Of a DNA stretch of 64,000 nt, positions 1 to 64,000 are shown in pieces. The notes under the pieces were generated by a model, which did not search any database, was not told the DNA's origin, and saw nothing but the letters and a program-made list of their open reading frames with translations. The stretch covers positions 559,920-623,919 of the forward strand of contig NZ_LFIJ01000002.1 of NCBI RefSeq assembly GCF_001187555.1. Reading direction: 5' to 3'. The stretch comes from Gilvimarinus polysaccharolyticus (GTDB lineage: Bacteria; Pseudomonadota; Gammaproteobacteria; Pseudomonadales; Cellvibrionaceae). Numbering within the stretch: position 1 is the first letter of the stretch; each line of letters starts with the position of its first letter. The position numbers were made by a program, and so were the translations under genes.

Positions 1-293
1 TAGGGCTAAACCTAACCGCACTTATCCAAATCAGTATGGACCGGCATACTCCCGAGCGCTTTGAAAACTTTGAAAATGCCATTGCCGACTACCCCGAAGT
101 GCTTGAGTGTCATCTTATTACTGGGCAATCGGCCGATTACCAAATCAAAGTTATTGTTGCGGATATGGACGCGTTTCAACATTTCTTGCTTAACAAACTA
201 ACGCGAATTGAGGGTGTTACCGGCGTACAATCGTCTTTTATACTTAAATCCCCCATCCGTACCACAGCACTGCCTATTTCACACAAAGCCTAA
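1..293 (+). CDS. Lrp/AsnC-family transcriptional regulator, C-terminal part (5' end outside window)
   Basis: The reading frame is open from the first bases of the window and reads GLNLTALIQISMDRHTPE before the first internal ATG at 36, so this is the tail of a longer gene. The residues match the ligand-binding RAM domain of Lrp/AsnC regulators: a GLxLTA strand, a helix around FENFENAI, then VLECHLITGQSADY and the IEGVTGVQSSFILK ending. Family members sense amino acids or related small molecules and bind DNA through an N-terminal helix-turn-helix, which lies outside the window. The target genes and the ligand cannot be told from this fragment. Confidence 0.85.
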   Translation, partial: GLNLTALIQISMDRHTPERFENFENAIADYPEVLECHLITGQSADYQIKVIVADMDAFQHFLLNKLTRIEGVTGVQSSFILKSPIRTTALPISHKA

Positions 294-322
294 ATCGTCG
301 CACCCTTAACATTGAGATTGAT

Positions 323-1258
323 ATGATTCGCTTTATACAACTGGCCACCGTAAGTCTTTTATGTTTAGCCACCCAAGGATTTTCTGCCACGTCAACCACC
401 GAGACAGTCAATGGTGATGCCGCCCTTGAGCGCATCAGCTACATGAGTGAGATTGACAAACAAGAGCGGGATTTTTTTGTTTATCTGCCACAGAATTACC
501 ACACACAACCCGACAAACAATGGCCTGTAATTTTATTCTTACACGGTAATGGGGAGCGTGGCGACGGTAAAGAAGACCTTGATTATGTATTAATTCATGG
601 GCCGTTATACGAGGCATGGATTCAGAAAAAAGACCTGCCTTTTATTATTATCTCCCCCCAGTTGCCTATGTTTGGCATGGACAAGCGCGGCATCAGCTAC
701 ATCGACAATCGCTCTCGCTCACAAATCCCTCAACGCCAAGCTTCAGGGGTACCGCCTCGCCCACCCTACTTTGCCACCCCACAACCTATGACGGGAGTTG
801 CAGCCCATACCGATATGGATGCGATTCCACCCAAATTACCAGGAGGTTGGGATAAAGTAGATAATGACTTAATGACAATCATTGCCGATGTCCAAAAAAA
901 GTTTCGTACTGACATCAGTCGACTGTACCTAACCGGCATGAGTTATGGCGGATACGGCACTTGGTGGATGGCCAGCCAGCACCCAACGCTATTTGCAGCT
1001 ATTGCACCCGTGGTTGGCTGGGGCCACCCCAGTTACGTCGCACCTATTGCCAAGCATCAGATCCCTGTATGGCAATTTGCCGGCGGACGTGATTCAGCTG
1101 TGCCAATTCAATATTTTTACCCAGCGCTCAATCGCTTAGAACAGCTAGGCCACACTCACGTGCGTTTCACCACGCACGAAGATATGGGACACGATGCGTG
1201 GCGCCGAGTATATAAAAGCGATGATTTTTATCAGTGGCTACTAGAACAAAGCCGCTAA
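323..1258 (+). CDS. Exported alpha/beta-hydrolase (esterase / prolyl-oligopeptidase-like)
   Basis: A 311-residue protein with an N-terminal signal peptide (hydrophobic residues 5-20, likely cut after GFSA). Downstream is an alpha/beta-hydrolase core: the oxyanion-hole motif LHGNGERG near residue 75, the nucleophile elbow GMSYGG with Ser207, a probable acid Asp257 in AGGRDSAVP, and His290 in MGHDAW. This is the arrangement of the phospholipase/carboxylesterase or dienelactone-hydrolase-like family, often attached to polysaccharide or xenobiotic ester hydrolysis in marine bacteria. A proline-rich insert (about residues 135-175) may cover the active site. Substrate unknown. It starts 29 bases after the Lrp-type gene on the same strand and may be co-transcribed with it. 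Confidence 0.8.
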   Translation: MIRFIQLATVSLLCLATQGFSATSTTETVNGDAALERISYMSEIDKQERDFFVYLPQNYHTQPDKQWPVILFLHGNGERGDGKEDLDYVLIHGPLYEAWIQKKDLPFIIISPQLPMFGMDKRGISYIDNRSRSQIPQRQASGVPPRPPYFATPQPMTGVAAHTDMDAIPPKLPGGWDKVDNDLMTIIADVQKKFRTDISRLYLTGMSYGGYGTWWMASQHPTLFAAIAPVVGWGHPSYVAPIAKHQIPVWQFAGGRDSAVPIQYFYPALNRLEQLGHTHVRFTTHEDMGHDAWRRVYKSDDFYQWLLEQSR

Positions 1259-1264
1259 TCAATT

Positions 1265-3865
1265 TTATTTTTTAGGCCGGGGTAGCGATACAAAAAATTT
1301 ACTTCCCCGGCCAAATTCTGACTCATACCAAATTGAGCCCGACATATTCTCGACCAAAGCCTTTGTGATATACAGCCCAAGTCCAGTACCACTTTTTTCT
1401 CGACTATCGCTAGAGTCTGCCTGTGAAAACCGCTCAAATATATATTTCTTAAAATATTCCGGTATACCGCGACCATAATCTTTAATCATAAATGTAGCTT
1501 CATCCAAACTAACACTCAGACCAATCTCAACATCACCACCTGGCTTAGAATATTTTATAGCGTTTGATAAAAGGTTTACTAAGATCTGGATTAGACGGTT
1601 TTTATCGGCTCTGATCGTTATATAATCAAACGCCTTTAAGTCATCAAGCTTTACTATATTAACCTTATACCCTTGCGCAAAAACTTCCATACTCTCAATC
1701 GACTGATTGATAAGATCTACCAAATTAAACGTTTCAATATTAAAATTAACCTGATCGAACTCTAGTTTTTCAATATCAAGAATATCACCAACTAACTGCT
1801 GTAATCGCTCAGCATTGGTACTTGCGATATCAATCATTTTTTTTATTTTTTCGTCTACCGCACCAAGTGCTCCAGAGCCAACCAACCTAAGTGCTCCGTT
1901 TATGGACGTTAGCGGGGTTCTTAGCTCATGACTTATGGTGCTAATAAATTCACTTTTTAAACGCTCCGATTTTTTCCGCTCCGTTAGATCATGAAAAATT
2001 AATATCCGATAAACATCACCCTCAATTTCAATTGTGCTAACACCTATTTCAACAGCTAGATTTTCATTCGTAGCGGTTGTTAAATTTGTTTCAATAACAC
2101 TATTATTTTTACCACTAAAAACTTCATCAATAGTATTTTTATTTAACCCTAGATTTGGTAAATACGGAATAATACTGGAATTATTTAAGTCTTCGGATGA
2201 ACCACCTAGCAAGCACGCGGCAGCGGTATTTATTTTTGTAATGCTACCTTTGTTATTTATGGTTAATATTGCCTCGCTTGCGTGCTCTAAAATTAATGAT
2301 AACTCAAGTGTTCTTTCAAACACTTGTTGTTTTATCATATTGGATCGAAGACTAAGCGACAATAAAACTCCCCCCAACAAAGCACATAACAAAAAACCAA
2401 AGGCAAGAACCGTCCAGTTAAATAAATTTTTATGCTGTAAAATAAACGTATCGGTCGGGCTTAGTGTTAAATAAAATTTTTGGCCTGCAAACTCAAAAGA
2501 TTCTTTGAAAAAAACATAATCAGACAATATCGAGTCAGATGTATTATTGCCCCTGTGAATAACCTCTAAACCTTTGCTATTAACGTACTCTAGGGTCACG
2601 GAAACTGTCGGTCGAGCACCATACGCGATCAGCGCTTCCTCTACTATGCGGTTCATAAATACCACAGCGGTAGCAAAGCCTTGCAATTCGTGGGGGGAGG
2701 TTTGATCGCCTGTAAGTTCCGGCTGACAAACAGGATAAAACAATAACATCGCTTTTGAGGTTACCGTATCTTGCACCAACTTTATCGGTGCTGTCATTTG
2801 TGCTTTACGGGTTAACGCCGCACGATCCAGTACCGCTCGACGTGATGGGATTGATGCAATATTAAAATTTTTTACTCTCTCATTTCCCACCACTGGAACT
2901 ATGTATTTTACGTAGATATAATCATCCCGCTCAGGCGCGGTAATAATGTTGCCATTCTCATCCTCCTCGGTAATTGTGTCGTTTCTGTTATTTTCCTCGC
3001 GATCTCCATGTTGAATATACTCATTCCAAGACAAGGCATAAATTTCGGGGTTATCCTGCATCGGTGTTGCGACAAAATTCTCGAAATCAGATTGGGTGAT
3101 AATACTTGTTGTATGAAATAAACTATCGATACTTTTTAATACACCCAACTGACTTTCTAAACGTGTTTTAATATTGGCACTAAAGGGTTGTGCCTGCAGT
3201 GAAAACGATTCTCTAATTTTATCTAGCTCGGCATTATTTACTCGGATAAAAACAGCCGCCATTAAAGTAAAGACTACCACTAACGGCATCCCCAGACTTA
3301 GCCATCTTGCGCGCCATAAAACCCTTGGGCGCGCAAACAACAAGTACATTATGGGCAGCACCAGTAACACACCTATGGACTCACCCAACCACAATGTCCA
3401 CCAAATATGCTTTATATCTTGTTGCGCTTCAGTACCCAAAAGCACAAAACTAACAGTTGCAATGGTCGCGCTTATACTACAACTGACTGGGCCCCCTAAA
3501 AAATAACTTACAAGAATATTCCGCTCGCTCGACAACGTGTGATGTCGCGAACAAAAGCGGGTAATAAGCCATTCACCACAAACCGCAGCAAAGGTACTTC
3601 CTAACCCGATCGTCGTCGCCATAACTAGATCTGTCGTCGACAACGCTAGGTTACTACCGTAAACAATGCTTAGATTTAAACCAAATGAACCAATAAGCAC
3701 ACCAGGCCAAAGGCGTCGGCCAAACAACAGTAACGCTCCTAGCGCCATCCCCGCTGGTAGAAACGCCGCCACAGCAAAACCTGGCGGCATAGCCATTAAC
3801 GCCACCAGAAGACCTACTATCCAGTAAGTCAAAGCTAAAAAAACTATACGCAAAAAAGTCTGCAA
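1265..3865 (-). CDS. Membrane sensor histidine kinase (MASE1-CHASE-PAS-HisKA-HATPase_c)
   Basis: An 866-residue hybrid sensor without a receiver domain. The first roughly 210 residues form a multi-helix MASE1-type membrane module. A periplasmic CHASE domain follows (about 230-420, with DFENFVATPMQDNPEIYALSW), then a further membrane helix, and a PAS domain near 530-640. The kinase core has phospho-acceptor His646 in SHELRTPL, the N box LVNLLSNAIKYS, and the G box GTGLGLYITK. It should autophosphorylate in response to an extracellular ligand and pass the phosphate to a response regulator that is not encoded next to it, so it is an orphan kinase. It ends 6 bases from the convergent hydrolase gene and is divergent from another CHASE-domain protein. 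Confidence 0.9.
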   Translation of the reverse strand: MQTFLRIVFLALTYWIVGLLVALMAMPPGFAVAAFLPAGMALGALLLFGRRLWPGVLIGSFGLNLSIVYGSNLALSTTDLVMATTIGLGSTFAAVCGEWLITRFCSRHHTLSSERNILVSYFLGGPVSCSISATIATVSFVLLGTEAQQDIKHIWWTLWLGESIGVLLVLPIMYLLFARPRVLWRARWLSLGMPLVVVFTLMAAVFIRVNNAELDKIRESFSLQAQPFSANIKTRLESQLGVLKSIDSLFHTTSIITQSDFENFVATPMQDNPEIYALSWNEYIQHGDREENNRNDTITEEDENGNIITAPERDDYIYVKYIVPVVGNERVKNFNIASIPSRRAVLDRAALTRKAQMTAPIKLVQDTVTSKAMLLFYPVCQPELTGDQTSPHELQGFATAVVFMNRIVEEALIAYGARPTVSVTLEYVNSKGLEVIHRGNNTSDSILSDYVFFKESFEFAGQKFYLTLSPTDTFILQHKNLFNWTVLAFGFLLCALLGGVLLSLSLRSNMIKQQVFERTLELSLILEHASEAILTINNKGSITKINTAAACLLGGSSEDLNNSSIIPYLPNLGLNKNTIDEVFSGKNNSVIETNLTTATNENLAVEIGVSTIEIEGDVYRILIFHDLTERKKSERLKSEFISTISHELRTPLTSINGALRLVGSGALGAVDEKIKKMIDIASTNAERLQQLVGDILDIEKLEFDQVNFNIETFNLVDLINQSIESMEVFAQGYKVNIVKLDDLKAFDYITIRADKNRLIQILVNLLSNAIKYSKPGGDVEIGLSVSLDEATFMIKDYGRGIPEYFKKYIFERFSQADSSDSREKSGTGLGLYITKALVENMSGSIWYESEFGRGSKFFVSLPRPKK

Positions 3866-4120
3866 GTATATTGCGCCTCAGGTTAACTCATTCTGCTCTA
3901 ACAGTAGCACAAGCTCGAAGTTTGTCATTTCACAAAAATTAAAGTGCTTTATTGGAGGTAAAACCGCTCGCCAGTCTAGATAAAGGCCTACCGCAACCCT
4001 TTTATTATGGTGTCTTTAGCGGAATATTCCATTTCCGCTGTAAATCCACACAAAAAAAGCTATATTGTAGTTATAATTTAGCAGCTTTTATTACTCGTCC
4101 ATGGATTAGATTAAGGCGAT

Positions 4121-6724
4121 ATGACCCTGGAAAACCTAAAGCGTAATCCTGCGGCAAAATGGGCTCTTACCATATGTGTCGCCTTACTACTTGTGGCTAC
4201 CGCTGTCGAGGTGATGTTAGAGCGTTATTTTCATCAATCAGAAATATTTAACAAACAACAACAAGTCAGCCAACAACTCGACACACACCGTGCAAAGCTT
4301 GTTGGTGCTATCAATAATAATTTATCACTCATTAGTGGTTTTGCCGCTTATATTGGCGCGCACCCCAACCTATCTCAGGCCGAGTTTGAACATTACGCCG
4401 CCGCGGTATTTCGCCAAGAACCCTTATTGATAAATATTTCTGCCGCACCAAACTTAATTACTCATTATGTTTATCCACCCGACAAAAACAAAGCAATCTT
4501 AGGTCTAGATTACCGCGATTACCCGCATGAGCTGGCTGTAATTAAGACATTAACCCAGCCGGGTACACTTAACCTTGCAGGTCCTCTTATACTTTGGCAG
4601 GGTCCTGAAGCCGTTATCGGACGCGCTCCAGTCTTTACTGACAACAACACCTTTTGGGGTGTTGTATCGGCCCCCATGATGACCCAAGACCTATACCGCG
4701 CCGCTGGGTTGCTAGAGGACGAACCCAGTGTAGAAATCGCAATACGAGGCCGTGATGGTCTTGGCGAGCAAGGAGAGGTGTTTTATGGCCATGGCGAGGT
4801 GTTCACTGATCCGCACAGTGTAGTTACAACACTTAATATTGCAGGTGGCGGCTGGCAGCTAGCAGCGCGGCCTCTGCACGGCTGGGTTAGCAATAACCCT
4901 GTTTTTTGGTTACTGCGCTGCTCATTTATTATTATTGCGCTAATGCTTATTACAACGATTGCCTATCGTTACCGGCAAATACGGCGTGATTTTTATTATC
5001 GTCGCAGTCTACAAGAAAATGAAGCCTTATTGCGCGAGGCTGGCAAGCTCGCGTTGGTAGGTGGTTGGCGATTATCCCCCGAGAAAGATCGCCTTATTTT
5101 ATCGCACTGGAGCGAACAAACTGCCAATACGCTTCATATGGCGTACCAGAATTCACCGCCGACACTGGCGCAAATACTCGCAACCTTTGATGCTAATCAA
5201 GCTAAAGCTCTTAAACTCGCCATTATTGCTGCTACACACGGCACACCTTTTGACTTAGAGCTGTACTATATCTCTAAAAACACAGGGAAATGTTGGACTC
5301 GTATTATTGGCAAACCTATATTAGAAGGTACGCAGCCGTTCTCTGTTCTTGGCTCGATGCAAGACATAACCGAGCGAAAACACTTTACTAATAAAATCCA
5401 GCAACAGGCAATTTACGATCAATTAACCGGCCTTCCCAATCGATTTCTTTTTCAAAAACAACTAAACAAAGCCATCACTACGGCGCAACGAAACAATACT
5501 AAATTAGCCATTTTATTTATCGATCTTGATAACTTTAAACCGGTTAATGATAATTTAGGCCACACCATCGGTGATCATTTACTTAAATGTGTCGGCGATA
5601 GAATCAAAGCATGCATCCGATCTAGCGACACAGTTGCTCGCTATAGTGGCGACGAGTTTATTGTTATTTTGCACGATATTTACGATGTGAAAGTTTCGGT
5701 ATCCATTGCCGAACAAATTATTAAAGCCATAAGTCAGGTTTATACAATCGGTGAAAATCATGTTTTTTGCGGCGCTAGTGTAGGTATCTCTATATACCCC
5801 GATGACGGTGATAATGCCGAACCTTTAGTATCTAAAGCCGACCAAGCAATGTACGGTGTTAAACGCTCGGGACGTAATGGTTGGCAATTTTTTACTAGAA
5901 ACATGCAAGTGGTTTCAGAAAAACGCCATGTTTTAAGCACTCAACTCGTCACCGCTATGGAAAACCAAGAGTTCTGTGTTTACTACCAACCAATCATAGA
6001 TTTAAACGATAACCATATAGGAAAGTGCGAGGCCTTAGTTCGTTGGTTTCGTAATGGAAAACAAATACCTACCGATGAATTTATTACTTTGGCCGAAGAG
6101 ACGGGACGAATCAATGAGATTGATCGTTTTGTATTGGCGACAGCGAGCGAGCAACTAATCACACTTTCACAAAAATTAGAATATCCGCTTAGCTTATCTA
6201 TTAATGTTTCACCTCGTGTTTTTTCCAGTAAAGATGACTCTCTAGATAGATGGCTGGCGTTGATTACCCAAGCATCCAAACAGCTCGATATCACCGTCGA
6301 AATAACCGAGCGGTTGTTGATAGAAGAATCCGATCGTATTATGTGGGTTTTAACTAAACTAAAATCACTCGGCATTACCATTGCCATCGATGATTTTGGT
6401 ACCGGTTATTCATCCCTGAGTTATCTCACTAAATTTCCAATCGATATTATTAAGATCGATCAGTCGTTTATTAAAAAACTCGGACAAGAGGCAACCCCCG
6501 AGGCACTAACCGAGACAATGATCGGACTATCACACAAACTAAATCTAGAGGTGGTTGCCGAAGGTATAGAAACCTTAGAGCAACTTAATTATTTGCGTAG
6601 TTGGCACTGCGATTACGGCCAAGGCTACTATTTTAATAAGCCTCTGCCGGCCGAACAGTTTGTGCAACTTATCGAGCAAGAAAAGCTCAAGGCAACTAAT
6701 TTAACCCCTTTCCCCAATCTATAG
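4121..6724 (+). CDS. CHASE-PAS-GGDEF-EAL cyclic-di-GMP signalling protein
   Basis: An 867-residue inner-membrane protein. A membrane helix (about 15-32) precedes a periplasmic CHASE domain (about 70-230), a second helix near 265-285, a PAS-like region (about 300-420), a GGDEF domain and an EAL domain. The diguanylate cyclase signature is SGDEF (509-513), a variant usually still compatible with activity, and an RxxD inhibitory site (RSSD) lies exactly five residues upstream. The phosphodiesterase domain keeps EAL (637-639), AIDDFGTGYSSL and VAEGIETLEQ, so both synthesis and breakdown of c-di-GMP are possible. It is divergent from the CHASE histidine kinase at 1265-3865. The net activity cannot be predicted from sequence. 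Confidence 0.9.
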   Translation: MTLENLKRNPAAKWALTICVALLLVATAVEVMLERYFHQSEIFNKQQQVSQQLDTHRAKLVGAINNNLSLISGFAAYIGAHPNLSQAEFEHYAAAVFRQEPLLINISAAPNLITHYVYPPDKNKAILGLDYRDYPHELAVIKTLTQPGTLNLAGPLILWQGPEAVIGRAPVFTDNNTFWGVVSAPMMTQDLYRAAGLLEDEPSVEIAIRGRDGLGEQGEVFYGHGEVFTDPHSVVTTLNIAGGGWQLAARPLHGWVSNNPVFWLLRCSFIIIALMLITTIAYRYRQIRRDFYYRRSLQENEALLREAGKLALVGGWRLSPEKDRLILSHWSEQTANTLHMAYQNSPPTLAQILATFDANQAKALKLAIIAATHGTPFDLELYYISKNTGKCWTRIIGKPILEGTQPFSVLGSMQDITERKHFTNKIQQQAIYDQLTGLPNRFLFQKQLNKAITTAQRNNTKLAILFIDLDNFKPVNDNLGHTIGDHLLKCVGDRIKACIRSSDTVARYSGDEFIVILHDIYDVKVSVSIAEQIIKAISQVYTIGENHVFCGASVGISIYPDDGDNAEPLVSKADQAMYGVKRSGRNGWQFFTRNMQVVSEKRHVLSTQLVTAMENQEFCVYYQPIIDLNDNHIGKCEALVRWFRNGKQIPTDEFITLAEETGRINEIDRFVLATASEQLITLSQKLEYPLSLSINVSPRVFSSKDDSLDRWLALITQASKQLDITVEITERLLIEESDRIMWVLTKLKSLGITIAIDDFGTGYSSLSYLTKFPIDIIKIDQSFIKKLGQEATPEALTETMIGLSHKLNLEVVAEGIETLEQLNYLRSWHCDYGQGYYFNKPLPAEQFVQLIEQEKLKATNLTPFPNL

Positions 6725-6784
6725 CGATAAACTTAAGGTCTCGAATAACACGCTATTTACACACAAATTGTGTTATTAGTAGTG

Positions 6785-6824
6785 CAAAAAACCCCCAATA
6801 CCTTTTCGGATATTGGGGGTTTTG
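6785..6824. terminator. Bidirectional rho-independent terminator between convergent genes
   Basis: The arms 6792-6802 and 6808-6819 (CCCCCAATACC against GGATATTGGGGG, one bulged base) form a GC-topped hairpin. Six A residues lie on the left and TTTT on the right, so it can terminate both the plus-strand GGDEF-EAL gene and the minus-strand gyrB operon that converge here. Confidence 0.85.
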
Positions 6825-6866
6825 GGGATTTAAGTTGTGAGGATTTTGGTCAACTACTACTTAATT

Positions 6867-9344
<2,478 letters not shown>

Positions 9345-10439
9345 TTATAACTGCTCTGAAATCTTTCCTTGTTCCACGTGGAACAATTTAATCTGCCTGT
9401 TAGGCTTTTCTCGCCACGGCTGAAGCAATTGTTCTTGCTCCACACCAGTAATAAACACCTGTGTTTCTAACCGATCTAACCAATCAACTAAAAGCTGTCG
9501 ATGAGCTTCATCTAGCTCTGCAGGTAAATCATCAACCAAAAAAATACAATGGCGCCCAGTTAATTGCGCAAATACAACTCCCTGTGTGATTTTCATTGCA
9601 CAAACAAGAAGCTTTTGTTGGCCACGAGACAAAACATCGGCCGCCGCATGGCCTTTTATTCGAATCCGAATATCGCTGCGGTGAACTCCTGCCCCGGTAA
9701 ACCCTAGGCGACTATCACGCTCCAGAGTGTCCGCTAATACATCAGCGTAAAGTTTATCCTTCTCCCAACCGCGATAGAGGCTAAGGGTTAACCCCTCAAC
9801 CATAACAAACTCACCTATAAGCTGGTGAAAGACTTCACTAAACACGTTAAACGCACGTGTCCGCATATCTACTATTCGCTCACTAACGGAAACTAGCTCT
9901 CGCTCCCAAACCGCTAGCTCTGAACCCTCTATTCTATCACGCCGTAGGATACTATTCCGTTGTTTTAAACAGCGTTGTGCGGCTTTCCAGGCGCTAAAAA
10001 AGGTAGGTTCCACGTGGAACACCAGCCAATCTAAAAACTGGCGCCTTGTGGCCGGGCTCCCCTCCAACAATAAAAACACATCTGCATTAATAACTTGCAG
10101 CGGAAGCAGTCCCGCGAGCTCAGCCAGTGAACCAACCGCCTGACCACGAGCTTTGAACACCGCATCGCCATTACGGCTACGAGTAACCCCCAAAGGAATA
10201 CTGTCAGCGTCAGCGATAAGACGAGCAAAAACTGTCATATCTTCACAGTGCTCGTTAATAAGTGCCTTGATTTTTGGGCCCCTAAAAGAGCGGCCAAGAG
10301 ACAATACGTGGATAGACTCTAGTATTGATGTTTTACCAGAGCCGTTTTCACCAAAAATAAGATTTACATCGGAGGAGGGTTGTATATCTAGCGTTATCAC
10401 ATTGCGCAAATTTTGAATGCTTAACCGACTAATAGACAT
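9345..10439 (-). CDS. recF: DNA replication and repair protein RecF
   Basis: SMC-like ATPase that loads RecA at single-strand gaps with RecO and RecR. The 364-residue protein has Walker A GENGSGKT (residues 30-37), an ABC-type signature around LSRGQQKLL, and a Walker B FLVDDLPAELD near the C terminus. It lies 33 bases after dnaN and 57 bases before the chosen gyrB start in the same operon. Its coding sequence carries two near-identical palindromes of parS type (9370-9385 and 10006-10021), one of them in its last codons, so this gene doubles as a probable partition site. Confidence 0.96.
   Translation of the reverse strand: MSISRLSIQNLRNVITLDIQPSSDVNLIFGENGSGKTSILESIHVLSLGRSFRGPKIKALINEHCEDMTVFARLIADADSIPLGVTRSRNGDAVFKARGQAVGSLAELAGLLPLQVINADVFLLLEGSPATRRQFLDWLVFHVEPTFFSAWKAAQRCLKQRNSILRRDRIEGSELAVWERELVSVSERIVDMRTRAFNVFSEVFHQLIGEFVMVEGLTLSLYRGWEKDKLYADVLADTLERDSRLGFTGAGVHRSDIRIRIKGHAAADVLSRGQQKLLVCAMKITQGVVFAQLTGRHCIFLVDDLPAELDEAHRQLLVDWLDRLETQVFITGVEQEQLLQPWREKPNRQIKLFHVEQGKISEQL
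9370..9385. promoter_or_regulatory. parS: parS partition site 1 (inside recF)
   Basis: TGTTCCACGTGGAACA is a perfect 16 bp palindrome, extended by one further pair on each side. It matches the known bacterial parS core (GTTCCACGTGGAAC in pseudomonads). A chromosomal ParA/ParB pair is encoded in this window at 22271-24008, so ParB binding here is the natural reading. Confidence 0.9.
10006..10021. promoter_or_regulatory. parS: parS partition site 2 (inside recF)
   Basis: GGTTCCACGTGGAACA differs from the first parS site by one base at the outer edge and keeps the full TTCCACGTGGAA core. It lies 636 bp from site 1, within the same recF gene. No third copy of the core was seen in the window. Confidence 0.88.
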
Positions 10440-10472
10440 ATAGAAACGTATTATAGTGTCGCTATGCGCCCA

Positions 10473-11579
10473 TTACAGGCGCATTGGCATCACAACATAA
10501 AGAGAATCACCACCATCTTCTGGCTCTTCAAGCAACGCACTACTATTAGCATCGGATAGGGTAATCTTTATCGAATCCCCTTCTATAACGTTTGCAACAT
10601 CAGATAAGTAGCTGACATTAAAGCCAACCTCTAACGAGCCGCCACTATAATCTACCGTTAGTTGCTCTTCAGCTTCTTCTTGTTCTGGGTTGTTAGCAAC
10701 AATAGTTAACTGACCATCCTCTAACAACAAACGTACACCACGATACTTCTCGTTAGATAGAATAGAGGTTCGAGAAAACGCTTGCTTTAACTCGGTGCGC
10801 GAACCAAAGATGATCTTGTCTCCACCGCGAGGCAATACACGTTCATAATCAGGAAACTTACCATCCACCAATTTAGAAGTGAACGTGTAGTCTTCAGAGG
10901 TAACCCTTACATGATTAGCACTTAAGATAACATCAACCAAATCATCGACATCGCCCATTAAGCGCGACAACTCTAGCACCCCTTTACGGGGCAAAATAGC
11001 CTGGATAGTCTCGGCTGTATTAACCCCTATCGTGCGTGTACACATTGCCATGCGATGGCCATCAGTAGCTACGACCCGTAACAGATCTTGCTTTACCTCC
11101 CACAACATACCATTTAAGTAATACCGAACATCCTGCTGCGCCATTGCAAAAGCGGTCCGCTCTATCAGACGTTTCACTTCCCGTTGCTGACAACTAAACT
11201 GTAAATCACTGGGGCCATCTTCTACATTTGGAAAATCGGACGCAGGCAAGGTAGATAAAGTAAACCGGCTACGACCACTTTTCAGCAGTACCCGCCCCTC
11301 TTCTTCGTGCAATTCAATGCTTGCATCATCGGGAAGTGAGCGAACAATGTCGACAAACTTACGTGCCGGAACTGTTATTTCACCATCTACGCCGGGAACG
11401 TCAAGCTCTACACGGCCAACAATCTCCACCTCAAGATCAGTACCTGTCAGTGATAAATGAGTGCCTTTAAGCACCATCAAAACATTCGACAGTACTGGTA
11501 GTGTTTGGCGGCGTTCAACCACTCCTGATACCAACTGTAACGGCTTAAGTAAAGCCTCGCGGGCTACGACAAGTTTCAT
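10473..11579 (-). CDS. dnaN: DNA polymerase III beta subunit (sliding clamp)
   Basis: The ring-shaped clamp that tethers DNA polymerase III and other enzymes to DNA. Length is 368 residues, as expected for the three-domain gamma clamp. Typical segments are seen: the N-terminal LLKPLQLVSGVVERRQTLPVLSN-type stretch, ATDGHRMAMCTR in the second domain, and the C-terminal VVMPMRL ending that closes domain III. Start at ATG 11579 with an AGAGAC ribosome-site-like stretch upstream. It follows dnaA by 84 bases and precedes recF by 33 bases in the operon. Confidence 0.98.
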   Translation of the reverse strand: MKLVVAREALLKPLQLVSGVVERRQTLPVLSNVLMVLKGTHLSLTGTDLEVEIVGRVELDVPGVDGEITVPARKFVDIVRSLPDDASIELHEEEGRVLLKSGRSRFTLSTLPASDFPNVEDGPSDLQFSCQQREVKRLIERTAFAMAQQDVRYYLNGMLWEVKQDLLRVVATDGHRMAMCTRTIGVNTAETIQAILPRKGVLELSRLMGDVDDLVDVILSANHVRVTSEDYTFTSKLVDGKFPDYERVLPRGGDKIIFGSRTELKQAFSRTSILSNEKYRGVRLLLEDGQLTIVANNPEQEEAEEQLTVDYSGGSLEVGFNVSYLSDVANVIEGDSIKITLSDANSSALLEEPEDGGDSLYVVMPMRL

Positions 11580-11630
11580 GTGCAGGTCTCTTCGTCAGGT
11601 CCATTTTACTAAATGTCTGGCAAACGATTA

Positions 11631-11644
11631 TGCAATCGATTGCA
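11631..11644. promoter_or_regulatory. Perfect 14 bp palindrome in the dnaA-dnaN spacer
   Basis: TGCAATCGATTGCA reads the same on both strands and lies about 52 bases upstream of the dnaN start codon. Such a site could bind a dimeric regulator or form part of an internal dnaN promoter. No known factor is assigned; the palindrome itself is seen directly. Confidence 0.45.
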
Positions 11645-11663
11645 CCAAAGTCACTTGTTACGC

Positions 11664-13121
11664 TTAAGTCGTTAGCGAGCGCAACAGATTTTTAAAGTCT
11701 TCGCGGATATCTGAATCCAACTCTTCAAGCTCTTTAATTTTTCGACAAGCGTGCAATACAGTCGTGTGATCACGACCACCAAAAGCATCACCAATTTCAG
11801 GCAAACTATGATTAGTCAGCTGTTTTGCCAGGGCCATTGCCATCTGCCGAGGTCTCGCAACCGAGCGTGAGCGACGCTTAGATAACATGTCACCTATTTT
11901 TATCTTGTAGTAGTCACCGACTACACGTTGAATATTCTCTATGCTCACCTGCCGATCTTGTAGTGCAAGCAAATCCTTAAGCGCTTCTCGCACCAGCTCG
12001 ACATCTATAGGTCTTCCGGTGAAGTGAGCGCTCGCCATCACTCTCTTAAGCGCCCCTTCTAGCTCTCTCACATGGGAGCGGATTCGCTGTGCAATGAAAA
12101 AGGCGGCATCTTGGGGTAAATCTACACCGGCGTGAGCGGCTTTTTTCATTAAAATTGCCACGCGAGTCTCAAGCTCTGGCGGCTCAACCGCGACCGTTAG
12201 GCCCCAACCAAAGCGAGATTTTAATCGCTCCTCTAAGCCATTGATTTCTTTCGGGTAGCGGTCGCATGTCAGAATAATCTGTTGCCCACCTTCTAACAAG
12301 GAGTTAAATGTGTGAAAGAACTCCTCCTGCGAACGCTCTTTACCAGCAAAAAACTGAATATCATCAATCAACAACGCATCTACTGATCGATAATAGCGTT
12401 TAAAGTCATTAATGGCGTTTAACTGCAACGCCTTAACCATATCAGCGACAAATCGCTCAGAATGCAGATAAATAACCCTAGCATTAGGGTTTTTGTTGAT
12501 TAACGCATTACCTACCGCCTGCATTAAGTGGGTTTTACCCAACCCAACCCCACCGTAAATAAACAGCGGGTTGTAAGACCCACCAGGATTTTCCGACACC
12601 TGACGAGCAGCCGCCAAACCCAGTTGGTTAGACTTACCCTCAACAAAGCTATTAAAGGTAAAACCGCGGTTAAGATTATCCTCATGCTTTAAGCCACCAT
12701 CTACACGTGGCGACTGATCGGATGATGGTGGACTTGAGGGCGGTGGTGCGTCATTACGCGAACGACGCTCATGTAAAGAAGGGGCAGCTTCTGGTGCCAG
12801 AACCGGATCTGGAGCGGGTATCTGGCTTGCGCTAGCTTTAGGAGACAAAACATTTGACCTACCCGCACCGCCTCTAGCGGCGACAGTCACCTCTATAGCG
12901 GTTTCGGGCCCGTCTTGATAGTGCTCTGCAAGCTCTGTAATTCGGCTTAAAAACTTCTCGCTTACCCAGTCACACACAAACCGATTAGGCGCCAACAAAC
13001 ATAGCCGGTCTGCATCCGCATTTTCATCTATTTTTAGTGGACGTATCCAGGTATTAAACTGCTGCGAAGGAAGCTCCTCGCGCAAACTGGACACACAATA
13101 ATTCCACACTGAATGCGGCAA
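11664..13121 (-). CDS. dnaA: Chromosomal replication initiator DnaA
   Basis: AAA+ initiator that binds 9 bp DnaA boxes and opens oriC. The 485-residue protein starts at a TTG codon (13119-13121), preceded by a G-rich ribosome site (GGGGG); this start gives [13 protein letters not shown], which aligns with the usual gamma N terminus, and an in-frame stop lies seven codons upstream. Domain I spans about 1-85, a proline-rich linker about 86-150, then the AAA+ domain with Walker A GGVGLGKT (190-197) and Walker [10 protein letters not shown] (near 250-258), and the DNA-binding domain IV with [15 protein letters not shown]. First gene of the dnaA-dnaN-recF-gyrB operon. Confidence 0.98.
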
Positions 13122-13504
13122 AGCACAACCCCCAACAACTTAATTTATTCTATGTAAACGAAAGCCGAGTAGTGTACCGCCCACACCTAAAGTTATCCAC
13201 ACCCTATATTGATTATTTTTAACCACACCAAAGCCCCCAACTAAAACCAACAAACAACTCACAAAAAACTAAAAAAACCCGAAAAACCCACCCACACCGG
13301 CTACCACACAAAAAACCAAACTGTGGATAAACCTGTTAATAAACTGCTTACATCTTGCGCAAAAGCTATTAAAACTTACAAACAAACATAATCTAAGGCT
13401 AGACCTCTAATAAGATTTGCTTTAGCTCGCAGTTTTATATAAAATCGCGCCTCTTTTCACACTCAGTGTGAGCATTTGAACAAGGTAATCGGTAGGTTAG
13501 CCCC
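13122..13504. promoter_or_regulatory. dnaA-rpmH intergenic region with two DnaA boxes
   Basis: A 383 bp spacer between divergent dnaA and rpmH. It holds two perfect consensus DnaA boxes, TTATCCACA at 13193-13201 on the plus strand and its complement at 13322-13330. The stretch between them is rich in A and C on the plus strand. In pseudomonads oriC lies in this spacer; here the boxes are few and no clear AT-rich unwinding element is seen, so autoregulation of dnaA or a minor origin is equally possible. The rpmH promoter lies at its right end. Confidence 0.7.
13416..13443 (+). promoter_or_regulatory. Probable sigma70 promoter of rpmH-rnpA
   Basis: A possible -35 TTTGCT (13416-13421) and a -10 TATAAA (13438-13443) are separated by 16 bases, about 60 bases before the rpmH start. 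The match is moderate. Confidence 0.45.
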
Positions 13505-13639
13505 ATGAAAAGAACATTCCAGCCCAGCGTATTAAAGCGCGCGCGCACCCACGGTTTTCGTGCTCGTACAGCCACTAAAGGTGGTCGTGCTGTATTGGCT
13601 CGTCGTCGTGCCAAAGGTCGCAGCAGCTTAGCTGTTTAA
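13505..13639 (+). CDS. rpmH: Ribosomal protein bL34
   Basis: A 44-residue, strongly basic protein starting [18 protein letters not shown] and ending KGRSSLAV. The sequence MKRTFQPS and the basic [14 protein letters not shown] core are diagnostic of large-subunit protein bL34. It is too short for most gene callers' default lists but its identity is clear, and its place upstream of rnpA and divergent from dnaA is the standard arrangement. Confidence 0.98.
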
Positions 13640-13663
13640 GCCTTTAGTAACGCGTGCGACCGC

Positions 13664-13710
13664 AAAAGGCACCGCTATAGATCTTCACAAGATTTATAGC
13701 GGTGCCTTTT
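13664..13710 (+). terminator. Long hairpin between rpmH and rnpA
   Basis: Perfect 16 bp arms 13664-13679 and 13695-13710 (AAAAGGCACCGCTATA and complement). The loop can pair further (ATCTT with AAGAT), giving a stem above 20 bp. It ends in TTTT and lies 25 bases after rpmH and 45 before rnpA. It probably acts as a partial terminator or RNA-processing site that lets rpmH be made in excess over rnpA. Confidence 0.8.
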
Positions 13711-13754
13711 GCCGTTTGTGATTTTATAACTAAGACCTCCCGAGGCAACAACCT

Positions 13755-14144
13755 GTGAGCAGCTACGCTTTTACTAAAGCCGTGCGACTACTGAAGTCCG
13801 CAGACTTTCAGGCCGTGTTTGCCAATGCCCCGTATCGTGCTTCCCACCAACACCTATTAATACTGTCCCGTGCCAATAATCTAGATCACGCACGCCTTGG
13901 TTTGGTAATAGGGAAAAAAAACATTCGCTTAGCTGTAAATAGAAACTACGTTAAGCGCCATATTCGTGAAAGTTTTCGCCACCACCAGCAACAATTACAA
14001 GGTTTAGATGTTATTGTACTGGCACGCAAGGGTATGGATGAATGTGACGGTAAGAGCATCGAAAAAATGCTAGCAAAACAATGGCAAAGAATCGCCCGCA
14101 AGCGCGATCAGGCCGCAGCAACACCGCAGGATACATCTGCGTGA
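13755..14144 (+). CDS. rnpA: Ribonuclease P protein component
   Basis: Protein subunit of RNase P, which matures tRNA 5' ends together with the rnpB RNA (not in this window). The 129-residue basic protein starts at GTG with a GAGG ribosome site and has the RNR signature AVNRNYVKRHIRESF. The stop codon overlaps the GTG start of yidD (GTGA), so the two are translationally coupled. Confidence 0.96.
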   Translation: MSSYAFTKAVRLLKSADFQAVFANAPYRASHQHLLILSRANNLDHARLGLVIGKKNIRLAVNRNYVKRHIRESFRHHQQQLQGLDVIVLARKGMDECDGKSIEKMLAKQWQRIARKRDQAAATPQDTSA

Positions 14145-14392
14145 GCTGGCTCGCCGTTAAGCTTATACATATTTACCGCTATCTATTAAGCCCTTGGGTG
14201 GGTAATCAATGTCGTTTTTACCCCACCTGCTCGCACTACAGCGAAGAGGCTATTAATCGGTTTGGCTTTATTAAGGGGGTTTATTTAACCTTCTGCCGCC
14301 TTTTAAAGTGTCATCCTTGGCACCCTGGTGGCTTTGACCCAATACCTGACAACAACTTAACTAAATCGCAGACTACAAATGGCAAAGATTAA
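14141..14392 (+). CDS. yidD: Membrane protein insertion efficiency factor YidD
   Basis: Small membrane-associated protein that helps YidC-dependent insertion. The start is placed at GTG 14141, which overlaps the rnpA stop and gives 83 residues, the usual size; an upstream ATG at 14081 would add 20 residues lying entirely within rnpA. The family core is seen: IYRYLLSPWVGNQCRFYPTC, SHYSEEAI, and CHPWHPGGFDPIP. Its end overlaps the yidC start by 14 bases. Confidence 0.93.
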   Translation: MSWLAVKLIHIYRYLLSPWVGNQCRFYPTCSHYSEEAINRFGFIKGVYLTFCRLLKCHPWHPGGFDPIPDNNLTKSQTTNGKD

Positions 14393-16058
14393 TATAGATT
14401 GGCAAAAGAACTTATTAATGGTGGCAATGGCTGCCGTTGTTATTATGTTGATAATGCGCTGGGATGAGGCAAAACAAGCTCGAGTGCCCACCGAATCGGT
14501 AGCGACGGCTAGCACCAACGCCGATCAGTCTATACCAACAGCGTTTGCCGAAACTGCAACCGATGTTCCAGACCTTGTATCGGCCACAACCGACAGCGAC
14601 GGTGGAAAACCTGCGGCAAGCAAAGCCACTATCCGTGTTGTAACCGATTCGCTTGAGGTTAGTATCGATACTTTGGGGGGAGACATTAGTCGTGTCGCGT
14701 TGCCTCGCCACCTTGCTCATATTGATACACCCGACGACCCTTTTGTGTTGATACACAGTACTGCAGGCCATACCTATGCCGTACAAAGTGGACTAGTAGG
14801 TAAAAATGGCACAGATAGCAGTAAAGGACGGCCGACCTTTACCTCCAGCGCCAATCAATACACCTTGCAAGACGACCAAGACAGTTTGGTAGTTGATCTT
14901 AATCTCGATCAAAATGGTGTGAAAATCACCAAGCGCTTTACCTTTCACCGCGGCGAATATCGTGTTGATATCGATTACCTAATCGACAACACCAGCAGCA
15001 ACCCATGGCAGGCTAGTTTATACGGACAAATTAAACGCGACAGCCATGAACCCGATTCTGATACCGGTATTGGCATGAAACCGTTTGTCGGGGCAGCACT
15101 TACCACCAACGATAAACGCTACAAGAAATTTAGTTTTGATGACCTGCAAGATAAGAAGTTTGAAACTCAGATACAAGGTGGCTGGGTTTCTATGGTGCAA
15201 CACTACTTTATCAGTGCTTGGATACCGAATGCTGAATCGCAAAACAACTTCTTTTTACGTCAACAAGGTCGTAACGATTTATACCTCTTAGGCTTTACCA
15301 GCGAGGCATTAACTGTACCAGCTAACAGCGAAGGTAAAATTCACGCACAGTTTTACGCCGGCCCTAAAGACACCGCCAAACTAGAAGAAATTGCCCCCTA
15401 CTTAGACCTTACCGTAGATTACGGTTGGCTCTGGTGGTTAGCTAAGCCAATGTTTAGCGTTTTAGATTATTTGCACGATGTAATTGGCAACTGGGGTTTA
15501 TCAATTATTGCCCTGACAATTATAATTAAAGCAATATTCTTTAAGCTAAGCGCCACCAGTTACCGCTCTATGGCGCGGATGCGTAAGCTTGCACCTAAAA
15601 TGAAAGAGCTAAAAGAACGCTATGGCGACGATCGACAAAAAATGTCGCAAGAAACCATGAAGCTCTATAAAACCGAAAAAGTGAACCCATTGGGTGGCTG
15701 TTTACCCATGCTGGTACAGATGCCGGTGTTCTTATCGCTTTATTGGGTGCTGATGGAATCGGTCGAACTGCGCCACACTCCGTTTTTGTGGATGCTCGAT
15801 TTGTCGGTTAAAGATCCAATCTTTGTGCTGCCATTATTAATGGGCTTTACCATGTGGCTCACCATGCGTTTAAGCCCAACACCGCCCGATCCAATGCAAG
15901 CCAAAATCATGCAATTTATGCCGGTGGTATTTACCGCTATGTTCTTGTGGTTTCCGGCGGGTTTAGTACTTTACTGGGTAACCAACAACACCTTGTCGTT
16001 CTTACAACAAATGTATATTACTAAGCAGATCGACAAAGCGGATGCCGCTAAAAGCTAG
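14379..16058 (+). CDS. yidC: Membrane protein insertase YidC
   Basis: Inner-membrane insertase (Oxa1 family) that works alone or with SecYEG; the F-type ATPase c subunit, also encoded in this window, is a classical client. The 559-residue protein has an N-terminal anchor (about 10-28), a large periplasmic P1 domain (about 60-340), and the conserved core from about 360, including [18 protein letters not shown], the cytoplasmic hairpin with [13 protein letters not shown], and [19 protein letters not shown]. It ends in hydrophobic helices and KQIDKA. mnmE starts two bases after its stop. Confidence 0.97.
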
Positions 16059-16060
16059 CT

Positions 16061-17419
16061 ATGTACGCCAGTAACGACACCATTGCTGCCATCGCTACCG
16101 CCCCCGGGCGCGGCGGTGTCGGCATTGTCCGCGTCTCTGGGCCGCAAGCGGCTCATATCGCCAAGGCCATCACGGGTCAACCTCTGTCCCCTCGCTACGC
16201 CCATTACCTCCCCTTTAGCGACGCGCAACAGCGTGAAGTAGACCAAGGGATAGCGTTATACTTTCCAGGCCCCCACTCGTTTACCGGCGAAGATGTGTTA
16301 GAACTGCAAGGCCACGGCGGACCGGTAGTGCTAGGACTGTTGCTCGAGGCGGTTAAGCATCACGGCGCACGAATGGCCAGACCTGGAGAGTTTTCCGAAC
16401 GTGCCTTCTTAAACGACAAGCTGGACCTCGCTCAAGCCGAAGCCATTGCCGATTTAATCGAAGCAAGCTCCGAGCAAGCCGCACGCAATGCCTTAAGTTC
16501 ACTGCAGGGCGTTTTCTCCGATCAAGTTCACGCATTGGTGGAAGCCCTAATCGCGCTGCGTATTTACGTTGAAGCCGCTATCGACTTCCCAGAGGAAGAG
16601 ATCGACTTTCTTAGCGACGGTAAAGTACAGCGCGATCTAGACACCATTGTTGCTGATCTAGACAAACTCATCATTCGTGCTCGCCAAGGACAATTAGTCC
16701 GTGACGGCATGCGCGTCGTAATCGCCGGCAAGCCCAACGCGGGTAAATCTAGCTTATTAAATGCCTTGGTCGAACGCGACAGCGCTATCGTCACCGATAT
16801 TGCCGGTACCACTCGTGATGTTCTTAAAGAACATATTCACATTGACGGTATGCCACTGCATATTATTGACACTGCCGGCTTACGCGAAGCCTCGGACGCA
16901 GTAGAAAAGATCGGTATCGAACGCGCTTGGTCTGAAATCGATCTAGCCGATCGTATTATTCTATTAATAGACGCACAAGAAGCGCTAGATCACCCCAACT
17001 GGCAACCCGAGAACGTTTGGCCAGAGTTTACCGATCGCTTACAACACTCGAACAAAGTTAGTGTGGTGTATAACAAAGTCGATTTGATCGATGAGACACA
17101 ACTGCCGCAGAATTCAGTGCGTATTAGTGCCAAAACCGGTTTAGGAATTAACAGCTTAAAAGCGCATTTAAAATCCTGTATGGGCTACCAAAGCACGACA
17201 GAAGGCACCTTTACAGCCCGGCAACGACACCTAGACGCGCTGGCCGCCGCAGCTAACTGCTTAACCCAAGGCGCCGAGCAGCTCGCCTTACACGCCGCCG
17301 GTGAGCTGCTGGCCGAAGATTTACGCGAGGCACAAAACCAATTGTCTGAAATCACCGGGGAATTCACTCCCGATGATTTATTAGGACGAATATTTTCAAG
17401 CTTTTGTATTGGTAAATAA
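16061..17419 (+). CDS. mnmE: tRNA modification GTPase MnmE
   Basis: GTPase that, in complex with MnmG (19652-21547), places the 5-carboxymethylaminomethyl group on wobble U34 of several tRNAs. The 452-residue protein has the N-terminal tetrahydrofolate-binding domain ([16 protein letters not shown]), a GTPase domain inserted at about 215-375 with [30 protein letters not shown] and NKVD, and the required C-terminal FCIGK with its catalytic cysteine. The partner mnmG is not adjacent; about 2.2 kb with two minus-strand genes and the oriC-like region separate them. Confidence 0.97.
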
Positions 17420-17536
17420 CAACAATTGGCGAATAAACCATACAACCAAAGCAAAAACTAAGTTTTTTAATATCTATCACCATTAGTATAATGGTGCTCA
17501 GCAAACGAAAAATCTTAAAACCAACGGGGTGTCTAT

Positions 17537-17564
17537 CTAGGTGTTTTAGCCTAGGTGTTTTAGC
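17537..17564 (+). repeat. Perfect tandem repeat, 14 bp twice
   Basis: CTAGGTGTTTTAGC occurs twice back to back (17537-17550 and 17551-17564), just downstream of the convergent ends of mnmE and the XRE gene. It may be part of a terminator region or a replication-slippage product; no function is assigned. Confidence 0.7.
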
Positions 17565-17585
17565 ACCGCAGATGTAATCTTAAGG

Positions 17586-18080
17586 TTAAAGTTTGCGCCC
17601 CAAACGCTTTTCGACACGCTTCTTTTCCCACTTTGGGCCAAAAAAATTAAAGCACTCATAAACATTTAACCCCTGCAGTAATAACCCTCCCCCCCAACCA
17701 ACTGCTGGCCACCAAGCCCAAATGTAACCTGGAGAGGTCATCCAGTTAACAAAGAACAAAAATGGGATTACCACAAAGTAAGTTAAAATACTGGTGTAAA
17801 ACGCTTTGATATCTCTAACGTACTCAATAGCCTGCTGGTCTTGTTGTTCGGTTTGTTCATGATTTTCGATTTCTGAATTAGCTGCATATTCCATCGTATT
17901 ATCCTCAATTTGCCACTGACTTATATCAACACCAAATACCGAGGCAAGAGCGTTACGCGATTCAAGTGACGGGGATTGTCCGCGCTCCAACCGCTGAATA
18001 GTACGAATACTAAGCCCCGCTAATTCTGCCAGTTGCTCTTGTGACCAACCTTTCTGCAGTCTTAATTTACGCACATTCAT
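17586..18080 (-). CDS. XRE-type HTH protein with 2TM domain
   Basis: A 164-residue protein with a Cro/C1-type helix-turn-helix at residues 1-60 (KLRLQKGWSQEQLAELAGLS, then IRTIQRLERG), an acidic Q-rich linker (about 62-85), and a C-terminal 2TM domain with two hydrophobic helices (about 92-112 and 120-140) followed by a basic tail. This layout suggests a membrane-tethered DNA-binding regulator. Start at ATG 18080, with AGGGAG upstream. It sits between mnmE and the oriC-like region; targets are unknown. Confidence 0.8.
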   Translation of the reverse strand: MNVRKLRLQKGWSQEQLAELAGLSIRTIQRLERGQSPSLESRNALASVFGVDISQWQIEDNTMEYAANSEIENHEQTEQQDQQAIEYVRDIKAFYTSILTYFVVIPFLFFVNWMTSPGYIWAWWPAVGWGGGLLLQGLNVYECFNFFGPKWEKKRVEKRLGRKL

Positions 18081-18185
18081 CTTCGATCTCCCTTAGAATT
18101 GGTATACAAAGTGTGCCCTAATCAATACCGACAATGGAACGTCACCTACCGGACAGCAATATGACAATCTAATAAAAACAATAAC

Positions 18186-19049
18186 TTAGGTTAGCTCTGA
18201 AAGCGAAATCGTTTTGACCATCGACTGCACCGAACTTAAATATTGGTCACCAAATAAATTAAGATGATTTAAAAAATGGTACAAGTTATACAGCGACTCA
18301 CGTTTTTGCCAGCCCTCTGGTAATGACCAAGTATCATTATAACTTTGATAAAAATCATGCCCAAAACCACCAAACATTAAACTAAACGCTATGTCTGTCT
18401 CACGATCACCATAGTAACTAGCCGGGTCAAAAAGTACCGGTTGGCCATTAGCTAAGTAGCTTTTATTGCCAGCCCACAGATCACCGTGTAATAAAGAGGG
18501 GGGGGGATTATGCCCTTGTAACAGCCGATCACTGCTCGCTTTTAATTGTTCAACCTCTCCCCCTAGAGCATAACCTGCCTTCATGGCTAAGCTGATTTGA
18601 GGGAGTAATCGACGGGACCACCAAAACTCTGCCCAACGATCACACCAACTATTAAGCTGCCTGGTTCGACCAATGTAATTGTTATAATCCAAACCATAGC
18701 GCTTAGATTGGCTCTTATGCAGCTGCGCCAATTGCTGGCCAAGAGCTGACTCATCGCCCATAGCCGTTAGCGTTAAATACTCTAAAACCAGTACACCAAG
18801 CCCTTCTAATACCCCATAACCGACAACCTTTGGGGTTATCAAATGACTCTTGTTGAATAAGTTTAAGTTGCGAGCTTCAAGCTCAAGTAACTCAGGGTTT
18901 ATGTTTAACTTAATAAAATAGCTTTTTTTAGAGGCACTATTAGCCTTAAAGCACTCGTTAATATCCCCGCCTATCACTCGCTCAATGCTAGATTCCTGTA
19001 AAAACAGACTGAATTTCTCGCTTATTTGGCGAAAAATAGCGTTATTCAT
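18186..19049 (-). CDS. Fructosamine kinase family protein
   Basis: A 287-residue protein of the fructosamine/ketosamine kinase family (aminoglycoside-phosphotransferase fold), which phosphorylates sugars attached to lysines and thereby helps remove glycation. The catalytic loop LLHGDLWAGN and the metal-binding DPASYYGDRETDIAF motif are intact, with the typical C-terminal YNLYHFLNHLNLFG. A run of nine C residues on the coding strand (18498-18506) encodes Pro-Pro-Pro just before the catalytic loop and is a possible slippage site. It is transcribed away from the oriC-like region. Confidence 0.88.
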   Translation of the reverse strand: MNNAIFRQISEKFSLFLQESSIERVIGGDINECFKANSASKKSYFIKLNINPELLELEARNLNLFNKSHLITPKVVGYGVLEGLGVLVLEYLTLTAMGDESALGQQLAQLHKSQSKRYGLDYNNYIGRTRQLNSWCDRWAEFWWSRRLLPQISLAMKAGYALGGEVEQLKASSDRLLQGHNPPPSLLHGDLWAGNKSYLANGQPVLFDPASYYGDRETDIAFSLMFGGFGHDFYQSYNDTWSLPEGWQKRESLYNLYHFLNHLNLFGDQYLSSVQSMVKTISLSELT

Positions 19050-19140
19050 TATTTTTACCTTTTTTTTAAAAATAATTTTTAGGGGATAAACCCACTCTAA
19101 CCGCTGGTAAAGACGGAATATAGAAAGTTGTTACTGGTAT

Positions 19141-19620
19141 TAGGATAAGGTTATCCACAGATCACAATGGCTATAAACGTTAACTTACGAGTGTTATCCA
19201 CATTCATTCACAGGTTTATCCCATAAGCGATTGTTTTACTGTAGGTTTTGATTGTTTTTTCAACAACATTTAAACAAACCCTGTGTAACGTTCAGGAAAA
19301 ACCTGAAGGTGGAATTGTGGGTAAGTTGGAAGTTTTTATTTCAGTGGATAAGTGGCACTTTAGTCCCCAGCTTAATAACCTTGTTTTAGCAGCTTCCAAG
19401 CAGTAACTTTGCGTGCTTATACTTACCATAACCAACTGTTTTATATAATAAAATTATGCTTTTCCACAGATTTTGTTGGCCCTAATAGTTACTATAAGTT
19501 TAATCTTTTAAACATATATATTTATATAAATAATTATTTAAGTAATTTAATAGATTAATTCTATGCGATTAAATATTGAACATGTTTTGTACAAGCACGC
19601 TAAGCACCCTATAATGCTCG
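19141..19620. other. oriC: Probable chromosomal replication origin oriC
   Basis: A non-coding stretch between the fructosamine kinase gene and mnmG. It contains perfect DnaA boxes TTATCCACA at 19151-19159 and 19194-19202, one-mismatch boxes at 19316-19324 (minus), 19343-19351 (minus) and 19460-19468 (plus), and weaker TTATCCCAT at 19216-19224. An AT-rich block at about 19500-19580 follows, suitable as the unwinding element. Position next to mnmG (gidA) is the same as in enterobacteria. Only one GATC site (19160-19163) was seen, unlike the Escherichia coli origin. Inference from sequence; no skew analysis was run. Confidence 0.82.
19587..19615 (+). promoter_or_regulatory. Sigma70 promoter of mnmG
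   Basis: TTGTAC (19587-19592), a 17-base spacer and a perfect TATAAT (19610-19615), 37 bases before the mnmG start. It directly borders the AT-rich part of the oriC candidate, so transcription from it could influence origin opening, as proposed for gidA in Escherichia coli. Confidence 0.8.
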
Positions 19621-19651
19621 CCCTTTTCACGTACGGCAGCTAAGAGGCCTT

Positions 19652-21547
19652 ATGAATTTTCCCGAGCGTTTTGATGTGATTGTCATTGGCGGCGGCCACG
19701 CAGGCACAGAGGCCTGTTTGGCTTCGGCGCGCATGGGGTGTCGCACTTTGCTGCTAACGCACAACATCGAAACTCTGGGGCAGATGTCGTGTAACCCAGC
19801 GATCGGTGGAATTGGCAAAAGCCATTTGGTCAAAGAGATCGACGCTCTTGGTGGCGCTATGGCACTTGCAACTGATGCCGGGGGGATTCAATTTCGCGTA
19901 CTTAATGCCCGCAAAGGCCCCGCCGTACGGGCCACACGCGCTCAAGCCGATCGGGTGTTATACAAAGCTGCAATTCGACAAATATTAGAAAATCAGCCCA
20001 ACCTATGGATCTTCCAGCAAGCGGTTGACGATTTGATTGTCGAGCAAGATCAAGTTCGCGGTGCGATTACTCAGATGGGCCTTAAGTTTTATGCCAATCA
20101 AGTGGTGCTAACGGCTGGGACGTTTCTTGGTGGTTTAATTCATATTGGTATGCAAAATCACAGCGGTGGACGCGCCGGAGATCCGCCAGCTCAAGCGTTA
20201 TCACAACGCTTGCGGGAATACCCATTGCGGGTTGATCGCTTAAAAACCGGTACGCCACCGCGCATTGATGCCAAAACGGTCGATTTTAGTGAGCTACAAG
20301 AACAATGGGGCGATGAGCCGCGCCCCGTAATGTCCGTGCGTGGTAATCGTGAGATGCAACCCGAGCAAGTTTGCTGCTGGATTACCCATACCAACGAGCA
20401 AACCCACGAAATTATTCGTGGCGGATTAGATCGCTCGCCCATGTACTCGGGCGTGATCGAAGGTATCGGACCGCGCTATTGCCCATCGATTGAAGATAAG
20501 ATTCATCGCTTTGCCGATAAATCGAGCCACCAAATATTTATTGAGCCGGAAGGCTTAACCACCCATGAGCTCTACCCCAATGGTATCTCCACCAGCTTGC
20601 CGTTTGACGTGCAAATGAACCTAGTACGCTCGATTAAAGGTTTTGAAAATGCCCATATCATGCGTCCAGGTTACGCTATCGAGTACGATTATTTTAATCC
20701 ACAAGATTTAAAATATTCGCTAGAAACCAAAGTGATAGGCGGGTTGTATTTTGCGGGCCAAATTAACGGCACCACCGGTTACGAAGAGGCTGGTGCGCAG
20801 GGGTTACTGGCAGGGTTAAACGCCGCGCGCCGCGCTCGCGAGCAGGATGCTTGGTGCCCGCGCCGCGACGAAGCTTACATTGGCGTATTGGTCGATGATT
20901 TAATTACCATGGGTACCCGTGAGCCTTATCGAATGTTTACCAGTCGCGCCGAATATCGTTTGTTGTTGCGAGAAGATAACGCCGATATGCGATTAACCGA
21001 AACGGGTCGAGAGTTGGGCTTGGTCGATGATGCTCACTGGCAAGCATTTTGCGATAAGCGCGAAGCGGTAACGGTAGAGCGTCAACGATTACAAGATACC
21101 TGGGTGCAAGCGGGCTCTGCTGCGGCTAAACAGTTGGAGGGTAAAGTGCGCTCTAACCTTACCCATGAATACAGTTTGTTCGATTTACTTAAGCGTCCCG
21201 AGCTTAAGTATCACGATATAGCCCAGCTTGCGGGTAAGTCTGAAGTTAGCGAGGCAGTGGCCGAGCAGATCGAGATTGACGCTAAATACTCGGGTTATAT
21301 TAGTCGTCAGCAAGAAGAGATTGATCGTTTGCGCGCTCACGAGAATACTCGTTTCCCTGATGATTTTGATTTTAATGCGGTAGAAGGCTTGTCTAACGAA
21401 GTAAAACAAAAGCTCAGTGACACTCGCCCTGAAACCCTAGCCCGCGCTCAGCGTATTCCTGGTGTTACCCCGGCGGCGGTATCACTACTGTTGGTGTACT
21501 TAAAAAAACGTGGGTTACTTAAGCGCGAGCAAGCAAAGGCGAGTTAA
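19652..21547 (+). CDS. mnmG: tRNA uridine-5-carboxymethylaminomethyl modification enzyme MnmG
   Basis: FAD- and NADH-dependent partner of MnmE in wobble uridine modification. The 631-residue protein starts [18 protein letters not shown], showing the dinucleotide-binding GGGHAGTEA, and carries [48 protein letters not shown] and the C-terminal helical part ending [19 protein letters not shown]. Length and motifs fit the family. The stop overlaps the rsmG start (TAATG), so the two are coupled. Confidence 0.98.
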
Positions 21548-22185
21548 TGGCACATCGAGATCAACACCGACGCCAGCTGTGTGCGGGCATTAAAACATTG
21601 GGGTTAACCCTAAGTGATGTACAGATCGAGCAACTGCTTGATTATATCGCTGAGTTTGCCAAGTGGAACCGCGCTTATAATTTGTCGGCGGTACGCAACA
21701 TTGACGATATGGTGGTGCGCCACTTGCTTGACTCCTTAGCTGTGGTGCCGCATGTAACCGGTCAACGATTAATCGATGTTGGAACTGGCGGGGGCCTGCC
21801 GGGTATCCCTTTAGCTATTTGTTATCCAGATAAGCAGTTCACCCTGCTTGATAGCAACGGTAAAAAAACACGCTTTATTTTTCACGTTAAAACCCTGTTG
21901 GAGTTAACCAATGTGACGGTAGAGAACTGTCGAGTAGAATCGCTGCAACCGGAACAGTTGTTTGATGGTGTGATCAGTCGCGCCTTTGCCAGTCTTGCGG
22001 ATATGACTGGCTGGTGTCAGCATCTATTGACCGCGGATGGGCTGTTTTACGCTATGAAGGGCCAGCTTCCCGAGGCCGAATTGCAGGCGATCGCCAAGCA
22101 TTACTCGCTTGCCGAGCGTATCGAGCTACAGGTGCCAGGTGAAGCTGGTGAACGTCACCTGTTGTTACTGCGCCGCGCGGTTTAA
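21547..22185 (+). CDS. rsmG: 16S rRNA (guanine527-N7)-methyltransferase RsmG
   Basis: Rossmann-fold methyltransferase that makes m7G527 in 16S rRNA; loss gives low-level streptomycin resistance in other species. The 212-residue protein has the family N terminus, AKWNRAYNLSAVRN, HLLDSLAV, the SAM motif DVGTGGGLPGIPLAI, and SRAFASLADM. It overlaps mnmG by one base and precedes parA by 85 bases. Confidence 0.96.
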   Translation: MAHRDQHRRQLCAGIKTLGLTLSDVQIEQLLDYIAEFAKWNRAYNLSAVRNIDDMVVRHLLDSLAVVPHVTGQRLIDVGTGGGLPGIPLAICYPDKQFTLLDSNGKKTRFIFHVKTLLELTNVTVENCRVESLQPEQLFDGVISRAFASLADMTGWCQHLLTADGLFYAMKGQLPEAELQAIAKHYSLAERIELQVPGEAGERHLLLLRRAV

Positions 22186-22270
22186 TGTTCGCTTAGCTTG
22201 CCGATGCGTGGTAACTGCCACACAATAAGCGCCTTGTTAAACCAGAAGACCAAATTATAAGGATACCAAC

Positions 22271-23083
22271 GTGACCAAGATCTACGCTGTTGCTAATCAA
22301 AAAGGTGGAGTGGGTAAAACCACCACCTGCGTAAATTTGGCGGCCTCGTTGGTAGCCACCAAAAAGCGAGTGTTGTTGGTCGACCTCGATCCGCAAGGCA
22401 ACGCTACTATGGGCAGCGGTATTGATAAGTCCGAATTAGAGTTGACCATTTACGATGTGTTAACAGGTCGTGCCGCCATTGGTGAGTGTTTGGTGTTGTC
22501 CGAATCGGGCAACTTTCAAGTATTGCCGGCTAATGGTGATCTTACGGCTGCTGAAGTTGAGATGCTGTCTTTACCCAACAAAGAGCGCCGGCTTGATAAG
22601 GTGTTGTCGGAGGTGCAGGGCGAATACGACTATATATTGATCGACTGCCCGCCATCACTAAACATGTTAACGCTTAATGCGCTGGCCGCCTGTCATAGCG
22701 TTATTATTACTATGCAGTGTGAATACTACGCGTTAGAAGGTTTGTCTGCGCTGGTAGGCACCATTAATCAAATTCACGATGTGCTAAACCCCAAATTAAA
22801 AATCGAGGGGATCTTGCGCACCATGTACGATCCGCGTAACAGCCTGACTAATGATGTGTCGGCGCAGTTGCATCAGCACTTTGGTGATCGGGTGTATCGC
22901 ACCTGTATACCGCGCAATGTGCGTTTGGCCGAGGCCCCAAGTTACGGTCAGCCAGTGATGGTGTATGACCGACAATCCAAGGGGGCCATTGCCTATCTCG
23001 CTTTAGCGGGCGAAATAATTCGGCGCAATGAGCTGTCTACAGCGACAATCGACGACTCTCTCAATCTTCAAGTGACGCAATAA
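22271..23083 (+). CDS. parA: Chromosome partitioning ATPase ParA (Soj)
   Basis: Deviant Walker-type ATPase that moves ParB-parS complexes over the nucleoid. The 270-residue protein starts at GTG 22271 with AAGGATACC upstream. It has the deviant Walker A KGGVGKTTTCVNLAASL, the DLDPQGNATMGSG switch, and LIDCPPSLNMLTLNAL. No N-terminal HTH is present, as in chromosomal rather than plasmid ParA. It forms an operon with parB 31 bases downstream. Confidence 0.97.
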   Translation: MTKIYAVANQKGGVGKTTTCVNLAASLVATKKRVLLVDLDPQGNATMGSGIDKSELELTIYDVLTGRAAIGECLVLSESGNFQVLPANGDLTAAEVEMLSLPNKERRLDKVLSEVQGEYDYILIDCPPSLNMLTLNALAACHSVIITMQCEYYALEGLSALVGTINQIHDVLNPKLKIEGILRTMYDPRNSLTNDVSAQLHQHFGDRVYRTCIPRNVRLAEAPSYGQPVMVYDRQSKGAIAYLALAGEIIRRNELSTATIDDSLNLQVTQ

Positions 23084-23114
23084 GCATCGCTCAGTGGCAA
23101 TACGGATTTAACCT

Positions 23115-24008
23115 ATGGCAGGAAAACGAAAAGGCTTAGGAAAAGGATTGGATGCGCTGATGAGCGCAGGAATCACAATTCCCCCCGCGGATGATACTAC
23201 TGCAGAGCAGGCTCGCGAGGCATTAGAGGGTAAGCTTATGCGCTTGCCGGTCGAGCTTATTTCGCGGGGCAAATATCAGCCGCGTCGCGATATGCACGCA
23301 GAGGCTCTCGAGGAGTTGGCAGAATCCATCAAAGCCCAGGGCGTGATGCAGCCAATTGTTGTGCGGCCGATAGGTGATGGCAAATATGAAATTATTGCCG
23401 GTGAGCGTCGCTGGCGCGCTACCCAGCTAGCGGGGCTGGATAAAATCCCTGCTGTGGTACGTGATGTGCCCGACGAGGCTGCCATTGCTATGGCGTTGAT
23501 TGAAAATATTCAACGCGAGGATCTTAATCCCATCGAAGAGGCGATGGCGCTTAAGCGTTTGCAGGATGAATTTGAGCTAACCCACCAAGAAGTCGCTCAA
23601 GCGGTGGGGAAATCTCGCACTACAGTGACCAACCTGTTGCGTCTAATCGCACTTGATGACGAAGTTAAAAAACTCTTGGAGCATGGTGATTTAGAGATGG
23701 GGCACGCCCGAGCCATACTCTCACTCGAGCCCGAGCCACAGCGCGAAGTTGCCCGTCAAATTGTCGGGAAAGGTTTAACCGTACGGCAAGCTGAAGCGCT
23801 GGTACGCAAAATCCAAGAAGAAAAAAATCAGGGCGCCGTCAATGTTCCTGTGGTGGTATCGGCCGATATCAAACGCCTGCAAAACCAATTGTCAGATACA
23901 TTGGGGGCCGCGGTGGCGATTCAGCATGGCGCCAAAGGTAAGGGTAAGTTGGTTATAAGCTATAACACCCTCGATGAGCTTGACGGCATATTAGCCCATA
24001 TAAAGTAA
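23115..24008 (+). CDS. parB: Chromosome partitioning protein ParB (Spo0J)
   Basis: CTP-dependent DNA clamp that loads at parS. The 297-residue protein has a basic N terminus (KRKGLGKGLDALM), the CTP-binding ParB/Srx motifs GKYQPRRDM and IIAGERRWRA, a nearby ALIENIQREDLNPIEEA stretch, a central HTH (LTHQEVAQAVGKSRTTVTNLLRL), and a C-terminal dimerisation domain. Matching parS palindromes lie within recF, about 13 kb away, on the other side of both candidate origins. Confidence 0.97.
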   Translation: MAGKRKGLGKGLDALMSAGITIPPADDTTAEQAREALEGKLMRLPVELISRGKYQPRRDMHAEALEELAESIKAQGVMQPIVVRPIGDGKYEIIAGERRWRATQLAGLDKIPAVVRDVPDEAAIAMALIENIQREDLNPIEEAMALKRLQDEFELTHQEVAQAVGKSRTTVTNLLRLIALDDEVKKLLEHGDLEMGHARAILSLEPEPQREVARQIVGKGLTVRQAEALVRKIQEEKNQGAVNVPVVVSADIKRLQNQLSDTLGAAVAIQHGAKGKGKLVISYNTLDELDGILAHIK

Positions 24009-24040
24009 TCTCTATTTAAAAAGTGGCTGAAACCCTTGAT

Positions 24041-24063
24041 GCGCCGAGGCGCGTCGGCGCTTA
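24041..24063 (+). terminator. Hairpin after parB
   Basis: GCGCCGA pairs with TCGGCGC around a six-base loop, 33 bases beyond the parB stop. Only TT follows directly, so termination may be weak or rho-assisted. Confidence 0.5.
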
Positions 24064-24065
24064 AG

Positions 24066-24074
24066 TTATCCACA
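24066..24074 (+). promoter_or_regulatory. Isolated DnaA box upstream of the atp operon
   Basis: Perfect consensus TTATCCACA. It lies about 100 bases before the atp promoter -35 element. Alone it is unlikely to be an origin; it could titrate DnaA or place the operon under DnaA influence. Confidence 0.6.
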
Positions 24075-24176
24075 GCTGGGGTGGCTGTGGTTAAGCATTG
24101 TTAATATTGTCTGCTCATATTTGCCTTAAATTGGCACACAAGCGTGCTTAATTGGGGCTAAATGGCGCGGTTACTG

Positions 24177-24206
24177 TTGAAAGACTTGGCATAATCCCCC
24201 TATAAT
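24177..24206 (+). promoter_or_regulatory. Consensus sigma70 promoter of the atp operon
   Basis: TTGAAA (24177-24182), an 18-base spacer, and a perfect TATAAT (24201-24206), with a leader of about 80 bases before atpI. Confidence 0.8.
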
Positions 24207-24290
24207 GCGGCGGCTTTGCGGCTTATCTGTAAGCGGAGGTAAAGCTTACCTAGGCAAAAATATTGCCCAATACCATAGGTTAAGCCGTAA

Positions 24291-24713
24291 ATGAGACAAC
24301 CGATGACCAGCGTACGCCGTCCAAGATCGGCTGTTATAGCCACGCTCCCGGTTTTTAAAAGACTGTTGCTGGTGTGGATTACGCTGATTGTTATGAGCCT
24401 TGCGGTTATCGCGTGGTTGCCTGTAATAGGTGTGTCGCTCCTATGGGGCGTGTGCGTGTGCCTAGTGCCGGCGATGGTGTTTGCCAAAATTGCAGGCAAT
24501 ATACGAGGCGCGCAAAACGTCAGTCAAAGTGTTAATCGCTTTTACATGGCAGAGTCGGCCAAATTAATATTAACCGCTGCATTGTTTGCGGCGGTACTTA
24601 CCCGGGATGCAGCACTTAGCATACCGGTTTTTTTATGCGCGTTTGTGGTAACACAACTCGTGCAACTGATTGTAATCGCGGCGAGTGTTCGCCAGTACAG
24701 TGGTAGACATTAG
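24291..24713 (+). CDS. atpI: ATP synthase accessory protein I
   Basis: A 140-residue membrane protein with four hydrophobic segments, at the first position of the atp operon where atpI usually lies. The stretch NRFYMAESAKLILTAALFAA resembles the conserved AtpI helix. AtpI assists c-ring assembly or magnesium uptake in other bacteria and is not part of the enzyme. Sequence conservation in this family is low, so identity rests on position and topology. The basic N terminus (RRPRSAV) faces the cytoplasm. Confidence 0.82.
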   Translation: MRQPMTSVRRPRSAVIATLPVFKRLLLVWITLIVMSLAVIAWLPVIGVSLLWGVCVCLVPAMVFAKIAGNIRGAQNVSQSVNRFYMAESAKLILTAALFAAVLTRDAALSIPVFLCAFVVTQLVQLIVIAASVRQYSGRH

Positions 24714-24752
24714 GTCCACCAAGTACGCTTTACTACACTAGTTGAGAGATAA

Positions 24753-25700
<948 letters not shown>

Positions 25701-25725
25701 TTTTTAACTTTACTTTTACACTTAA

Positions 25726-25978
<253 letters not shown>

Positions 25979-25980
<2 letters not shown>

Positions 25981-25997
25981 TAAGGCTTAGCCTTATT
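25979..25997 (+). terminator. Intercistronic hairpin after atpE
   Basis: AATAAGGC pairs perfectly with GCCTTATT around a three-base loop, beginning within the atpE stop codon region. There is no long T tract, so it is more likely an RNA-stabilising or partial-termination element than a full terminator. Confidence 0.6.
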
Positions 25998-26032
25998 AAC
26001 GCACAGAAACTTCCCATGACAGAGGTGTCGGC

Positions 26033-26503
26033 GTGAACCTTAATTTAACTATTATTGGACAGTCCATAACGTTCATTGTCTTTGTGCTAATTTGCATGAA
26101 GTATATATGGCCGTTGATTATTGCGGCCATGACTGAGCGTCAGGCAAAAATTGCCGATGGTTTGGCCGCAGCAGATCGCGCAAATAAAGATTTAGAGCTA
26201 GCTCAGGAAAAAGTTATGCACGCTTTGCGTGACGCTAAAACTGAAGCGGCTGGTATTTTAGAATCTGCCAATAAGCGTGCAACCCAGATTGTGGAAGAAG
26301 CCAAAGAGCAGGCCCGTGAAGAAGGTAGCCGTATTAAAGCCGCTACCCAAGCCGAAGTAGAGCAAGAAGTGAACCGCGCTAAAGAAAGCTTGCGTTCACA
26401 GGTCGCTGTACTGGCTTTTACTGGTGCCGAGAAAGTGCTTGAGTCTTCTGTTGACCAATCTGCGCACAAAGATATGATCGACAAACTGGCCGCCAGTTTG
26501 TAA
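26033..26503 (+). CDS. atpF: ATP synthase Fo subunit b
   Basis: Peripheral stalk subunit, two copies per enzyme. The 156-residue protein has one N-terminal membrane helix (about 5-27) and then a long charged coiled coil rich in Ala, Glu and Lys (about 35-140) that reaches F1. Start is GTG 26033 with an AGAGGTG site upstream. The next gene, atpH, follows after 12 bases. Confidence 0.97.
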
Positions 26504-26515
26504 GCGAGGTTAATT

Positions 26516-27052
26516 GTGGCTGAACTGATTACACTCGCAAGACCCTATGCCAAAGCAGCGTTTACGTTTGCTCGTGACAACGGTGATCTTGCGGGTTGGG
26601 CAAAACAGCTGAAAACCCTGGCTATTGTTAGCGGTTACAGCAAAGTAGAAAAAATCATTTCTTCCCCTGCCCTTACCCCTGCGCAGCAAGCGGGCACTTT
26701 GGTAGAGGTTTGTGGTGACGAAATAGATGCAAAAGTTAAAAACTTTGTTGAGTTGTTAGCAGAAAACAAACGCTTGGCATTGTTGCCCGAGGTGTTTGCA
26801 CTATTTGATGCGCTTAAAACCGCTCATGAGCAGTCAGTCGATATAGAAATGACAACCGCCTTTGAGTTGGACGACGCAAGTCAGCAAAAGTTAGCGGACG
26901 CACTTAGTGCCAAACTGGCGCGTAAGATCAAGGTCAGTACGGTGGTTGATTCAAAACTACTTGCTGGCGTGATTATCAAGGCAGGTGATTTAGTCATCGA
27001 CGGCTCCATGCGCGGTCGGTTAGAGAAACTCGCCAAAGCAATCAATTCGTAG
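26516..27052 (+). CDS. atpH: ATP synthase F1 subunit delta
   Basis: Connects the b-subunit stalk to the top of F1. The 178-residue protein starts at GTG with GCGAGGT upstream. The family N terminus [13 protein letters not shown] and the C-terminal [25 protein letters not shown] are clear. It lies between atpF and atpA with short spacers of 12 and 16 bases. Confidence 0.97.
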
Positions 27053-27068
27053 GATTGAGGAAAAAAGC

Positions 27069-28613
27069 ATGCAGCAGCTGAATCCATCCGAGATTAGCGA
27101 AATTATTAAGCAGCGCATCGAGAAACTTGATGTGTCTACCGAGTCCAGCAATCAGGGCACAGTAGTTTCTGTATCTGACGGTATTGTACGTATTAACGGT
27201 CTGATGGACGTGATGTACGGTGAAATGATCGAGTTTGAAGGTGGCGTGTACGGTATGGCGCTAAACCTTGAGCAAGATTCAGTGGGCGCCATTATTTTGG
27301 GCGACTACTTCTCCATTGCCGAAGGACAAACTTGTAAGTGTACTGGCCGTATTTTGGAAGTGCCAGTAGGTCCAGAGTTGGAAGGCCGAGTGGTAGATGC
27401 GCTGGGTAATCCAATTGATGGTAAAGGCCCCATTAACGCTAAGAAAACCGATGCAATTGAAAAGGTTGCACCAGGTGTTATTTGGCGTCAGTCGGTGGAT
27501 CAGCCAATCCAAATTGGTCTGAAAGCCGTCGATGCAATGGTGCCGATCGGTCGTGGTCAGCGTGAGCTGATTATTGGTGACCGTCAGATTGGTAAATCGG
27601 CGATTGCTGTCGATGCCATCATCAACCAGAAAGACTCTGGCATTAAGTGTATCTATGTTGCTATTGGCCAAAAAGCATCTTCTATTGCCGCTGTTGTGCG
27701 CAAATTAGAAGAGCACGGCGCCATGGAGCACACTGTTGTGGTTGCCGCTACTGCGTCTGATCCTGCATCTATGCAGTTTTTGGCACCGTTCGCTGGTTGT
27801 ACCATTGGTGAGTACTACCGCGATCGCGGTGAAGACGCTTTGATTATTTATGATGATTTAACCAAGCAAGCTTGGGCATATCGTCAAATTTCTTTGTTGT
27901 TACGTCGTCCACCAGGGCGTGAAGCATACCCAGGTGACGTATTCTATTTGCACTCACGTTTGCTTGAGCGTGCCGCTCGGGTAAACCCTGAGTACGTAGA
28001 AAAACAAACCAACGGTGAAGTAAAAGGCAAAACCGGTTCTTTGACCGCGTTGCCAATTATTGAAACCCAAGGTGGTGATGTATCAGCATTCGTACCTACT
28101 AACGTTATTTCGATCACAGATGGTCAGATCTTCTTAGAAGCTGACATGTTCAACTCGGGTGTTCGCCCGGCGATGAACGCAGGTGTTTCGGTATCTCGTG
28201 TTGGTGGTGCAGCGCAATCTAAAATCATCAAGAAGCTCTCGGGTGGTATTCGTACCGCTCTGGCTCAGTACCGTGAGTTGGCTGCATTTGCCCAGTTTGC
28301 CTCTGATCTAGATGACGCGACTAAAGCTCAGCTTGAGCACGGTGAGCGCGTAACTGAGTTGATGAAACAGAAGCAATACTCCCCCATGAGCATTTCGCAA
28401 ATGGGCTTGGTTCTGTTCTGTGCTAACGAAGGCTACTTAAAAGACATCGAAACTAAAAAGATTCTGGATTTTGAATCGGCGCTGCTGGCTTATGCTGCAT
28501 CAGAGCACGGTGAGTTGATGACTGGCATCAACAAATCGGGTGACTGGAATAGCGATTTAGAAGCGCAGTTTAAAGCCTTGGTTGAGAAGTTTAAGTCTAG
28601 CCAAACCTGGTAA
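27069..28613 (+). CDS. atpA: ATP synthase F1 subunit alpha
   Basis: Non-catalytic nucleotide-binding subunit, three copies per F1. The 514-residue length is usual. The P-loop [10 protein letters not shown], the [21 protein letters not shown] stretch, and the ATP synthase signature region [17 protein letters not shown] are present. The stop is followed immediately by a strong intercistronic hairpin. Confidence 0.98.
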
Positions 28614-28616
28614 GCG

Positions 28617-28643
28617 AATGGTGCGCTATGCGCACCATTTTTG
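28617..28643 (+). terminator. Terminator-like hairpin between atpA and atpG
   Basis: A perfect 10 bp GC-rich stem (28617-28626 with 28630-28639) around a three-base loop, ending in TTTTT. It lies three bases after the atpA stop. Structurally it is an intrinsic terminator, yet atpG must be read through it, so partial termination or 3'-end protection is likely. Confidence 0.7.
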
Positions 28644-28665
28644 AATATATCTTGAGGGCCGAGTA

Positions 28666-29529
28666 ATGGCAGGCGCAAAAGAAATTCGCACGCAGATTTC
28701 GAGCATTAAGAGTACGCAAAAAATTACCAGCGCGATGGAAATGGTCGCCGCTAGTAAAATGCGTAAAGCTCAAGAGCGTATGCAGTTAGGTAAACCCTAT
28801 ACAACTCGCATGCGTTCGGTAATCGGGCATTTAGCTAACGCTAACCCCGAGTACAAGCACCGCTTTATGGAGCAGCGCGAAGTTAGTCGCGTTGGTTTTA
28901 TTGTGGTTTCTACTGATCGTGGTTTGTGTGGTGGTTTAAATACCAATTTATTTAAAGCCGCGTTACAGACAATGCGAGGCTATAGCGAGCAAGGTTGTAG
29001 TGTTGACCTTTGTTTGATTGGCGCAAAAGCGGCCGCATTTTTTGGTCGTTTTGGTGGCAACATTGTTGCTAGTACCCGTGATATAGGTGAGACGCCAAGC
29101 GTTGCAGACTTGATCGGTGGCGTTAAGGTTATGTTAGACGCCTACACCGATAACAAGCTTGATAAGCTTTATGTTGTGAGCAATGAGTTTGTAAATACCA
29201 TGACTCAAAGCCCAACGGTGATCCAGCTTTTACCACTAGAGCGCGATGAAGATAAAGAGCTTCAGCACCACTGGGATTACCTGTACGAGCCCGAGGCCGA
29301 AGTATTATTAGAAGGTTTGTTAACTCGTTATATTGAATCACAAGTTTATCAAGCTGTTGTAGAAAATAGCGCGTGTGAGCAAGCTGCCCGTATGATTGCT
29401 ATGAAAAGTGCTACTGATAATGCCGGCGATATTATCGACGGTTTACAACTTGTTTATAACAAGGCACGTCAGGCGGCAATTACTCAAGAGCTTTCAGAAA
29501 TCGTGGGTGGAGCTGCTGCTGTTTCGTAA
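28666..29529 (+). CDS. atpG: ATP synthase F1 subunit gamma
   Basis: Central rotating shaft, one copy per F1. The 287-residue protein starts [18 protein letters not shown] with [14 protein letters not shown], has [15 protein letters not shown], and ends with the long C-terminal helix [22 protein letters not shown]; all are family hallmarks. Start at ATG 28666 with a GAGGGCCGAG site. Confidence 0.98.
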
Positions 29530-30984
<1,455 letters not shown>

Positions 30985-30986
30985 TT

Positions 30987-31009
30987 GGGATGCGGCTTCG
31001 GCCGCTCCC
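30987..31009 (+). terminator. UUCG-capped hairpin between atpD and atpC
   Basis: GCGGC-TTCG-GCCGC (30992-31005), extended by GGGA with TCCC and one bulged base. It starts two bases after the atpD stop. UUCG loops are exceptionally stable. There is no T tract, so 3'-end protection or partial attenuation is more likely than full termination. Confidence 0.65.
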
Positions 31010-31030
31010 TTCAAGATTAAGAGGCAGATT

Positions 31031-31456
31031 ATGGCAATGACTATACATTGCGATATCGTCAGTGCAGAGAGCGAAATTTTCTCAGGTCTGGTCGAGTTGC
31101 TAGTGGCAACTGGCTCGCAGGGAGATCTAGGTATTACCTATGGTCACGCACCACTACTGACAGATCTTGTGCCAGGTCCTATTCGCCTTAAAAAACAAGG
31201 TGGTGAGGAGGAGGTATTTTATATCTCTGGCGGATTTTTAGAGGTGCAACCTAACCATATCTCGGTATTAGCAGATACAGCCCTACGTGCCGCCGATATG
31301 GACGAAGCCGCTGCCGAAACCGTTAAGCAAGAAGCCGCCAATAAGCTTCTGAGCCAATCAAGCGATATTGATTACTCTAGAGCTGCAATCCAGCTGGCCG
31401 AGGCATCTGCGCAATTGCGTACACTACAAGCAATTCGTAAAAATGCACGCCGATAA
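31031..31456 (+). CDS. atpC: ATP synthase F1 subunit epsilon
   Basis: Shaft subunit that also inhibits ATP hydrolysis. The 141-residue protein has the N-terminal beta sandwich ([34 protein letters not shown]) and the two C-terminal helices that can block rotation. Last gene of the atp operon; a strong terminator follows. Confidence 0.97.
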
Positions 31457-31461
31457 GTGAT

Positions 31462-31470
31462 TGTGGATAA
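31462..31470 (-). promoter_or_regulatory. Isolated DnaA box after atpC
   Basis: TGTGGATAA is the exact complement of the consensus DnaA box. It lies between the atpC stop and the atp terminator. Function unknown; a chance match or DnaA titration site is possible. Confidence 0.45.
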
Positions 31471-31474
31471 AAAC

Positions 31475-31510
31475 TAAAAAAGGGCAGCCATTGGGCTGCC
31501 CTTTTTTTTT
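31475..31510 (+). terminator. Rho-independent terminator of the atp operon
   Basis: AAAAAAGGGCAGCC pairs with GGCTGCCCTTTTTT around the loop ATTG, followed by a run of nine T residues. A textbook intrinsic terminator ending the atp transcript before glmU. Confidence 0.95.
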
Positions 31511-31571
31511 ACAGCAATAAAAGGTTAAATGTCGCACCTGTTTTGGTTGTTAATGCTTTGAGGTTATACAC

Positions 31572-32933
31572 ATGTATGAAGCCGTGATTCTCGCCGCCGG
31601 TAAAGGCACTCGTATGTGCTCTAACTTACCTAAAGTTTTGCACCCAATAGCGGGTAAGTCGATGTTACAGCACGTATTAGATGCTGTGACCCCGCTTAAC
31701 TTATTTGCACCGGCAAAAATTGTAGTGGGTCACGGGCGCGATATCATTAAAAGAAGCCTAACCGAAACTCCAGTGGAGTTAGTTGTACAAGAAATGCAAC
31801 AAGGTACTGGCCACGCGGCTTTACAGGCATTACCGTTGCTTAATGAGAGCAGTATAACCTTGATTTTGTATGGCGATGTCCCGCTTATTAGCACTGCGAC
31901 CCTAGAAAAACTGGGTCAGTTAGCCAGTAATAATACCATGGGTTTATTAACGGTAAGTCTGACTGAACCTACAGGTTACGGCAGAATAGTACGCACAGCT
32001 GCGGGCGAAATTACCGCGATTGTTGAACATAAAGATGCCAATGAACAACAGCGAAAAATATGTGAAGTGAACACCGGCATTATGGCGGTTAAAACCCAGC
32101 ACTTGCAGCGTTGGCTGCCGGCATTAAATAACAATAACGCACAGAACGAGTTTTACCTGACTGATATAGTCGCCATGGCGCAACGCGATGGTATAGAAGT
32201 TAAAGCTTGCCAGCCGGAGACCGCCGACGAAGTACAAGGGGTAAACGATCGCGCGCAGCAAGCATCGGTAGAGCGAGCGTATCAGCGCAAGCAAGCACAA
32301 AAACTAATGGCTCAAGGTGTTAGTTTTGCCGATCCTGATCGATTTGACTGCCGTGGCAGCCTGACGGTTGGTCGCGATGTTTTTATTGATATTAACGTCG
32401 TTATCGAAGGCACAGTTAGTATTGCGGACGGTGTCACTATCGGCCCCAATTGTTGTATAAAAAACTCTAATATAAGTGCCAACACTGCCATTAAAGCTTA
32501 TTCACATATAGAGGGGGCTAGTGTTGCCGACTCGTGTGATATTGGCCCATTTGCACGTTTGCGTCCCGGTACTGAGTTGCAAGCTGGAGTAAAGATTGGA
32601 AACTTTGTCGAGCTTAAAAAGTCTGTTATTGGGGTTGGCAGCAAGGTTAATCATTTAAGCTATATTGGCGATTGCAGTATGGGGCCAGGTGTTAATGTCG
32701 GCGCCGGAACTATTACTTGTAATTATGATGGCGTAAATAAGTTTCAAACGACTATTGGTGAGAGTGTATTTATCGGTTCAAACAGCGCACTTGTCGCACC
32801 GTTAAATATTGCTGCTGGCACAACCGTTGCTGCCGGCAGCGTTATTACCCAAAACACCGAGAAAGAAGATCTTGCCGTAGCCCGCAGTCGGCAACGTAAT
32901 ATCAAAGGCTGGAGCAAACCGCAAAAACACTAA
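31572..32933 (+). CDS. glmU: Bifunctional GlcN-1-P acetyltransferase / GlcNAc-1-P uridyltransferase
   Basis: Makes UDP-GlcNAc for peptidoglycan and lipopolysaccharide in two steps. The 453-residue protein has the N-terminal nucleotidyltransferase domain with AAGKGTRM and PKVLH and a nearby QQGTGHA, a linker helix near 230-250, and a C-terminal left-handed beta helix of hexapeptide repeats with the catalytic region RLRPGTEL, GNFVELKKS and NYDGVNK. Adjacent to atp as in many gammas; the pathway partner glmS is 5 kb downstream. Confidence 0.98.
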   Translation: MYEAVILAAGKGTRMCSNLPKVLHPIAGKSMLQHVLDAVTPLNLFAPAKIVVGHGRDIIKRSLTETPVELVVQEMQQGTGHAALQALPLLNESSITLILYGDVPLISTATLEKLGQLASNNTMGLLTVSLTEPTGYGRIVRTAAGEITAIVEHKDANEQQRKICEVNTGIMAVKTQHLQRWLPALNNNNAQNEFYLTDIVAMAQRDGIEVKACQPETADEVQGVNDRAQQASVERAYQRKQAQKLMAQGVSFADPDRFDCRGSLTVGRDVFIDINVVIEGTVSIADGVTIGPNCCIKNSNISANTAIKAYSHIEGASVADSCDIGPFARLRPGTELQAGVKIGNFVELKKSVIGVGSKVNHLSYIGDCSMGPGVNVGAGTITCNYDGVNKFQTTIGESVFIGSNSALVAPLNIAAGTTVAAGSVITQNTEKEDLAVARSRQRNIKGWSKPQKH

Positions 32934-32986
32934 AATGGTATAAACGCCAAAGATTTAGCCTAACGTAGGCAATAGAAGGAAATACG

Positions 32987-33811
32987 GTGGATTGGTTAGA
33001 GGTGATTGTCCTGGCATTGATTCAGGGCCTAACAGAATTTTTGCCGGTATCCAGCAGTGCGCATCTTTTGCTTGTACCGTTATTTACCGATTGGCCTGAT
33101 CAGGGCTTAGCATTCGATATTGCCTTACATTTTGGTAGCTTACTTGCGGTTATTGCCTATTTTAGACGCGATATTTACACCTTAGTATCGGCGTGGCTAA
33201 ACAGTATTTTAAAGCGTCAATCCAGCTCTGAGGCTCGCTTAGCTTGGGCTATTATTGGCGCTACAATTCCTGTAGGTTTAGTGGGTTTCTTAGTCAAAAC
33301 TACGTTAGAGACATCCTTGCGCACCGGTGTATTCATGGCCTATAGTTTGATCGTTTTTGGTCTGTTGTTAGGCTTCGCTGACTGGCGTTATAGCAAAAAG
33401 CTTAAGCATCAAGGCGAGCAGGGTTTTACCGATGAATACCATATGTCGATTAAGCAAATAGTCGGCATCGCTCTCGCCCAAGCGTTAGCTCTAATACCTG
33501 GGACATCGCGCTCCGGTATTACTATTACAGCGGGACTGTTACTGGGCTTAACACGTGAAGCCAGCGCCCGTTTTTCTTTTTTATTAAGTATTCCCGTTAT
33601 CGTGCTTGCCACGGTATTACAAACTGGCGAGTTGGTAGTTGAGCAAGAACCTGTCGACTGGCTGACGCTTATAGTGGGGGTCATTATCTCGGCTATTAGT
33701 GCTTATTTTTGCATACATATATTTTTGCAAGCTATAAAAAAATTGGGCATGCAGCCTTTTGTTGTCTACCGGGTGATCTTGGGTGTTTATCTGTTATATC
33801 TGTTTGCATAA
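32987..33811 (+). CDS. uppP: Undecaprenyl-diphosphatase (BacA type)
   Basis: Integral membrane phosphatase that recycles undecaprenyl pyrophosphate to the lipid carrier; overexpression is known to give bacitracin resistance. The 274-residue protein starts at GTG 32987 with AGAAGGA upstream. Both catalytic motifs are present: GLTEFLPVSSSAHLLL near the N terminus and PGTSRSGITITAGLLLG in the middle, within about eight hydrophobic segments. It lies between the UDP-GlcNAc gene glmU and a protease gene. Confidence 0.96.
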   Translation: MDWLEVIVLALIQGLTEFLPVSSSAHLLLVPLFTDWPDQGLAFDIALHFGSLLAVIAYFRRDIYTLVSAWLNSILKRQSSSEARLAWAIIGATIPVGLVGFLVKTTLETSLRTGVFMAYSLIVFGLLLGFADWRYSKKLKHQGEQGFTDEYHMSIKQIVGIALAQALALIPGTSRSGITITAGLLLGLTREASARFSFLLSIPVIVLATVLQTGELVVEQEPVDWLTLIVGVIISAISAYFCIHIFLQAIKKLGMQPFVVYRVILGVYLLYLFA

Positions 33812-33846
33812 ATAGCGTTAAACGTTAATTACGAGGCTTAATAAAC

Positions 33847-36660
33847 ATGCGTAAACCTTTTTTGCCGTGGGCGATTAGCCTGTTTTGTTTAATATTAGTC
33901 GCTTGTGAGTCTTCACCGCATCAGGAAGAAAAACCCCCTTTAGCGTCAGAGATTATTAGCAGCCCTAATGACAGCCGGGAGTATCGTGCTGTAACTTTGG
34001 CTAATAATTTAGAAGTGTTGCTGATTTCCGACATTACAATAGAATCTGGCGGTGCATCGTTAAGTATAGGTGTAGGCAGCTATCAAAACCCTAAAGAGAT
34101 ACCGGGCCTTGCACATTACTTAGAGCATATGCTGTTTTTGGGTACCAAAAAGTATCCAGAGCCAAATGGATTTCAACGGTTTGTAGAGCAAAATGCAGGC
34201 AGCAGCAATGCTTATACTGCAACAGATCATACCAATTATTTTTTTCAGGTATCAGCTGAGGTTTTACCCGAAGCACTCGATAGATTTAGCGATTATTTTA
34301 AGGCCCCTATTTTTGACCGGCAATATAGCGATAAAGAGCGCAATGCGGTTAACAGCGAATGGTCCATGGGGAAAAGCCAAGATGGACGGATCATTAACCG
34401 TATCAGAGGTATAACAGCTAACCCATCACACCCCTCAAGTGCGATGCCTACCGGTAATCTTGAAACCCTAGCCGACCAGAAAGACATTAGCTTATACGAC
34501 GCAATGCTCGATTTTTATAAAAATAATTATTCGGCCAATATTATGAAGCTTGTAATATTCGGTAAAGAAGATTTGGATAGCTTAGAAGCTTTGGCAAATA
34601 AAAATTTTGCAAGCTTGCCCAACCATAATATTCAGCGCCCGCAAGTTACAATCACGGGCCTTACCCCTGAAACACAGGGGATGCATATTTACTACAAACC
34701 ACAGAAGCCGTTGCGCAGGCTTAATATAGAGTTTCCTATTGATAATAATCAGAAAGATTGGCGAGTAAAGCCAAATGATTATATTGCTAACTTAATAAGT
34801 TCCGAAGAGCCTGGCACAGTTGCACAAATTTTACGTGAAAAAGGCTGGGTAGATGACTTTACTGCAGGTGCTAACCCAGGCTTTTACGGTGAGGATGGTT
34901 TTTTTACAATACAAATTGGTGTGACACAGGAAGGCCTTAAGCATCAAGACAATATTATTACTGCGGTTTTTTCATACTTAGATCTTGTGCGTAAAAAAGG
35001 AATAGATCCAGTCTATCATCAAGAATATCGCGCCATGCTGGAAAAGCAATTTAATGATATGCAGATGCCAGCCCCTTTAAGTCAAGCTACTTATTACAGT
35101 GTGGCTCTTTTTGATTATCCAGAAAAAAACATTATTAATGCACCTTATCTTTATGAAAAATTTGATGCAGACGCCATTAAAAAAGTGCTAAAGAAAATGG
35201 TTCCGGAACGTGCTCGTATTTGGCACATTAACCCGGAGGTAAAAGTAGATAAAGATATTCCGTGGTATGAAGGAAAATTCGCCACCAAAAAATTTAGCAA
35301 TAAAGAGCTTGTAGCATGGCGCAATATAGAGAGCAGCTACAACTTTTCATTACCGGAAGAAAATGATCTTTTTAGCTCAATAAAGTCCAGTGTCGCATCC
35401 TTCGAATACGCTAAACCACACCAAGTATTATCGACTAAAAAAATACAACAACAGGGTATAGAGGCCTGGCTAACACACAGCCAATACCATCAATCGGAGC
35501 TGGGTTACCTACAAGTTATGTTTAACAGTGATTTGCCAATTAAAAGCGCAAAAAACTGGGTGAGCAGTGATTTAGTGAATCGTTTATTTGCTTTGCAAAC
35601 TACCCCACTTCGAGATAAAGCTGGGCGTGCCGGGATTGGTATTGGCATCGAGCGGCCCAAAGATAACCATGCATTAACCTTATCTGGTTATAGCGAGAAA
35701 CATTTAGTGCTGTATCGTCGGTTACTTAATCAATGGATAAATTTAGAGGTTAATGAAAAAAATCTAAACATCGCAAAAGATGGATTTAAGCAATGGATAG
35801 AAAGCAAAAGCAAGCAGGAGCCGTATCGTCAGTTATTTGCAAAATTAGATGATTTGGTTAAAACCCCAAGTTTCAGTGATGACGTTTTATTAGCCGCGAT
35901 TGATAACTTAACGATAGAAGATATTAACAACTATCAAAAACAACTTTTGAGTAAAAACCGTATCCGAATTTTTGCGTTTGGTAATTACACCAATCAACAG
36001 GTTGAAGCTATCGCCGATGAAACTTGGCAAGCGCTTAGTGATAAACGTGTAGTGATGGAGCGTTATATTCAACCATACAGCGCCCCTGTAGTTGCTGCTA
36101 AATTGCTGCATCAAGAGCAAATTAGTCAAACAGATAATGCGCTGCTTAAAGCTTGGTATTCACCCGATCCTAGCCTAGAGGTGGGTGCACGGCTGGCATT
36201 GCTTAATGCTGTTTTTCATAATGCATTTTATACACAACTACGTACAGAAGAGCAGTTGGGCTATGTTGTCGGCAGCAGTTTTGATCGTTTGGGAAATTAC
36301 TGGGGGTTTGTCATTTATGCACAAAGCTCCAATACTAATATTGCGACATTAAAAGATCGGTTTGATCGTTACCTTATAGAGTATAAGCCAGAACTTGATG
36401 TGTTAGATAACACTATGCTTGAGCAACTTCGTACCGCTGTTATTGCTCAGATAAACCAACCGCCAGCAAATTTTAATCAAGAATATCCACGCTTTTTAAA
36501 TGATTTTTATCGAGGTAATGATCATTACGATAGTCGCGACAAACTACTAAAAGCGATCAGTGATGTGAGTAAAGCCGATATTATTGCTTTGTACCAATCA
36601 CTGATATTAGAGGCCAAAGCAGAAACTGTGCAGGTAGAGCTTGAAGGAGCTGCAAAATAA
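33847..36660 (+). CDS. M16 family metalloprotease, pitrilysin-like lipoprotein
   Basis: A 937-residue zinc protease with the inverted motif HYLEH (His90, Glu93, His94) and the third ligand Glu171 in NSEWSMG, within the usual insulinase layout of four homologous domains. A lipobox LVAC (cysteine 20, followed by Glu) predicts an outer-membrane-anchored periplasmic lipoprotein rather than a soluble one. Likely function is degradation of peptides in the periplasm. The C-terminal half keeps the LRTEEQLGYVVGSSF motif of the pitrilysin subfamily. Confidence 0.92.
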   Translation: MRKPFLPWAISLFCLILVACESSPHQEEKPPLASEIISSPNDSREYRAVTLANNLEVLLISDITIESGGASLSIGVGSYQNPKEIPGLAHYLEHMLFLGTKKYPEPNGFQRFVEQNAGSSNAYTATDHTNYFFQVSAEVLPEALDRFSDYFKAPIFDRQYSDKERNAVNSEWSMGKSQDGRIINRIRGITANPSHPSSAMPTGNLETLADQKDISLYDAMLDFYKNNYSANIMKLVIFGKEDLDSLEALANKNFASLPNHNIQRPQVTITGLTPETQGMHIYYKPQKPLRRLNIEFPIDNNQKDWRVKPNDYIANLISSEEPGTVAQILREKGWVDDFTAGANPGFYGEDGFFTIQIGVTQEGLKHQDNIITAVFSYLDLVRKKGIDPVYHQEYRAMLEKQFNDMQMPAPLSQATYYSVALFDYPEKNIINAPYLYEKFDADAIKKVLKKMVPERARIWHINPEVKVDKDIPWYEGKFATKKFSNKELVAWRNIESSYNFSLPEENDLFSSIKSSVASFEYAKPHQVLSTKKIQQQGIEAWLTHSQYHQSELGYLQVMFNSDLPIKSAKNWVSSDLVNRLFALQTTPLRDKAGRAGIGIGIERPKDNHALTLSGYSEKHLVLYRRLLNQWINLEVNEKNLNIAKDGFKQWIESKSKQEPYRQLFAKLDDLVKTPSFSDDVLLAAIDNLTIEDINNYQKQLLSKNRIRIFAFGNYTNQQVEAIADETWQALSDKRVVMERYIQPYSAPVVAAKLLHQEQISQTDNALLKAWYSPDPSLEVGARLALLNAVFHNAFYTQLRTEEQLGYVVGSSFDRLGNYWGFVIYAQSSNTNIATLKDRFDRYLIEYKPELDVLDNTMLEQLRTAVIAQINQPPANFNQEYPRFLNDFYRGNDHYDSRDKLLKAISDVSKADIIALYQSLILEAKAETVQVELEGAAK

Positions 36661-36674
36661 TAATGGTTGCCTAT

Positions 36675-36762
36675 TAGGTGCGCCCAACTCTAGTGACAAA
36701 GCTGAAGGCTGCATAGCAGCCAGTAGTAATGACACACAAAGCCGTTGAGTTGGGCCTGCCTA
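36675..36762. repeat. 88 bp element with terminal inverted repeats and internal hairpin
   Basis: The ends are 16 bp inverted repeats (36675-36690 and 36747-36762) that match except for three adjacent bases, with a perfect 9 bp core GCCCAACTC/GAGTTGGGC. Inside is a second perfect stem GGCTGC-ATA-GCAGCC (36707-36721). There is no T tract. It may be a small folded RNA, a REP/MITE-like element, or the 3' structure of the protease transcript. Confidence 0.6.
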
Positions 36763-36806
36763 GATATTAATAGCCTTAAGATATGGCAAATAGTTTGACC
36801 CAATAG

Positions 36807-36840
36807 TTTCGTTTTGGTATTGTTTCTTTCGTTTCGAAAC
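36807..36840. promoter_or_regulatory. Candidate operator of the DeoR-type regulator
   Basis: The hexamer GTTTCG occurs at 36807-36812 and again at 36831-36836, the second as part of the perfect palindrome GTTTCGAAAC (36831-36840), 31 bases before the regulator start. TTTCG-type repeats are common in DeoR/GlpR operators, so autoregulation is plausible. Confidence 0.5.
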
Positions 36841-36870
36841 CTAAAGCTTTTGTTGTGATGCAGCCGTCCT

Positions 36871-37641
36871 ATGGCAAAACGTAATACTCAGTGGCGCCGT
36901 CGTAGTATTCTTGATCGCTTAGCCGATACCGGTGAGGTTACGGTAGAGGCGCTGTCGGCCGAATTTCAAACCTCTGAAGTGACTATCCGCAAGGATCTAA
37001 CGGCGCTGGAGGGCAATGGTTTACTGCTGCGCCGTTATGGTGGCGCCGTCCCCCTACCACAAGATCTACTGCATGATGGCGCCACAGCCCCGTCACAGGT
37101 TAAGCAACAAATTGCTCAACTGGCAGCCGCTCAAATTCGCGATCATAACCGCATTATTATCGACAGCGGCCACACCACTGCCGCCCTACTACCAGAGCTA
37201 TTAGCACGACGCGGGCTGGTGGTAATGACCAACTCCTTGAGTATTGCCAATGCTTTGATGGAGCTTGAAAACGAGCCCACCTTGCTTATGACCGGCGGCA
37301 CTTGGGATGCTCATTCAGAATCTTTTCAGGGTCAGGTTGCCGAACAAATGTTGCGATCTTACGACTTTGATCAGCTCTTTATTGGCGCAGATGGGCTAGA
37401 CCTTGAGCGTGGCACCACCACCTTTAACGAGCTTTACAGTCTGAGCCGGGTTATGGCAGATGTGGCGCGTGAAGTAATCGTGATGGCCGAGTCGGATAAG
37501 CTGGGCCGTCGTATTCACAATTTAGAGTTGCCTTGGCAAACCATTGATATTTTAGTGACTGATGCGGGTATTAATGATGCCGCACGCAAGTCGCTAGAGG
37601 CGCAAAACGTAAAAGTTTTGGTTGCCAACCCCAACAATTAA
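36871..37641 (+). CDS. DeoR-family transcriptional regulator (GlmR-like)
   Basis: A 256-residue repressor-type protein. The N-terminal winged helix (about residues 8-62) includes RRRSILDRLADTGEVTVEAL and SEVTIRKDLTALEGNGLLLR; the rest is the DeoR sugar-phosphate-sensing domain with IIIDSGHTTAALLPEL, VVMTNSLSIANAL and LFIGADGLDLERG. It lies 14 bases upstream of glmS, so it most likely controls amino-sugar synthesis in response to a hexosamine phosphate, as in pseudomonads. Confidence 0.9.
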   Translation: MAKRNTQWRRRSILDRLADTGEVTVEALSAEFQTSEVTIRKDLTALEGNGLLLRRYGGAVPLPQDLLHDGATAPSQVKQQIAQLAAAQIRDHNRIIIDSGHTTAALLPELLARRGLVVMTNSLSIANALMELENEPTLLMTGGTWDAHSESFQGQVAEQMLRSYDFDQLFIGADGLDLERGTTTFNELYSLSRVMADVAREVIVMAESDKLGRRIHNLELPWQTIDILVTDAGINDAARKSLEAQNVKVLVANPNN

Positions 37642-37655
37642 TTTAAGGAATACTT

Positions 37656-39485
37656 ATGTGTGGAATCGTGGGTGCTGTTGCTCAGCGTGACGTTGCTGAT
37701 ATTTTGTTGGAGGGTTTACGCCGCTTAGAGTATCGTGGTTACGATTCGGCAGGTATGGCGGTCATAAAAGAGGCAAATAATCTAGTGCGCCTGCGGCGAG
37801 TCGGGAAAGTGCAAGCGTTAAGCGATGTGCTAATCGACCCACTACCTGGCGGCACCGGTATTGCCCACACTCGCTGGGCGACTCATGGTGAACCCAGTGA
37901 GCGCAATGCCCATCCACATATTAGCCACGATGAAATAGCGGTAGTACACAACGGTATTATTGAAAACCACGAGCCGTTGCGCGCCCAGTTGCAACAAGAC
38001 GGCTACGTGTTTGAGTCGGACACCGATACCGAAGTAATCGTCCATTTGATTCACGCCAGCCTAAAAATAACCGACAGCTTACTTGCCGCCGTAAAGCTCG
38101 CGGTTAGTCAGCTGCGTGGTGCCTATGGCGCGGTTGTGGTCGATAGCCGTCAGCCAGATCGAATGGTTGTGGCTCGCTCGGGGAGTCCGCTGGTAATTGG
38201 TGTCGGGATTGGCGAAAATTTTGTCGCGTCCGATTCGTTAGCCCTGCTGCCAGTGACCCGCCAATTTATTTATTTAGAAGAAGGTGATGTCGCCGAAATT
38301 ACTCGGACCAGCGTTGTGATTCAAGATGCTAGCGGCAAAGAGGTTGATCGCCCAGTACAAGAGTCTAGCGCTAGCTATGATGCCGGCAACAAAGGCGAAT
38401 ATCGCCACTTTATGCTGAAAGAAATATACGATCAACCTCAAGCTGTAAGAAACGCGCTCGAGTCGCGGCTGGCCGATGATCACGTGTTAGAGCAATCGTT
38501 TGGCGCTCAGGCAAGCGATATTTTTGCCAAGGTAAAGCACGTGCAAATTGTCGCCTGTGGCACCAGTTATCATTCAGCCATGGTCGCACGCTATTGGATG
38601 GAATCACTTGCCGGAGTCGCCTGCTCGGTAGAGATCGCCTCAGAGTATCGCTACCGTAAACCCATCGTCCCCGAGGGTAGTTTGCTGGTTACCATTTCGC
38701 AATCGGGTGAAACCGCTGACACCTTAGCCGCATTGCGCATGGCGCGTCACAGTGGTTATTTGGCGAGTTTGGCTATTTGTAATGTCGGCGCATCATCATT
38801 GGTGCGCGAATCCGATCTAGCTTTTATGACCCGAGCCGGGGTCGAGATAGGCGTCGCCTCAACCAAAGCCTTTACTACCCAGTTGGTCGGTTTAGCACTG
38901 TTGGTGTTAGCCATTGGTCAGCATCAAAACCTTAATAATCTGTTGTTGCAAGAGATGATCAGTGCGCTAAAGTCGCTGCCCGAGCAACTCGAACAAACCT
39001 TATTATTAGCCGGCGAGATAGAAACACTGGCGCAAGATTTTGCCGATAAACAGCATACTCTATTCTTAGGCCGTGGCGACCAATACCCCATTGCCATGGA
39101 GGGTGCGCTCAAGCTGAAAGAGATTTCTTATATTCACGCCGAAGCGTACGCCGCAGGCGAGCTAAAACACGGGCCGCTGGCGCTGATTGACGAGCACATG
39201 CCGATTGTCGTGATTGCCCCCAATAACGAGCTGCTAGAAAAGCTTAAATCTAATGTAGAGGAAGTTCGCGCTCGCGGTGGGCTGTTGTATGTGTTTGCCG
39301 ATCGAGATGCACGCTTTATCTCAGACGCCACCATGCGAGTGATTAATTTGCCGCACACCCACCCTTGGTTGGCGCCGATTGTGTACACCCTGCCCTTACA
39401 GTTATTATCCTATTATGTTGCTATCATCAAAGGCACTGACGTCGATCAACCGCGCAACTTAGCCAAATCGGTTACTGTCGAATAA
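37656..39485 (+). CDS. glmS: Glutamine-fructose-6-phosphate aminotransferase (isomerizing)
   Basis: Makes glucosamine-6-phosphate, the first committed step to UDP-GlcNAc. The 609-residue protein begins MCGIVGAV, where Cys2 becomes the N-terminal nucleophile of the glutaminase domain (to about 240), followed by two SIS isomerase domains ([32 protein letters not shown]) and the invariant end [12 protein letters not shown]. The 3' end of glmS is the usual Tn7 attachment site; no Tn7-type genes follow here. Confidence 0.98.
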
Positions 39486-39520
39486 GCCACTATCATCACA
39501 AATACAAATAAGGAGCAGGG

Positions 39521-40816
39521 ATGAAAAAAATACTTTTAGGGGTACCCGCTGCACTGCTGGTATTTATTGTGGCAAGTAAGCTGTATTACAGCTATCAGCT
39601 AGATAAAAATGTCGGCTTATTGGCAAGCCAATTAAGAGGCTTTGGGGTTGAATTAAGCTATAAAAATGCCGAAGTAACCTTTGCCGGAGACATTAAGGTA
39701 GAGGGTATTTTTTTACAAAGCCCAGCGATACATTTATCGTTTAGTATTGATAAAGTGGCCATTACCACAGGCAGTATTCTTAATGTACACACCGTACTTA
39801 ACGACCTTAAAAGCCACTACCTACCCACAGAGCTAGGGTTAGAGTTTGAAGGTGTACGCCTACCGATAACACTCTTGAGTGATACCGACCCAGATCCACT
39901 TAACCTGCCTCTTATTAGTATGCCTAGCTGTGGCACAGGCAGCTCTATTGCGGATAATGAATGGAGCGATGTGGGTTACAGCTACATAGACATTAAAGCA
40001 TCCACCTTAAGTTACCGTATTATCGGTGCGGGCCAGCAAGTAAATATTCAGCTCGTCAACGATGTATCCGATATGTACCGCTCCACCCTAAACGCCGAAA
40101 TATCACTAGGTGCTACATCGCGCTCTATGGCGTCGATAGCATCGGCATCTAGCGATGCCACACTGTTAAATTTCAATCTTGATTATCAAGACCGTGGTCT
40201 TAATCATAAAATCATGCAGTACTGCGAAGCTCAATCAGAGCTAGACAGCGCCGAGCTACAAAACTCACAAATTAAAGATTGGCAAGATGCTTGGCGGCAA
40301 CAAGGCCTAGAAGCTGGGCCGAAGATGGTTGAGCTATACCAAACCTTTTTGCAAAATTCAGATACCGTAAAGCTTGAGGCTGATGCCATCGGCTCGGTTA
40401 GTGTGGCTGACTTTAACCCAGATCAACCGCTGGCTATATTGCACAACTTTAAAACTATGGCACGGGTTAATAATCAAGCCGCGGTAGAGCTTGATATTCA
40501 TAAAATGCCCTCCGATCAAGCACAACAATGGAAGACGCAATACATATTGGCTAAAAACCCGATCGAAGAAAAAAATATAGAGATAAACTTGCACCGTGAT
40601 AAAAAAGTAGACATCCCTCTAGATGATTTAGCCAACCATTTAAACGAAGAGCTATTTATAGAAATAAAAAATGGCAACACCATCAGCGGGCGGCTGTTAT
40701 CGTTAGGCGACAGGTCCGTACAACTTCAGGTAAGCCGCGGCGCCGGCTACATGATCGGGCCCATCAAGTATTCAGATGTTAGTCGTGTTTATGTCATCAC
40801 CAAACGTAAACAGTAA
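39521..40816 (+). CDS. Membrane-anchored protein of unknown function
   Basis: A 431-residue protein not recognised as a known family. One N-terminal hydrophobic helix (about 4-22) suggests an inner-membrane anchor with the rest in the periplasm. The first half reads as beta-rich (residues 30-230) with two cysteines near 140 and 240. The final 50 residues (IEIKNGNTISGRLLSLGDRS onward) resemble a small SH3/Sm-like beta barrel in their G-x-x-x-G-R-L pattern. It follows glmS by 35 bases and precedes a TlyA-like gene by 14, so it may share their transcript. Confidence 0.75.
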   Translation: MKKILLGVPAALLVFIVASKLYYSYQLDKNVGLLASQLRGFGVELSYKNAEVTFAGDIKVEGIFLQSPAIHLSFSIDKVAITTGSILNVHTVLNDLKSHYLPTELGLEFEGVRLPITLLSDTDPDPLNLPLISMPSCGTGSSIADNEWSDVGYSYIDIKASTLSYRIIGAGQQVNIQLVNDVSDMYRSTLNAEISLGATSRSMASIASASSDATLLNFNLDYQDRGLNHKIMQYCEAQSELDSAELQNSQIKDWQDAWRQQGLEAGPKMVELYQTFLQNSDTVKLEADAIGSVSVADFNPDQPLAILHNFKTMARVNNQAAVELDIHKMPSDQAQQWKTQYILAKNPIEEKNIEINLHRDKKVDIPLDDLANHLNEELFIEIKNGNTISGRLLSLGDRSVQLQVSRGAGYMIGPIKYSDVSRVYVITKRKQ

Positions 40817-40830
40817 GGGCCCAAACACCA

Positions 40831-41592
40831 ATGCCTAGGCTAGACCAAGAGCTGGTACAGCAACAGCTAGTAGCAAGTCGCTCATTGGCGCAGCAGCTTA
40901 TTAAAGCCGGCAATGTCGAGGTGTACGCCAGCGGCTTTTGGCAAGCCCAAACTAAGCCGAGTTTTCAATGCCACGCCCAGCAGCCCATTAGGTTGTTGGC
41001 AACCACTGCCACTCAATATGTATCGCGTGGCGGGTTAAAGCTAGCTGGCGCATTACAACATTGCGGCTTAAACCCCGCCGGTCAAACGGCACTAGACGTA
41101 GGGCAATCTACCGGCGGCTTTAGCGATTGCCTGCTGCAAGCCGGCGCCGCTCATGTTGTGGGTATTGATGTTGGCCGCGAGCAACTGGCTGAAAAAATAA
41201 AAACCGATCCACGGGTAACCTACTACGAAGGAATTAATGCCCGCACCCTACCCGCCGCCACTTTGCTGGCACACGCCCCCGCAGGGTTTGATCTAACGGT
41301 TATGGATGTATCGTTTATCTCGCAAGCGTTAATCGTTCCCGAGCTAATTCCCCTAATAAAACCAGCGGGTCATTTGCTGTGTTTGGTTAAACCGCAGTTT
41401 GAAGTCGGTAAAAGCGGCATTGGTAAAAAAGGCATTGTTCGCGATCCGGCGTTATACCCCGAAGTTAAGCAGCGCATTATTGCCCTATACCAATCGTTAG
41501 GTTGCCGCGTCCACGACTATTTTGACAGCCCCATTACTGGCGGTGACGGCAACCACGAATTTTTTATTTGGGCCGAAACTAAATCCGAGTAA
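40831..41592 (+). CDS. tlyA: TlyA-family rRNA 2'-O-methyltransferase
   Basis: A 253-residue protein with an N-terminal S4 RNA-binding domain (LDQELVQQQLVASRSLAQQL, then IKAGNVEV), the linker YVSRGGLKLAGAL, and an FtsJ-like methyltransferase fold with the SAM motif DVGQSTGGFSDCLLQAGA and a catalytic-lysine region CLVKPQFEVGK. Family members methylate cytidines in rRNA; some were first described as haemolysins. The ending GGDGNHEFFIW is typical. Whether it acts on 23S only or also 16S rRNA cannot be told. Confidence 0.93.
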   Translation: MPRLDQELVQQQLVASRSLAQQLIKAGNVEVYASGFWQAQTKPSFQCHAQQPIRLLATTATQYVSRGGLKLAGALQHCGLNPAGQTALDVGQSTGGFSDCLLQAGAAHVVGIDVGREQLAEKIKTDPRVTYYEGINARTLPAATLLAHAPAGFDLTVMDVSFISQALIVPELIPLIKPAGHLLCLVKPQFEVGKSGIGKKGIVRDPALYPEVKQRIIALYQSLGCRVHDYFDSPITGGDGNHEFFIWAETKSE

Positions 41593-41909
41593 GCGTTTTT
41601 TGTAGGGTTACTTATCCGTGCAGGCCATAATTTATGGCGCCAATTCATTTCGCCGTACCTTTAAATACAGCCGAGCATAAAAATGTACGGCTGTAAATCT
41701 TATGGCATTTGTAGTTCAACGGTAAATTTTCACTGACAAGCTCAGAAATCTATACAAAAGTAATAGCGTATATACCACAGTACTGTTGTGCTGTACCTCA
41801 CATAATAATCACTATAGTTTTAATATAAACAACCCATTACAATCTCTCTTAGTTTGAACTACGCCTAGAGCAAAATTGCTCTGCGACCTAATCACATCCG
41901 AGGAAACCC
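41593..41909. promoter_or_regulatory. Upstream region of the two-partner secretion genes
   Basis: A 317 bp spacer with no supported gene. It holds a 15 bp palindrome GCCATAATTTATGGC (41624-41638) and two mutually exclusive hairpins that share one arm (GTACGGCTGT, 41685-41694): with ACAGCCG (41667-41673) or with GCCGTAC (41652-41658). The palindrome may be an operator and the alternative stems a leader switch or the tlyA terminator; neither is proved. AT-rich sequence at 41800-41840 would suit a promoter. Confidence 0.45.
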
Positions 41910-44900
41910 ATGAACCACACCCTACCGTTGCTATGGAACCCAGCTACCCAGCATTATTGCCCCGCCCCTGCCGCCGCGCGCAATAAATCTAAAAGGGGCG
42001 GCCGTAGGTTAGCGTTAGCACTGGCCGTGGCAGCCGCTACTAACGGTGCCTACGCTGGCCCCTCGGGCGGTGTGGTAATTGATGGCGATGCCAATATTGA
42101 TATTCGCGGCAAGCTCACCGATATCCTACAAAACACCCAAAACACCACCATCGTTTGGGACAACTTTGATATTAACATTGATGAAATCGTTAATTTCATT
42201 CAGCCCAACGACACGGCCATCGCCTTAAACCGCGTCTTTAGTGCCGACGGCACCCAGATCAATGGCCAGCTTAACGCCAACGGTCGCGTCTTTGTATTGG
42301 ACGCCAACGGCGTACTGTTTGGCCAAGATGCCAGCGTCAATGTGGGCTCGTTGGTCGCCTCCACGTTGGATGTAACCCACACCGATTACACCCATTTTAG
42401 CTTTAGCGGCAACGGTAACCCTGCCGCGGTTACTAACTTAGGCCACATTAGTGTCGCCGACTCCGGCGCCGTTGCACTGTTGGGCGGCCAAGTGTCTAAC
42501 CGTGGTGTGATTCAGGCCAAGCTTGGCCGTGTAGCGCTGGCGGCAGGCAACAAAATCACCCTCGATTTTGCCGGCGACAACTTACTCAATGTACAGGTAG
42601 ATGAAGCCGCTCTAAATGCCTTGGCCGAAAACCACGGCCTGATACAAACCCCCGGCGGCCAAGTATTAATGACCGCCCACGCCAGTGATGCGTTGCTGCA
42701 AACCGTGGTCAACAACACAGGTGTAATAGAAGCGCAAAGTCTGCAAGAGCAAGATGGCAAAATTATGCTGCTTGGTGGCTTCAACGGCGGCACGGTTAAT
42801 GTCAGCGGCACGCTCGATGCCTCTGCCCCTAACAGCGGTAATGGCGGTTTTATAGAAACCTCTGGCGCCGTGGTGCAAGTAACCGCTAATGCCAACATCG
42901 ATGCCTCCAGCGCCAACGGCAGCGCCGGTACCTGGTTGCTCGACCCAACAGATTTGGATATCAGCTACGACGAAATGGGCGCAGACGATGGCGTCAGCCA
43001 CGTTCATACCCAAGCCCTGCAAAACTCACTGGCCGGCAGCAATGTCATATTACAAACCGCCGATGCTGGCGCCGGCAATGGCGATATCACCATTGCTGAC
43101 CCTATTATTTGGGCCAGCGCCAATACTTTAACGCTAGATGCCGATGGCGGCATTGTCTTTAACGATTATATTCAGGCACCTAACGGCGGCTTAAGCCTTA
43201 CCGCATTGGCCGACATTACTAGCGGCGCTGAGGGCCACATTAATGTGGCGGCCTTCACCTTAGAATCCGGTAACTTTAGCCAAATCATGGCGACCCTGCC
43301 GACGTTTATGGCTGACGACTTCACTCTAAACGGCGGCACCTTTACCCGTGCCACAGGTGGTAATGGCACCGGGTCACCACTACAAATTACCGATATTTTT
43401 GGCCTACAAGGGCTGGATACGACGCTCGGGTTTGATGCAATACTAACGAACGATATCGTTGCTAACGGCACCGTCGGTTGGAATGGTGGTGAAGGGTTTG
43501 ATCCAATCGGTGATGAGGTGAATGGCTACTCGGCTGACTTCAATGGCGGAGGTTATGTCATTGATGAGCTAACGATTAACCGGCCCAGTGAAGATGCTGT
43601 GGGCCTATTTGCCACTGCTTCGAACGCGGCATTGACAGATGTGGGCTTGACCAACGTTAACATTGTAGGTGAGGGCTATGTGGGTGGTCTGGTTGGTTAC
43701 GGTGCCGGTCAAATCACGGGCAGTTATGTTACAGGCGAGGTACAGGGACTGCATGATGTTGGTGGCTTAATGGGGCTTGCAGCCCCATCGAACGCCATAT
43801 CACAAAGCTATGCCAACGTTGCTGTAACTGGAGAGCATACTGTTGGTGGTTTAGTGGGCGGAGCAAATAGTCTTTCAGTTATCGATACCTACGCTACTGG
43901 TAGTGTAACGGCTACGGGCCCTGGCCCAGGTGGCAACGGAGGTCTCATTGGCCAGGCAAATACATCGACCATTGAAAACTCTTGGGCGAGTGGCTTGGTA
44001 TCAGTTGCGGTTGGGTTACCAGAAGGTGGCTTGGTGGGTAGAAACGGTGGAAGCACCTACACCAACAGTTACTGGGATACGTTTACTTCGGGCCAATCGT
44101 TTGGCGCTAATGGCAGCACACCGGTAGGCGTAAGCTCAGTGGATGGTGATTGGAGTGCTCCTGACGCCTATACTCAAACGTCCTATGCTGGTCTGGACTT
44201 CACCAACGACTGGTTTATCGCCGAAGGCAGCTCCCGCCCGATGCTGCGCGCTTTTTTAGACGGCGGCAATATTTCCAACCTCTACCAACTACAAGGCATG
44301 GCCGCTGACTTAGCGGGCAGCTATACCCTTAATCAAGATATCGACGCCTCGGCCACCGCTGCCAGCGTTGCACAGGGTGATCTCGGTAACTATTCGGATG
44401 TCTGGGGCGGGCGCGGCTTTGCGCCGGTGGGTAATGCAGCGGCTGACTTCACCGGCGACTTAGACGGCCAAGGCTTTGTGATTGAAGGCCTCACCATCAA
44501 CCGCTTGGATCAAAACTATGTCGGTTTGTTTGGTGCTACCTCCAACACGGCGAGCCTGACGGATATTGCTTTGGAGGGGGGCGAGATTACCGGCAGTAAT
44601 AATGTCGGTGCTCTGGTGGGCGACAACGGAGGTAGCATTGCCAGTAGCTACTCCACGGCTGCGGTAAACGGCGCTTTTACAGTTGGTGGTCTGGTAGGTT
44701 TTAATAGCGGTGTTATTGACTCTAGTTATGTCACAGGCGCGGTAACTGGCACAAACAGTAGCGCCGGTGGTTTGGTGGGTTATAACTCTTCTACCATTAC
44801 TGATAGTTATGCTACGGGCGCCGTGTCTGGCAACGAGTTGGTCGGTGGCCTTGTGGGTACTAATGCCTCCTCCATTACCGACAGCTATGCCACGGGTGCG

Positions 44901-47900
44901 GTAACCGGTACCACCAGTGTCGGTGGTCTTGTGGGTGTAGGTTTAGGTGGTGCCATTACTACCAGCTACTGGGATACGTTTACCACCGGTCAGGCCACTT
45001 CGGCTGGAGGCGGTACAGCTGTCAACGGCGACTGGAGTGGCGCAGAAACCGCCTACAGCGCTGGCAGCTATTCAGGCTTCGATTTTACCAACGATTGGTT
45101 TATCGCCGAAGGTAGCTCCCGGCCGATGCTGCGCGCGCACCTCTCTGGCGGCGGCGAAATCAATAACCTCTACGACCTGCAAGGTATGACCGCTGACTTA
45201 GCGGGCAGTTATACCCTAATGACCGATATCGACGCCTCGGCCACCGCCGATAGTGTTACTGCGGGCAACGGCGGCGATTACTCCGATGTATGGGGCGGGC
45301 GCGGCTTTGCCCCAGTGGGTGACACTACGACCCCATTTGCGGGTAATTTTGATGGGGCTAACAAAGTCATTTCACAATTAACTATTAATCGCTCAGATCA
45401 AGATTATGTAGGCCTTTTCGGTTTTTCCGTGGGGGCGACCATAGCCGATGTCGTTATTAGTTCTGCGGATGTGGTAGGTCGCCATTATACCGGTGTGCTC
45501 ACGGGGGGTATCGATGGTTCCACAAGCGAGGTCCTAGCTTCGGGCACGGTAAGTGGTCTGGAGTATGTCGGTGGCCTGATCGGCCAAGTTATTTCGGGTA
45601 ATCAACAAAATAACCGTTCTAATGTATCTGTGGAGGGTGTTAATGCAGTTGGTGGTTTAGTTGGTTTAAGTCTAGGAAGCATCACTGGTAGTTATGCAAT
45701 TGGTGATGTTCAGGGTGAAACTGATGTTGGCGGGTTAGTGGGGCGCAACATAGGGCCTGTTTCTAATAGTTATGCTACGGGCGATGTAACCGGAACCAAT
45801 ATAGGGGAAGATGTTGGTGGCTTAGTGGGCGCCAACTTTTCTCAAATTGAACAAAGTTACGCAACCGGTGCGGTAGTAGGGATAATGAATGTCGGTGGTT
45901 TAGTTGGCTTCAATGTAGACTCAATCGGCGACAGCTACTGGAACTCGGATGCTATAGCGATGGGGGTTGGTCAGAACATTGGTACCTCGAATGCCACCGG
46001 CCTCACCACTGCCGAGTTTATGGACCCAGCCTCTTTCGCGGCTTGGGGTGCAGATATAGATGCCGAAGGCGGCACAGGTTCTGTATGGCGTATTTACGAA
46101 GGCCAATCTACTCCGTTATTGCGCTCATTCCTAACCGAAATCGATGTGATCGCCTATGACGATTACAAAGTCTACGACGGCGTCGCCTACGATGGCCTGC
46201 ACGACATTAACGCCACCACCGGCGCGGGTGTGCGCTACGGCAACAGCTACGCTGAGTTTGTTGCAGCCTTTGGCGAAAATGGCACACCGTACGGATCGGA
46301 CGACATTAACAGCGCCGATTTAGAATACACCGGCGACTCGCAAGGCGCGATTGACGCCGGCACCTACGATATTACCCCCAGCCAGTTGTGGTCCAACCAA
46401 AGCGGTTACGACATTGTGATGAACGACGGTGTGCTCACCATCGATCAAGCCGTGGTCAGCGTTACCGTGAAGATCAACAACGCCAGTAAAGAGTACGGCG
46501 AAGCCGACCCCACCTTTAGCTGGGGAGTCACCTCGGGCTCTCTGGGTGCCGGCGACCGCTTAACCGGTCGTTTATCGCGCGCACCCGGTGAAAACGTGGG
46601 CAACTACGCCATTACCGGCAACGTCACCGGCGATTTAGCCAGCGGCAACTACGACGTCACCCTGATTAACGGCGTGTTTACCATTACCCCGCGCGCCATT
46701 ACCGTCAACATTGCCGACCTAGACAAAATCTATGGCGACGACGACCCAAGCTTTAGCTGGAGCATTACCGGTGGCAGCTTGGCTGCTGGCGAAACCTTAA
46801 ACGGCACCTTAACCCGCGTACCCGGCGAGAACGTTGGCGACTACGTGATTACCGGCGCGTTAGAGGGCGACTTGGCCAGCAGCAACTACACCGTCACCGT
46901 TGATGATGGCGTGTTGAGCATTGCCCCACGGCCACTGGTGATCAGCGCTGACGACTTTGCCAAAATCTATGGCCAAGACGACCCAGAGCTTACCTGGAGC
47001 CAAGGCGGCAGCGTGGTCGAGGGCGACACCCTAACCGTGAGCCTAAGCCGCAGCGAAGGCCAAAACGTGGGTTACTACACCATCACCCCAGAAGTAACCG
47101 GTGATGTCCTCAGCGACAACTACGCGCTTAGTATTAACAACGGCGCGCTGCAAATCACTCCCGCCGCACTGATGGTGACCGCCAACGACATCGAGACCTA
47201 CTGGAACCTGCTGCCACCGTTTAGCGCCACCTTAGACGGCCTAACCAACGGCGACACCGAGCAAGACGTGTTTGGTAACTCGCTGACCGTGACATCCGAC
47301 TTAAGCTTGCCGATACCGGGTGCATACACCTTAACGCCGATGGCAACACTGGCCAGCAGCAACTACACCGTTAGCTTTAACGACGGCGTGTTAAACCTGC
47401 TCAGCTCTAACCCCGGCGGTGGCTACGGCGATGGCTTAACCAGTACCCAACTGCCTGCACGGGAAGCACTGGGTCGCCAAGATCGCGCCAACCTCTTTGA
47501 AGGCCGCGATTTGCTGACCGGTGAGCTGGACGACATATCGCTTGGCGTATACCAAGACGGCGTGCGTGTGCCGGCGGCGGTTCTGGCCGAGTTTGGTCTA
47601 CCTATGCCGCGCGCGGTGTTGTTTGCCAACAACAGCGATACCGTCGAGCCCGAATACGTAGAGATGCTGGAAAAATTTGTGGCTAAGCTCGCGCAATATC
47701 CCGAGTTTAACCTCTTAGTAGAAGGCCACACCTCGCACACCGGTCCGCGCTTGCTCAACGAAAAGCTCGCCCGTAAACGCGCTATGGCGGTGTACAACAT
47801 ACTGGTCGAGTTGGGTGTAGAGCCTGCGCGACTGGGTACCAAAGGCTTTAGCTGGACGCGCCCGATTGCCGACAACAGCACCCTAGAGGGGCAAGCGTTA

Positions 47901-47960
47901 AACCGTCGTACCGAGATCACGCCGGATAAGCCCAGCGCCGATCAAGACGCCAGCGAGTAA
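41910..47960 (+). CDS. Two-partner secretion exoprotein (FhaB-like) with GLUG, YDG/MBG repeats and C-terminal OmpA-like domain
   Basis: A 2016-residue secreted adhesin-like protein. The N terminus is an extended signal peptide (WNPATQHY motif, basic block, hydrophobic core, likely cut after AYA near residue 50). A TPS haemagglutination domain follows (about 51-300: QNTTIVWDNFDI, NRVFSADGTQINGQL, NGVLFGQDA). Residues about 520-1400 carry many GLUG motifs (VGGLVG, SYATGAV) in three modules; two are nearly identical at about 885 bp spacing. A YDG-type region and three to four MBG repeats of about 78 residues follow (about 1410-1830). The last roughly 110 residues are OmpA-like: VLFANNSDTVEP (from 1903), GHTSHTG and LNRRTEI. 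The usual GHTD aspartate is Ser1942. The fusion suggests retention at the cell wall. TpsB follows 98 bases downstream. Confidence 0.92.
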   Translation: MNHTLPLLWNPATQHYCPAPAAARNKSKRGGRRLALALAVAAATNGAYAGPSGGVVIDGDANIDIRGKLTDILQNTQNTTIVWDNFDINIDEIVNFIQPNDTAIALNRVFSADGTQINGQLNANGRVFVLDANGVLFGQDASVNVGSLVASTLDVTHTDYTHFSFSGNGNPAAVTNLGHISVADSGAVALLGGQVSNRGVIQAKLGRVALAAGNKITLDFAGDNLLNVQVDEAALNALAENHGLIQTPGGQVLMTAHASDALLQTVVNNTGVIEAQSLQEQDGKIMLLGGFNGGTVNVSGTLDASAPNSGNGGFIETSGAVVQVTANANIDASSANGSAGTWLLDPTDLDISYDEMGADDGVSHVHTQALQNSLAGSNVILQTADAGAGNGDITIADPIIWASANTLTLDADGGIVFNDYIQAPNGGLSLTALADITSGAEGHINVAAFTLESGNFSQIMATLPTFMADDFTLNGGTFTRATGGNGTGSPLQITDIFGLQGLDTTLGFDAILTNDIVANGTVGWNGGEGFDPIGDEVNGYSADFNGGGYVIDELTINRPSEDAVGLFATASNAALTDVGLTNVNIVGEGYVGGLVGYGAGQITGSYVTGEVQGLHDVGGLMGLAAPSNAISQSYANVAVTGEHTVGGLVGGANSLSVIDTYATGSVTATGPGPGGNGGLIGQANTSTIENSWASGLVSVAVGLPEGGLVGRNGGSTYTNSYWDTFTSGQSFGANGSTPVGVSSVDGDWSAPDAYTQTSYAGLDFTNDWFIAEGSSRPMLRAFLDGGNISNLYQLQGMAADLAGSYTLNQDIDASATAASVAQGDLGNYSDVWGGRGFAPVGNAAADFTGDLDGQGFVIEGLTINRLDQNYVGLFGATSNTASLTDIALEGGEITGSNNVGALVGDNGGSIASSYSTAAVNGAFTVGGLVGFNSGVIDSSYVTGAVTGTNSSAGGLVGYNSSTITDSYATGAVSGNELVGGLVGTNASSITDSYATGAVTGTTSVGGLVGVGLGGAITTSYWDTFTTGQATSAGGGTAVNGDWSGAETAYSAGSYSGFDFTNDWFIAEGSSRPMLRAHLSGGGEINNLYDLQGMTADLAGSYTLMTDIDASATADSVTAGNGGDYSDVWGGRGFAPVGDTTTPFAGNFDGANKVISQLTINRSDQDYVGLFGFSVGATIADVVISSADVVGRHYTGVLTGGIDGSTSEVLASGTVSGLEYVGGLIGQVISGNQQNNRSNVSVEGVNAVGGLVGLSLGSITGSYAIGDVQGETDVGGLVGRNIGPVSNSYATGDVTGTNIGEDVGGLVGANFSQIEQSYATGAVVGIMNVGGLVGFNVDSIGDSYWNSDAIAMGVGQNIGTSNATGLTTAEFMDPASFAAWGADIDAEGGTGSVWRIYEGQSTPLLRSFLTEIDVIAYDDYKVYDGVAYDGLHDINATTGAGVRYGNSYAEFVAAFGENGTPYGSDDINSADLEYTGDSQGAIDAGTYDITPSQLWSNQSGYDIVMNDGVLTIDQAVVSVTVKINNASKEYGEADPTFSWGVTSGSLGAGDRLTGRLSRAPGENVGNYAITGNVTGDLASGNYDVTLINGVFTITPRAITVNIADLDKIYGDDDPSFSWSITGGSLAAGETLNGTLTRVPGENVGDYVITGALEGDLASSNYTVTVDDGVLSIAPRPLVISADDFAKIYGQDDPELTWSQGGSVVEGDTLTVSLSRSEGQNVGYYTITPEVTGDVLSDNYALSINNGALQITPAALMVTANDIETYWNLLPPFSATLDGLTNGDTEQDVFGNSLTVTSDLSLPIPGAYTLTPMATLASSNYTVSFNDGVLNLLSSNPGGGYGDGLTSTQLPAREALGRQDRANLFEGRDLLTGELDDISLGVYQDGVRVPAAVLAEFGLPMPRAVLFANNSDTVEPEYVEMLEKFVAKLAQYPEFNLLVEGHTSHTGPRLLNEKLARKRAMAVYNILVELGVEPARLGTKGFSWTRPIADNSTLEGQALNRRTEITPDKPSADQDASE
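44204..45330 (+). repeat. Large direct repeat (period about 885 bp) inside the exoprotein gene
   Basis: The block ending DWFIAEGSSRPMLRA, then NLYxLQGMxADLAGSYTL and YSDVWGGRGFAPVG occurs twice with nearly the same DNA: the first copy begins near 44204 and the second near 45089. Matching landmarks (TGGTTTATCG at 44211 and 45096, GCTGACTTAGCGGGCAG at 44304 and 45192) give offsets of 885 and 888 bp, in frame. This could expand or contract by recombination. Confidence 0.8.
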
Positions 47961-47973
47961 CACCACAACCGAC

Positions 47974-48009
47974 AAGCGGCGCCGCGCCATAAACCGTAGG
48001 GCGCCGCTT
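47974..48009 (+). terminator. Hairpin between exoprotein and transporter genes
   Basis: AAGCGGCGCC (47974-47983) pairs perfectly with GGCGCCGCTT (48000-48009) around a 16-base loop. It lies in the 98 bp spacer and lacks a T tract, so it may protect the 3' end of the tpsA message or set the ratio of exoprotein to transporter. Confidence 0.55.
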
Positions 48010-48058
48010 AACCCCGTATTTAACCGCGTATAAAACGCGATGGAGAGGAACGCGTAAC

Positions 48059-49720
48059 ATGAAGTTACCCCTTATATTGAAGCTAACGCCGCTGGCCGTG
48101 TTAATCCCCCACCTGGTGTTTGCCCAAGCCGTACCCAATGCCGGTACCTTTATTCGGCAGCTAGAAAACGAGCCCGGCGTACAGGCCGAGCCCAACAACG
48201 CCGATATCAGCCTGCCGCAACAACAAGCCCAACCCGCGCCCGCCGAAGGCGGCCCCAGCGTCTTGGTCAATGCCTTTGAAGTGACCGGCGCCGAGATCTT
48301 TACCGCCGATGAGCTCACCGCATTAGTGGCCGACCTTGCCGGTAAAACCCTCACCTTGGGTGAACTGCAAGAAGCCAGCAACCGCATTACCCGCTACTAC
48401 CGCGAGCGCGGCTTCTTTTTAACGCGCGCCTACTTGCCGCAACAAGATGTAAACGACGGCGTTGTCACCATCGACGTGCTTGAAGGTCGGTTGGGTAAAG
48501 TCGCCTTAAACAACGACGCCCATACCCGCGACTTCGTGCTCAAGCGTCCGTTCCGCGCATTAAACGCCAACCAAATGCTCAGCGCCTCCGACCTAGAAAC
48601 CCCGCTGCTGCGCTTGTCGGACTTGCCTGGCATAGATGTCACCACCACCCTCGTACCCGGTGAAGAAGTTGGCACCAGTGACCTGCAAGTGGATGTTAGC
48701 CAAGGCCCATGGGTCAACGGCACCGTCGAGCTCGACAATTACGGCAACGAATCCACCGGTGAATACCGCCTAGGCGCCAGCGTGCAAGTCAACAGCCCAT
48801 TAGGCTTAGGCGACCGCTTTGATCTGAGAGCCCTTGGCTCCGATGAAGAACAAGTGTTCTTCCGCGCCCAATACCAACTGCCCGTTGGCCCTTGGGCCAC
48901 CGAGCTGGGTGTGGCTTACTCCGACATGGACTACACCTTGGGCGGCAACTTTGACGAGCTAGACGCCACCGGTAATGCGCGCATTACCACCGCGTTTGTA
49001 AAACAATCGTTAATCCGTACCCGCAGCGCCAACCTAAACGTGCAGCTGCAGTACGACAGCAAAGAGCTCGAAGACAAAATTGGTGCCTTTGCCAGCCACA
49101 GCGACAAAGACTCTGAGCTGTACACCCTAAGCATCAATGGCGATTGGCGCGACCAGTGGTTGGGTGGTGGTATCACCCAAGCCTCGCTGGCCTATACCAA
49201 AGGCGAGCTAAACATCAACAGCTACCTCGACCAAGTCATCGACACCGTGACCGCACAAACCGCGGGTGACTTTGAGCGCTGGACCCCCTCGCTGATGCGT
49301 TTGCAAAACCTCGGCGGTAACTGGAGCCTACACGCGCAAATCCACGGCCAGTTTGCCGATAAAAACCTCGACTCGTCCGAGAAATTTAGCCTAGGCGGCG
49401 CCTACGGTGTACGCGCTTACGCCCAAGGCGAAGCCAGCGGCGATGAAGGCTACCTGGCCAACGTCGAAGTGCGCTACGACCTAAACAGCCAGTGGCAAGC
49501 GTTTGCACTGCTCGATCACGGTCAAGTCGACATCAACAAAAGCCCGTGGGACGCCAGCGTCGACAACAGCCGCAGCTTAACGGGAGCGGGTATTGGGGCG
49601 CGTTACAACAACCGCGCGTGGAGCGCCAGCGCCACAGCCGCCGCACCTATCGGCAGTGAAGATATCCACGGCGATGACGACGATGTGCGTTTGTTTGCGC
49701 GGGTAGCGTGGAAGTTTTAA
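48059..49720 (+). CDS. Two-partner secretion outer-membrane transporter (ShlB/FhaC/HecB family)
   Basis: TpsB pore that exports the exoprotein encoded just upstream. The 553-residue protein has a signal peptide (residues 1-22, VFAQA), a proline-rich spacer, a POTRA region (about 60-145: VNAFEVTGAEIFTADEL, RYYRERGFFLTRAYLPQQDV), the ShlB-type POTRA2 and a beta-barrel to the terminal VAWKF. The signature GGAYGVRAYAQGEASGDEGY is at about 440-460. It belongs to the same operon as the exoprotein, order tpsA then tpsB. Start ATG 48059 with GGAGAGGAA upstream. Confidence 0.95.
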   Translation: MKLPLILKLTPLAVLIPHLVFAQAVPNAGTFIRQLENEPGVQAEPNNADISLPQQQAQPAPAEGGPSVLVNAFEVTGAEIFTADELTALVADLAGKTLTLGELQEASNRITRYYRERGFFLTRAYLPQQDVNDGVVTIDVLEGRLGKVALNNDAHTRDFVLKRPFRALNANQMLSASDLETPLLRLSDLPGIDVTTTLVPGEEVGTSDLQVDVSQGPWVNGTVELDNYGNESTGEYRLGASVQVNSPLGLGDRFDLRALGSDEEQVFFRAQYQLPVGPWATELGVAYSDMDYTLGGNFDELDATGNARITTAFVKQSLIRTRSANLNVQLQYDSKELEDKIGAFASHSDKDSELYTLSINGDWRDQWLGGGITQASLAYTKGELNINSYLDQVIDTVTAQTAGDFERWTPSLMRLQNLGGNWSLHAQIHGQFADKNLDSSEKFSLGGAYGVRAYAQGEASGDEGYLANVEVRYDLNSQWQAFALLDHGQVDINKSPWDASVDNSRSLTGAGIGARYNNRAWSASATAAAPIGSEDIHGDDDDVRLFARVAWKF

Positions 49721-50143
49721 GTTGAGCTAAAACGCGGCGGGCGTGTTAATGCCCGCCAATCCTCTAGGGTTTAGGGCGGCCCCGTAGTGGACGCCGTCGC
49801 CTGCATTTGCAAATCATTGCTTAAGTTCCTGCCCGTGGGGCTCTTGTAACTCGTTGGTCTGGTGTATAACGTACATTGGATGTAAAGAATCTTCGTTGAT
49901 GGCCGAAAACTATTTAACGGCCATGGAAATTGGCGCGATCTGTCTGGGTTTCCCTAGTGGGATATAGACAAAACCAAGAAAAGACGAGATTTTTATAACA
50001 AATTACTTAGATGATTTTAATAATACCTACAGTAATTATGAGTTTGGCGCATTACACTACATAAATAGTTTTTGCCCGTGTGACGTTCGCAACCCTGTCA
50101 CTATAAAAATTGAGTCAACAACGCTTAGTCAGCCGAGGGCATC
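49721..50143. other. Intergenic region between transporter and chemoreceptor genes
   Basis: A 423 bp stretch with no supported gene. A 7 bp GC hairpin (49736-49742 with 49751-49757) after the transporter stop may be a weak terminator but lacks a T tract. A second stem (49899-49905 with 49918-49924, ATGGCCG/CGGCCAT) is of unknown meaning. The part from 49980 is AT-rich and probably holds the chemoreceptor promoter. No riboswitch or RNA gene was recognised. Confidence 0.5.
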
Positions 50144-51679
50144 GTGAAAAATTTATCTCTTAAGTGGAAGATCCTACTTAGTGTCACCCTAACCTGCGTC
50201 GCCGCTGTATTGGTGACTACCTTTGTTACCGTTCGCTCGGGTATTAGCACGGTAGAGGAAACAATTGTTAATGACACCCGCACCCTTGCCCAAGTATTGG
50301 GCGAAGCGAGCGTAGGTGCCATAACCTTTGATGACGATATGACGGTTAGCGCCTCGTTAAACGCGCTGAATGTCAGTCAGCGCGTATTAGGTGCGGTGGT
50401 TTATACCAACGGTGAGCCTTTTGCTTGGTTCTCCCGCGCCGCCGAGGGAAAAATGCCCGCCGGCTTGCCCAATAGGCCCAATGCTGAGGGTGTGGTTGAG
50501 ATCGAAGGTGGTTTAATTATTACCGAAGCGATTAAATCCGACGGCGCTAAGGTTGGCATGATCTCTTTTCAGGTAAATCTTGACGAGCTTAAGGCGGTAG
50601 TTAACAGCGCTATTAAGGATGCCATTTGGTTGGTGATTGTGATCAGTGCAGTAGCCGCAGGTTTGGCTTACTTAGTACAGGCGGGTGTGGTTAAGCCGGT
50701 CAACAACGTTGTACGAGCACTGCGTGATATCTCGGAAGGTGAAGGCGATTTAACCCGTCGTTTACCCGTAGAGGGCACGGATGAGATCAGCGAACTGGCG
50801 GCTTGCTTTAACCGTTTTGTTGAGCGTCTGCAAAGCATTATTGGCAATGTTGCAGAAACAGCTGCCGAGGTCGACGAAAGTGCCAACATCTTGTCGCAGT
50901 TATCGCAAGAGAACGAGCGCTCTATTACCTCGCAGCAATCGGATATCCAACAGATCGTTACTGCGATCAAAGAAATGGCCAGCGTAGTGGCCGATGTTAC
51001 TCAGCGGGTTGCCGAAACCGCCGATAACTCGCTGCAAGCCGATAAAGTCGCCATGGGCGGCAAAGAGATCGTGCACGACACCATGAGCCAGATTCAAAGC
51101 TTATCGACCGATATTAAAACCGCCTCGGAAGTGATTGATCGCTTGCGCCAGGAAACGGTTGCTATTGGTACGGTGTTGGATGTGATTCGCGGCATTGCCG
51201 AGCAAACTAACTTGCTGGCCCTAAACGCTGCGATTGAAGCTGCTCGTGCTGGTGAACAAGGTCGCGGCTTTGCTGTGGTAGCCGATGAAGTGCGTACCCT
51301 CGCCTCGCGCACGCAAAGCTCTACCACCGAAATTCAAGAAATGATCGAGCGTTTGCAAACCGGTTCAGCCAAAGCGGTAGAGATGATGACCGCCGGTACG
51401 ACTCAGGCCGACGCCTCGGTAAGCCGGGCTAATGAAGCCACCGAAGCCCTAGAAGACATAACCCGTTTTGTGGGTGAGATTCGTGATCGCACTAATCAAA
51501 TTGCTGCGGCCTCGGAGCAACAAAGCGCTGCAACACAACAAATTGAGGTTAATATCGATAGCGTATCGGGTGTGGCAATTAGCACCGCTGAAAGCTCCAG
51601 CCGTATTACCGCCAACAGTGTTAATTTGGCGGAAATGGCTAAGCAAATGTCTGGTCTGGTTGGGCGATTTAAAATCTGA
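50144..51679 (+). CDS. Methyl-accepting chemotaxis protein (CHASE8-like sensor, HAMP, MCP signal)
   Basis: A 511-residue chemoreceptor starting at GTG 50144 with CCGAGGG upstream. TM1 (about 10-30), a small periplasmic sensor of about 125 residues ([34 protein letters not shown]) resembling a CHASE8 domain, TM2 (about 163-185), HAMP (about 187-240) and a long coiled-coil signalling domain. The hairpin tip is [20 protein letters not shown] then [18 protein letters not shown]. It would signal to CheA/CheW encoded elsewhere. There is no C-terminal pentapeptide for CheR tethering. Confidence 0.95.
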
Positions 51680-51744
51680 TACTAGCCGCCCATTAGACTG
51701 GCGTGTATGCTTTAAGTATAAAAACTGTAAAAGAGATCTAAGCT

Positions 51745-52035
51745 ATGAATAAACTTTTACTTATGGGTTGTCTACTGGCAGGTTTAACCGTATCGGGTTA
51801 CAGCGCAGCCTGTAGCGAACCCACTCAGCCAGGTGAGTTTCCAGATCCAGCCAGTGCCGTAACCGCACAAATGGTTAAGGCGAATAACGAGGTAAAAGCT
51901 TACGTTAAAGCGATGGAGGAATACATTGGTTGTTCGGGAATGTCTCGCAGTGAGCAAAAGAAAGCCGTGAAAGATTTAGAAGAATATGCAGAAAGCTTTA
52001 ACAAACTGATCCGCGAATTTAAAGCGCGTGGATAA
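51745..52035 (+). CDS. Small secreted or periplasmic protein, unknown function
   Basis: A 96-residue protein with a signal peptide (MNKLLLMGCLLAGLTVSG, cleavage near YSA-ACS) and a helical, charged mature part (about 76 residues) with two cysteines (CSEP, IGCSG) that could form a disulphide bond. No known domain was recognised. It lies 65 bases after the chemoreceptor and is followed by a good terminator, which supports it being a real gene. Confidence 0.65.
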   Translation: MNKLLLMGCLLAGLTVSGYSAACSEPTQPGEFPDPASAVTAQMVKANNEVKAYVKAMEEYIGCSGMSRSEQKKAVKDLEEYAESFNKLIREFKARG

Positions 52036-52054
52036 TCGTTAAGAGTATCTAGAT

Positions 52055-52084
52055 AATGCAGCAAAGGGATTGCTGCATTTTTGT
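52055..52084 (+). terminator. Rho-independent terminator after the small secreted protein
   Basis: AATGCAGCAA (52055-52064) pairs perfectly with TTGCTGCATT (52070-52079) around AGGGA and is followed by TTTTG. It separates the plus-strand gene from the convergent GtrA gene. Confidence 0.85.
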
Positions 52085-52123
52085 TTGTGTTCACTGAAAA
52101 TAATATTAAAACCACGATAAACA

Positions 52124-52531
52124 CTACACCTTCGGCCTATTAGCCTGGCCAAAGACCCAGCATTTAGCTCCCACATAATTAAACCCTAAAGCGACCACAG
52201 AACCTGCCGCCAACGCTAATACCGGCCAGTTTTTCAGCGTGACCCAAAGCGTAAGACAGCCCATATACACGGCAAGATTAATCAGTGCCCCTACTGTTTG
52301 CACCGTAAAATAACGGCCGTATTCAAGTGAGCGGGTTTTTACTGTATCGGCCTGACTTACAAACACTAGCTGACGGTTTAATAACCAGGTGACTAATACA
52401 GCAGGTGGAAACGATAATAAGCGTGCAAGATAGGGGTTAAAGTCCAATACGTTTACCAGCAGTGTTAGCAAAGCCGCATCGACGATAAAACCTACGCCCC
52501 CTACCAGTAAATAAAAAAATAATCGCTTCAT
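52124..52531 (-). CDS. GtrA-family membrane protein
   Basis: A 135-residue protein with four hydrophobic helices and the family N terminus FFYLLVGGVGFIVDAALLTL, followed by FPPAVLVTWLLNRQLVF and a C-terminal NYVGAKCWVF. GtrA proteins are thought to flip or position lipid-linked sugars for cell-surface glycosylation. It overlaps the upstream glycosyltransferase gene by four bases, the standard gtrA-gtrB-like arrangement. Confidence 0.93.
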   Translation of the reverse strand: MKRLFFYLLVGGVGFIVDAALLTLLVNVLDFNPYLARLLSFPPAVLVTWLLNRQLVFVSQADTVKTRSLEYGRYFTVQTVGALINLAVYMGCLTLWVTLKNWPVLALAAGSVVALGFNYVGAKCWVFGQANRPKV

Positions 52532-53505
52532 GGTTGTTGGCGAGTTCGGTTGCCCTCTAAATCGAGCTGATGCAGTTCGGTACGCATTTTTTCGTGATGG
52601 GTAATAGAATCTAAAATTAATGCAACTGCGAGTAATAAAAACGCCACAATTTCAAAAGCGGCTGCTAATACTGCTAATGGCACATGATGGATATAGCGCT
52701 CGGTTATCCAGTCGTGAAAAACCGGTAACGCAGCAATAAAACCTGCAGCTGCAAAAATAAAGCTCAAAGTCATAAAAAATATGAGGGGTCGGTAGTAACG
52801 TAGAATTTGTGCGATGGTAAATATCACCCGGGCGCCATCGGCAAAGGTATTAAGTTTAGATTCACTGCCCACCGGTCGGTCGCGATAGGCAACGGGGATC
52901 TCGATAATACGCATTCGGCGGTGTAGTGAATGCAGAGTCATATCTGTCTCGACCTGAAAACCTTCTACTAAAATAGGGTAAGACTTAACAAAGGTTCGAT
53001 TAAAAACACGGTAACCGCTCATGATATCGACCAGCGATGCGCCAAACAGTCGGTTAACTAACCATTGAACCAAGGTGTTACCAAAGCTGTGGAATAAGCG
53101 TTTATTTTCGCTACTGTATTGGCCCCCAGAGTGCCTATCCCCTACCACCATATCGGCATGCCCTTGGGCGACAGGCTGTATTAGCTCGTGTACTTGCTCG
53201 GCAGGATAGGTCAGGTCTGCATCGGCTAAAATATAGATGTCGGCATCTATAGTTAAAAAGGCGCGCCGTACGGCATTGCCTTTGCCTTGGCGCGGTTCGT
53301 TTATTACATGTCCGCGTGCCCCCAGCCGTTGTATCGTACTTTGAGCGATGGCTCCGGTATCATCGCTTGAGTTATTATCAACCACTATAAACTCAGCGTC
53401 GGGCAGTTGCGCATAAAAGGCCTCAATAGTCGGCGCGATAGTCGCGCTTTCATTGTAAGCCGGCAAAATAACAGCAATACGGTTGGCAGGGTCGGTATTG
53501 GGCAT
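52528..53505 (-). CDS. Family 2 glycosyltransferase (DPM1/GtrB-like)
   Basis: A 325-residue protein with a GT-A domain (about 8-230: VILPAYNESATIAPTIEAFY, IVVDNNSSDD, the DxD-type ILADADLTYPAEQV, and GYRVFNRTFVKSYPI) and two C-terminal membrane helices (about 240-310). It most likely transfers a sugar to the undecaprenyl lipid, with GtrA next to it as partner. Upstream and divergent is a GT-C-like membrane protein that may use the product. Confidence 0.92.
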   Translation of the reverse strand: MPNTDPANRIAVILPAYNESATIAPTIEAFYAQLPDAEFIVVDNNSSDDTGAIAQSTIQRLGARGHVINEPRQGKGNAVRRAFLTIDADIYILADADLTYPAEQVHELIQPVAQGHADMVVGDRHSGGQYSSENKRLFHSFGNTLVQWLVNRLFGASLVDIMSGYRVFNRTFVKSYPILVEGFQVETDMTLHSLHRRMRIIEIPVAYRDRPVGSESKLNTFADGARVIFTIAQILRYYRPLIFFMTLSFIFAAAGFIAALPVFHDWITERYIHHVPLAVLAAAFEIVAFLLLAVALILDSITHHEKMRTELHQLDLEGNRTRQQP

Positions 53506-53625
53506 AATCCATATCTTTTAGAGTTTAAGGTTATTGTAGCTTGGCCGCTGACTTCTTCACACCGCTATATTAATAATTGGTAGTAAGCCTCGCAGGTATA
53601 AAGCTATCGGACAGGGAATACATTT

Positions 53626-55470
53626 ATGTTACTAGAGCTAATTAGCCTAGCTTTTAAGGCATTATTGTTGCTTGGCCATGCCAGCATATTGGGTGCTGCT
53701 GGCCTAAGTGTGGCGAGAGTATTACAGCGCGACAGTATTTTGGTAAATAATACGGCACTGTATGGTTTTTTTGTTTTATCTTTAGGGCTTTCGTTACAAA
53801 TATTTTTACTGTTTATATTAGCATTAGTGGGCTGTTTAACCAGTGGTGCGGTAATGGTTACAGCTGGGATAATATTATGCCTTAGCGTATTATTTTTGTG
53901 GTGTTTCGCATCATCGACAAACCGCCTGCCTACTCTTCGTTGCAACTTCTTAGCACTTTTATCGGCGATATTATTTTTTCTATTAGTACTGCTCGTATCT
54001 TACCACTCGCCAGGTGTTTGGGACGATACGATGTATCAACTACCCCTGGCGCGTCACTACTTAGAGCAACAATCGCTGGTATTACATGAGTACGTGCGTT
54101 TTGGTTTGTTTCCGCAAAACATCAATTTATTAATGGTTGTAGGGTTGTTGTTTGGTGATGCAACTCTCGCCCAGTTGTTTTGTACTCTTCCTCTATTTGT
54201 TATGGCACTAGGTTTAATGGGGGTAAGTCAACACTTCAGTGGCCAATGGTTGTGGGGCGCGATAACCGGCTTATTGCTTTTTATACTGCAGCCGGTACGT
54301 GAGACGTTAGGCTATGCCTATGTAGATAACGGGCTTGCACTGTTTTGCTTTGCTGCCTCATTGGCTTTGGCATGCTGGTATGAAAAGCATAGGCAGTCAC
54401 AAGGATTTGGGTGGGTATTAATAAGTGCGATTTTAGCTGGAACCGCGGCGGGCAGTAAGTTGTTTGGCGGTGTTTTTGTGGCTTTATTGGGTATTTATTT
54501 GGTGTTTTCCAGTCGCGATATTAAAACGGTATTGTGGTTTTCGCTGCTTACTTTAATTACCGGTGTGGGTTGGTATTTACGCAGTTTTATTATCTCGGGT
54601 GATCCGGTACATCCAGCCGGTGGGCCGTATTTTGGGTATTTTTTGTGGGATGCAGTAGATCTTGCCTCTCAGTATGGCGAGCAAAAAACATTTGGTGTTA
54701 CTCGTAATTTGCTCTACTTGCCATTAAGTTTATGGACGGCAGGGGTTGTATTATGGGTTTTGGCCTTTGTTAGTTTATGTTTAACAAAAGTGCCGCGCTT
54801 GATTAGAATGCTACAAGTTATTTTTATTCTGTATTTTTTGTTTTGGTTTTATGTATCTCAAGTAGATCGATATTTGTCTCCTATTTATGGGGTGGGCATG
54901 GCATTAAGTGCCTATACGTTATCCAGAGGCTATTATTTTTTAGAGCAATACTTACAGTTTTTAAGAGTATTTAAACGGCCCGCAGTCATGGTTTTGTCAG
55001 GTGGCCTTACTTTGTTATTGTTTGTTTCTGGTGTTTTTTATCAGTATCGTGACCGGGATATAATCGCTGCTATTGAGCGACGGGTAGATTATTTATTTAA
55101 TTATGGTGATAGAGAAAAATATAATAATCGGCCAGGAGTACAATTATTCTTAGCGGCAGATAAACATATTAACCAGTATGGTTCACGCTTAATGCAATTA
55201 GGTTTTGAAAATGCAGTTTATTTTTTCTCGGGAGTGACGATTGGAGATTGGTATGGTGTAGGTCGCTACCGAGATCGGGTAAATTGTAATAATCAGGGCT
55301 GCACCCCGCTGTCGCCTAAAGCAATGAAGCAGCAGCTTAAAAGCTTTAATAGTAAAATGTTAGTGATTTCGACGCATAGATATCCGAAATTTAATCCAGA
55401 TACCTATGAGTCAGAGTTTGACATTGTTACCCGTGATGAGCATGGTGTATTGTTTGTGTTAAAAAATTAG
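53626..55470 (+). CDS. Polytopic membrane protein, probable GT-C glycosyltransferase
   Basis: A 614-residue protein with roughly a dozen hydrophobic helices. A short loop after the fourth helix carries YHSPGVWDDTMYQLPLARHY; paired acidic residues at this position are typical of lipid-sugar-dependent GT-C transferases, and ITGVGWYLRSFIISGDPVHP fits a later loop. The last 120 residues (from about 490) are soluble. Family assignment is by topology and motif only. Divergent from the GT2-GtrA pair, which makes a surface glycosylation function likely. Confidence 0.75.
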   Translation: MLLELISLAFKALLLLGHASILGAAGLSVARVLQRDSILVNNTALYGFFVLSLGLSLQIFLLFILALVGCLTSGAVMVTAGIILCLSVLFLWCFASSTNRLPTLRCNFLALLSAILFFLLVLLVSYHSPGVWDDTMYQLPLARHYLEQQSLVLHEYVRFGLFPQNINLLMVVGLLFGDATLAQLFCTLPLFVMALGLMGVSQHFSGQWLWGAITGLLLFILQPVRETLGYAYVDNGLALFCFAASLALACWYEKHRQSQGFGWVLISAILAGTAAGSKLFGGVFVALLGIYLVFSSRDIKTVLWFSLLTLITGVGWYLRSFIISGDPVHPAGGPYFGYFLWDAVDLASQYGEQKTFGVTRNLLYLPLSLWTAGVVLWVLAFVSLCLTKVPRLIRMLQVIFILYFLFWFYVSQVDRYLSPIYGVGMALSAYTLSRGYYFLEQYLQFLRVFKRPAVMVLSGGLTLLLFVSGVFYQYRDRDIIAAIERRVDYLFNYGDREKYNNRPGVQLFLAADKHINQYGSRLMQLGFENAVYFFSGVTIGDWYGVGRYRDRVNCNNQGCTPLSPKAMKQQLKSFNSKMLVISTHRYPKFNPDTYESEFDIVTRDEHGVLFVLKN

Positions 55471-55574
55471 CGGCTATTTTAATGAGTTAAATCATGTGTC
55501 AGATTTTTCGTGAATAAAGCTAATTCATAAAAATAAGAGTTTGATAAGAATGTGGTGATAATGTTAAAGATTAT

Positions 55575-55890
55575 TTATTTTTTCTGATAAATTCTATTAA
55601 AGCTTGCTGGGCTAAAGCCATTCATGCGTTTACCGCCAGCTAATATCACCGGAATCCCTTTTCCTCCAAGTTTATCGTAACGTTTACGCGCGGCTTGATT
55701 ATTTTTCGATATCGTATTCGGTAAACGGAATGTTGTTGGCGCGAAAGTAACGCCGAGCTTTTTTGCAGTAACCACACCAGCTGGCGTACATAACCACTCG
55801 AGTTGGAGCCTCTACTTGATAAAACACAGAGTCATCAATGGTGGCATGAGTGTAGATGTTAACTTTTACATCAATAGATTCGGATACAGG
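55575..55890 (-). pseudogene. Broken glutaredoxin-like gene
   Basis: Read from the high end, the frame gives VEAPTRVVMYASWCGYCKKA and continues through NNIPFTEYDIEK to a stop at 55699-55701. The remainder (NNQAARKRYDKLGGKGIPVI, RMNGFSPASFNRIYQ) continues in another frame. Together they form one glutaredoxin-family domain with redox motif CGYC. The shift lies in a run of five A residues at 55702-55706: one A too many, or two too few. No good start codon or signal peptide precedes it; the open frame begins right after the stop of the upstream gene, so the N terminus also seems lost. A GTG at 55825-55827 is the only near start. A sequencing error in the A run would explain the shift but not the missing start. 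Confidence 0.75.
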
Positions 55891-56406
55891 TTATGCAAAC
55901 AGTGATAGCCCCAACGCAGGAGTGTCGCCCGTTTGTACCTTAAGATAAGAGGTGATGGCGTCCGGTAAGGCATCGGTATTGATTCGCTCGGGTAAATTTT
56001 GTTGCCAAGCGTGGGCGGCGGCTCGAACATTAGCCATGTTTTGAGTGTTTAAGCTGATAGCTGTCACGGCAGCGTTAGACGTCTGGCCGTTAAAATTGTG
56101 ATTTTTCGAGCTGGGATTATCTGAGGACGCCGGCTCTAGGGGGGTGCTGGTAACCGGTAAAAACTCCCCGTTGGTTAAAATAGTATCAATAAAATCCAGA
56201 GCATTCTGTGCGGTCTTGGTTTGGTCCTCTGGATTTTGATCTAAGTTGTCAGGCTTGGTCTGCGGGGCACGGTTGATTCGCTCTAAGGGCTGCAGTCCGT
56301 TGTTTGCGAGGCTAAGGTTTGGGCGTGCGTTAGCAAACGATGCGGGCTCGCTGTTGTATGCCTTAAGCGGCGCTATAGTGCTGAAAAATGAGGCCGGTTG
56401 AATCAT
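55891..56406 (-). CDS. Hypothetical protein, low complexity
   Basis: A 171-residue protein with no recognised domain. It is rich in Asn, Ala, Pro and Ser, lacks a signal peptide, and looks disordered except for short helical pieces (about 70-90 and 120-160). Codon pattern and a clean start support it as a possible gene, but a spurious reading cannot be excluded. Its stop codon abuts the frame of the broken glutaredoxin-like gene. Confidence 0.5.
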   Translation of the reverse strand: MIQPASFFSTIAPLKAYNSEPASFANARPNLSLANNGLQPLERINRAPQTKPDNLDQNPEDQTKTAQNALDFIDTILTNGEFLPVTSTPLEPASSDNPSSKNHNFNGQTSNAAVTAISLNTQNMANVRAAAHAWQQNLPERINTDALPDAITSYLKVQTGDTPALGLSLFA

Positions 56407-56519
56407 TTTACGGTTACGGGGCTATAAAAGATTGTTGATTATAAAACAACCAGTGGCCGGTGTCAGCCATTGGTTGGTTAGAGACTTAATGTGCAATCAA
56501 GTATAGCGTTGATGTTTTA

Positions 56520-56810
56520 TCACATGCCTTCGGCCCGTTCCTCCAAACACTCGTAAGAGCCCATTTCAAATTCGCGGCAAATCCAAGGGCGGTTTTCGTA
56601 GATGGTGCACAACATAGTTTTTCGGTCGAGCGCCGAGCACCAGCCGTCGTTTAAGCGCAGCATGGTTTCGCCACCCCATTTATCTGTGGCGATATGTTTT
56701 TTGGGTACACCTGTTTCGCTAATTAGCAGCACCTCTAAGCGGCAACAGCAAGCTTTACAGGTAGAGCATGTCACTGTGGGTTCGGATAGGTTTTTAACGT
56801 TAATAGTCAT
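56520..56810 (-). CDS. YkgJ-family cysteine-cluster protein
   Basis: A 96-residue soluble protein with the family cysteine pattern: CSTCKACCCRLEVLL near residue 15, WCSALDRKTMLCTIYENRPW in the middle, then CREF and YEC. Such clusters bind zinc or an iron-sulphur centre. Biological role unknown. The short basic spacing and the conserved YxNRPxxCRxFE stretch make the assignment secure. Confidence 0.88.
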   Translation of the reverse strand: MTINVKNLSEPTVTCSTCKACCCRLEVLLISETGVPKKHIATDKWGGETMLRLNDGWCSALDRKTMLCTIYENRPWICREFEMGSYECLEERAEGM

Positions 56811-56985
56811 AGTACTGCCGAGATAGTGCTGAGATAGTGCCGGGGTGCAGCATAGTCTGTTGTATGGCGCTAATGTTACCCCTAATAACGGTAATTATCT
56901 TGTGTTTGGTGAGCATAGTTGACGGAAGGTAAAGATGTATCGGTAGTTTAGTGCTTTGTGAGGAATAGAAGGCTCGGCTAGTTGC

Positions 56986-57019
56986 AATAAAAGCCACGCG
57001 GGTTGAATACCCGCGTGGC
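56986..57019 (-). terminator. Terminator of the DUF4168 gene
   Basis: GCCACGCGGGT (56993-57003) pairs perfectly with ACCCGCGTGGC (57009-57019). Read on the minus strand it is followed by TTTT, seven bases after the stop of the gene at 57026. Confidence 0.85.
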
Positions 57020-57025
57020 ATAAGT

Positions 57026-57445
57026 TTAGCTATCGGACGGTGCCGTGGTGCTTTCGTTAATCGCCGATGAAATTCTCTGACGCAGTTGCTCGTTATCATT
57101 AGCTGCAAGCGCGATTTTTTTGTACTCATCTAAGCTTAGGCCTGTTTCGGTAATGGCCGCCTGCATGTCACTTTGAGCTTCTTTCTGTAGCTGTTGAGAT
57201 TTTTCTGGATTATCGCTGGTGGCCTGAAGCTTTGTGGCGTACTCCTGGTTTAACGTTTGCACAGCAACATACGCTGCAACAAAATCTCCTACTTGCTCGT
57301 CACTTACGTTTATTGCTGGTGCCGCTTGTTCTGGCATTGCTGGTGCAGTGGGTGCTTGAGGTTTTTGCTCGGCGGCGTAAACACCCGTAGAGGCAAGGCC
57401 AGTAGCAATAACGATACTTAATAGCGACTGTTTCACGGTTTTCAT
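57026..57445 (-). CDS. DUF4168 domain protein, exported
   Basis: A 139-residue protein with a signal peptide (residues 1-24, ending VYAAE), a proline/alanine-rich linker, and a helical DUF4168 domain (about 47-130) with DEQVGDFVAAYVAVQTLNQE and GLSLDEYKKIALAA. The family is common in proteobacteria and cyanobacteria; its function is not known. Single gene with its own terminator. Confidence 0.85.
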   Translation of the reverse strand: MKTVKQSLLSIVIATGLASTGVYAAEQKPQAPTAPAMPEQAAPAINVSDEQVGDFVAAYVAVQTLNQEYATKLQATSDNPEKSQQLQKEAQSDMQAAITETGLSLDEYKKIALAANDNEQLRQRISSAINESTTAPSDS

Positions 57446-57741
57446 AGTAGACTCCTAGTTACTTAAGTAGACATTAAAATGTACTGGACTAGCAGGAGCA
57501 TGAACCGTGCCGGTTTTTAAAGCGCCTGATCTGGGCGAGTTAGCATGATGGTGATTGAATAATTTGTAATATTTACTAAAAAATAATTTATAGTGAGTAA
57601 AACATTCTTACTTATGTGTGGGGTGCATAAAATATAAATTAACAATAAAACTGCGTCACATTTTTTATTTTTAATAATTTATAACTATACAGTAATTAGT
57701 CAGAGTGGGTTTCTAATGCATTTCAGTAAGCATTATTGGCG
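57446..57741. other. AT-rich spacer upstream of the DUF4168 gene
   Basis: A 296 bp stretch with long A/T runs (57550-57720) and no supported gene. It probably carries the promoter of the minus-strand DUF4168 gene at its left end. Nothing else was recognised. Confidence 0.4.
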
Positions 57742-58074
57742 TTAATATTTTTTACCTAAAGAGTTCTTTAGCTGGCGAATTTTCTTTGCTAGCTCAGGGC
57801 GTTGTTGTTGCCATTTCTCGGTGTAATTAGGTCTGTGGCCGAGATCGACGTAGTCGGTACTGTTAGGTTTGTCTCGTAAATGCGCTGGCATATTATTAGG
57901 TGGTTTGGCGGTAAATAGATAAAATAATGGGCCTAAGATAGGAATTAATGTTAAAGCGGTACGAGTTGCTTTAAAGAACAAATAGTCTGAGGTTTTCCAC
58001 AGTTGGTAGATTAGCCAAAAAGACAGAAGTTCAGAGGCAAGCGTTGCCCACTGTAAAAAGCTAAGTTTGATCAT
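57742..58074 (-). CDS. Small membrane protein, unknown function
   Basis: A 110-residue protein with two hydrophobic segments (about 8-25 and 35-55, ILGPLFYLFTAKPP) and a hydrophilic, basic C-terminal half (YTEKWQQQRPELAKKIRQL). It is not recognised as a known family. The pattern of a helical hairpin plus cytoplasmic tail resembles phospholipase-D-nuclease N-terminal-like membrane proteins, but the link is weak. It may share a transcript with the small gene at 58130-58342. Confidence 0.6.
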   Translation of the reverse strand: MIKLSFLQWATLASELLSFWLIYQLWKTSDYLFFKATRTALTLIPILGPLFYLFTAKPPNNMPAHLRDKPNSTDYVDLGHRPNYTEKWQQQRPELAKKIRQLKNSLGKKY

Positions 58075-58129
58075 AATAATCCATTATATTTTATTAATGC
58101 CACAAGTCTATTGAGGTTGTGGCTAATAA

Positions 58130-58342
58130 TTATTCTTCCGTCGCGCGATACTGCAAAATAAGACTTAATATTTCATGATCACTTGTGGTTGATTTTAACG
58201 ATTCATTGATGGATGTTCTTTGCGGTAGAAATATATTAAATTTAGCGCGCAAAATCTTTTCTACCTGTTCATCATCCATAGGGTCAAAATCTTTTCCAGT
58301 GTAAATACGAATACGGTTATAAATAAATTCTTTGTTATTCAT
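58130..58342 (-). CDS. Small soluble hypothetical protein
   Basis: A 70-residue acidic protein (MNNKEFIYNRIRIYTGKDFD at its start) without signal peptide or known domain. The spacing to the gene at 57742-58074 (55 bases) suggests co-transcription. Its helical C terminus (HEILSLILQYRATEE) is plausible for a folded protein. Confidence is moderate because of the short length. Confidence 0.5.
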   Translation of the reverse strand: MNNKEFIYNRIRIYTGKDFDPMDDEQVEKILRAKFNIFLPQRTSINESLKSTTSDHEILSLILQYRATEE

Positions 58343-58759
58343 AAGAATGGTTTCTATTTTTTAAATTTAAATCATTAACAGCAGGAATTTATAGATCAAT
58401 TTTTAAGTGTTCATTGCCGAGAGCTGCTTCGGTAAGAAGGATGAGCCGTAATTTTATGAAGGCTTAGTATTGAAGCGATGAGGAAACACGTGCATATCAC
58501 CTGATGAGTCTAGTACCTCTCCTTCCTACTTGGCAGAGCTAAGACTATAAACGGTTTTGGGTTTGTTGGGAATGGTGGCAGTGTAGTATAGGGTTGTAAT
58601 TGCCAATAGGCATTGATCTTAACGATATTAGTACCGTTTCTAGGTTAAGCCGTGCGATATGCGCCACCTAGGTATGGCGCCATGTAAGGTGGTTATTGGT
58701 ATACAAGCTTGCGCTCAGCTCCGTCATCACCTGACAGTATAGTGTATCGAGCTTTTAAT
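58343..58759. other. Intergenic region without a supported gene
   Basis: A 417 bp stretch. It contains a 6 bp hairpin GCGCCA/TGGCGC (58661-58666 with 58675-58680) around CCTAGGTA. A CTGATGAG sequence near 58502 recalls a hammerhead core but the other core elements are absent. Otherwise nothing was recognised. Confidence 0.4.
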
Positions 58760-59365
58760 TTAGGGTAGATTTAATTGCTTATTATGAACGGTAGATAGAG
58801 TAAGCAGCGCACATATTGCCCCCAGTAAAGCCAGCCCCATATCTGATTGCGTATCCCAAATATAACCTTGTGTGCCTAAAAATGCCTCCGCATCTTCGCC
58901 TGTACCAAGGGCTACCCACCATTCAATAAGCTCATAAAATGCACTGAAGGCTAAACAAAACGATACGATAATAATATTGCGCCAAAAGTCTCCATTTACG
59001 ATACCTTTACGTATGAGTATTTCTCTGGCTAATAAGGCCGGTACAAAACCCTGAAAAAAGTGACCTACTTTATCGTAGTTGTTTCTTTCTGCGCCAAACA
59101 AGCCATCAAATAACGGCACTTCTGCATAGGTATAATGACCGCCGACCATTAACACAAGGCAGTGTGCCAGTATAAAAAAATACAATATTGGCGTCAGCTT
59201 AAAAGACTTATAGGTGGTGGCGATTAAAATAACGCCAATAATAGTTGGCACAACTTCTAAAAACCATGTGAATTGATCTTTGGGGTTTATGCCAGACCAG
59301 ACCAAAACCACTGAAAAAATTACTAGCCACAGATATTTAATGTTAGATACCCCTGAAACGCCCAA
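58760..59365 (-). CDS. YjdF-like inner-membrane protein (DUF2238)
   Basis: A 201-residue protein with about six hydrophobic helices. The family core is clear: AHCLVLMVGGHYTYAEVPLF, NYDKVGHFFQGFVPALLARE, and FYELIEWWVALGTGEDAEAF, then WDTQSDMGLALLGA. Function is unknown in all bacteria studied. The gene is alone, minus strand, 135 bases from the next gene. Confidence 0.88.
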   Translation of the reverse strand: MGVSGVSNIKYLWLVIFSVVLVWSGINPKDQFTWFLEVVPTIIGVILIATTYKSFKLTPILYFFILAHCLVLMVGGHYTYAEVPLFDGLFGAERNNYDKVGHFFQGFVPALLAREILIRKGIVNGDFWRNIIIVSFCLAFSAFYELIEWWVALGTGEDAEAFLGTQGYIWDTQSDMGLALLGAICALLTLSTVHNKQLNLP

Positions 59366-59500
59366 ATTATTGATTCTATCCTGTGTTATAACCTAAAGCC
59401 CGTCGCCAAGCGTCAAACTACAATAATTAATATTTTTAGCACTGCTTGTGTGGCAGTAAATGCTTACCACTGGCTTTAGGTTAATTGTGCCGCCCAATAA

Positions 59501-60775
59501 TTACTTTAGCATCTGATAATATAAATACTCCCATGCCAGCTGGACGCTATACATTGGTGGGTAAGAATAATCCTCTACCTCTGCGACTCTATATTTTGGC
59601 GCGTCAAACTCTGGGTGATTAAACAATTCTTCCCAGTTAATTTTCCCGCTGGCACCTAGCTCTTTATAGTCTTTTATGTGCCAGCTTAAAAATCGGTTTG
59701 GGTGTTTTTTAAAATATTCTACTGGTTTTACTCCACCTACGTGCATCCAATAAATGTCAGCCTGAAAGGAAACATATTCTGGGTTGGTGTTCTCTAAAAA
59801 GTAGTCATAGATCCGCACACCTTCTACCCTGTTAAATTCATCGGCATGATTATGAAACGCGAAGCTTATCCCCTTTTTACGGCATAGCTCTCCTATCGCA
59901 TTATAATAATCACTATAGCGTTTAAGTTCGGCCTTGGTCGTTACGGTTTTTAATTGATTGTTAGACGTTGTTAAATATTGTACGCCGGCTGCTACATGGT
60001 CATCGATCGTTTTTGACCACCATTTTAAAGCTCTGCTCCAGTCATCACTGGCGGGAAGATCATGAAATGTCATAGAGCCTAAAAATTGCATTCCGCTGGC
60101 TTCTACGAGGTTACGAAAATCGGTTGGTGACATCCCATAAAAAGTACCATCATCATAAACAAATGTTTCTACATAGCTATAGCCCATTCGTCCAAGTTCC
60201 CGCAAGGTGGCTACAGGGTCTTTCTGCATCTCTTTGTGTACCGATACTAATTGAACGCCAATATTTTTATCTTTTGGGTTAGATTTTATATAACGAGTTT
60301 GCCAAAGGCTTTTCCCTGACTCATCAAACCCTTCAAGCAATACATTGGTCGGGGTTTGAAAATCAAACTCGACAGCTAAATAAAAGTTACCCAGCATATC
60401 GACATCTAGCATTTTCCATTTGTTTTCAGATGTAAATCGTCCCTTTCCTTTAAAAATAACACCTTCTTGATTTTGCCCTAGCGCGATAACTTGATCACTT
60501 TTTGAATCGTATCCAATCAGTTCGGTTAGTATTGGTTGGTATTCGCCATTTTGATATTGTAATACCTCCACCTGCATTGATTGGTTATCCATGAGCGAAA
60601 TATTATTCATCTTAATAGCTGGAAATGTATCGACCTTATCTGTATCGATGTGGGCGCTGCTAACCCAATGTCCAGAATATTGATGTAAGCGGTCAGATTG
60701 GGATTCTATCGAGTGTTGTGCTAAACAGCCTTGGCTAAAAAGAAAAATCAAGATTATCGATGTTATAACTCTCAT
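59501..60775 (-). CDS. Secreted sugar isomerase/epimerase-like TIM barrel with N-terminal extra domain
   Basis: A 424-residue exported protein (signal peptide 1-19, ending CLAQ). Residues about 165-420 form a xylose-isomerase-like TIM barrel: GVQLVSVHKEMQKDPVATLR, MGYSYVETFVYDDGTFYGMS, ISFAFHNHADEF, VSFQADIYWMHVGG and FLSWHIKDYKE carry the likely metal ligands (Glu, Asp, His). Residues about 25-155 are a separate beta-rich domain not recognised (perhaps a lipocalin-like or carbohydrate-binding module). The barrel resembles sugar isomerases common in Bacteroidetes. Substrate unknown; a role in periplasmic sugar or sugar-derivative handling is inferred. Confidence 0.75.
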   Translation of the reverse strand: MRVITSIILIFLFSQGCLAQHSIESQSDRLHQYSGHWVSSAHIDTDKVDTFPAIKMNNISLMDNQSMQVEVLQYQNGEYQPILTELIGYDSKSDQVIALGQNQEGVIFKGKGRFTSENKWKMLDVDMLGNFYLAVEFDFQTPTNVLLEGFDESGKSLWQTRYIKSNPKDKNIGVQLVSVHKEMQKDPVATLRELGRMGYSYVETFVYDDGTFYGMSPTDFRNLVEASGMQFLGSMTFHDLPASDDWSRALKWWSKTIDDHVAAGVQYLTTSNNQLKTVTTKAELKRYSDYYNAIGELCRKKGISFAFHNHADEFNRVEGVRIYDYFLENTNPEYVSFQADIYWMHVGGVKPVEYFKKHPNRFLSWHIKDYKELGASGKINWEELFNHPEFDAPKYRVAEVEDYSYPPMYSVQLAWEYLYYQMLK

Positions 60776-61261
60776 ATGTCTGACCTGTTATTTATTTTTA
60801 AGGCTAATCGTGCTGGACCTTAAATGATGCCAACCAATCTTAGGTTGTCGCGGTTGGGCCGGCGCTTAACCATGCATGATTCGCTTTACTTAGGGTATGA
60901 GCCAAAACGATACGTCACGATAAACCAAGACTTGCCGATTTGGAAGATGAAATAATTAGGACCAAACTCGGGGTTTAGGTGTGTGTGACAAAAAGTAAGG
61001 CTTGAACCTGATGATCTTGATTTTTATAAGCTCGTTGAGTCAATTTTCTCTTAAAGATTAGTTGCTTCGTTTTGCGACAATTACAAAACTTTTGTGTCAT
61101 TAACACATTCCATAAACAGATAAAGCTCTGTATCGCCTTCTTATGCAGGCCTTAGATGATGATGGCTGATTTCTTCATAGGTGGCATTGACGTTGCTTGT
61201 TAGCGGTTGCCTGTGCGTGATGTTTTGCGCACGCATCACTTTCAGTCAAAGGGAGACAGTT
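60776..61261. other. Intergenic region upstream of sodC
   Basis: A 486 bp region between the divergent isomerase-like gene and sodC. It must hold promoters for both, but no convincing -35/-10 pair or known regulator site was found. A short stem GTGATG/CATCAC lies near 61217-61239 in the sodC leader. No gene is supported. Confidence 0.4.
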
Positions 61262-61777
61262 ATGTTGTATTTAAAGACTTTAGCCGCCGCTTGTTGCTCG
61301 CTAGTCGTCACTCAAGCCGCTGCCGAGACCGCGTCGATTACTATGTATAGCGTTGATGCCGAAGGAACCTCGCAGGTGCTGGGTGAAATGCACATCGAAC
61401 ACAATCAGTACGGTATTTTGTTTAAGCCAGAATTATCCGGCTTGACGCCGGGCATTCATGGCTTTCATTTACACAGCAGTGGCAGTTGCGAGGCCGGCGA
61501 AGATGGCACACCCGCTGGCGCAGCGGGTGGACACTATGATCCAGTTAATATCGATAAACATGGCGCCCCTTGGGGTGAAGGCCATTTAGGCGACTTGCCG
61601 GCTCTGTATGTTTCACAAAATGGAGAAGCGACTAACGCTGTTCTTGCACCACGATTGCAACTAAGTGATTTGGATGAGAAAGCGTTGATGATTCACAGTG
61701 GTGGCGACAACTACTCTGACACGCCGTCTAAGCTCGGTGGTGGCGGCAAGCGAATCGCCTGCGGCGTTATCGATTAG
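61262..61777 (+). CDS. sodC: Cu/Zn superoxide dismutase, periplasmic
   Basis: Converts superoxide to peroxide in the periplasm. The start at ATG 61262 is chosen because AAAGGGAGA precedes it and it gives a normal signal peptide (LKTLAAACCSLVVTQAAAE); the frame extends back to a GTG at 61181 without such support. The 171-residue protein has the copper and zinc ligands in GFHLHSSGSC, GGHYDPVN, HGAPWGEGHLGDLPAL and MIHSGGDNYSD, and the disulphide cysteines in SGSCEAG and RIACGVID. It is convergent with the PepSY operon. Confidence 0.95.
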   Translation: MLYLKTLAAACCSLVVTQAAAETASITMYSVDAEGTSQVLGEMHIEHNQYGILFKPELSGLTPGIHGFHLHSSGSCEAGEDGTPAGAAGGHYDPVNIDKHGAPWGEGHLGDLPALYVSQNGEATNAVLAPRLQLSDLDEKALMIHSGGDNYSDTPSKLGGGGKRIACGVID

Positions 61778-61927
61778 CCGTTACAAGCGCGAACAGGCAT
61801 CGCCATAGACGGTGCTTGGTTAAGCACGAAAGGTAAAAGTAAGACGGTCATCTTTCACTCCGGTAGTAAGTCTATTAATTTGAGTGTCCGATAAACTCAG
61901 GGGCTTTTCAATCTTACCCGGCTTATT

Positions 61928-62119
61928 TTAAGCGCCTGATCTTGGGTTGATAAACCCCCAAATAATGATCAGTAGTGATGACGCGGTTGCCAAGACCCCG
62001 ACAAGATCCATCCACCCTTCTGTTAGTAGTGATGTCATTAGCCCGCCCAGTGTTAGAATAAAAATAACAGCAGGGGATTTGTATATCTCTAATAAATTGC
62101 GTACTTTTTGTCGCTTCAC
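61928..62119 (-). CDS. Small two-helix membrane protein
   Basis: A 63-residue protein starting at GTG and overlapping the end of the PepSY gene by four bases (GTGA), a sign of translational coupling. Two hydrophobic helices (about 15-34 and 37-56) surround TEGWMDLVG. No family was recognised. As the last gene of the TonB receptor-PepSY operon, it probably works with the PepSY membrane protein. Confidence 0.7.
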   Translation of the reverse strand: MKRQKVRNLLEIYKSPAVIFILTLGGLMTSLLTEGWMDLVGVLATASSLLIIIWGFINPRSGA

Positions 62120-63243
62120 AGGGCGATACCTTTACCACTTGTCGCTTCAGAGTCGCGAGTACGATGTTTTTTCCACCATAAGTACAGGCCAGACAGCAAT
62201 ACGATAAGTAACGATATATCCAATACCGCCCAGACAATCTTTTGCGTTAAGCCGCCGTAATCGCCAAAGTGTAATGGCCGCGACAAAGACAGCGCTTTAA
62301 TATACCAAGGCATTTCTTTTTGGCCGGCAATCTGGCCAGTACCGGCATTGACTAAAACCGGAGTGATCAAATGTTCAGTCAATGGCGTATCGCCATGTAA
62401 AAAAATCGCATAATGGGCTGAGCTAGAGTACGCACTACCGGGAAACGCGACAAATTGTAATGTCATGTCGGGTGCGGCTAATACGGCTTCTTTTACGGCC
62501 GCATCCAAGCTGGCCTTATCTTTTGTCAGGCTGGTAGTCGTGTTTTGTGAAATTAATTGGCCTAGCTCGCGATCTCTCCAAGCATCAATCAGTGGTGTTT
62601 CTAACGCGTTGATCACCCCGGTGACGGTCACTACCAACACCCAAGCAAGGGTCGCCACGCCAAGAAAATTATGATAATCCAGCCACTTTACACGTTTGGA
62701 TTTTTGCCGCCGGATTACGCCAAAATTTTGTTTACGCATAAACGGTGCATACAAGACCGCGCCGGACACCACCGCGACCACGCCTGTAAAACCCATTAAC
62801 CCCAAAAATAACATGCCGGGCAAAGCCAAAAACATATCGGTATGCAGCTGTAAGATAAATTCCATCACGCCCTCGCCAACATCGGCCGGAGGCACTAGGT
62901 TGCCACTGGTTAGATCGAACGAAGCAAAATGCATTTGCGAGCCGGGAGCAGAGGCGCTTGGGGCGGTAGTGACATTAACCACGGGCCTCGCAGTATCAAA
63001 GCTCATATAAATGGGGACTTCGCCGGGGCGGTTATCCAGTGACAACGCCAGCACTTGGTCGAGGTCTAAGTGCTCGCCCGCGGGGTTAGCCGGCTCCCAG
63101 ACATCGGGGTTAAGTGCTGTATCGATATCATCATGAAAGATCAACGGCAAGCCGGTCACGCAGAGCATGACTAAAAAAATAGTGGATATCAGGCTGGACC
63201 ACGTGTGGACCCAGCTCCAGATAAAAATGCTCTTGGTTTTCAT
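62116..63243 (-). CDS. PepSY-associated TM helix protein (PiuB-like, iron uptake)
   Basis: A 375-residue inner-membrane protein with four hydrophobic helices: near 10-35 (TWSSLISTIFLVMLCVTGLP), 140-165, 190-215 (LGVATLAWVLVVTVTGVIN) and 330-355. The long periplasmic parts contain PepSY-type segments. Such proteins accompany TonB-dependent siderophore receptors and probably help reduce or release ferric iron. It lies 15 bases downstream of the receptor gene and overlaps the next gene. Confidence 0.92.
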   Translation of the reverse strand: MKTKSIFIWSWVHTWSSLISTIFLVMLCVTGLPLIFHDDIDTALNPDVWEPANPAGEHLDLDQVLALSLDNRPGEVPIYMSFDTARPVVNVTTAPSASAPGSQMHFASFDLTSGNLVPPADVGEGVMEFILQLHTDMFLALPGMLFLGLMGFTGVVAVVSGAVLYAPFMRKQNFGVIRRQKSKRVKWLDYHNFLGVATLAWVLVVTVTGVINALETPLIDAWRDRELGQLISQNTTTSLTKDKASLDAAVKEAVLAAPDMTLQFVAFPGSAYSSSAHYAIFLHGDTPLTEHLITPVLVNAGTGQIAGQKEMPWYIKALSLSRPLHFGDYGGLTQKIVWAVLDISLLIVLLSGLYLWWKKHRTRDSEATSGKGIAL

Positions 63244-63258
63244 CGCGCTACCGTAGCA

Positions 63259-64000
63259 TTAAAAATCAATCGAAGCAGATACTGACAGCGTACGCGGATT
63301 ACCTAAAATAAGATAATTGGCGCCCGGAAACCCGCCCGTCGAAGCCCAGTACTGTTCATCAAACACGTTGTCTAGGCGAGCGCGAAGGGTTATCGGTTTG
63401 TTATTAAACATCGTTGTGTAGCGAGCCCCTAGATCAAAACGCTGCCAGCTATCCAGCTCTACCGTGTTGTCTGCGTTGGCATATTGGCTGTCGGTGTACA
63501 CCAGTCGCGCTTCAAGCGTTAAGCCTGCCGCCGCTAACACATCCCACTCGACGTTGACGTTAGCTTGTAGCTCTGGCACACCAATTGGAGAGTTACCCTG
63601 ATTAAGTCCATCTTGAGTGCGAGCAAGTTCTGATTTTAAATAAGTGGCTCCGCCAATCACACGGACACCTTCGGTGGGCTCGCCAAACAGGCTGGCTTCA
63701 ATGCCTTTGTTCTCTTGCTGGCCAGAGGTCGTAATGCGCTGATCAACCAAGATGGTATTGGCCCGCTCCAGCGTAAATGCACTTACCGTAGCGCCAAAAG
63801 CACCGGCATCATACTTAACGCCCAGCTCAACTTGCTCGCCGGTTAATGGGTCAATAACCTCACCCGCATTGCTGATGATTACACCGCCACTGGTAGCCGG
63901 TACAACAGAGCCCGGCTGTAAGCTCTCGGCATAGTTGCCATAAAAGGATAAATTTTCCGACGCTTTCCACACCAAACCAAGGGCTGGAGTTACCTTCGAC
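63259..64000 (-). CDS. TonB-dependent siderophore receptor, C-terminal part (5' end outside window)
   Basis: The frame is open to the window edge; the first visible residues read SKVTPALGLVWKASENLSFY. This is the final part of a TonB-dependent outer-membrane barrel of the siderophore type: YGNYAESLQPGSVVPA, GVKYDAGAFGATVSAF, RVIGGATYLKSELA, LTLEARLVYTDSQYANADN, LRARLDNVFDEQYWAS and the terminal NPRTLSVSASIDF with an aromatic last residue for barrel assembly. The plug domain and TonB box lie outside. First gene of an operon with the PepSY protein and a small membrane protein; Fur control is likely but its site is outside the window. Confidence 0.93.
   Translation of the reverse strand, partial: SKVTPALGLVWKASENLSFYGNYAESLQPGSVVPATSGGVIISNAGEVIDPLTGEQVELGVKYDAGAFGATVSAFTLERANTILVDQRITTSGQQENKGIEASLFGEPTEGVRVIGGATYLKSELARTQDGLNQGNSPIGVPELQANVNVEWDVLAAAGLTLEARLVYTDSQYANADNTVELDSWQRFDLGARYTTMFNNKPITLRARLDNVFDEQYWASTGGFPGANYLILGNPRTLSVSASIDF

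Follow-up and report, generated by a model that had tools for sequence, protein, structure and literature searches.

A two-partner secretion adhesin of Gilvimarinus polysaccharolyticus that ends in an OmpA-like domain, a candidate periplasmic anchor

Surface adhesins of the intimin/invasin type have a periplasmic peptidoglycan-binding domain; they are inverse autotransporters, single proteins in which this domain is N-terminal. Adhesins of the two-partner secretion (TPS) class may be retained by their C-termini. According to passages of PMC7616799, the TPS adhesin CdrA of Pseudomonas aeruginosa, which has MBG2-type repeats, is retained in CdrB through a cysteine hook at its C-terminus, and in the account of HMW1 and HxuA given in passages of PMC5422565 TpsA is locked into the pore of TpsB by a disulfide-bonded C-terminal anchor. 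The TPS anchors named in these parts of the two papers are disulfide hooks, and the OmpA-like end described below would, if our reading is true, be a further kind. For the peptidoglycan-binding OmpA fold, passages of PMC6572160 report D271 and R286 of Acinetobacter baumannii OmpA (AbOmpA) as critical for diaminopimelate binding, the D271A and R286A proteins having been tested.

The window analysed here, a stretch of 64,000 nucleotides of the G. polysaccharolyticus genome, carries a tpsA-tpsB pair (Table 1), with tpsB downstream of tpsA after a gap of 98 bp. An earlier note on this DNA had read the product of tpsA as an exoprotein with a TPS domain and GLUG/MBG repeats, and Pfam matches above the curated cut-offs confirm this: PF05860 scores 98 bits (cut-off 33.5), Glug reaches E 1.6e-21 and MBG_2 E 4.7e-45, each in 4 stretches. 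The NCBIfam model for the filamentous hemagglutinin N-terminal domain (TIGR01901) gave 63.8 bits against a cut-off of 29.1. The ESPR score of the window protein was under the Pfam cut-off, and no YDG domain was found in it at E <= 0.01, the repeats being MBG_2. With its N-terminal TPS domain and a linked TpsB bearing POTRA and ShlB, the protein has the sequence features of a type Vb exoprotein and would be secreted through TpsB; of the features of a CdrA-type adhesin it has the MBG2 repeats and lacks the C-terminal cysteine hook. Judged from its sequence, it is a TPS adhesin whose C-terminal module is unusual. The likeness to CdrA (as described in passages of PMC7616799) covers similar size and MBG2-type repeats and may extend to a C-terminus held at the transporter, but CdrA has a cysteine hook, whereas the window protein has a single Cys, residue 17, and an OmpA end. 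It would resemble intimin and invasin in combining a surface adhesin with a presumably periplasmic domain, and differs from them in that these are single proteins with the domain at the N-terminus.

Table 1. Features of the tpsA-tpsB locus; coordinates are those of the window
Feature	Coordinates	Strand	Basis or remark
tpsA, 2016-aa TPS exoprotein	41910..47960	+	Order TPS - GLUG - MBG_2 - linker - OmpA
TPS secretion domain PF05860, residues 63-295	42096..42794	+	Pfam, E 1.1e-27
Best GLUG motif, residues 974-999	44829..44906	+	Pfam; middle region strongly unlike paralogue
Best MBG_2 repeat, residues 1518-1591	46461..46682	+	Pfam; 1 of 4 stretches
Conserved linker, residues about 1831-1903	47400..47618	+	Similar stretch forms the end of the OmpA-less homologue of genome G042
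OmpA-like domain PF00691, residues 1904-1999	47619..47906	+	Pfam; sequence match to 3td3
Ser1942 codon, aligned to AbOmpA D271	47733..47735	+	3td3 alignment; column counts; role of D271 from passages of PMC6572160
Arg1957 codon, aligned to AbOmpA R286, conserved	47778..47780	+	3td3 alignment; column counts
tpsB, 553-aa outer-membrane transporter	48059..49720	+	Pfam POTRA_2 70-143, ShlB 205-515

The OmpA-like end claimed by the earlier note was also borne out. The Pfam OmpA hit on residues 1904-1999 is significant, with E 1.2e-16 and 61.2 bits where the cut-off is 27.2; the lack of such a hit, which the note had named as a refuting result, was thus not seen, and the OmpA motifs quoted in the note, such as GHTSHTG, are present in the protein. 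The OmpA-type models among the best 25 of 36 NCBIfam rows align within residues 1894-2012, all of them below whole-protein cut-offs. Among solved chains, the nearest in sequence is the OmpA-like domain of A. baumannii Omp38 (3td3, E 1.2e-24). Folding of the last 200 residues by AlphaFold2 with a five-row alignment gave a low-confidence model (mean pLDDT 55.4, pTM 0.53). A Foldseek search with this model matched OmpA-like structures, at best with E 9.5e-6, among them 3td5, which is bound to a diaminopimelate-containing peptide; the TM-score by query length of the matches listed was 0.38 or lower and their rmsd mostly above 10. Since the model is of low confidence it adds little, and the claim is carried by the sequence evidence. 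By that evidence the C-terminal domain is a member of the OmpA sequence family, and we withhold from it the label of peptidoglycan-binding function.

This caution comes from the residues of the binding site. In the 3td3 alignment D271 of AbOmpA corresponds to S1942 of the window protein and R286 to R1957, with a spacing of 15 in both. The window protein thus keeps the equivalent of R286 and has Ser for D271, and its domain is fused to a TPS exoprotein, not to an OmpA barrel. All 7 distinct fused domains share this state of the diaminopimelate pair, with Arg kept in 7/7 and Asp replaced by Ser in 7/7, and the Ser is invariant in the C-terminal profile alignment A1 (7 rows). Among plain OmpA domains, 52 distinct rows drawn from the loci at hand, the same column holds Asp in 47, Ser in 4 and Ala in 1. 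Fused and plain alike, all 59 rows keep the motif Asn and the Arg of the R286 column. The 4 plain domains with Ser all belong to one genus (g87) and lie in open frames of 406-449 aa; together with the one Ala they led us to reject the notion that Ser is unique to fused domains, to which our first count by regular expression (26 Asp and 8 Ser, all 8 Ser in fused domains) had been too favourable. A second column, at the domain start, does not cleanly separate the two sets: it holds Pro in 4 fused domains and Ala in the other 3, and in the plain rows Ala in 22, Asp in 19 and other residues in the rest. The change from Asp to Ser is systematic in fused domains yet shared by some plain ones. The earlier note had proposed that the OmpA end grips peptidoglycan. 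The Ser in the D271 column of 7/7 fused domains speaks against a simple grip; with one of the two residues reported for binding changed, the grip is only partly supported. A consistent Ser at a mostly-Asp site raises the question whether anchoring by an OmpA fold needs the diaminopimelate contact that has been reported. The motif GHTSHTG itself holds the Ser in question, a point unremarked in the earlier note.

Cysteine hooks offer a second comparison. None of the 7 complete fused TpsA proteins has a Cys after residue 31, so that the disulfide anchor of CdrA or HMW1 is unavailable to them. Among 69 complete TPS ends of the family, a script flagged a Cys pair within the last 100 residues in 16; by eye 12 were hook-like (L101, L114, L132 and L164 were judged not to be), and a stricter pattern kept 4. 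In the phylum sample a pair was flagged in 4 of 57 complete ends and none was judged hook-like. As hook-like ends do occur in the family, the OmpA domain sits where such an anchor would be. Six non-control ends (L107, L218, L221, L222, L226, L230) have an MBG repeat near the end and neither a Cys pair nor OmpA, and MBG-type TpsA proteins seem, from these sequences, able to do without both. This weakens the argument for replacement, and 'OmpA replaces the hook' is only an analogy. In HMW1 and HxuA the C-terminal segment is expected to be periplasmic and to lock the exoprotein in TpsB (passages of PMC5422565), and by analogy the end of the window protein may stay in the periplasm as well, but their anchor is a disulfide-made loop and that of the window protein would be a folded OmpA domain. 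There is little to support the view that MBG-type TpsA proteins ordinarily end in such a linker. A regular expression composed after the ends had been viewed matched 4 of them, against a mean of 0.755 and a maximum of 3 in shuffled ends; the best non-control match of a linker HMM had E 0.058, and the G042 homologue, being a row of that HMM, matches by construction.

The fusion recurs in related genomes. With the C-terminal region as query, strong relatives (E <= 1.1e-42) were found in 7 of 144 family genomes, namely 6 of the 8 Gilvimarinus genomes, the own one included, and one genome of another genus (G017); the next best among the family matches listed had E 6.3e-20. The carriers are 7 complete genes, of which the own genome has 2, and a C-terminal fragment (L050 in G047) that lies at the end of a contig. 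Because the fusion recurs in 7 genomes, we rejected chance or an assembly artefact as its origin. Pfam scans gave the domain order of the window protein for L017, L053 and L054; alignment and HMM showed that L049, L051 and L052 end in OmpA. A C-terminal profile search of genome contigs returned 4 loci, all of Gilvimarinus, with relatives in G. gilvus, G. chinensis, G. algae and Gilvimarinus sp. 2_MG-2023. The co-occurrence of the OmpA end with a linked TpsB, which the earlier note had suggested checking, is complete: a TpsB gene adjoins the OmpA-ended tpsA at 8/8 loci, and the TpsB proteins, those of G042 and G047 included, are 57-100% identical pairwise. The dN/dS of the OmpA region was 0.09-0.14 in the within-genus pairs for which it was computable, dS being saturated in many others, and up to 0.30 in pairs with G017. 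Where computable, these ratios show purifying selection on the fused OmpA domain.

Elsewhere OmpA-ended TpsA proteins are rare in the samples that we searched. The 7-row profile A1, run against 369 genomes of the class and 398 of the phylum, matched the own genome alone at E <= 1e-32; no more than 8 first-look candidates were scored per genome, and the threshold is one that a fusion with a different linker would escape. In a search of 390 genomes of the order at E <= 1e-18, whose matches were dominated by ordinary OmpA proteins, only the two copies of the own genome among the matches listed had an open frame above 1000 aa. A viral scan returned no relative; a plasmid tblastn search matched 621 records, 30 of them listed and all below 60% identity, among which further fusions may lie. 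An OmpA HMM based on 47 plain rows, with the fused domains left out, matched 0 of 140 other TPS ends at E <= 10 and all 6 positive controls at E < 1e-28. These ends (up to 1.5 kb) are a sample of TPS genes hand-picked among the matches listed, 80 from the family and 60 from the phylum, 12 of the latter from the same order; 14 of them (11 family, 3 phylum) reach the edge of the fetched DNA with no stop codon, unknown residues occur in a few and some are near-identical (e.g. L169 and L172). A wide distribution of the TPS-OmpA fusion was not found within the limits of these searches; given their thresholds and the partial lists of matches, independent fusions may exist elsewhere. The word OmpA is absent from the review of TPS systems (PMC5422565) and from that of adhesin architecture (PMC7616799), and the literature searched, that is titles, abstract openings and some passages, with most subscription journals outside it, yielded no OmpA-ended TPS protein.

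We favour, with a probability of roughly 0.57, the reading that the window protein is a CdrA-like adhesin whose OmpA domain is a plug or anchor retained on the periplasmic side of TpsB, whether or not it touches peptidoglycan. The N-terminal TPS domain would start export via TpsB and the GLUG/MBG region would be passed to the cell exterior; the C-terminal OmpA domain would fold in the periplasm, stay unexported and halt transit, so that the adhesin would remain threaded in the TpsB pore. Once folded, the domain would act as a plug regardless, and contact with peptidoglycan would be optional; such contact, if any, would be made by a pocket that keeps the Arg and has Ser in place of Asp. Anchoring through the TpsB pore from the periplasm had been put forward in the earlier note. 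We infer, as that note did, the topology, the retention and any peptidoglycan contact of the OmpA end, and what speaks for them is the domain order, recurring together with TpsB at 8/8 loci, the purifying selection and the lack of Cys after residue 31. The G042 homologue, without OmpA yet with TpsB, counts against a need for the domain.

It is quite possible, if short of an even chance, that the OmpA fold has lost peptidoglycan binding with the change from Asp to Ser and acts purely as a folded stop unable to pass TpsB. The Ser in the diaminopimelate-site column of 7/7 distinct fused domains fits this, as does the critical role reported for D271 and R286 in passages of PMC6572160; but the Arg and Asn are invariant in 59/59 rows and 4 plain domains of one genus also have Ser, so that Ser may be tolerated. 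Such a stop is the binding-free form of the explanation that we prefer.

Export to the surface is the general rule for TPS exoproteins, and the OmpA domain might likewise be shown outside, where it could bind peptidoglycan fragments, other cells or polysaccharide; an altered site could then mean an altered ligand. We consider this unlikely, as the C-terminal end is expected to leave last and the domain resembles those working in the periplasm, where the C-terminus of HMW1 and HxuA is also expected to stay (passages of PMC5422565). A toxin tip of a polymorphic toxin is very improbable. The OmpA domain does occupy the C-terminal position, and C-terminal OmpA domains of some PVC-delivered proteins have been suggested as toxin tips in passages of PMC3482391, but tpsB, beginning 98 bp downstream, leaves no space for an immunity gene directly after tpsA, and a conserved end with a variable middle is the reverse of a polymorphic toxin. 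The variable C-terminal toxin of type Vb polymorphic toxins and an immunity gene directly downstream are both lacking.

Copies of the gene pair within and outside the own genome bear on the preferred reading of a periplasmic OmpA anchor. The own genome has three TPS genes, the third of which (L018, 5797 aa, TpsB upstream) has no OmpA end. The second, L017 on contig 1, compared with the window in bins of 250 bases, is 99.6-100% identical in nucleotide sequence between 46.5 and 49.5 kb, a stretch that holds the last repeats, the linker, OmpA and most of tpsB; identity is 77-98% across 42.0 to 43.5 kb (TPS region), 55-78% across 43.5 to 46.0 kb (GLUG region) and about 47-56% outside the tpsA-tpsB pair. 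The two TpsB proteins are identical. This pattern is most simply explained by two distinct loci that share sequence through gene conversion. A more elaborate proposal, which we hold tentatively and would not bet on, is that an OmpA module retuned by Ser for Asp keeps the adhesin in TpsB and also fastens it to peptidoglycan, and that gene conversion keeps module and TpsB near-identical between the two loci, with the result that one matched anchor and pore serves different adhesive heads. The OmpA-ended set, the one OmpA-less homologue and the two copies with a near-identical anchor and pore and different heads would make anchoring directly testable. The homologue in G042 (L090), placed at the L017 locus by resemblance of neighbouring ORFs, ends about where OmpA would begin; its TPS domain lies inside a 1890-aa open frame and its tpsB starts 3 bases past the stop. 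Pfam, applied to the part from an internal ATG, found 8 MBG_2 stretches and no OmpA there, the OmpA HMM found none at its end, and its last 450 residues contain no Cys. Its TpsB is the closest to that of the window among other genomes (81.9%), which tentatively favours loss of the OmpA domain in G042.

A second copy of the OmpA-ended tpsA-tpsB pair is present in the genome of G. polysaccharolyticus itself, and comparison of its sequence with that of the window pair showed that the anchor and the TpsB region are nearly identical, with divergence in the GLUG middle. In a genome of the same genus (G044), a short TPS match lies within a 176-aa open frame, seemingly at the locus that this second copy occupies (L093; G044:C1:923988-924365), and is perhaps a decayed copy.

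Directly 5' of tpsA, five relatives carry a small ORF, which apparently encodes a lipoprotein; the L049 copy, the one scanned, gave a DUF4136 match of 31.9 bits, just below the cut-off of 32.8. The corresponding interval of the window (41593-41909) is too short for such an ORF. On the other side of the pair lies a chemotaxis receptor gene, and ORFs similar in appearance were found near tpsA-tpsB in L049, L051, L052 and L053.

Features of the tpsA-tpsB loci
Feature	Coordinates	Location
Second OmpA-ended tpsA-tpsB pair	L017:7641-15301	own genome, contig 1
Small ORF	L049:13751-14311	upstream of tpsA
Small ORF	L051:13801-14358	upstream of tpsA
Small ORF	L052:5425-6015	upstream of tpsA
Small ORF	L053:12983-13552	upstream of tpsA
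Small ORF	L091:1064-1693	upstream of tpsA
Chemotaxis receptor (CHASE8 + HAMP + MCPsignal)	window 50144-51679	downstream of tpsB

Among the complete C-terminal ends of other TpsA proteins of Cellvibrionaceae, a DPAIFT-like pattern occurs in 23 of 69 (e.g. L138, L141, L143 and L153), many of them with an acidic finish; the tails of two more, L132 and L164, which our script classed as Cys-pair ends, resemble it. Other ends (L112, L115, L120, L121, L127, L133-L136, L140, L149 and L157) were judged by eye to be hook-like; in these, a conserved hydrophobic segment comes after a pair of Cys residues.

A 1745-aa ORF of G058 (L055:2424-7661) has an OmpA-like domain at its end, bearing the usual GHTD motif; the contig of this ORF carries none of the three TPS matches found in G058. 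G567, whose 1.9-Mb genome is a single contig, belongs to the same class as G. polysaccharolyticus; it has a TPS domain (G567:C1:290030-290788) inside an open frame that spans 29,206 aa.
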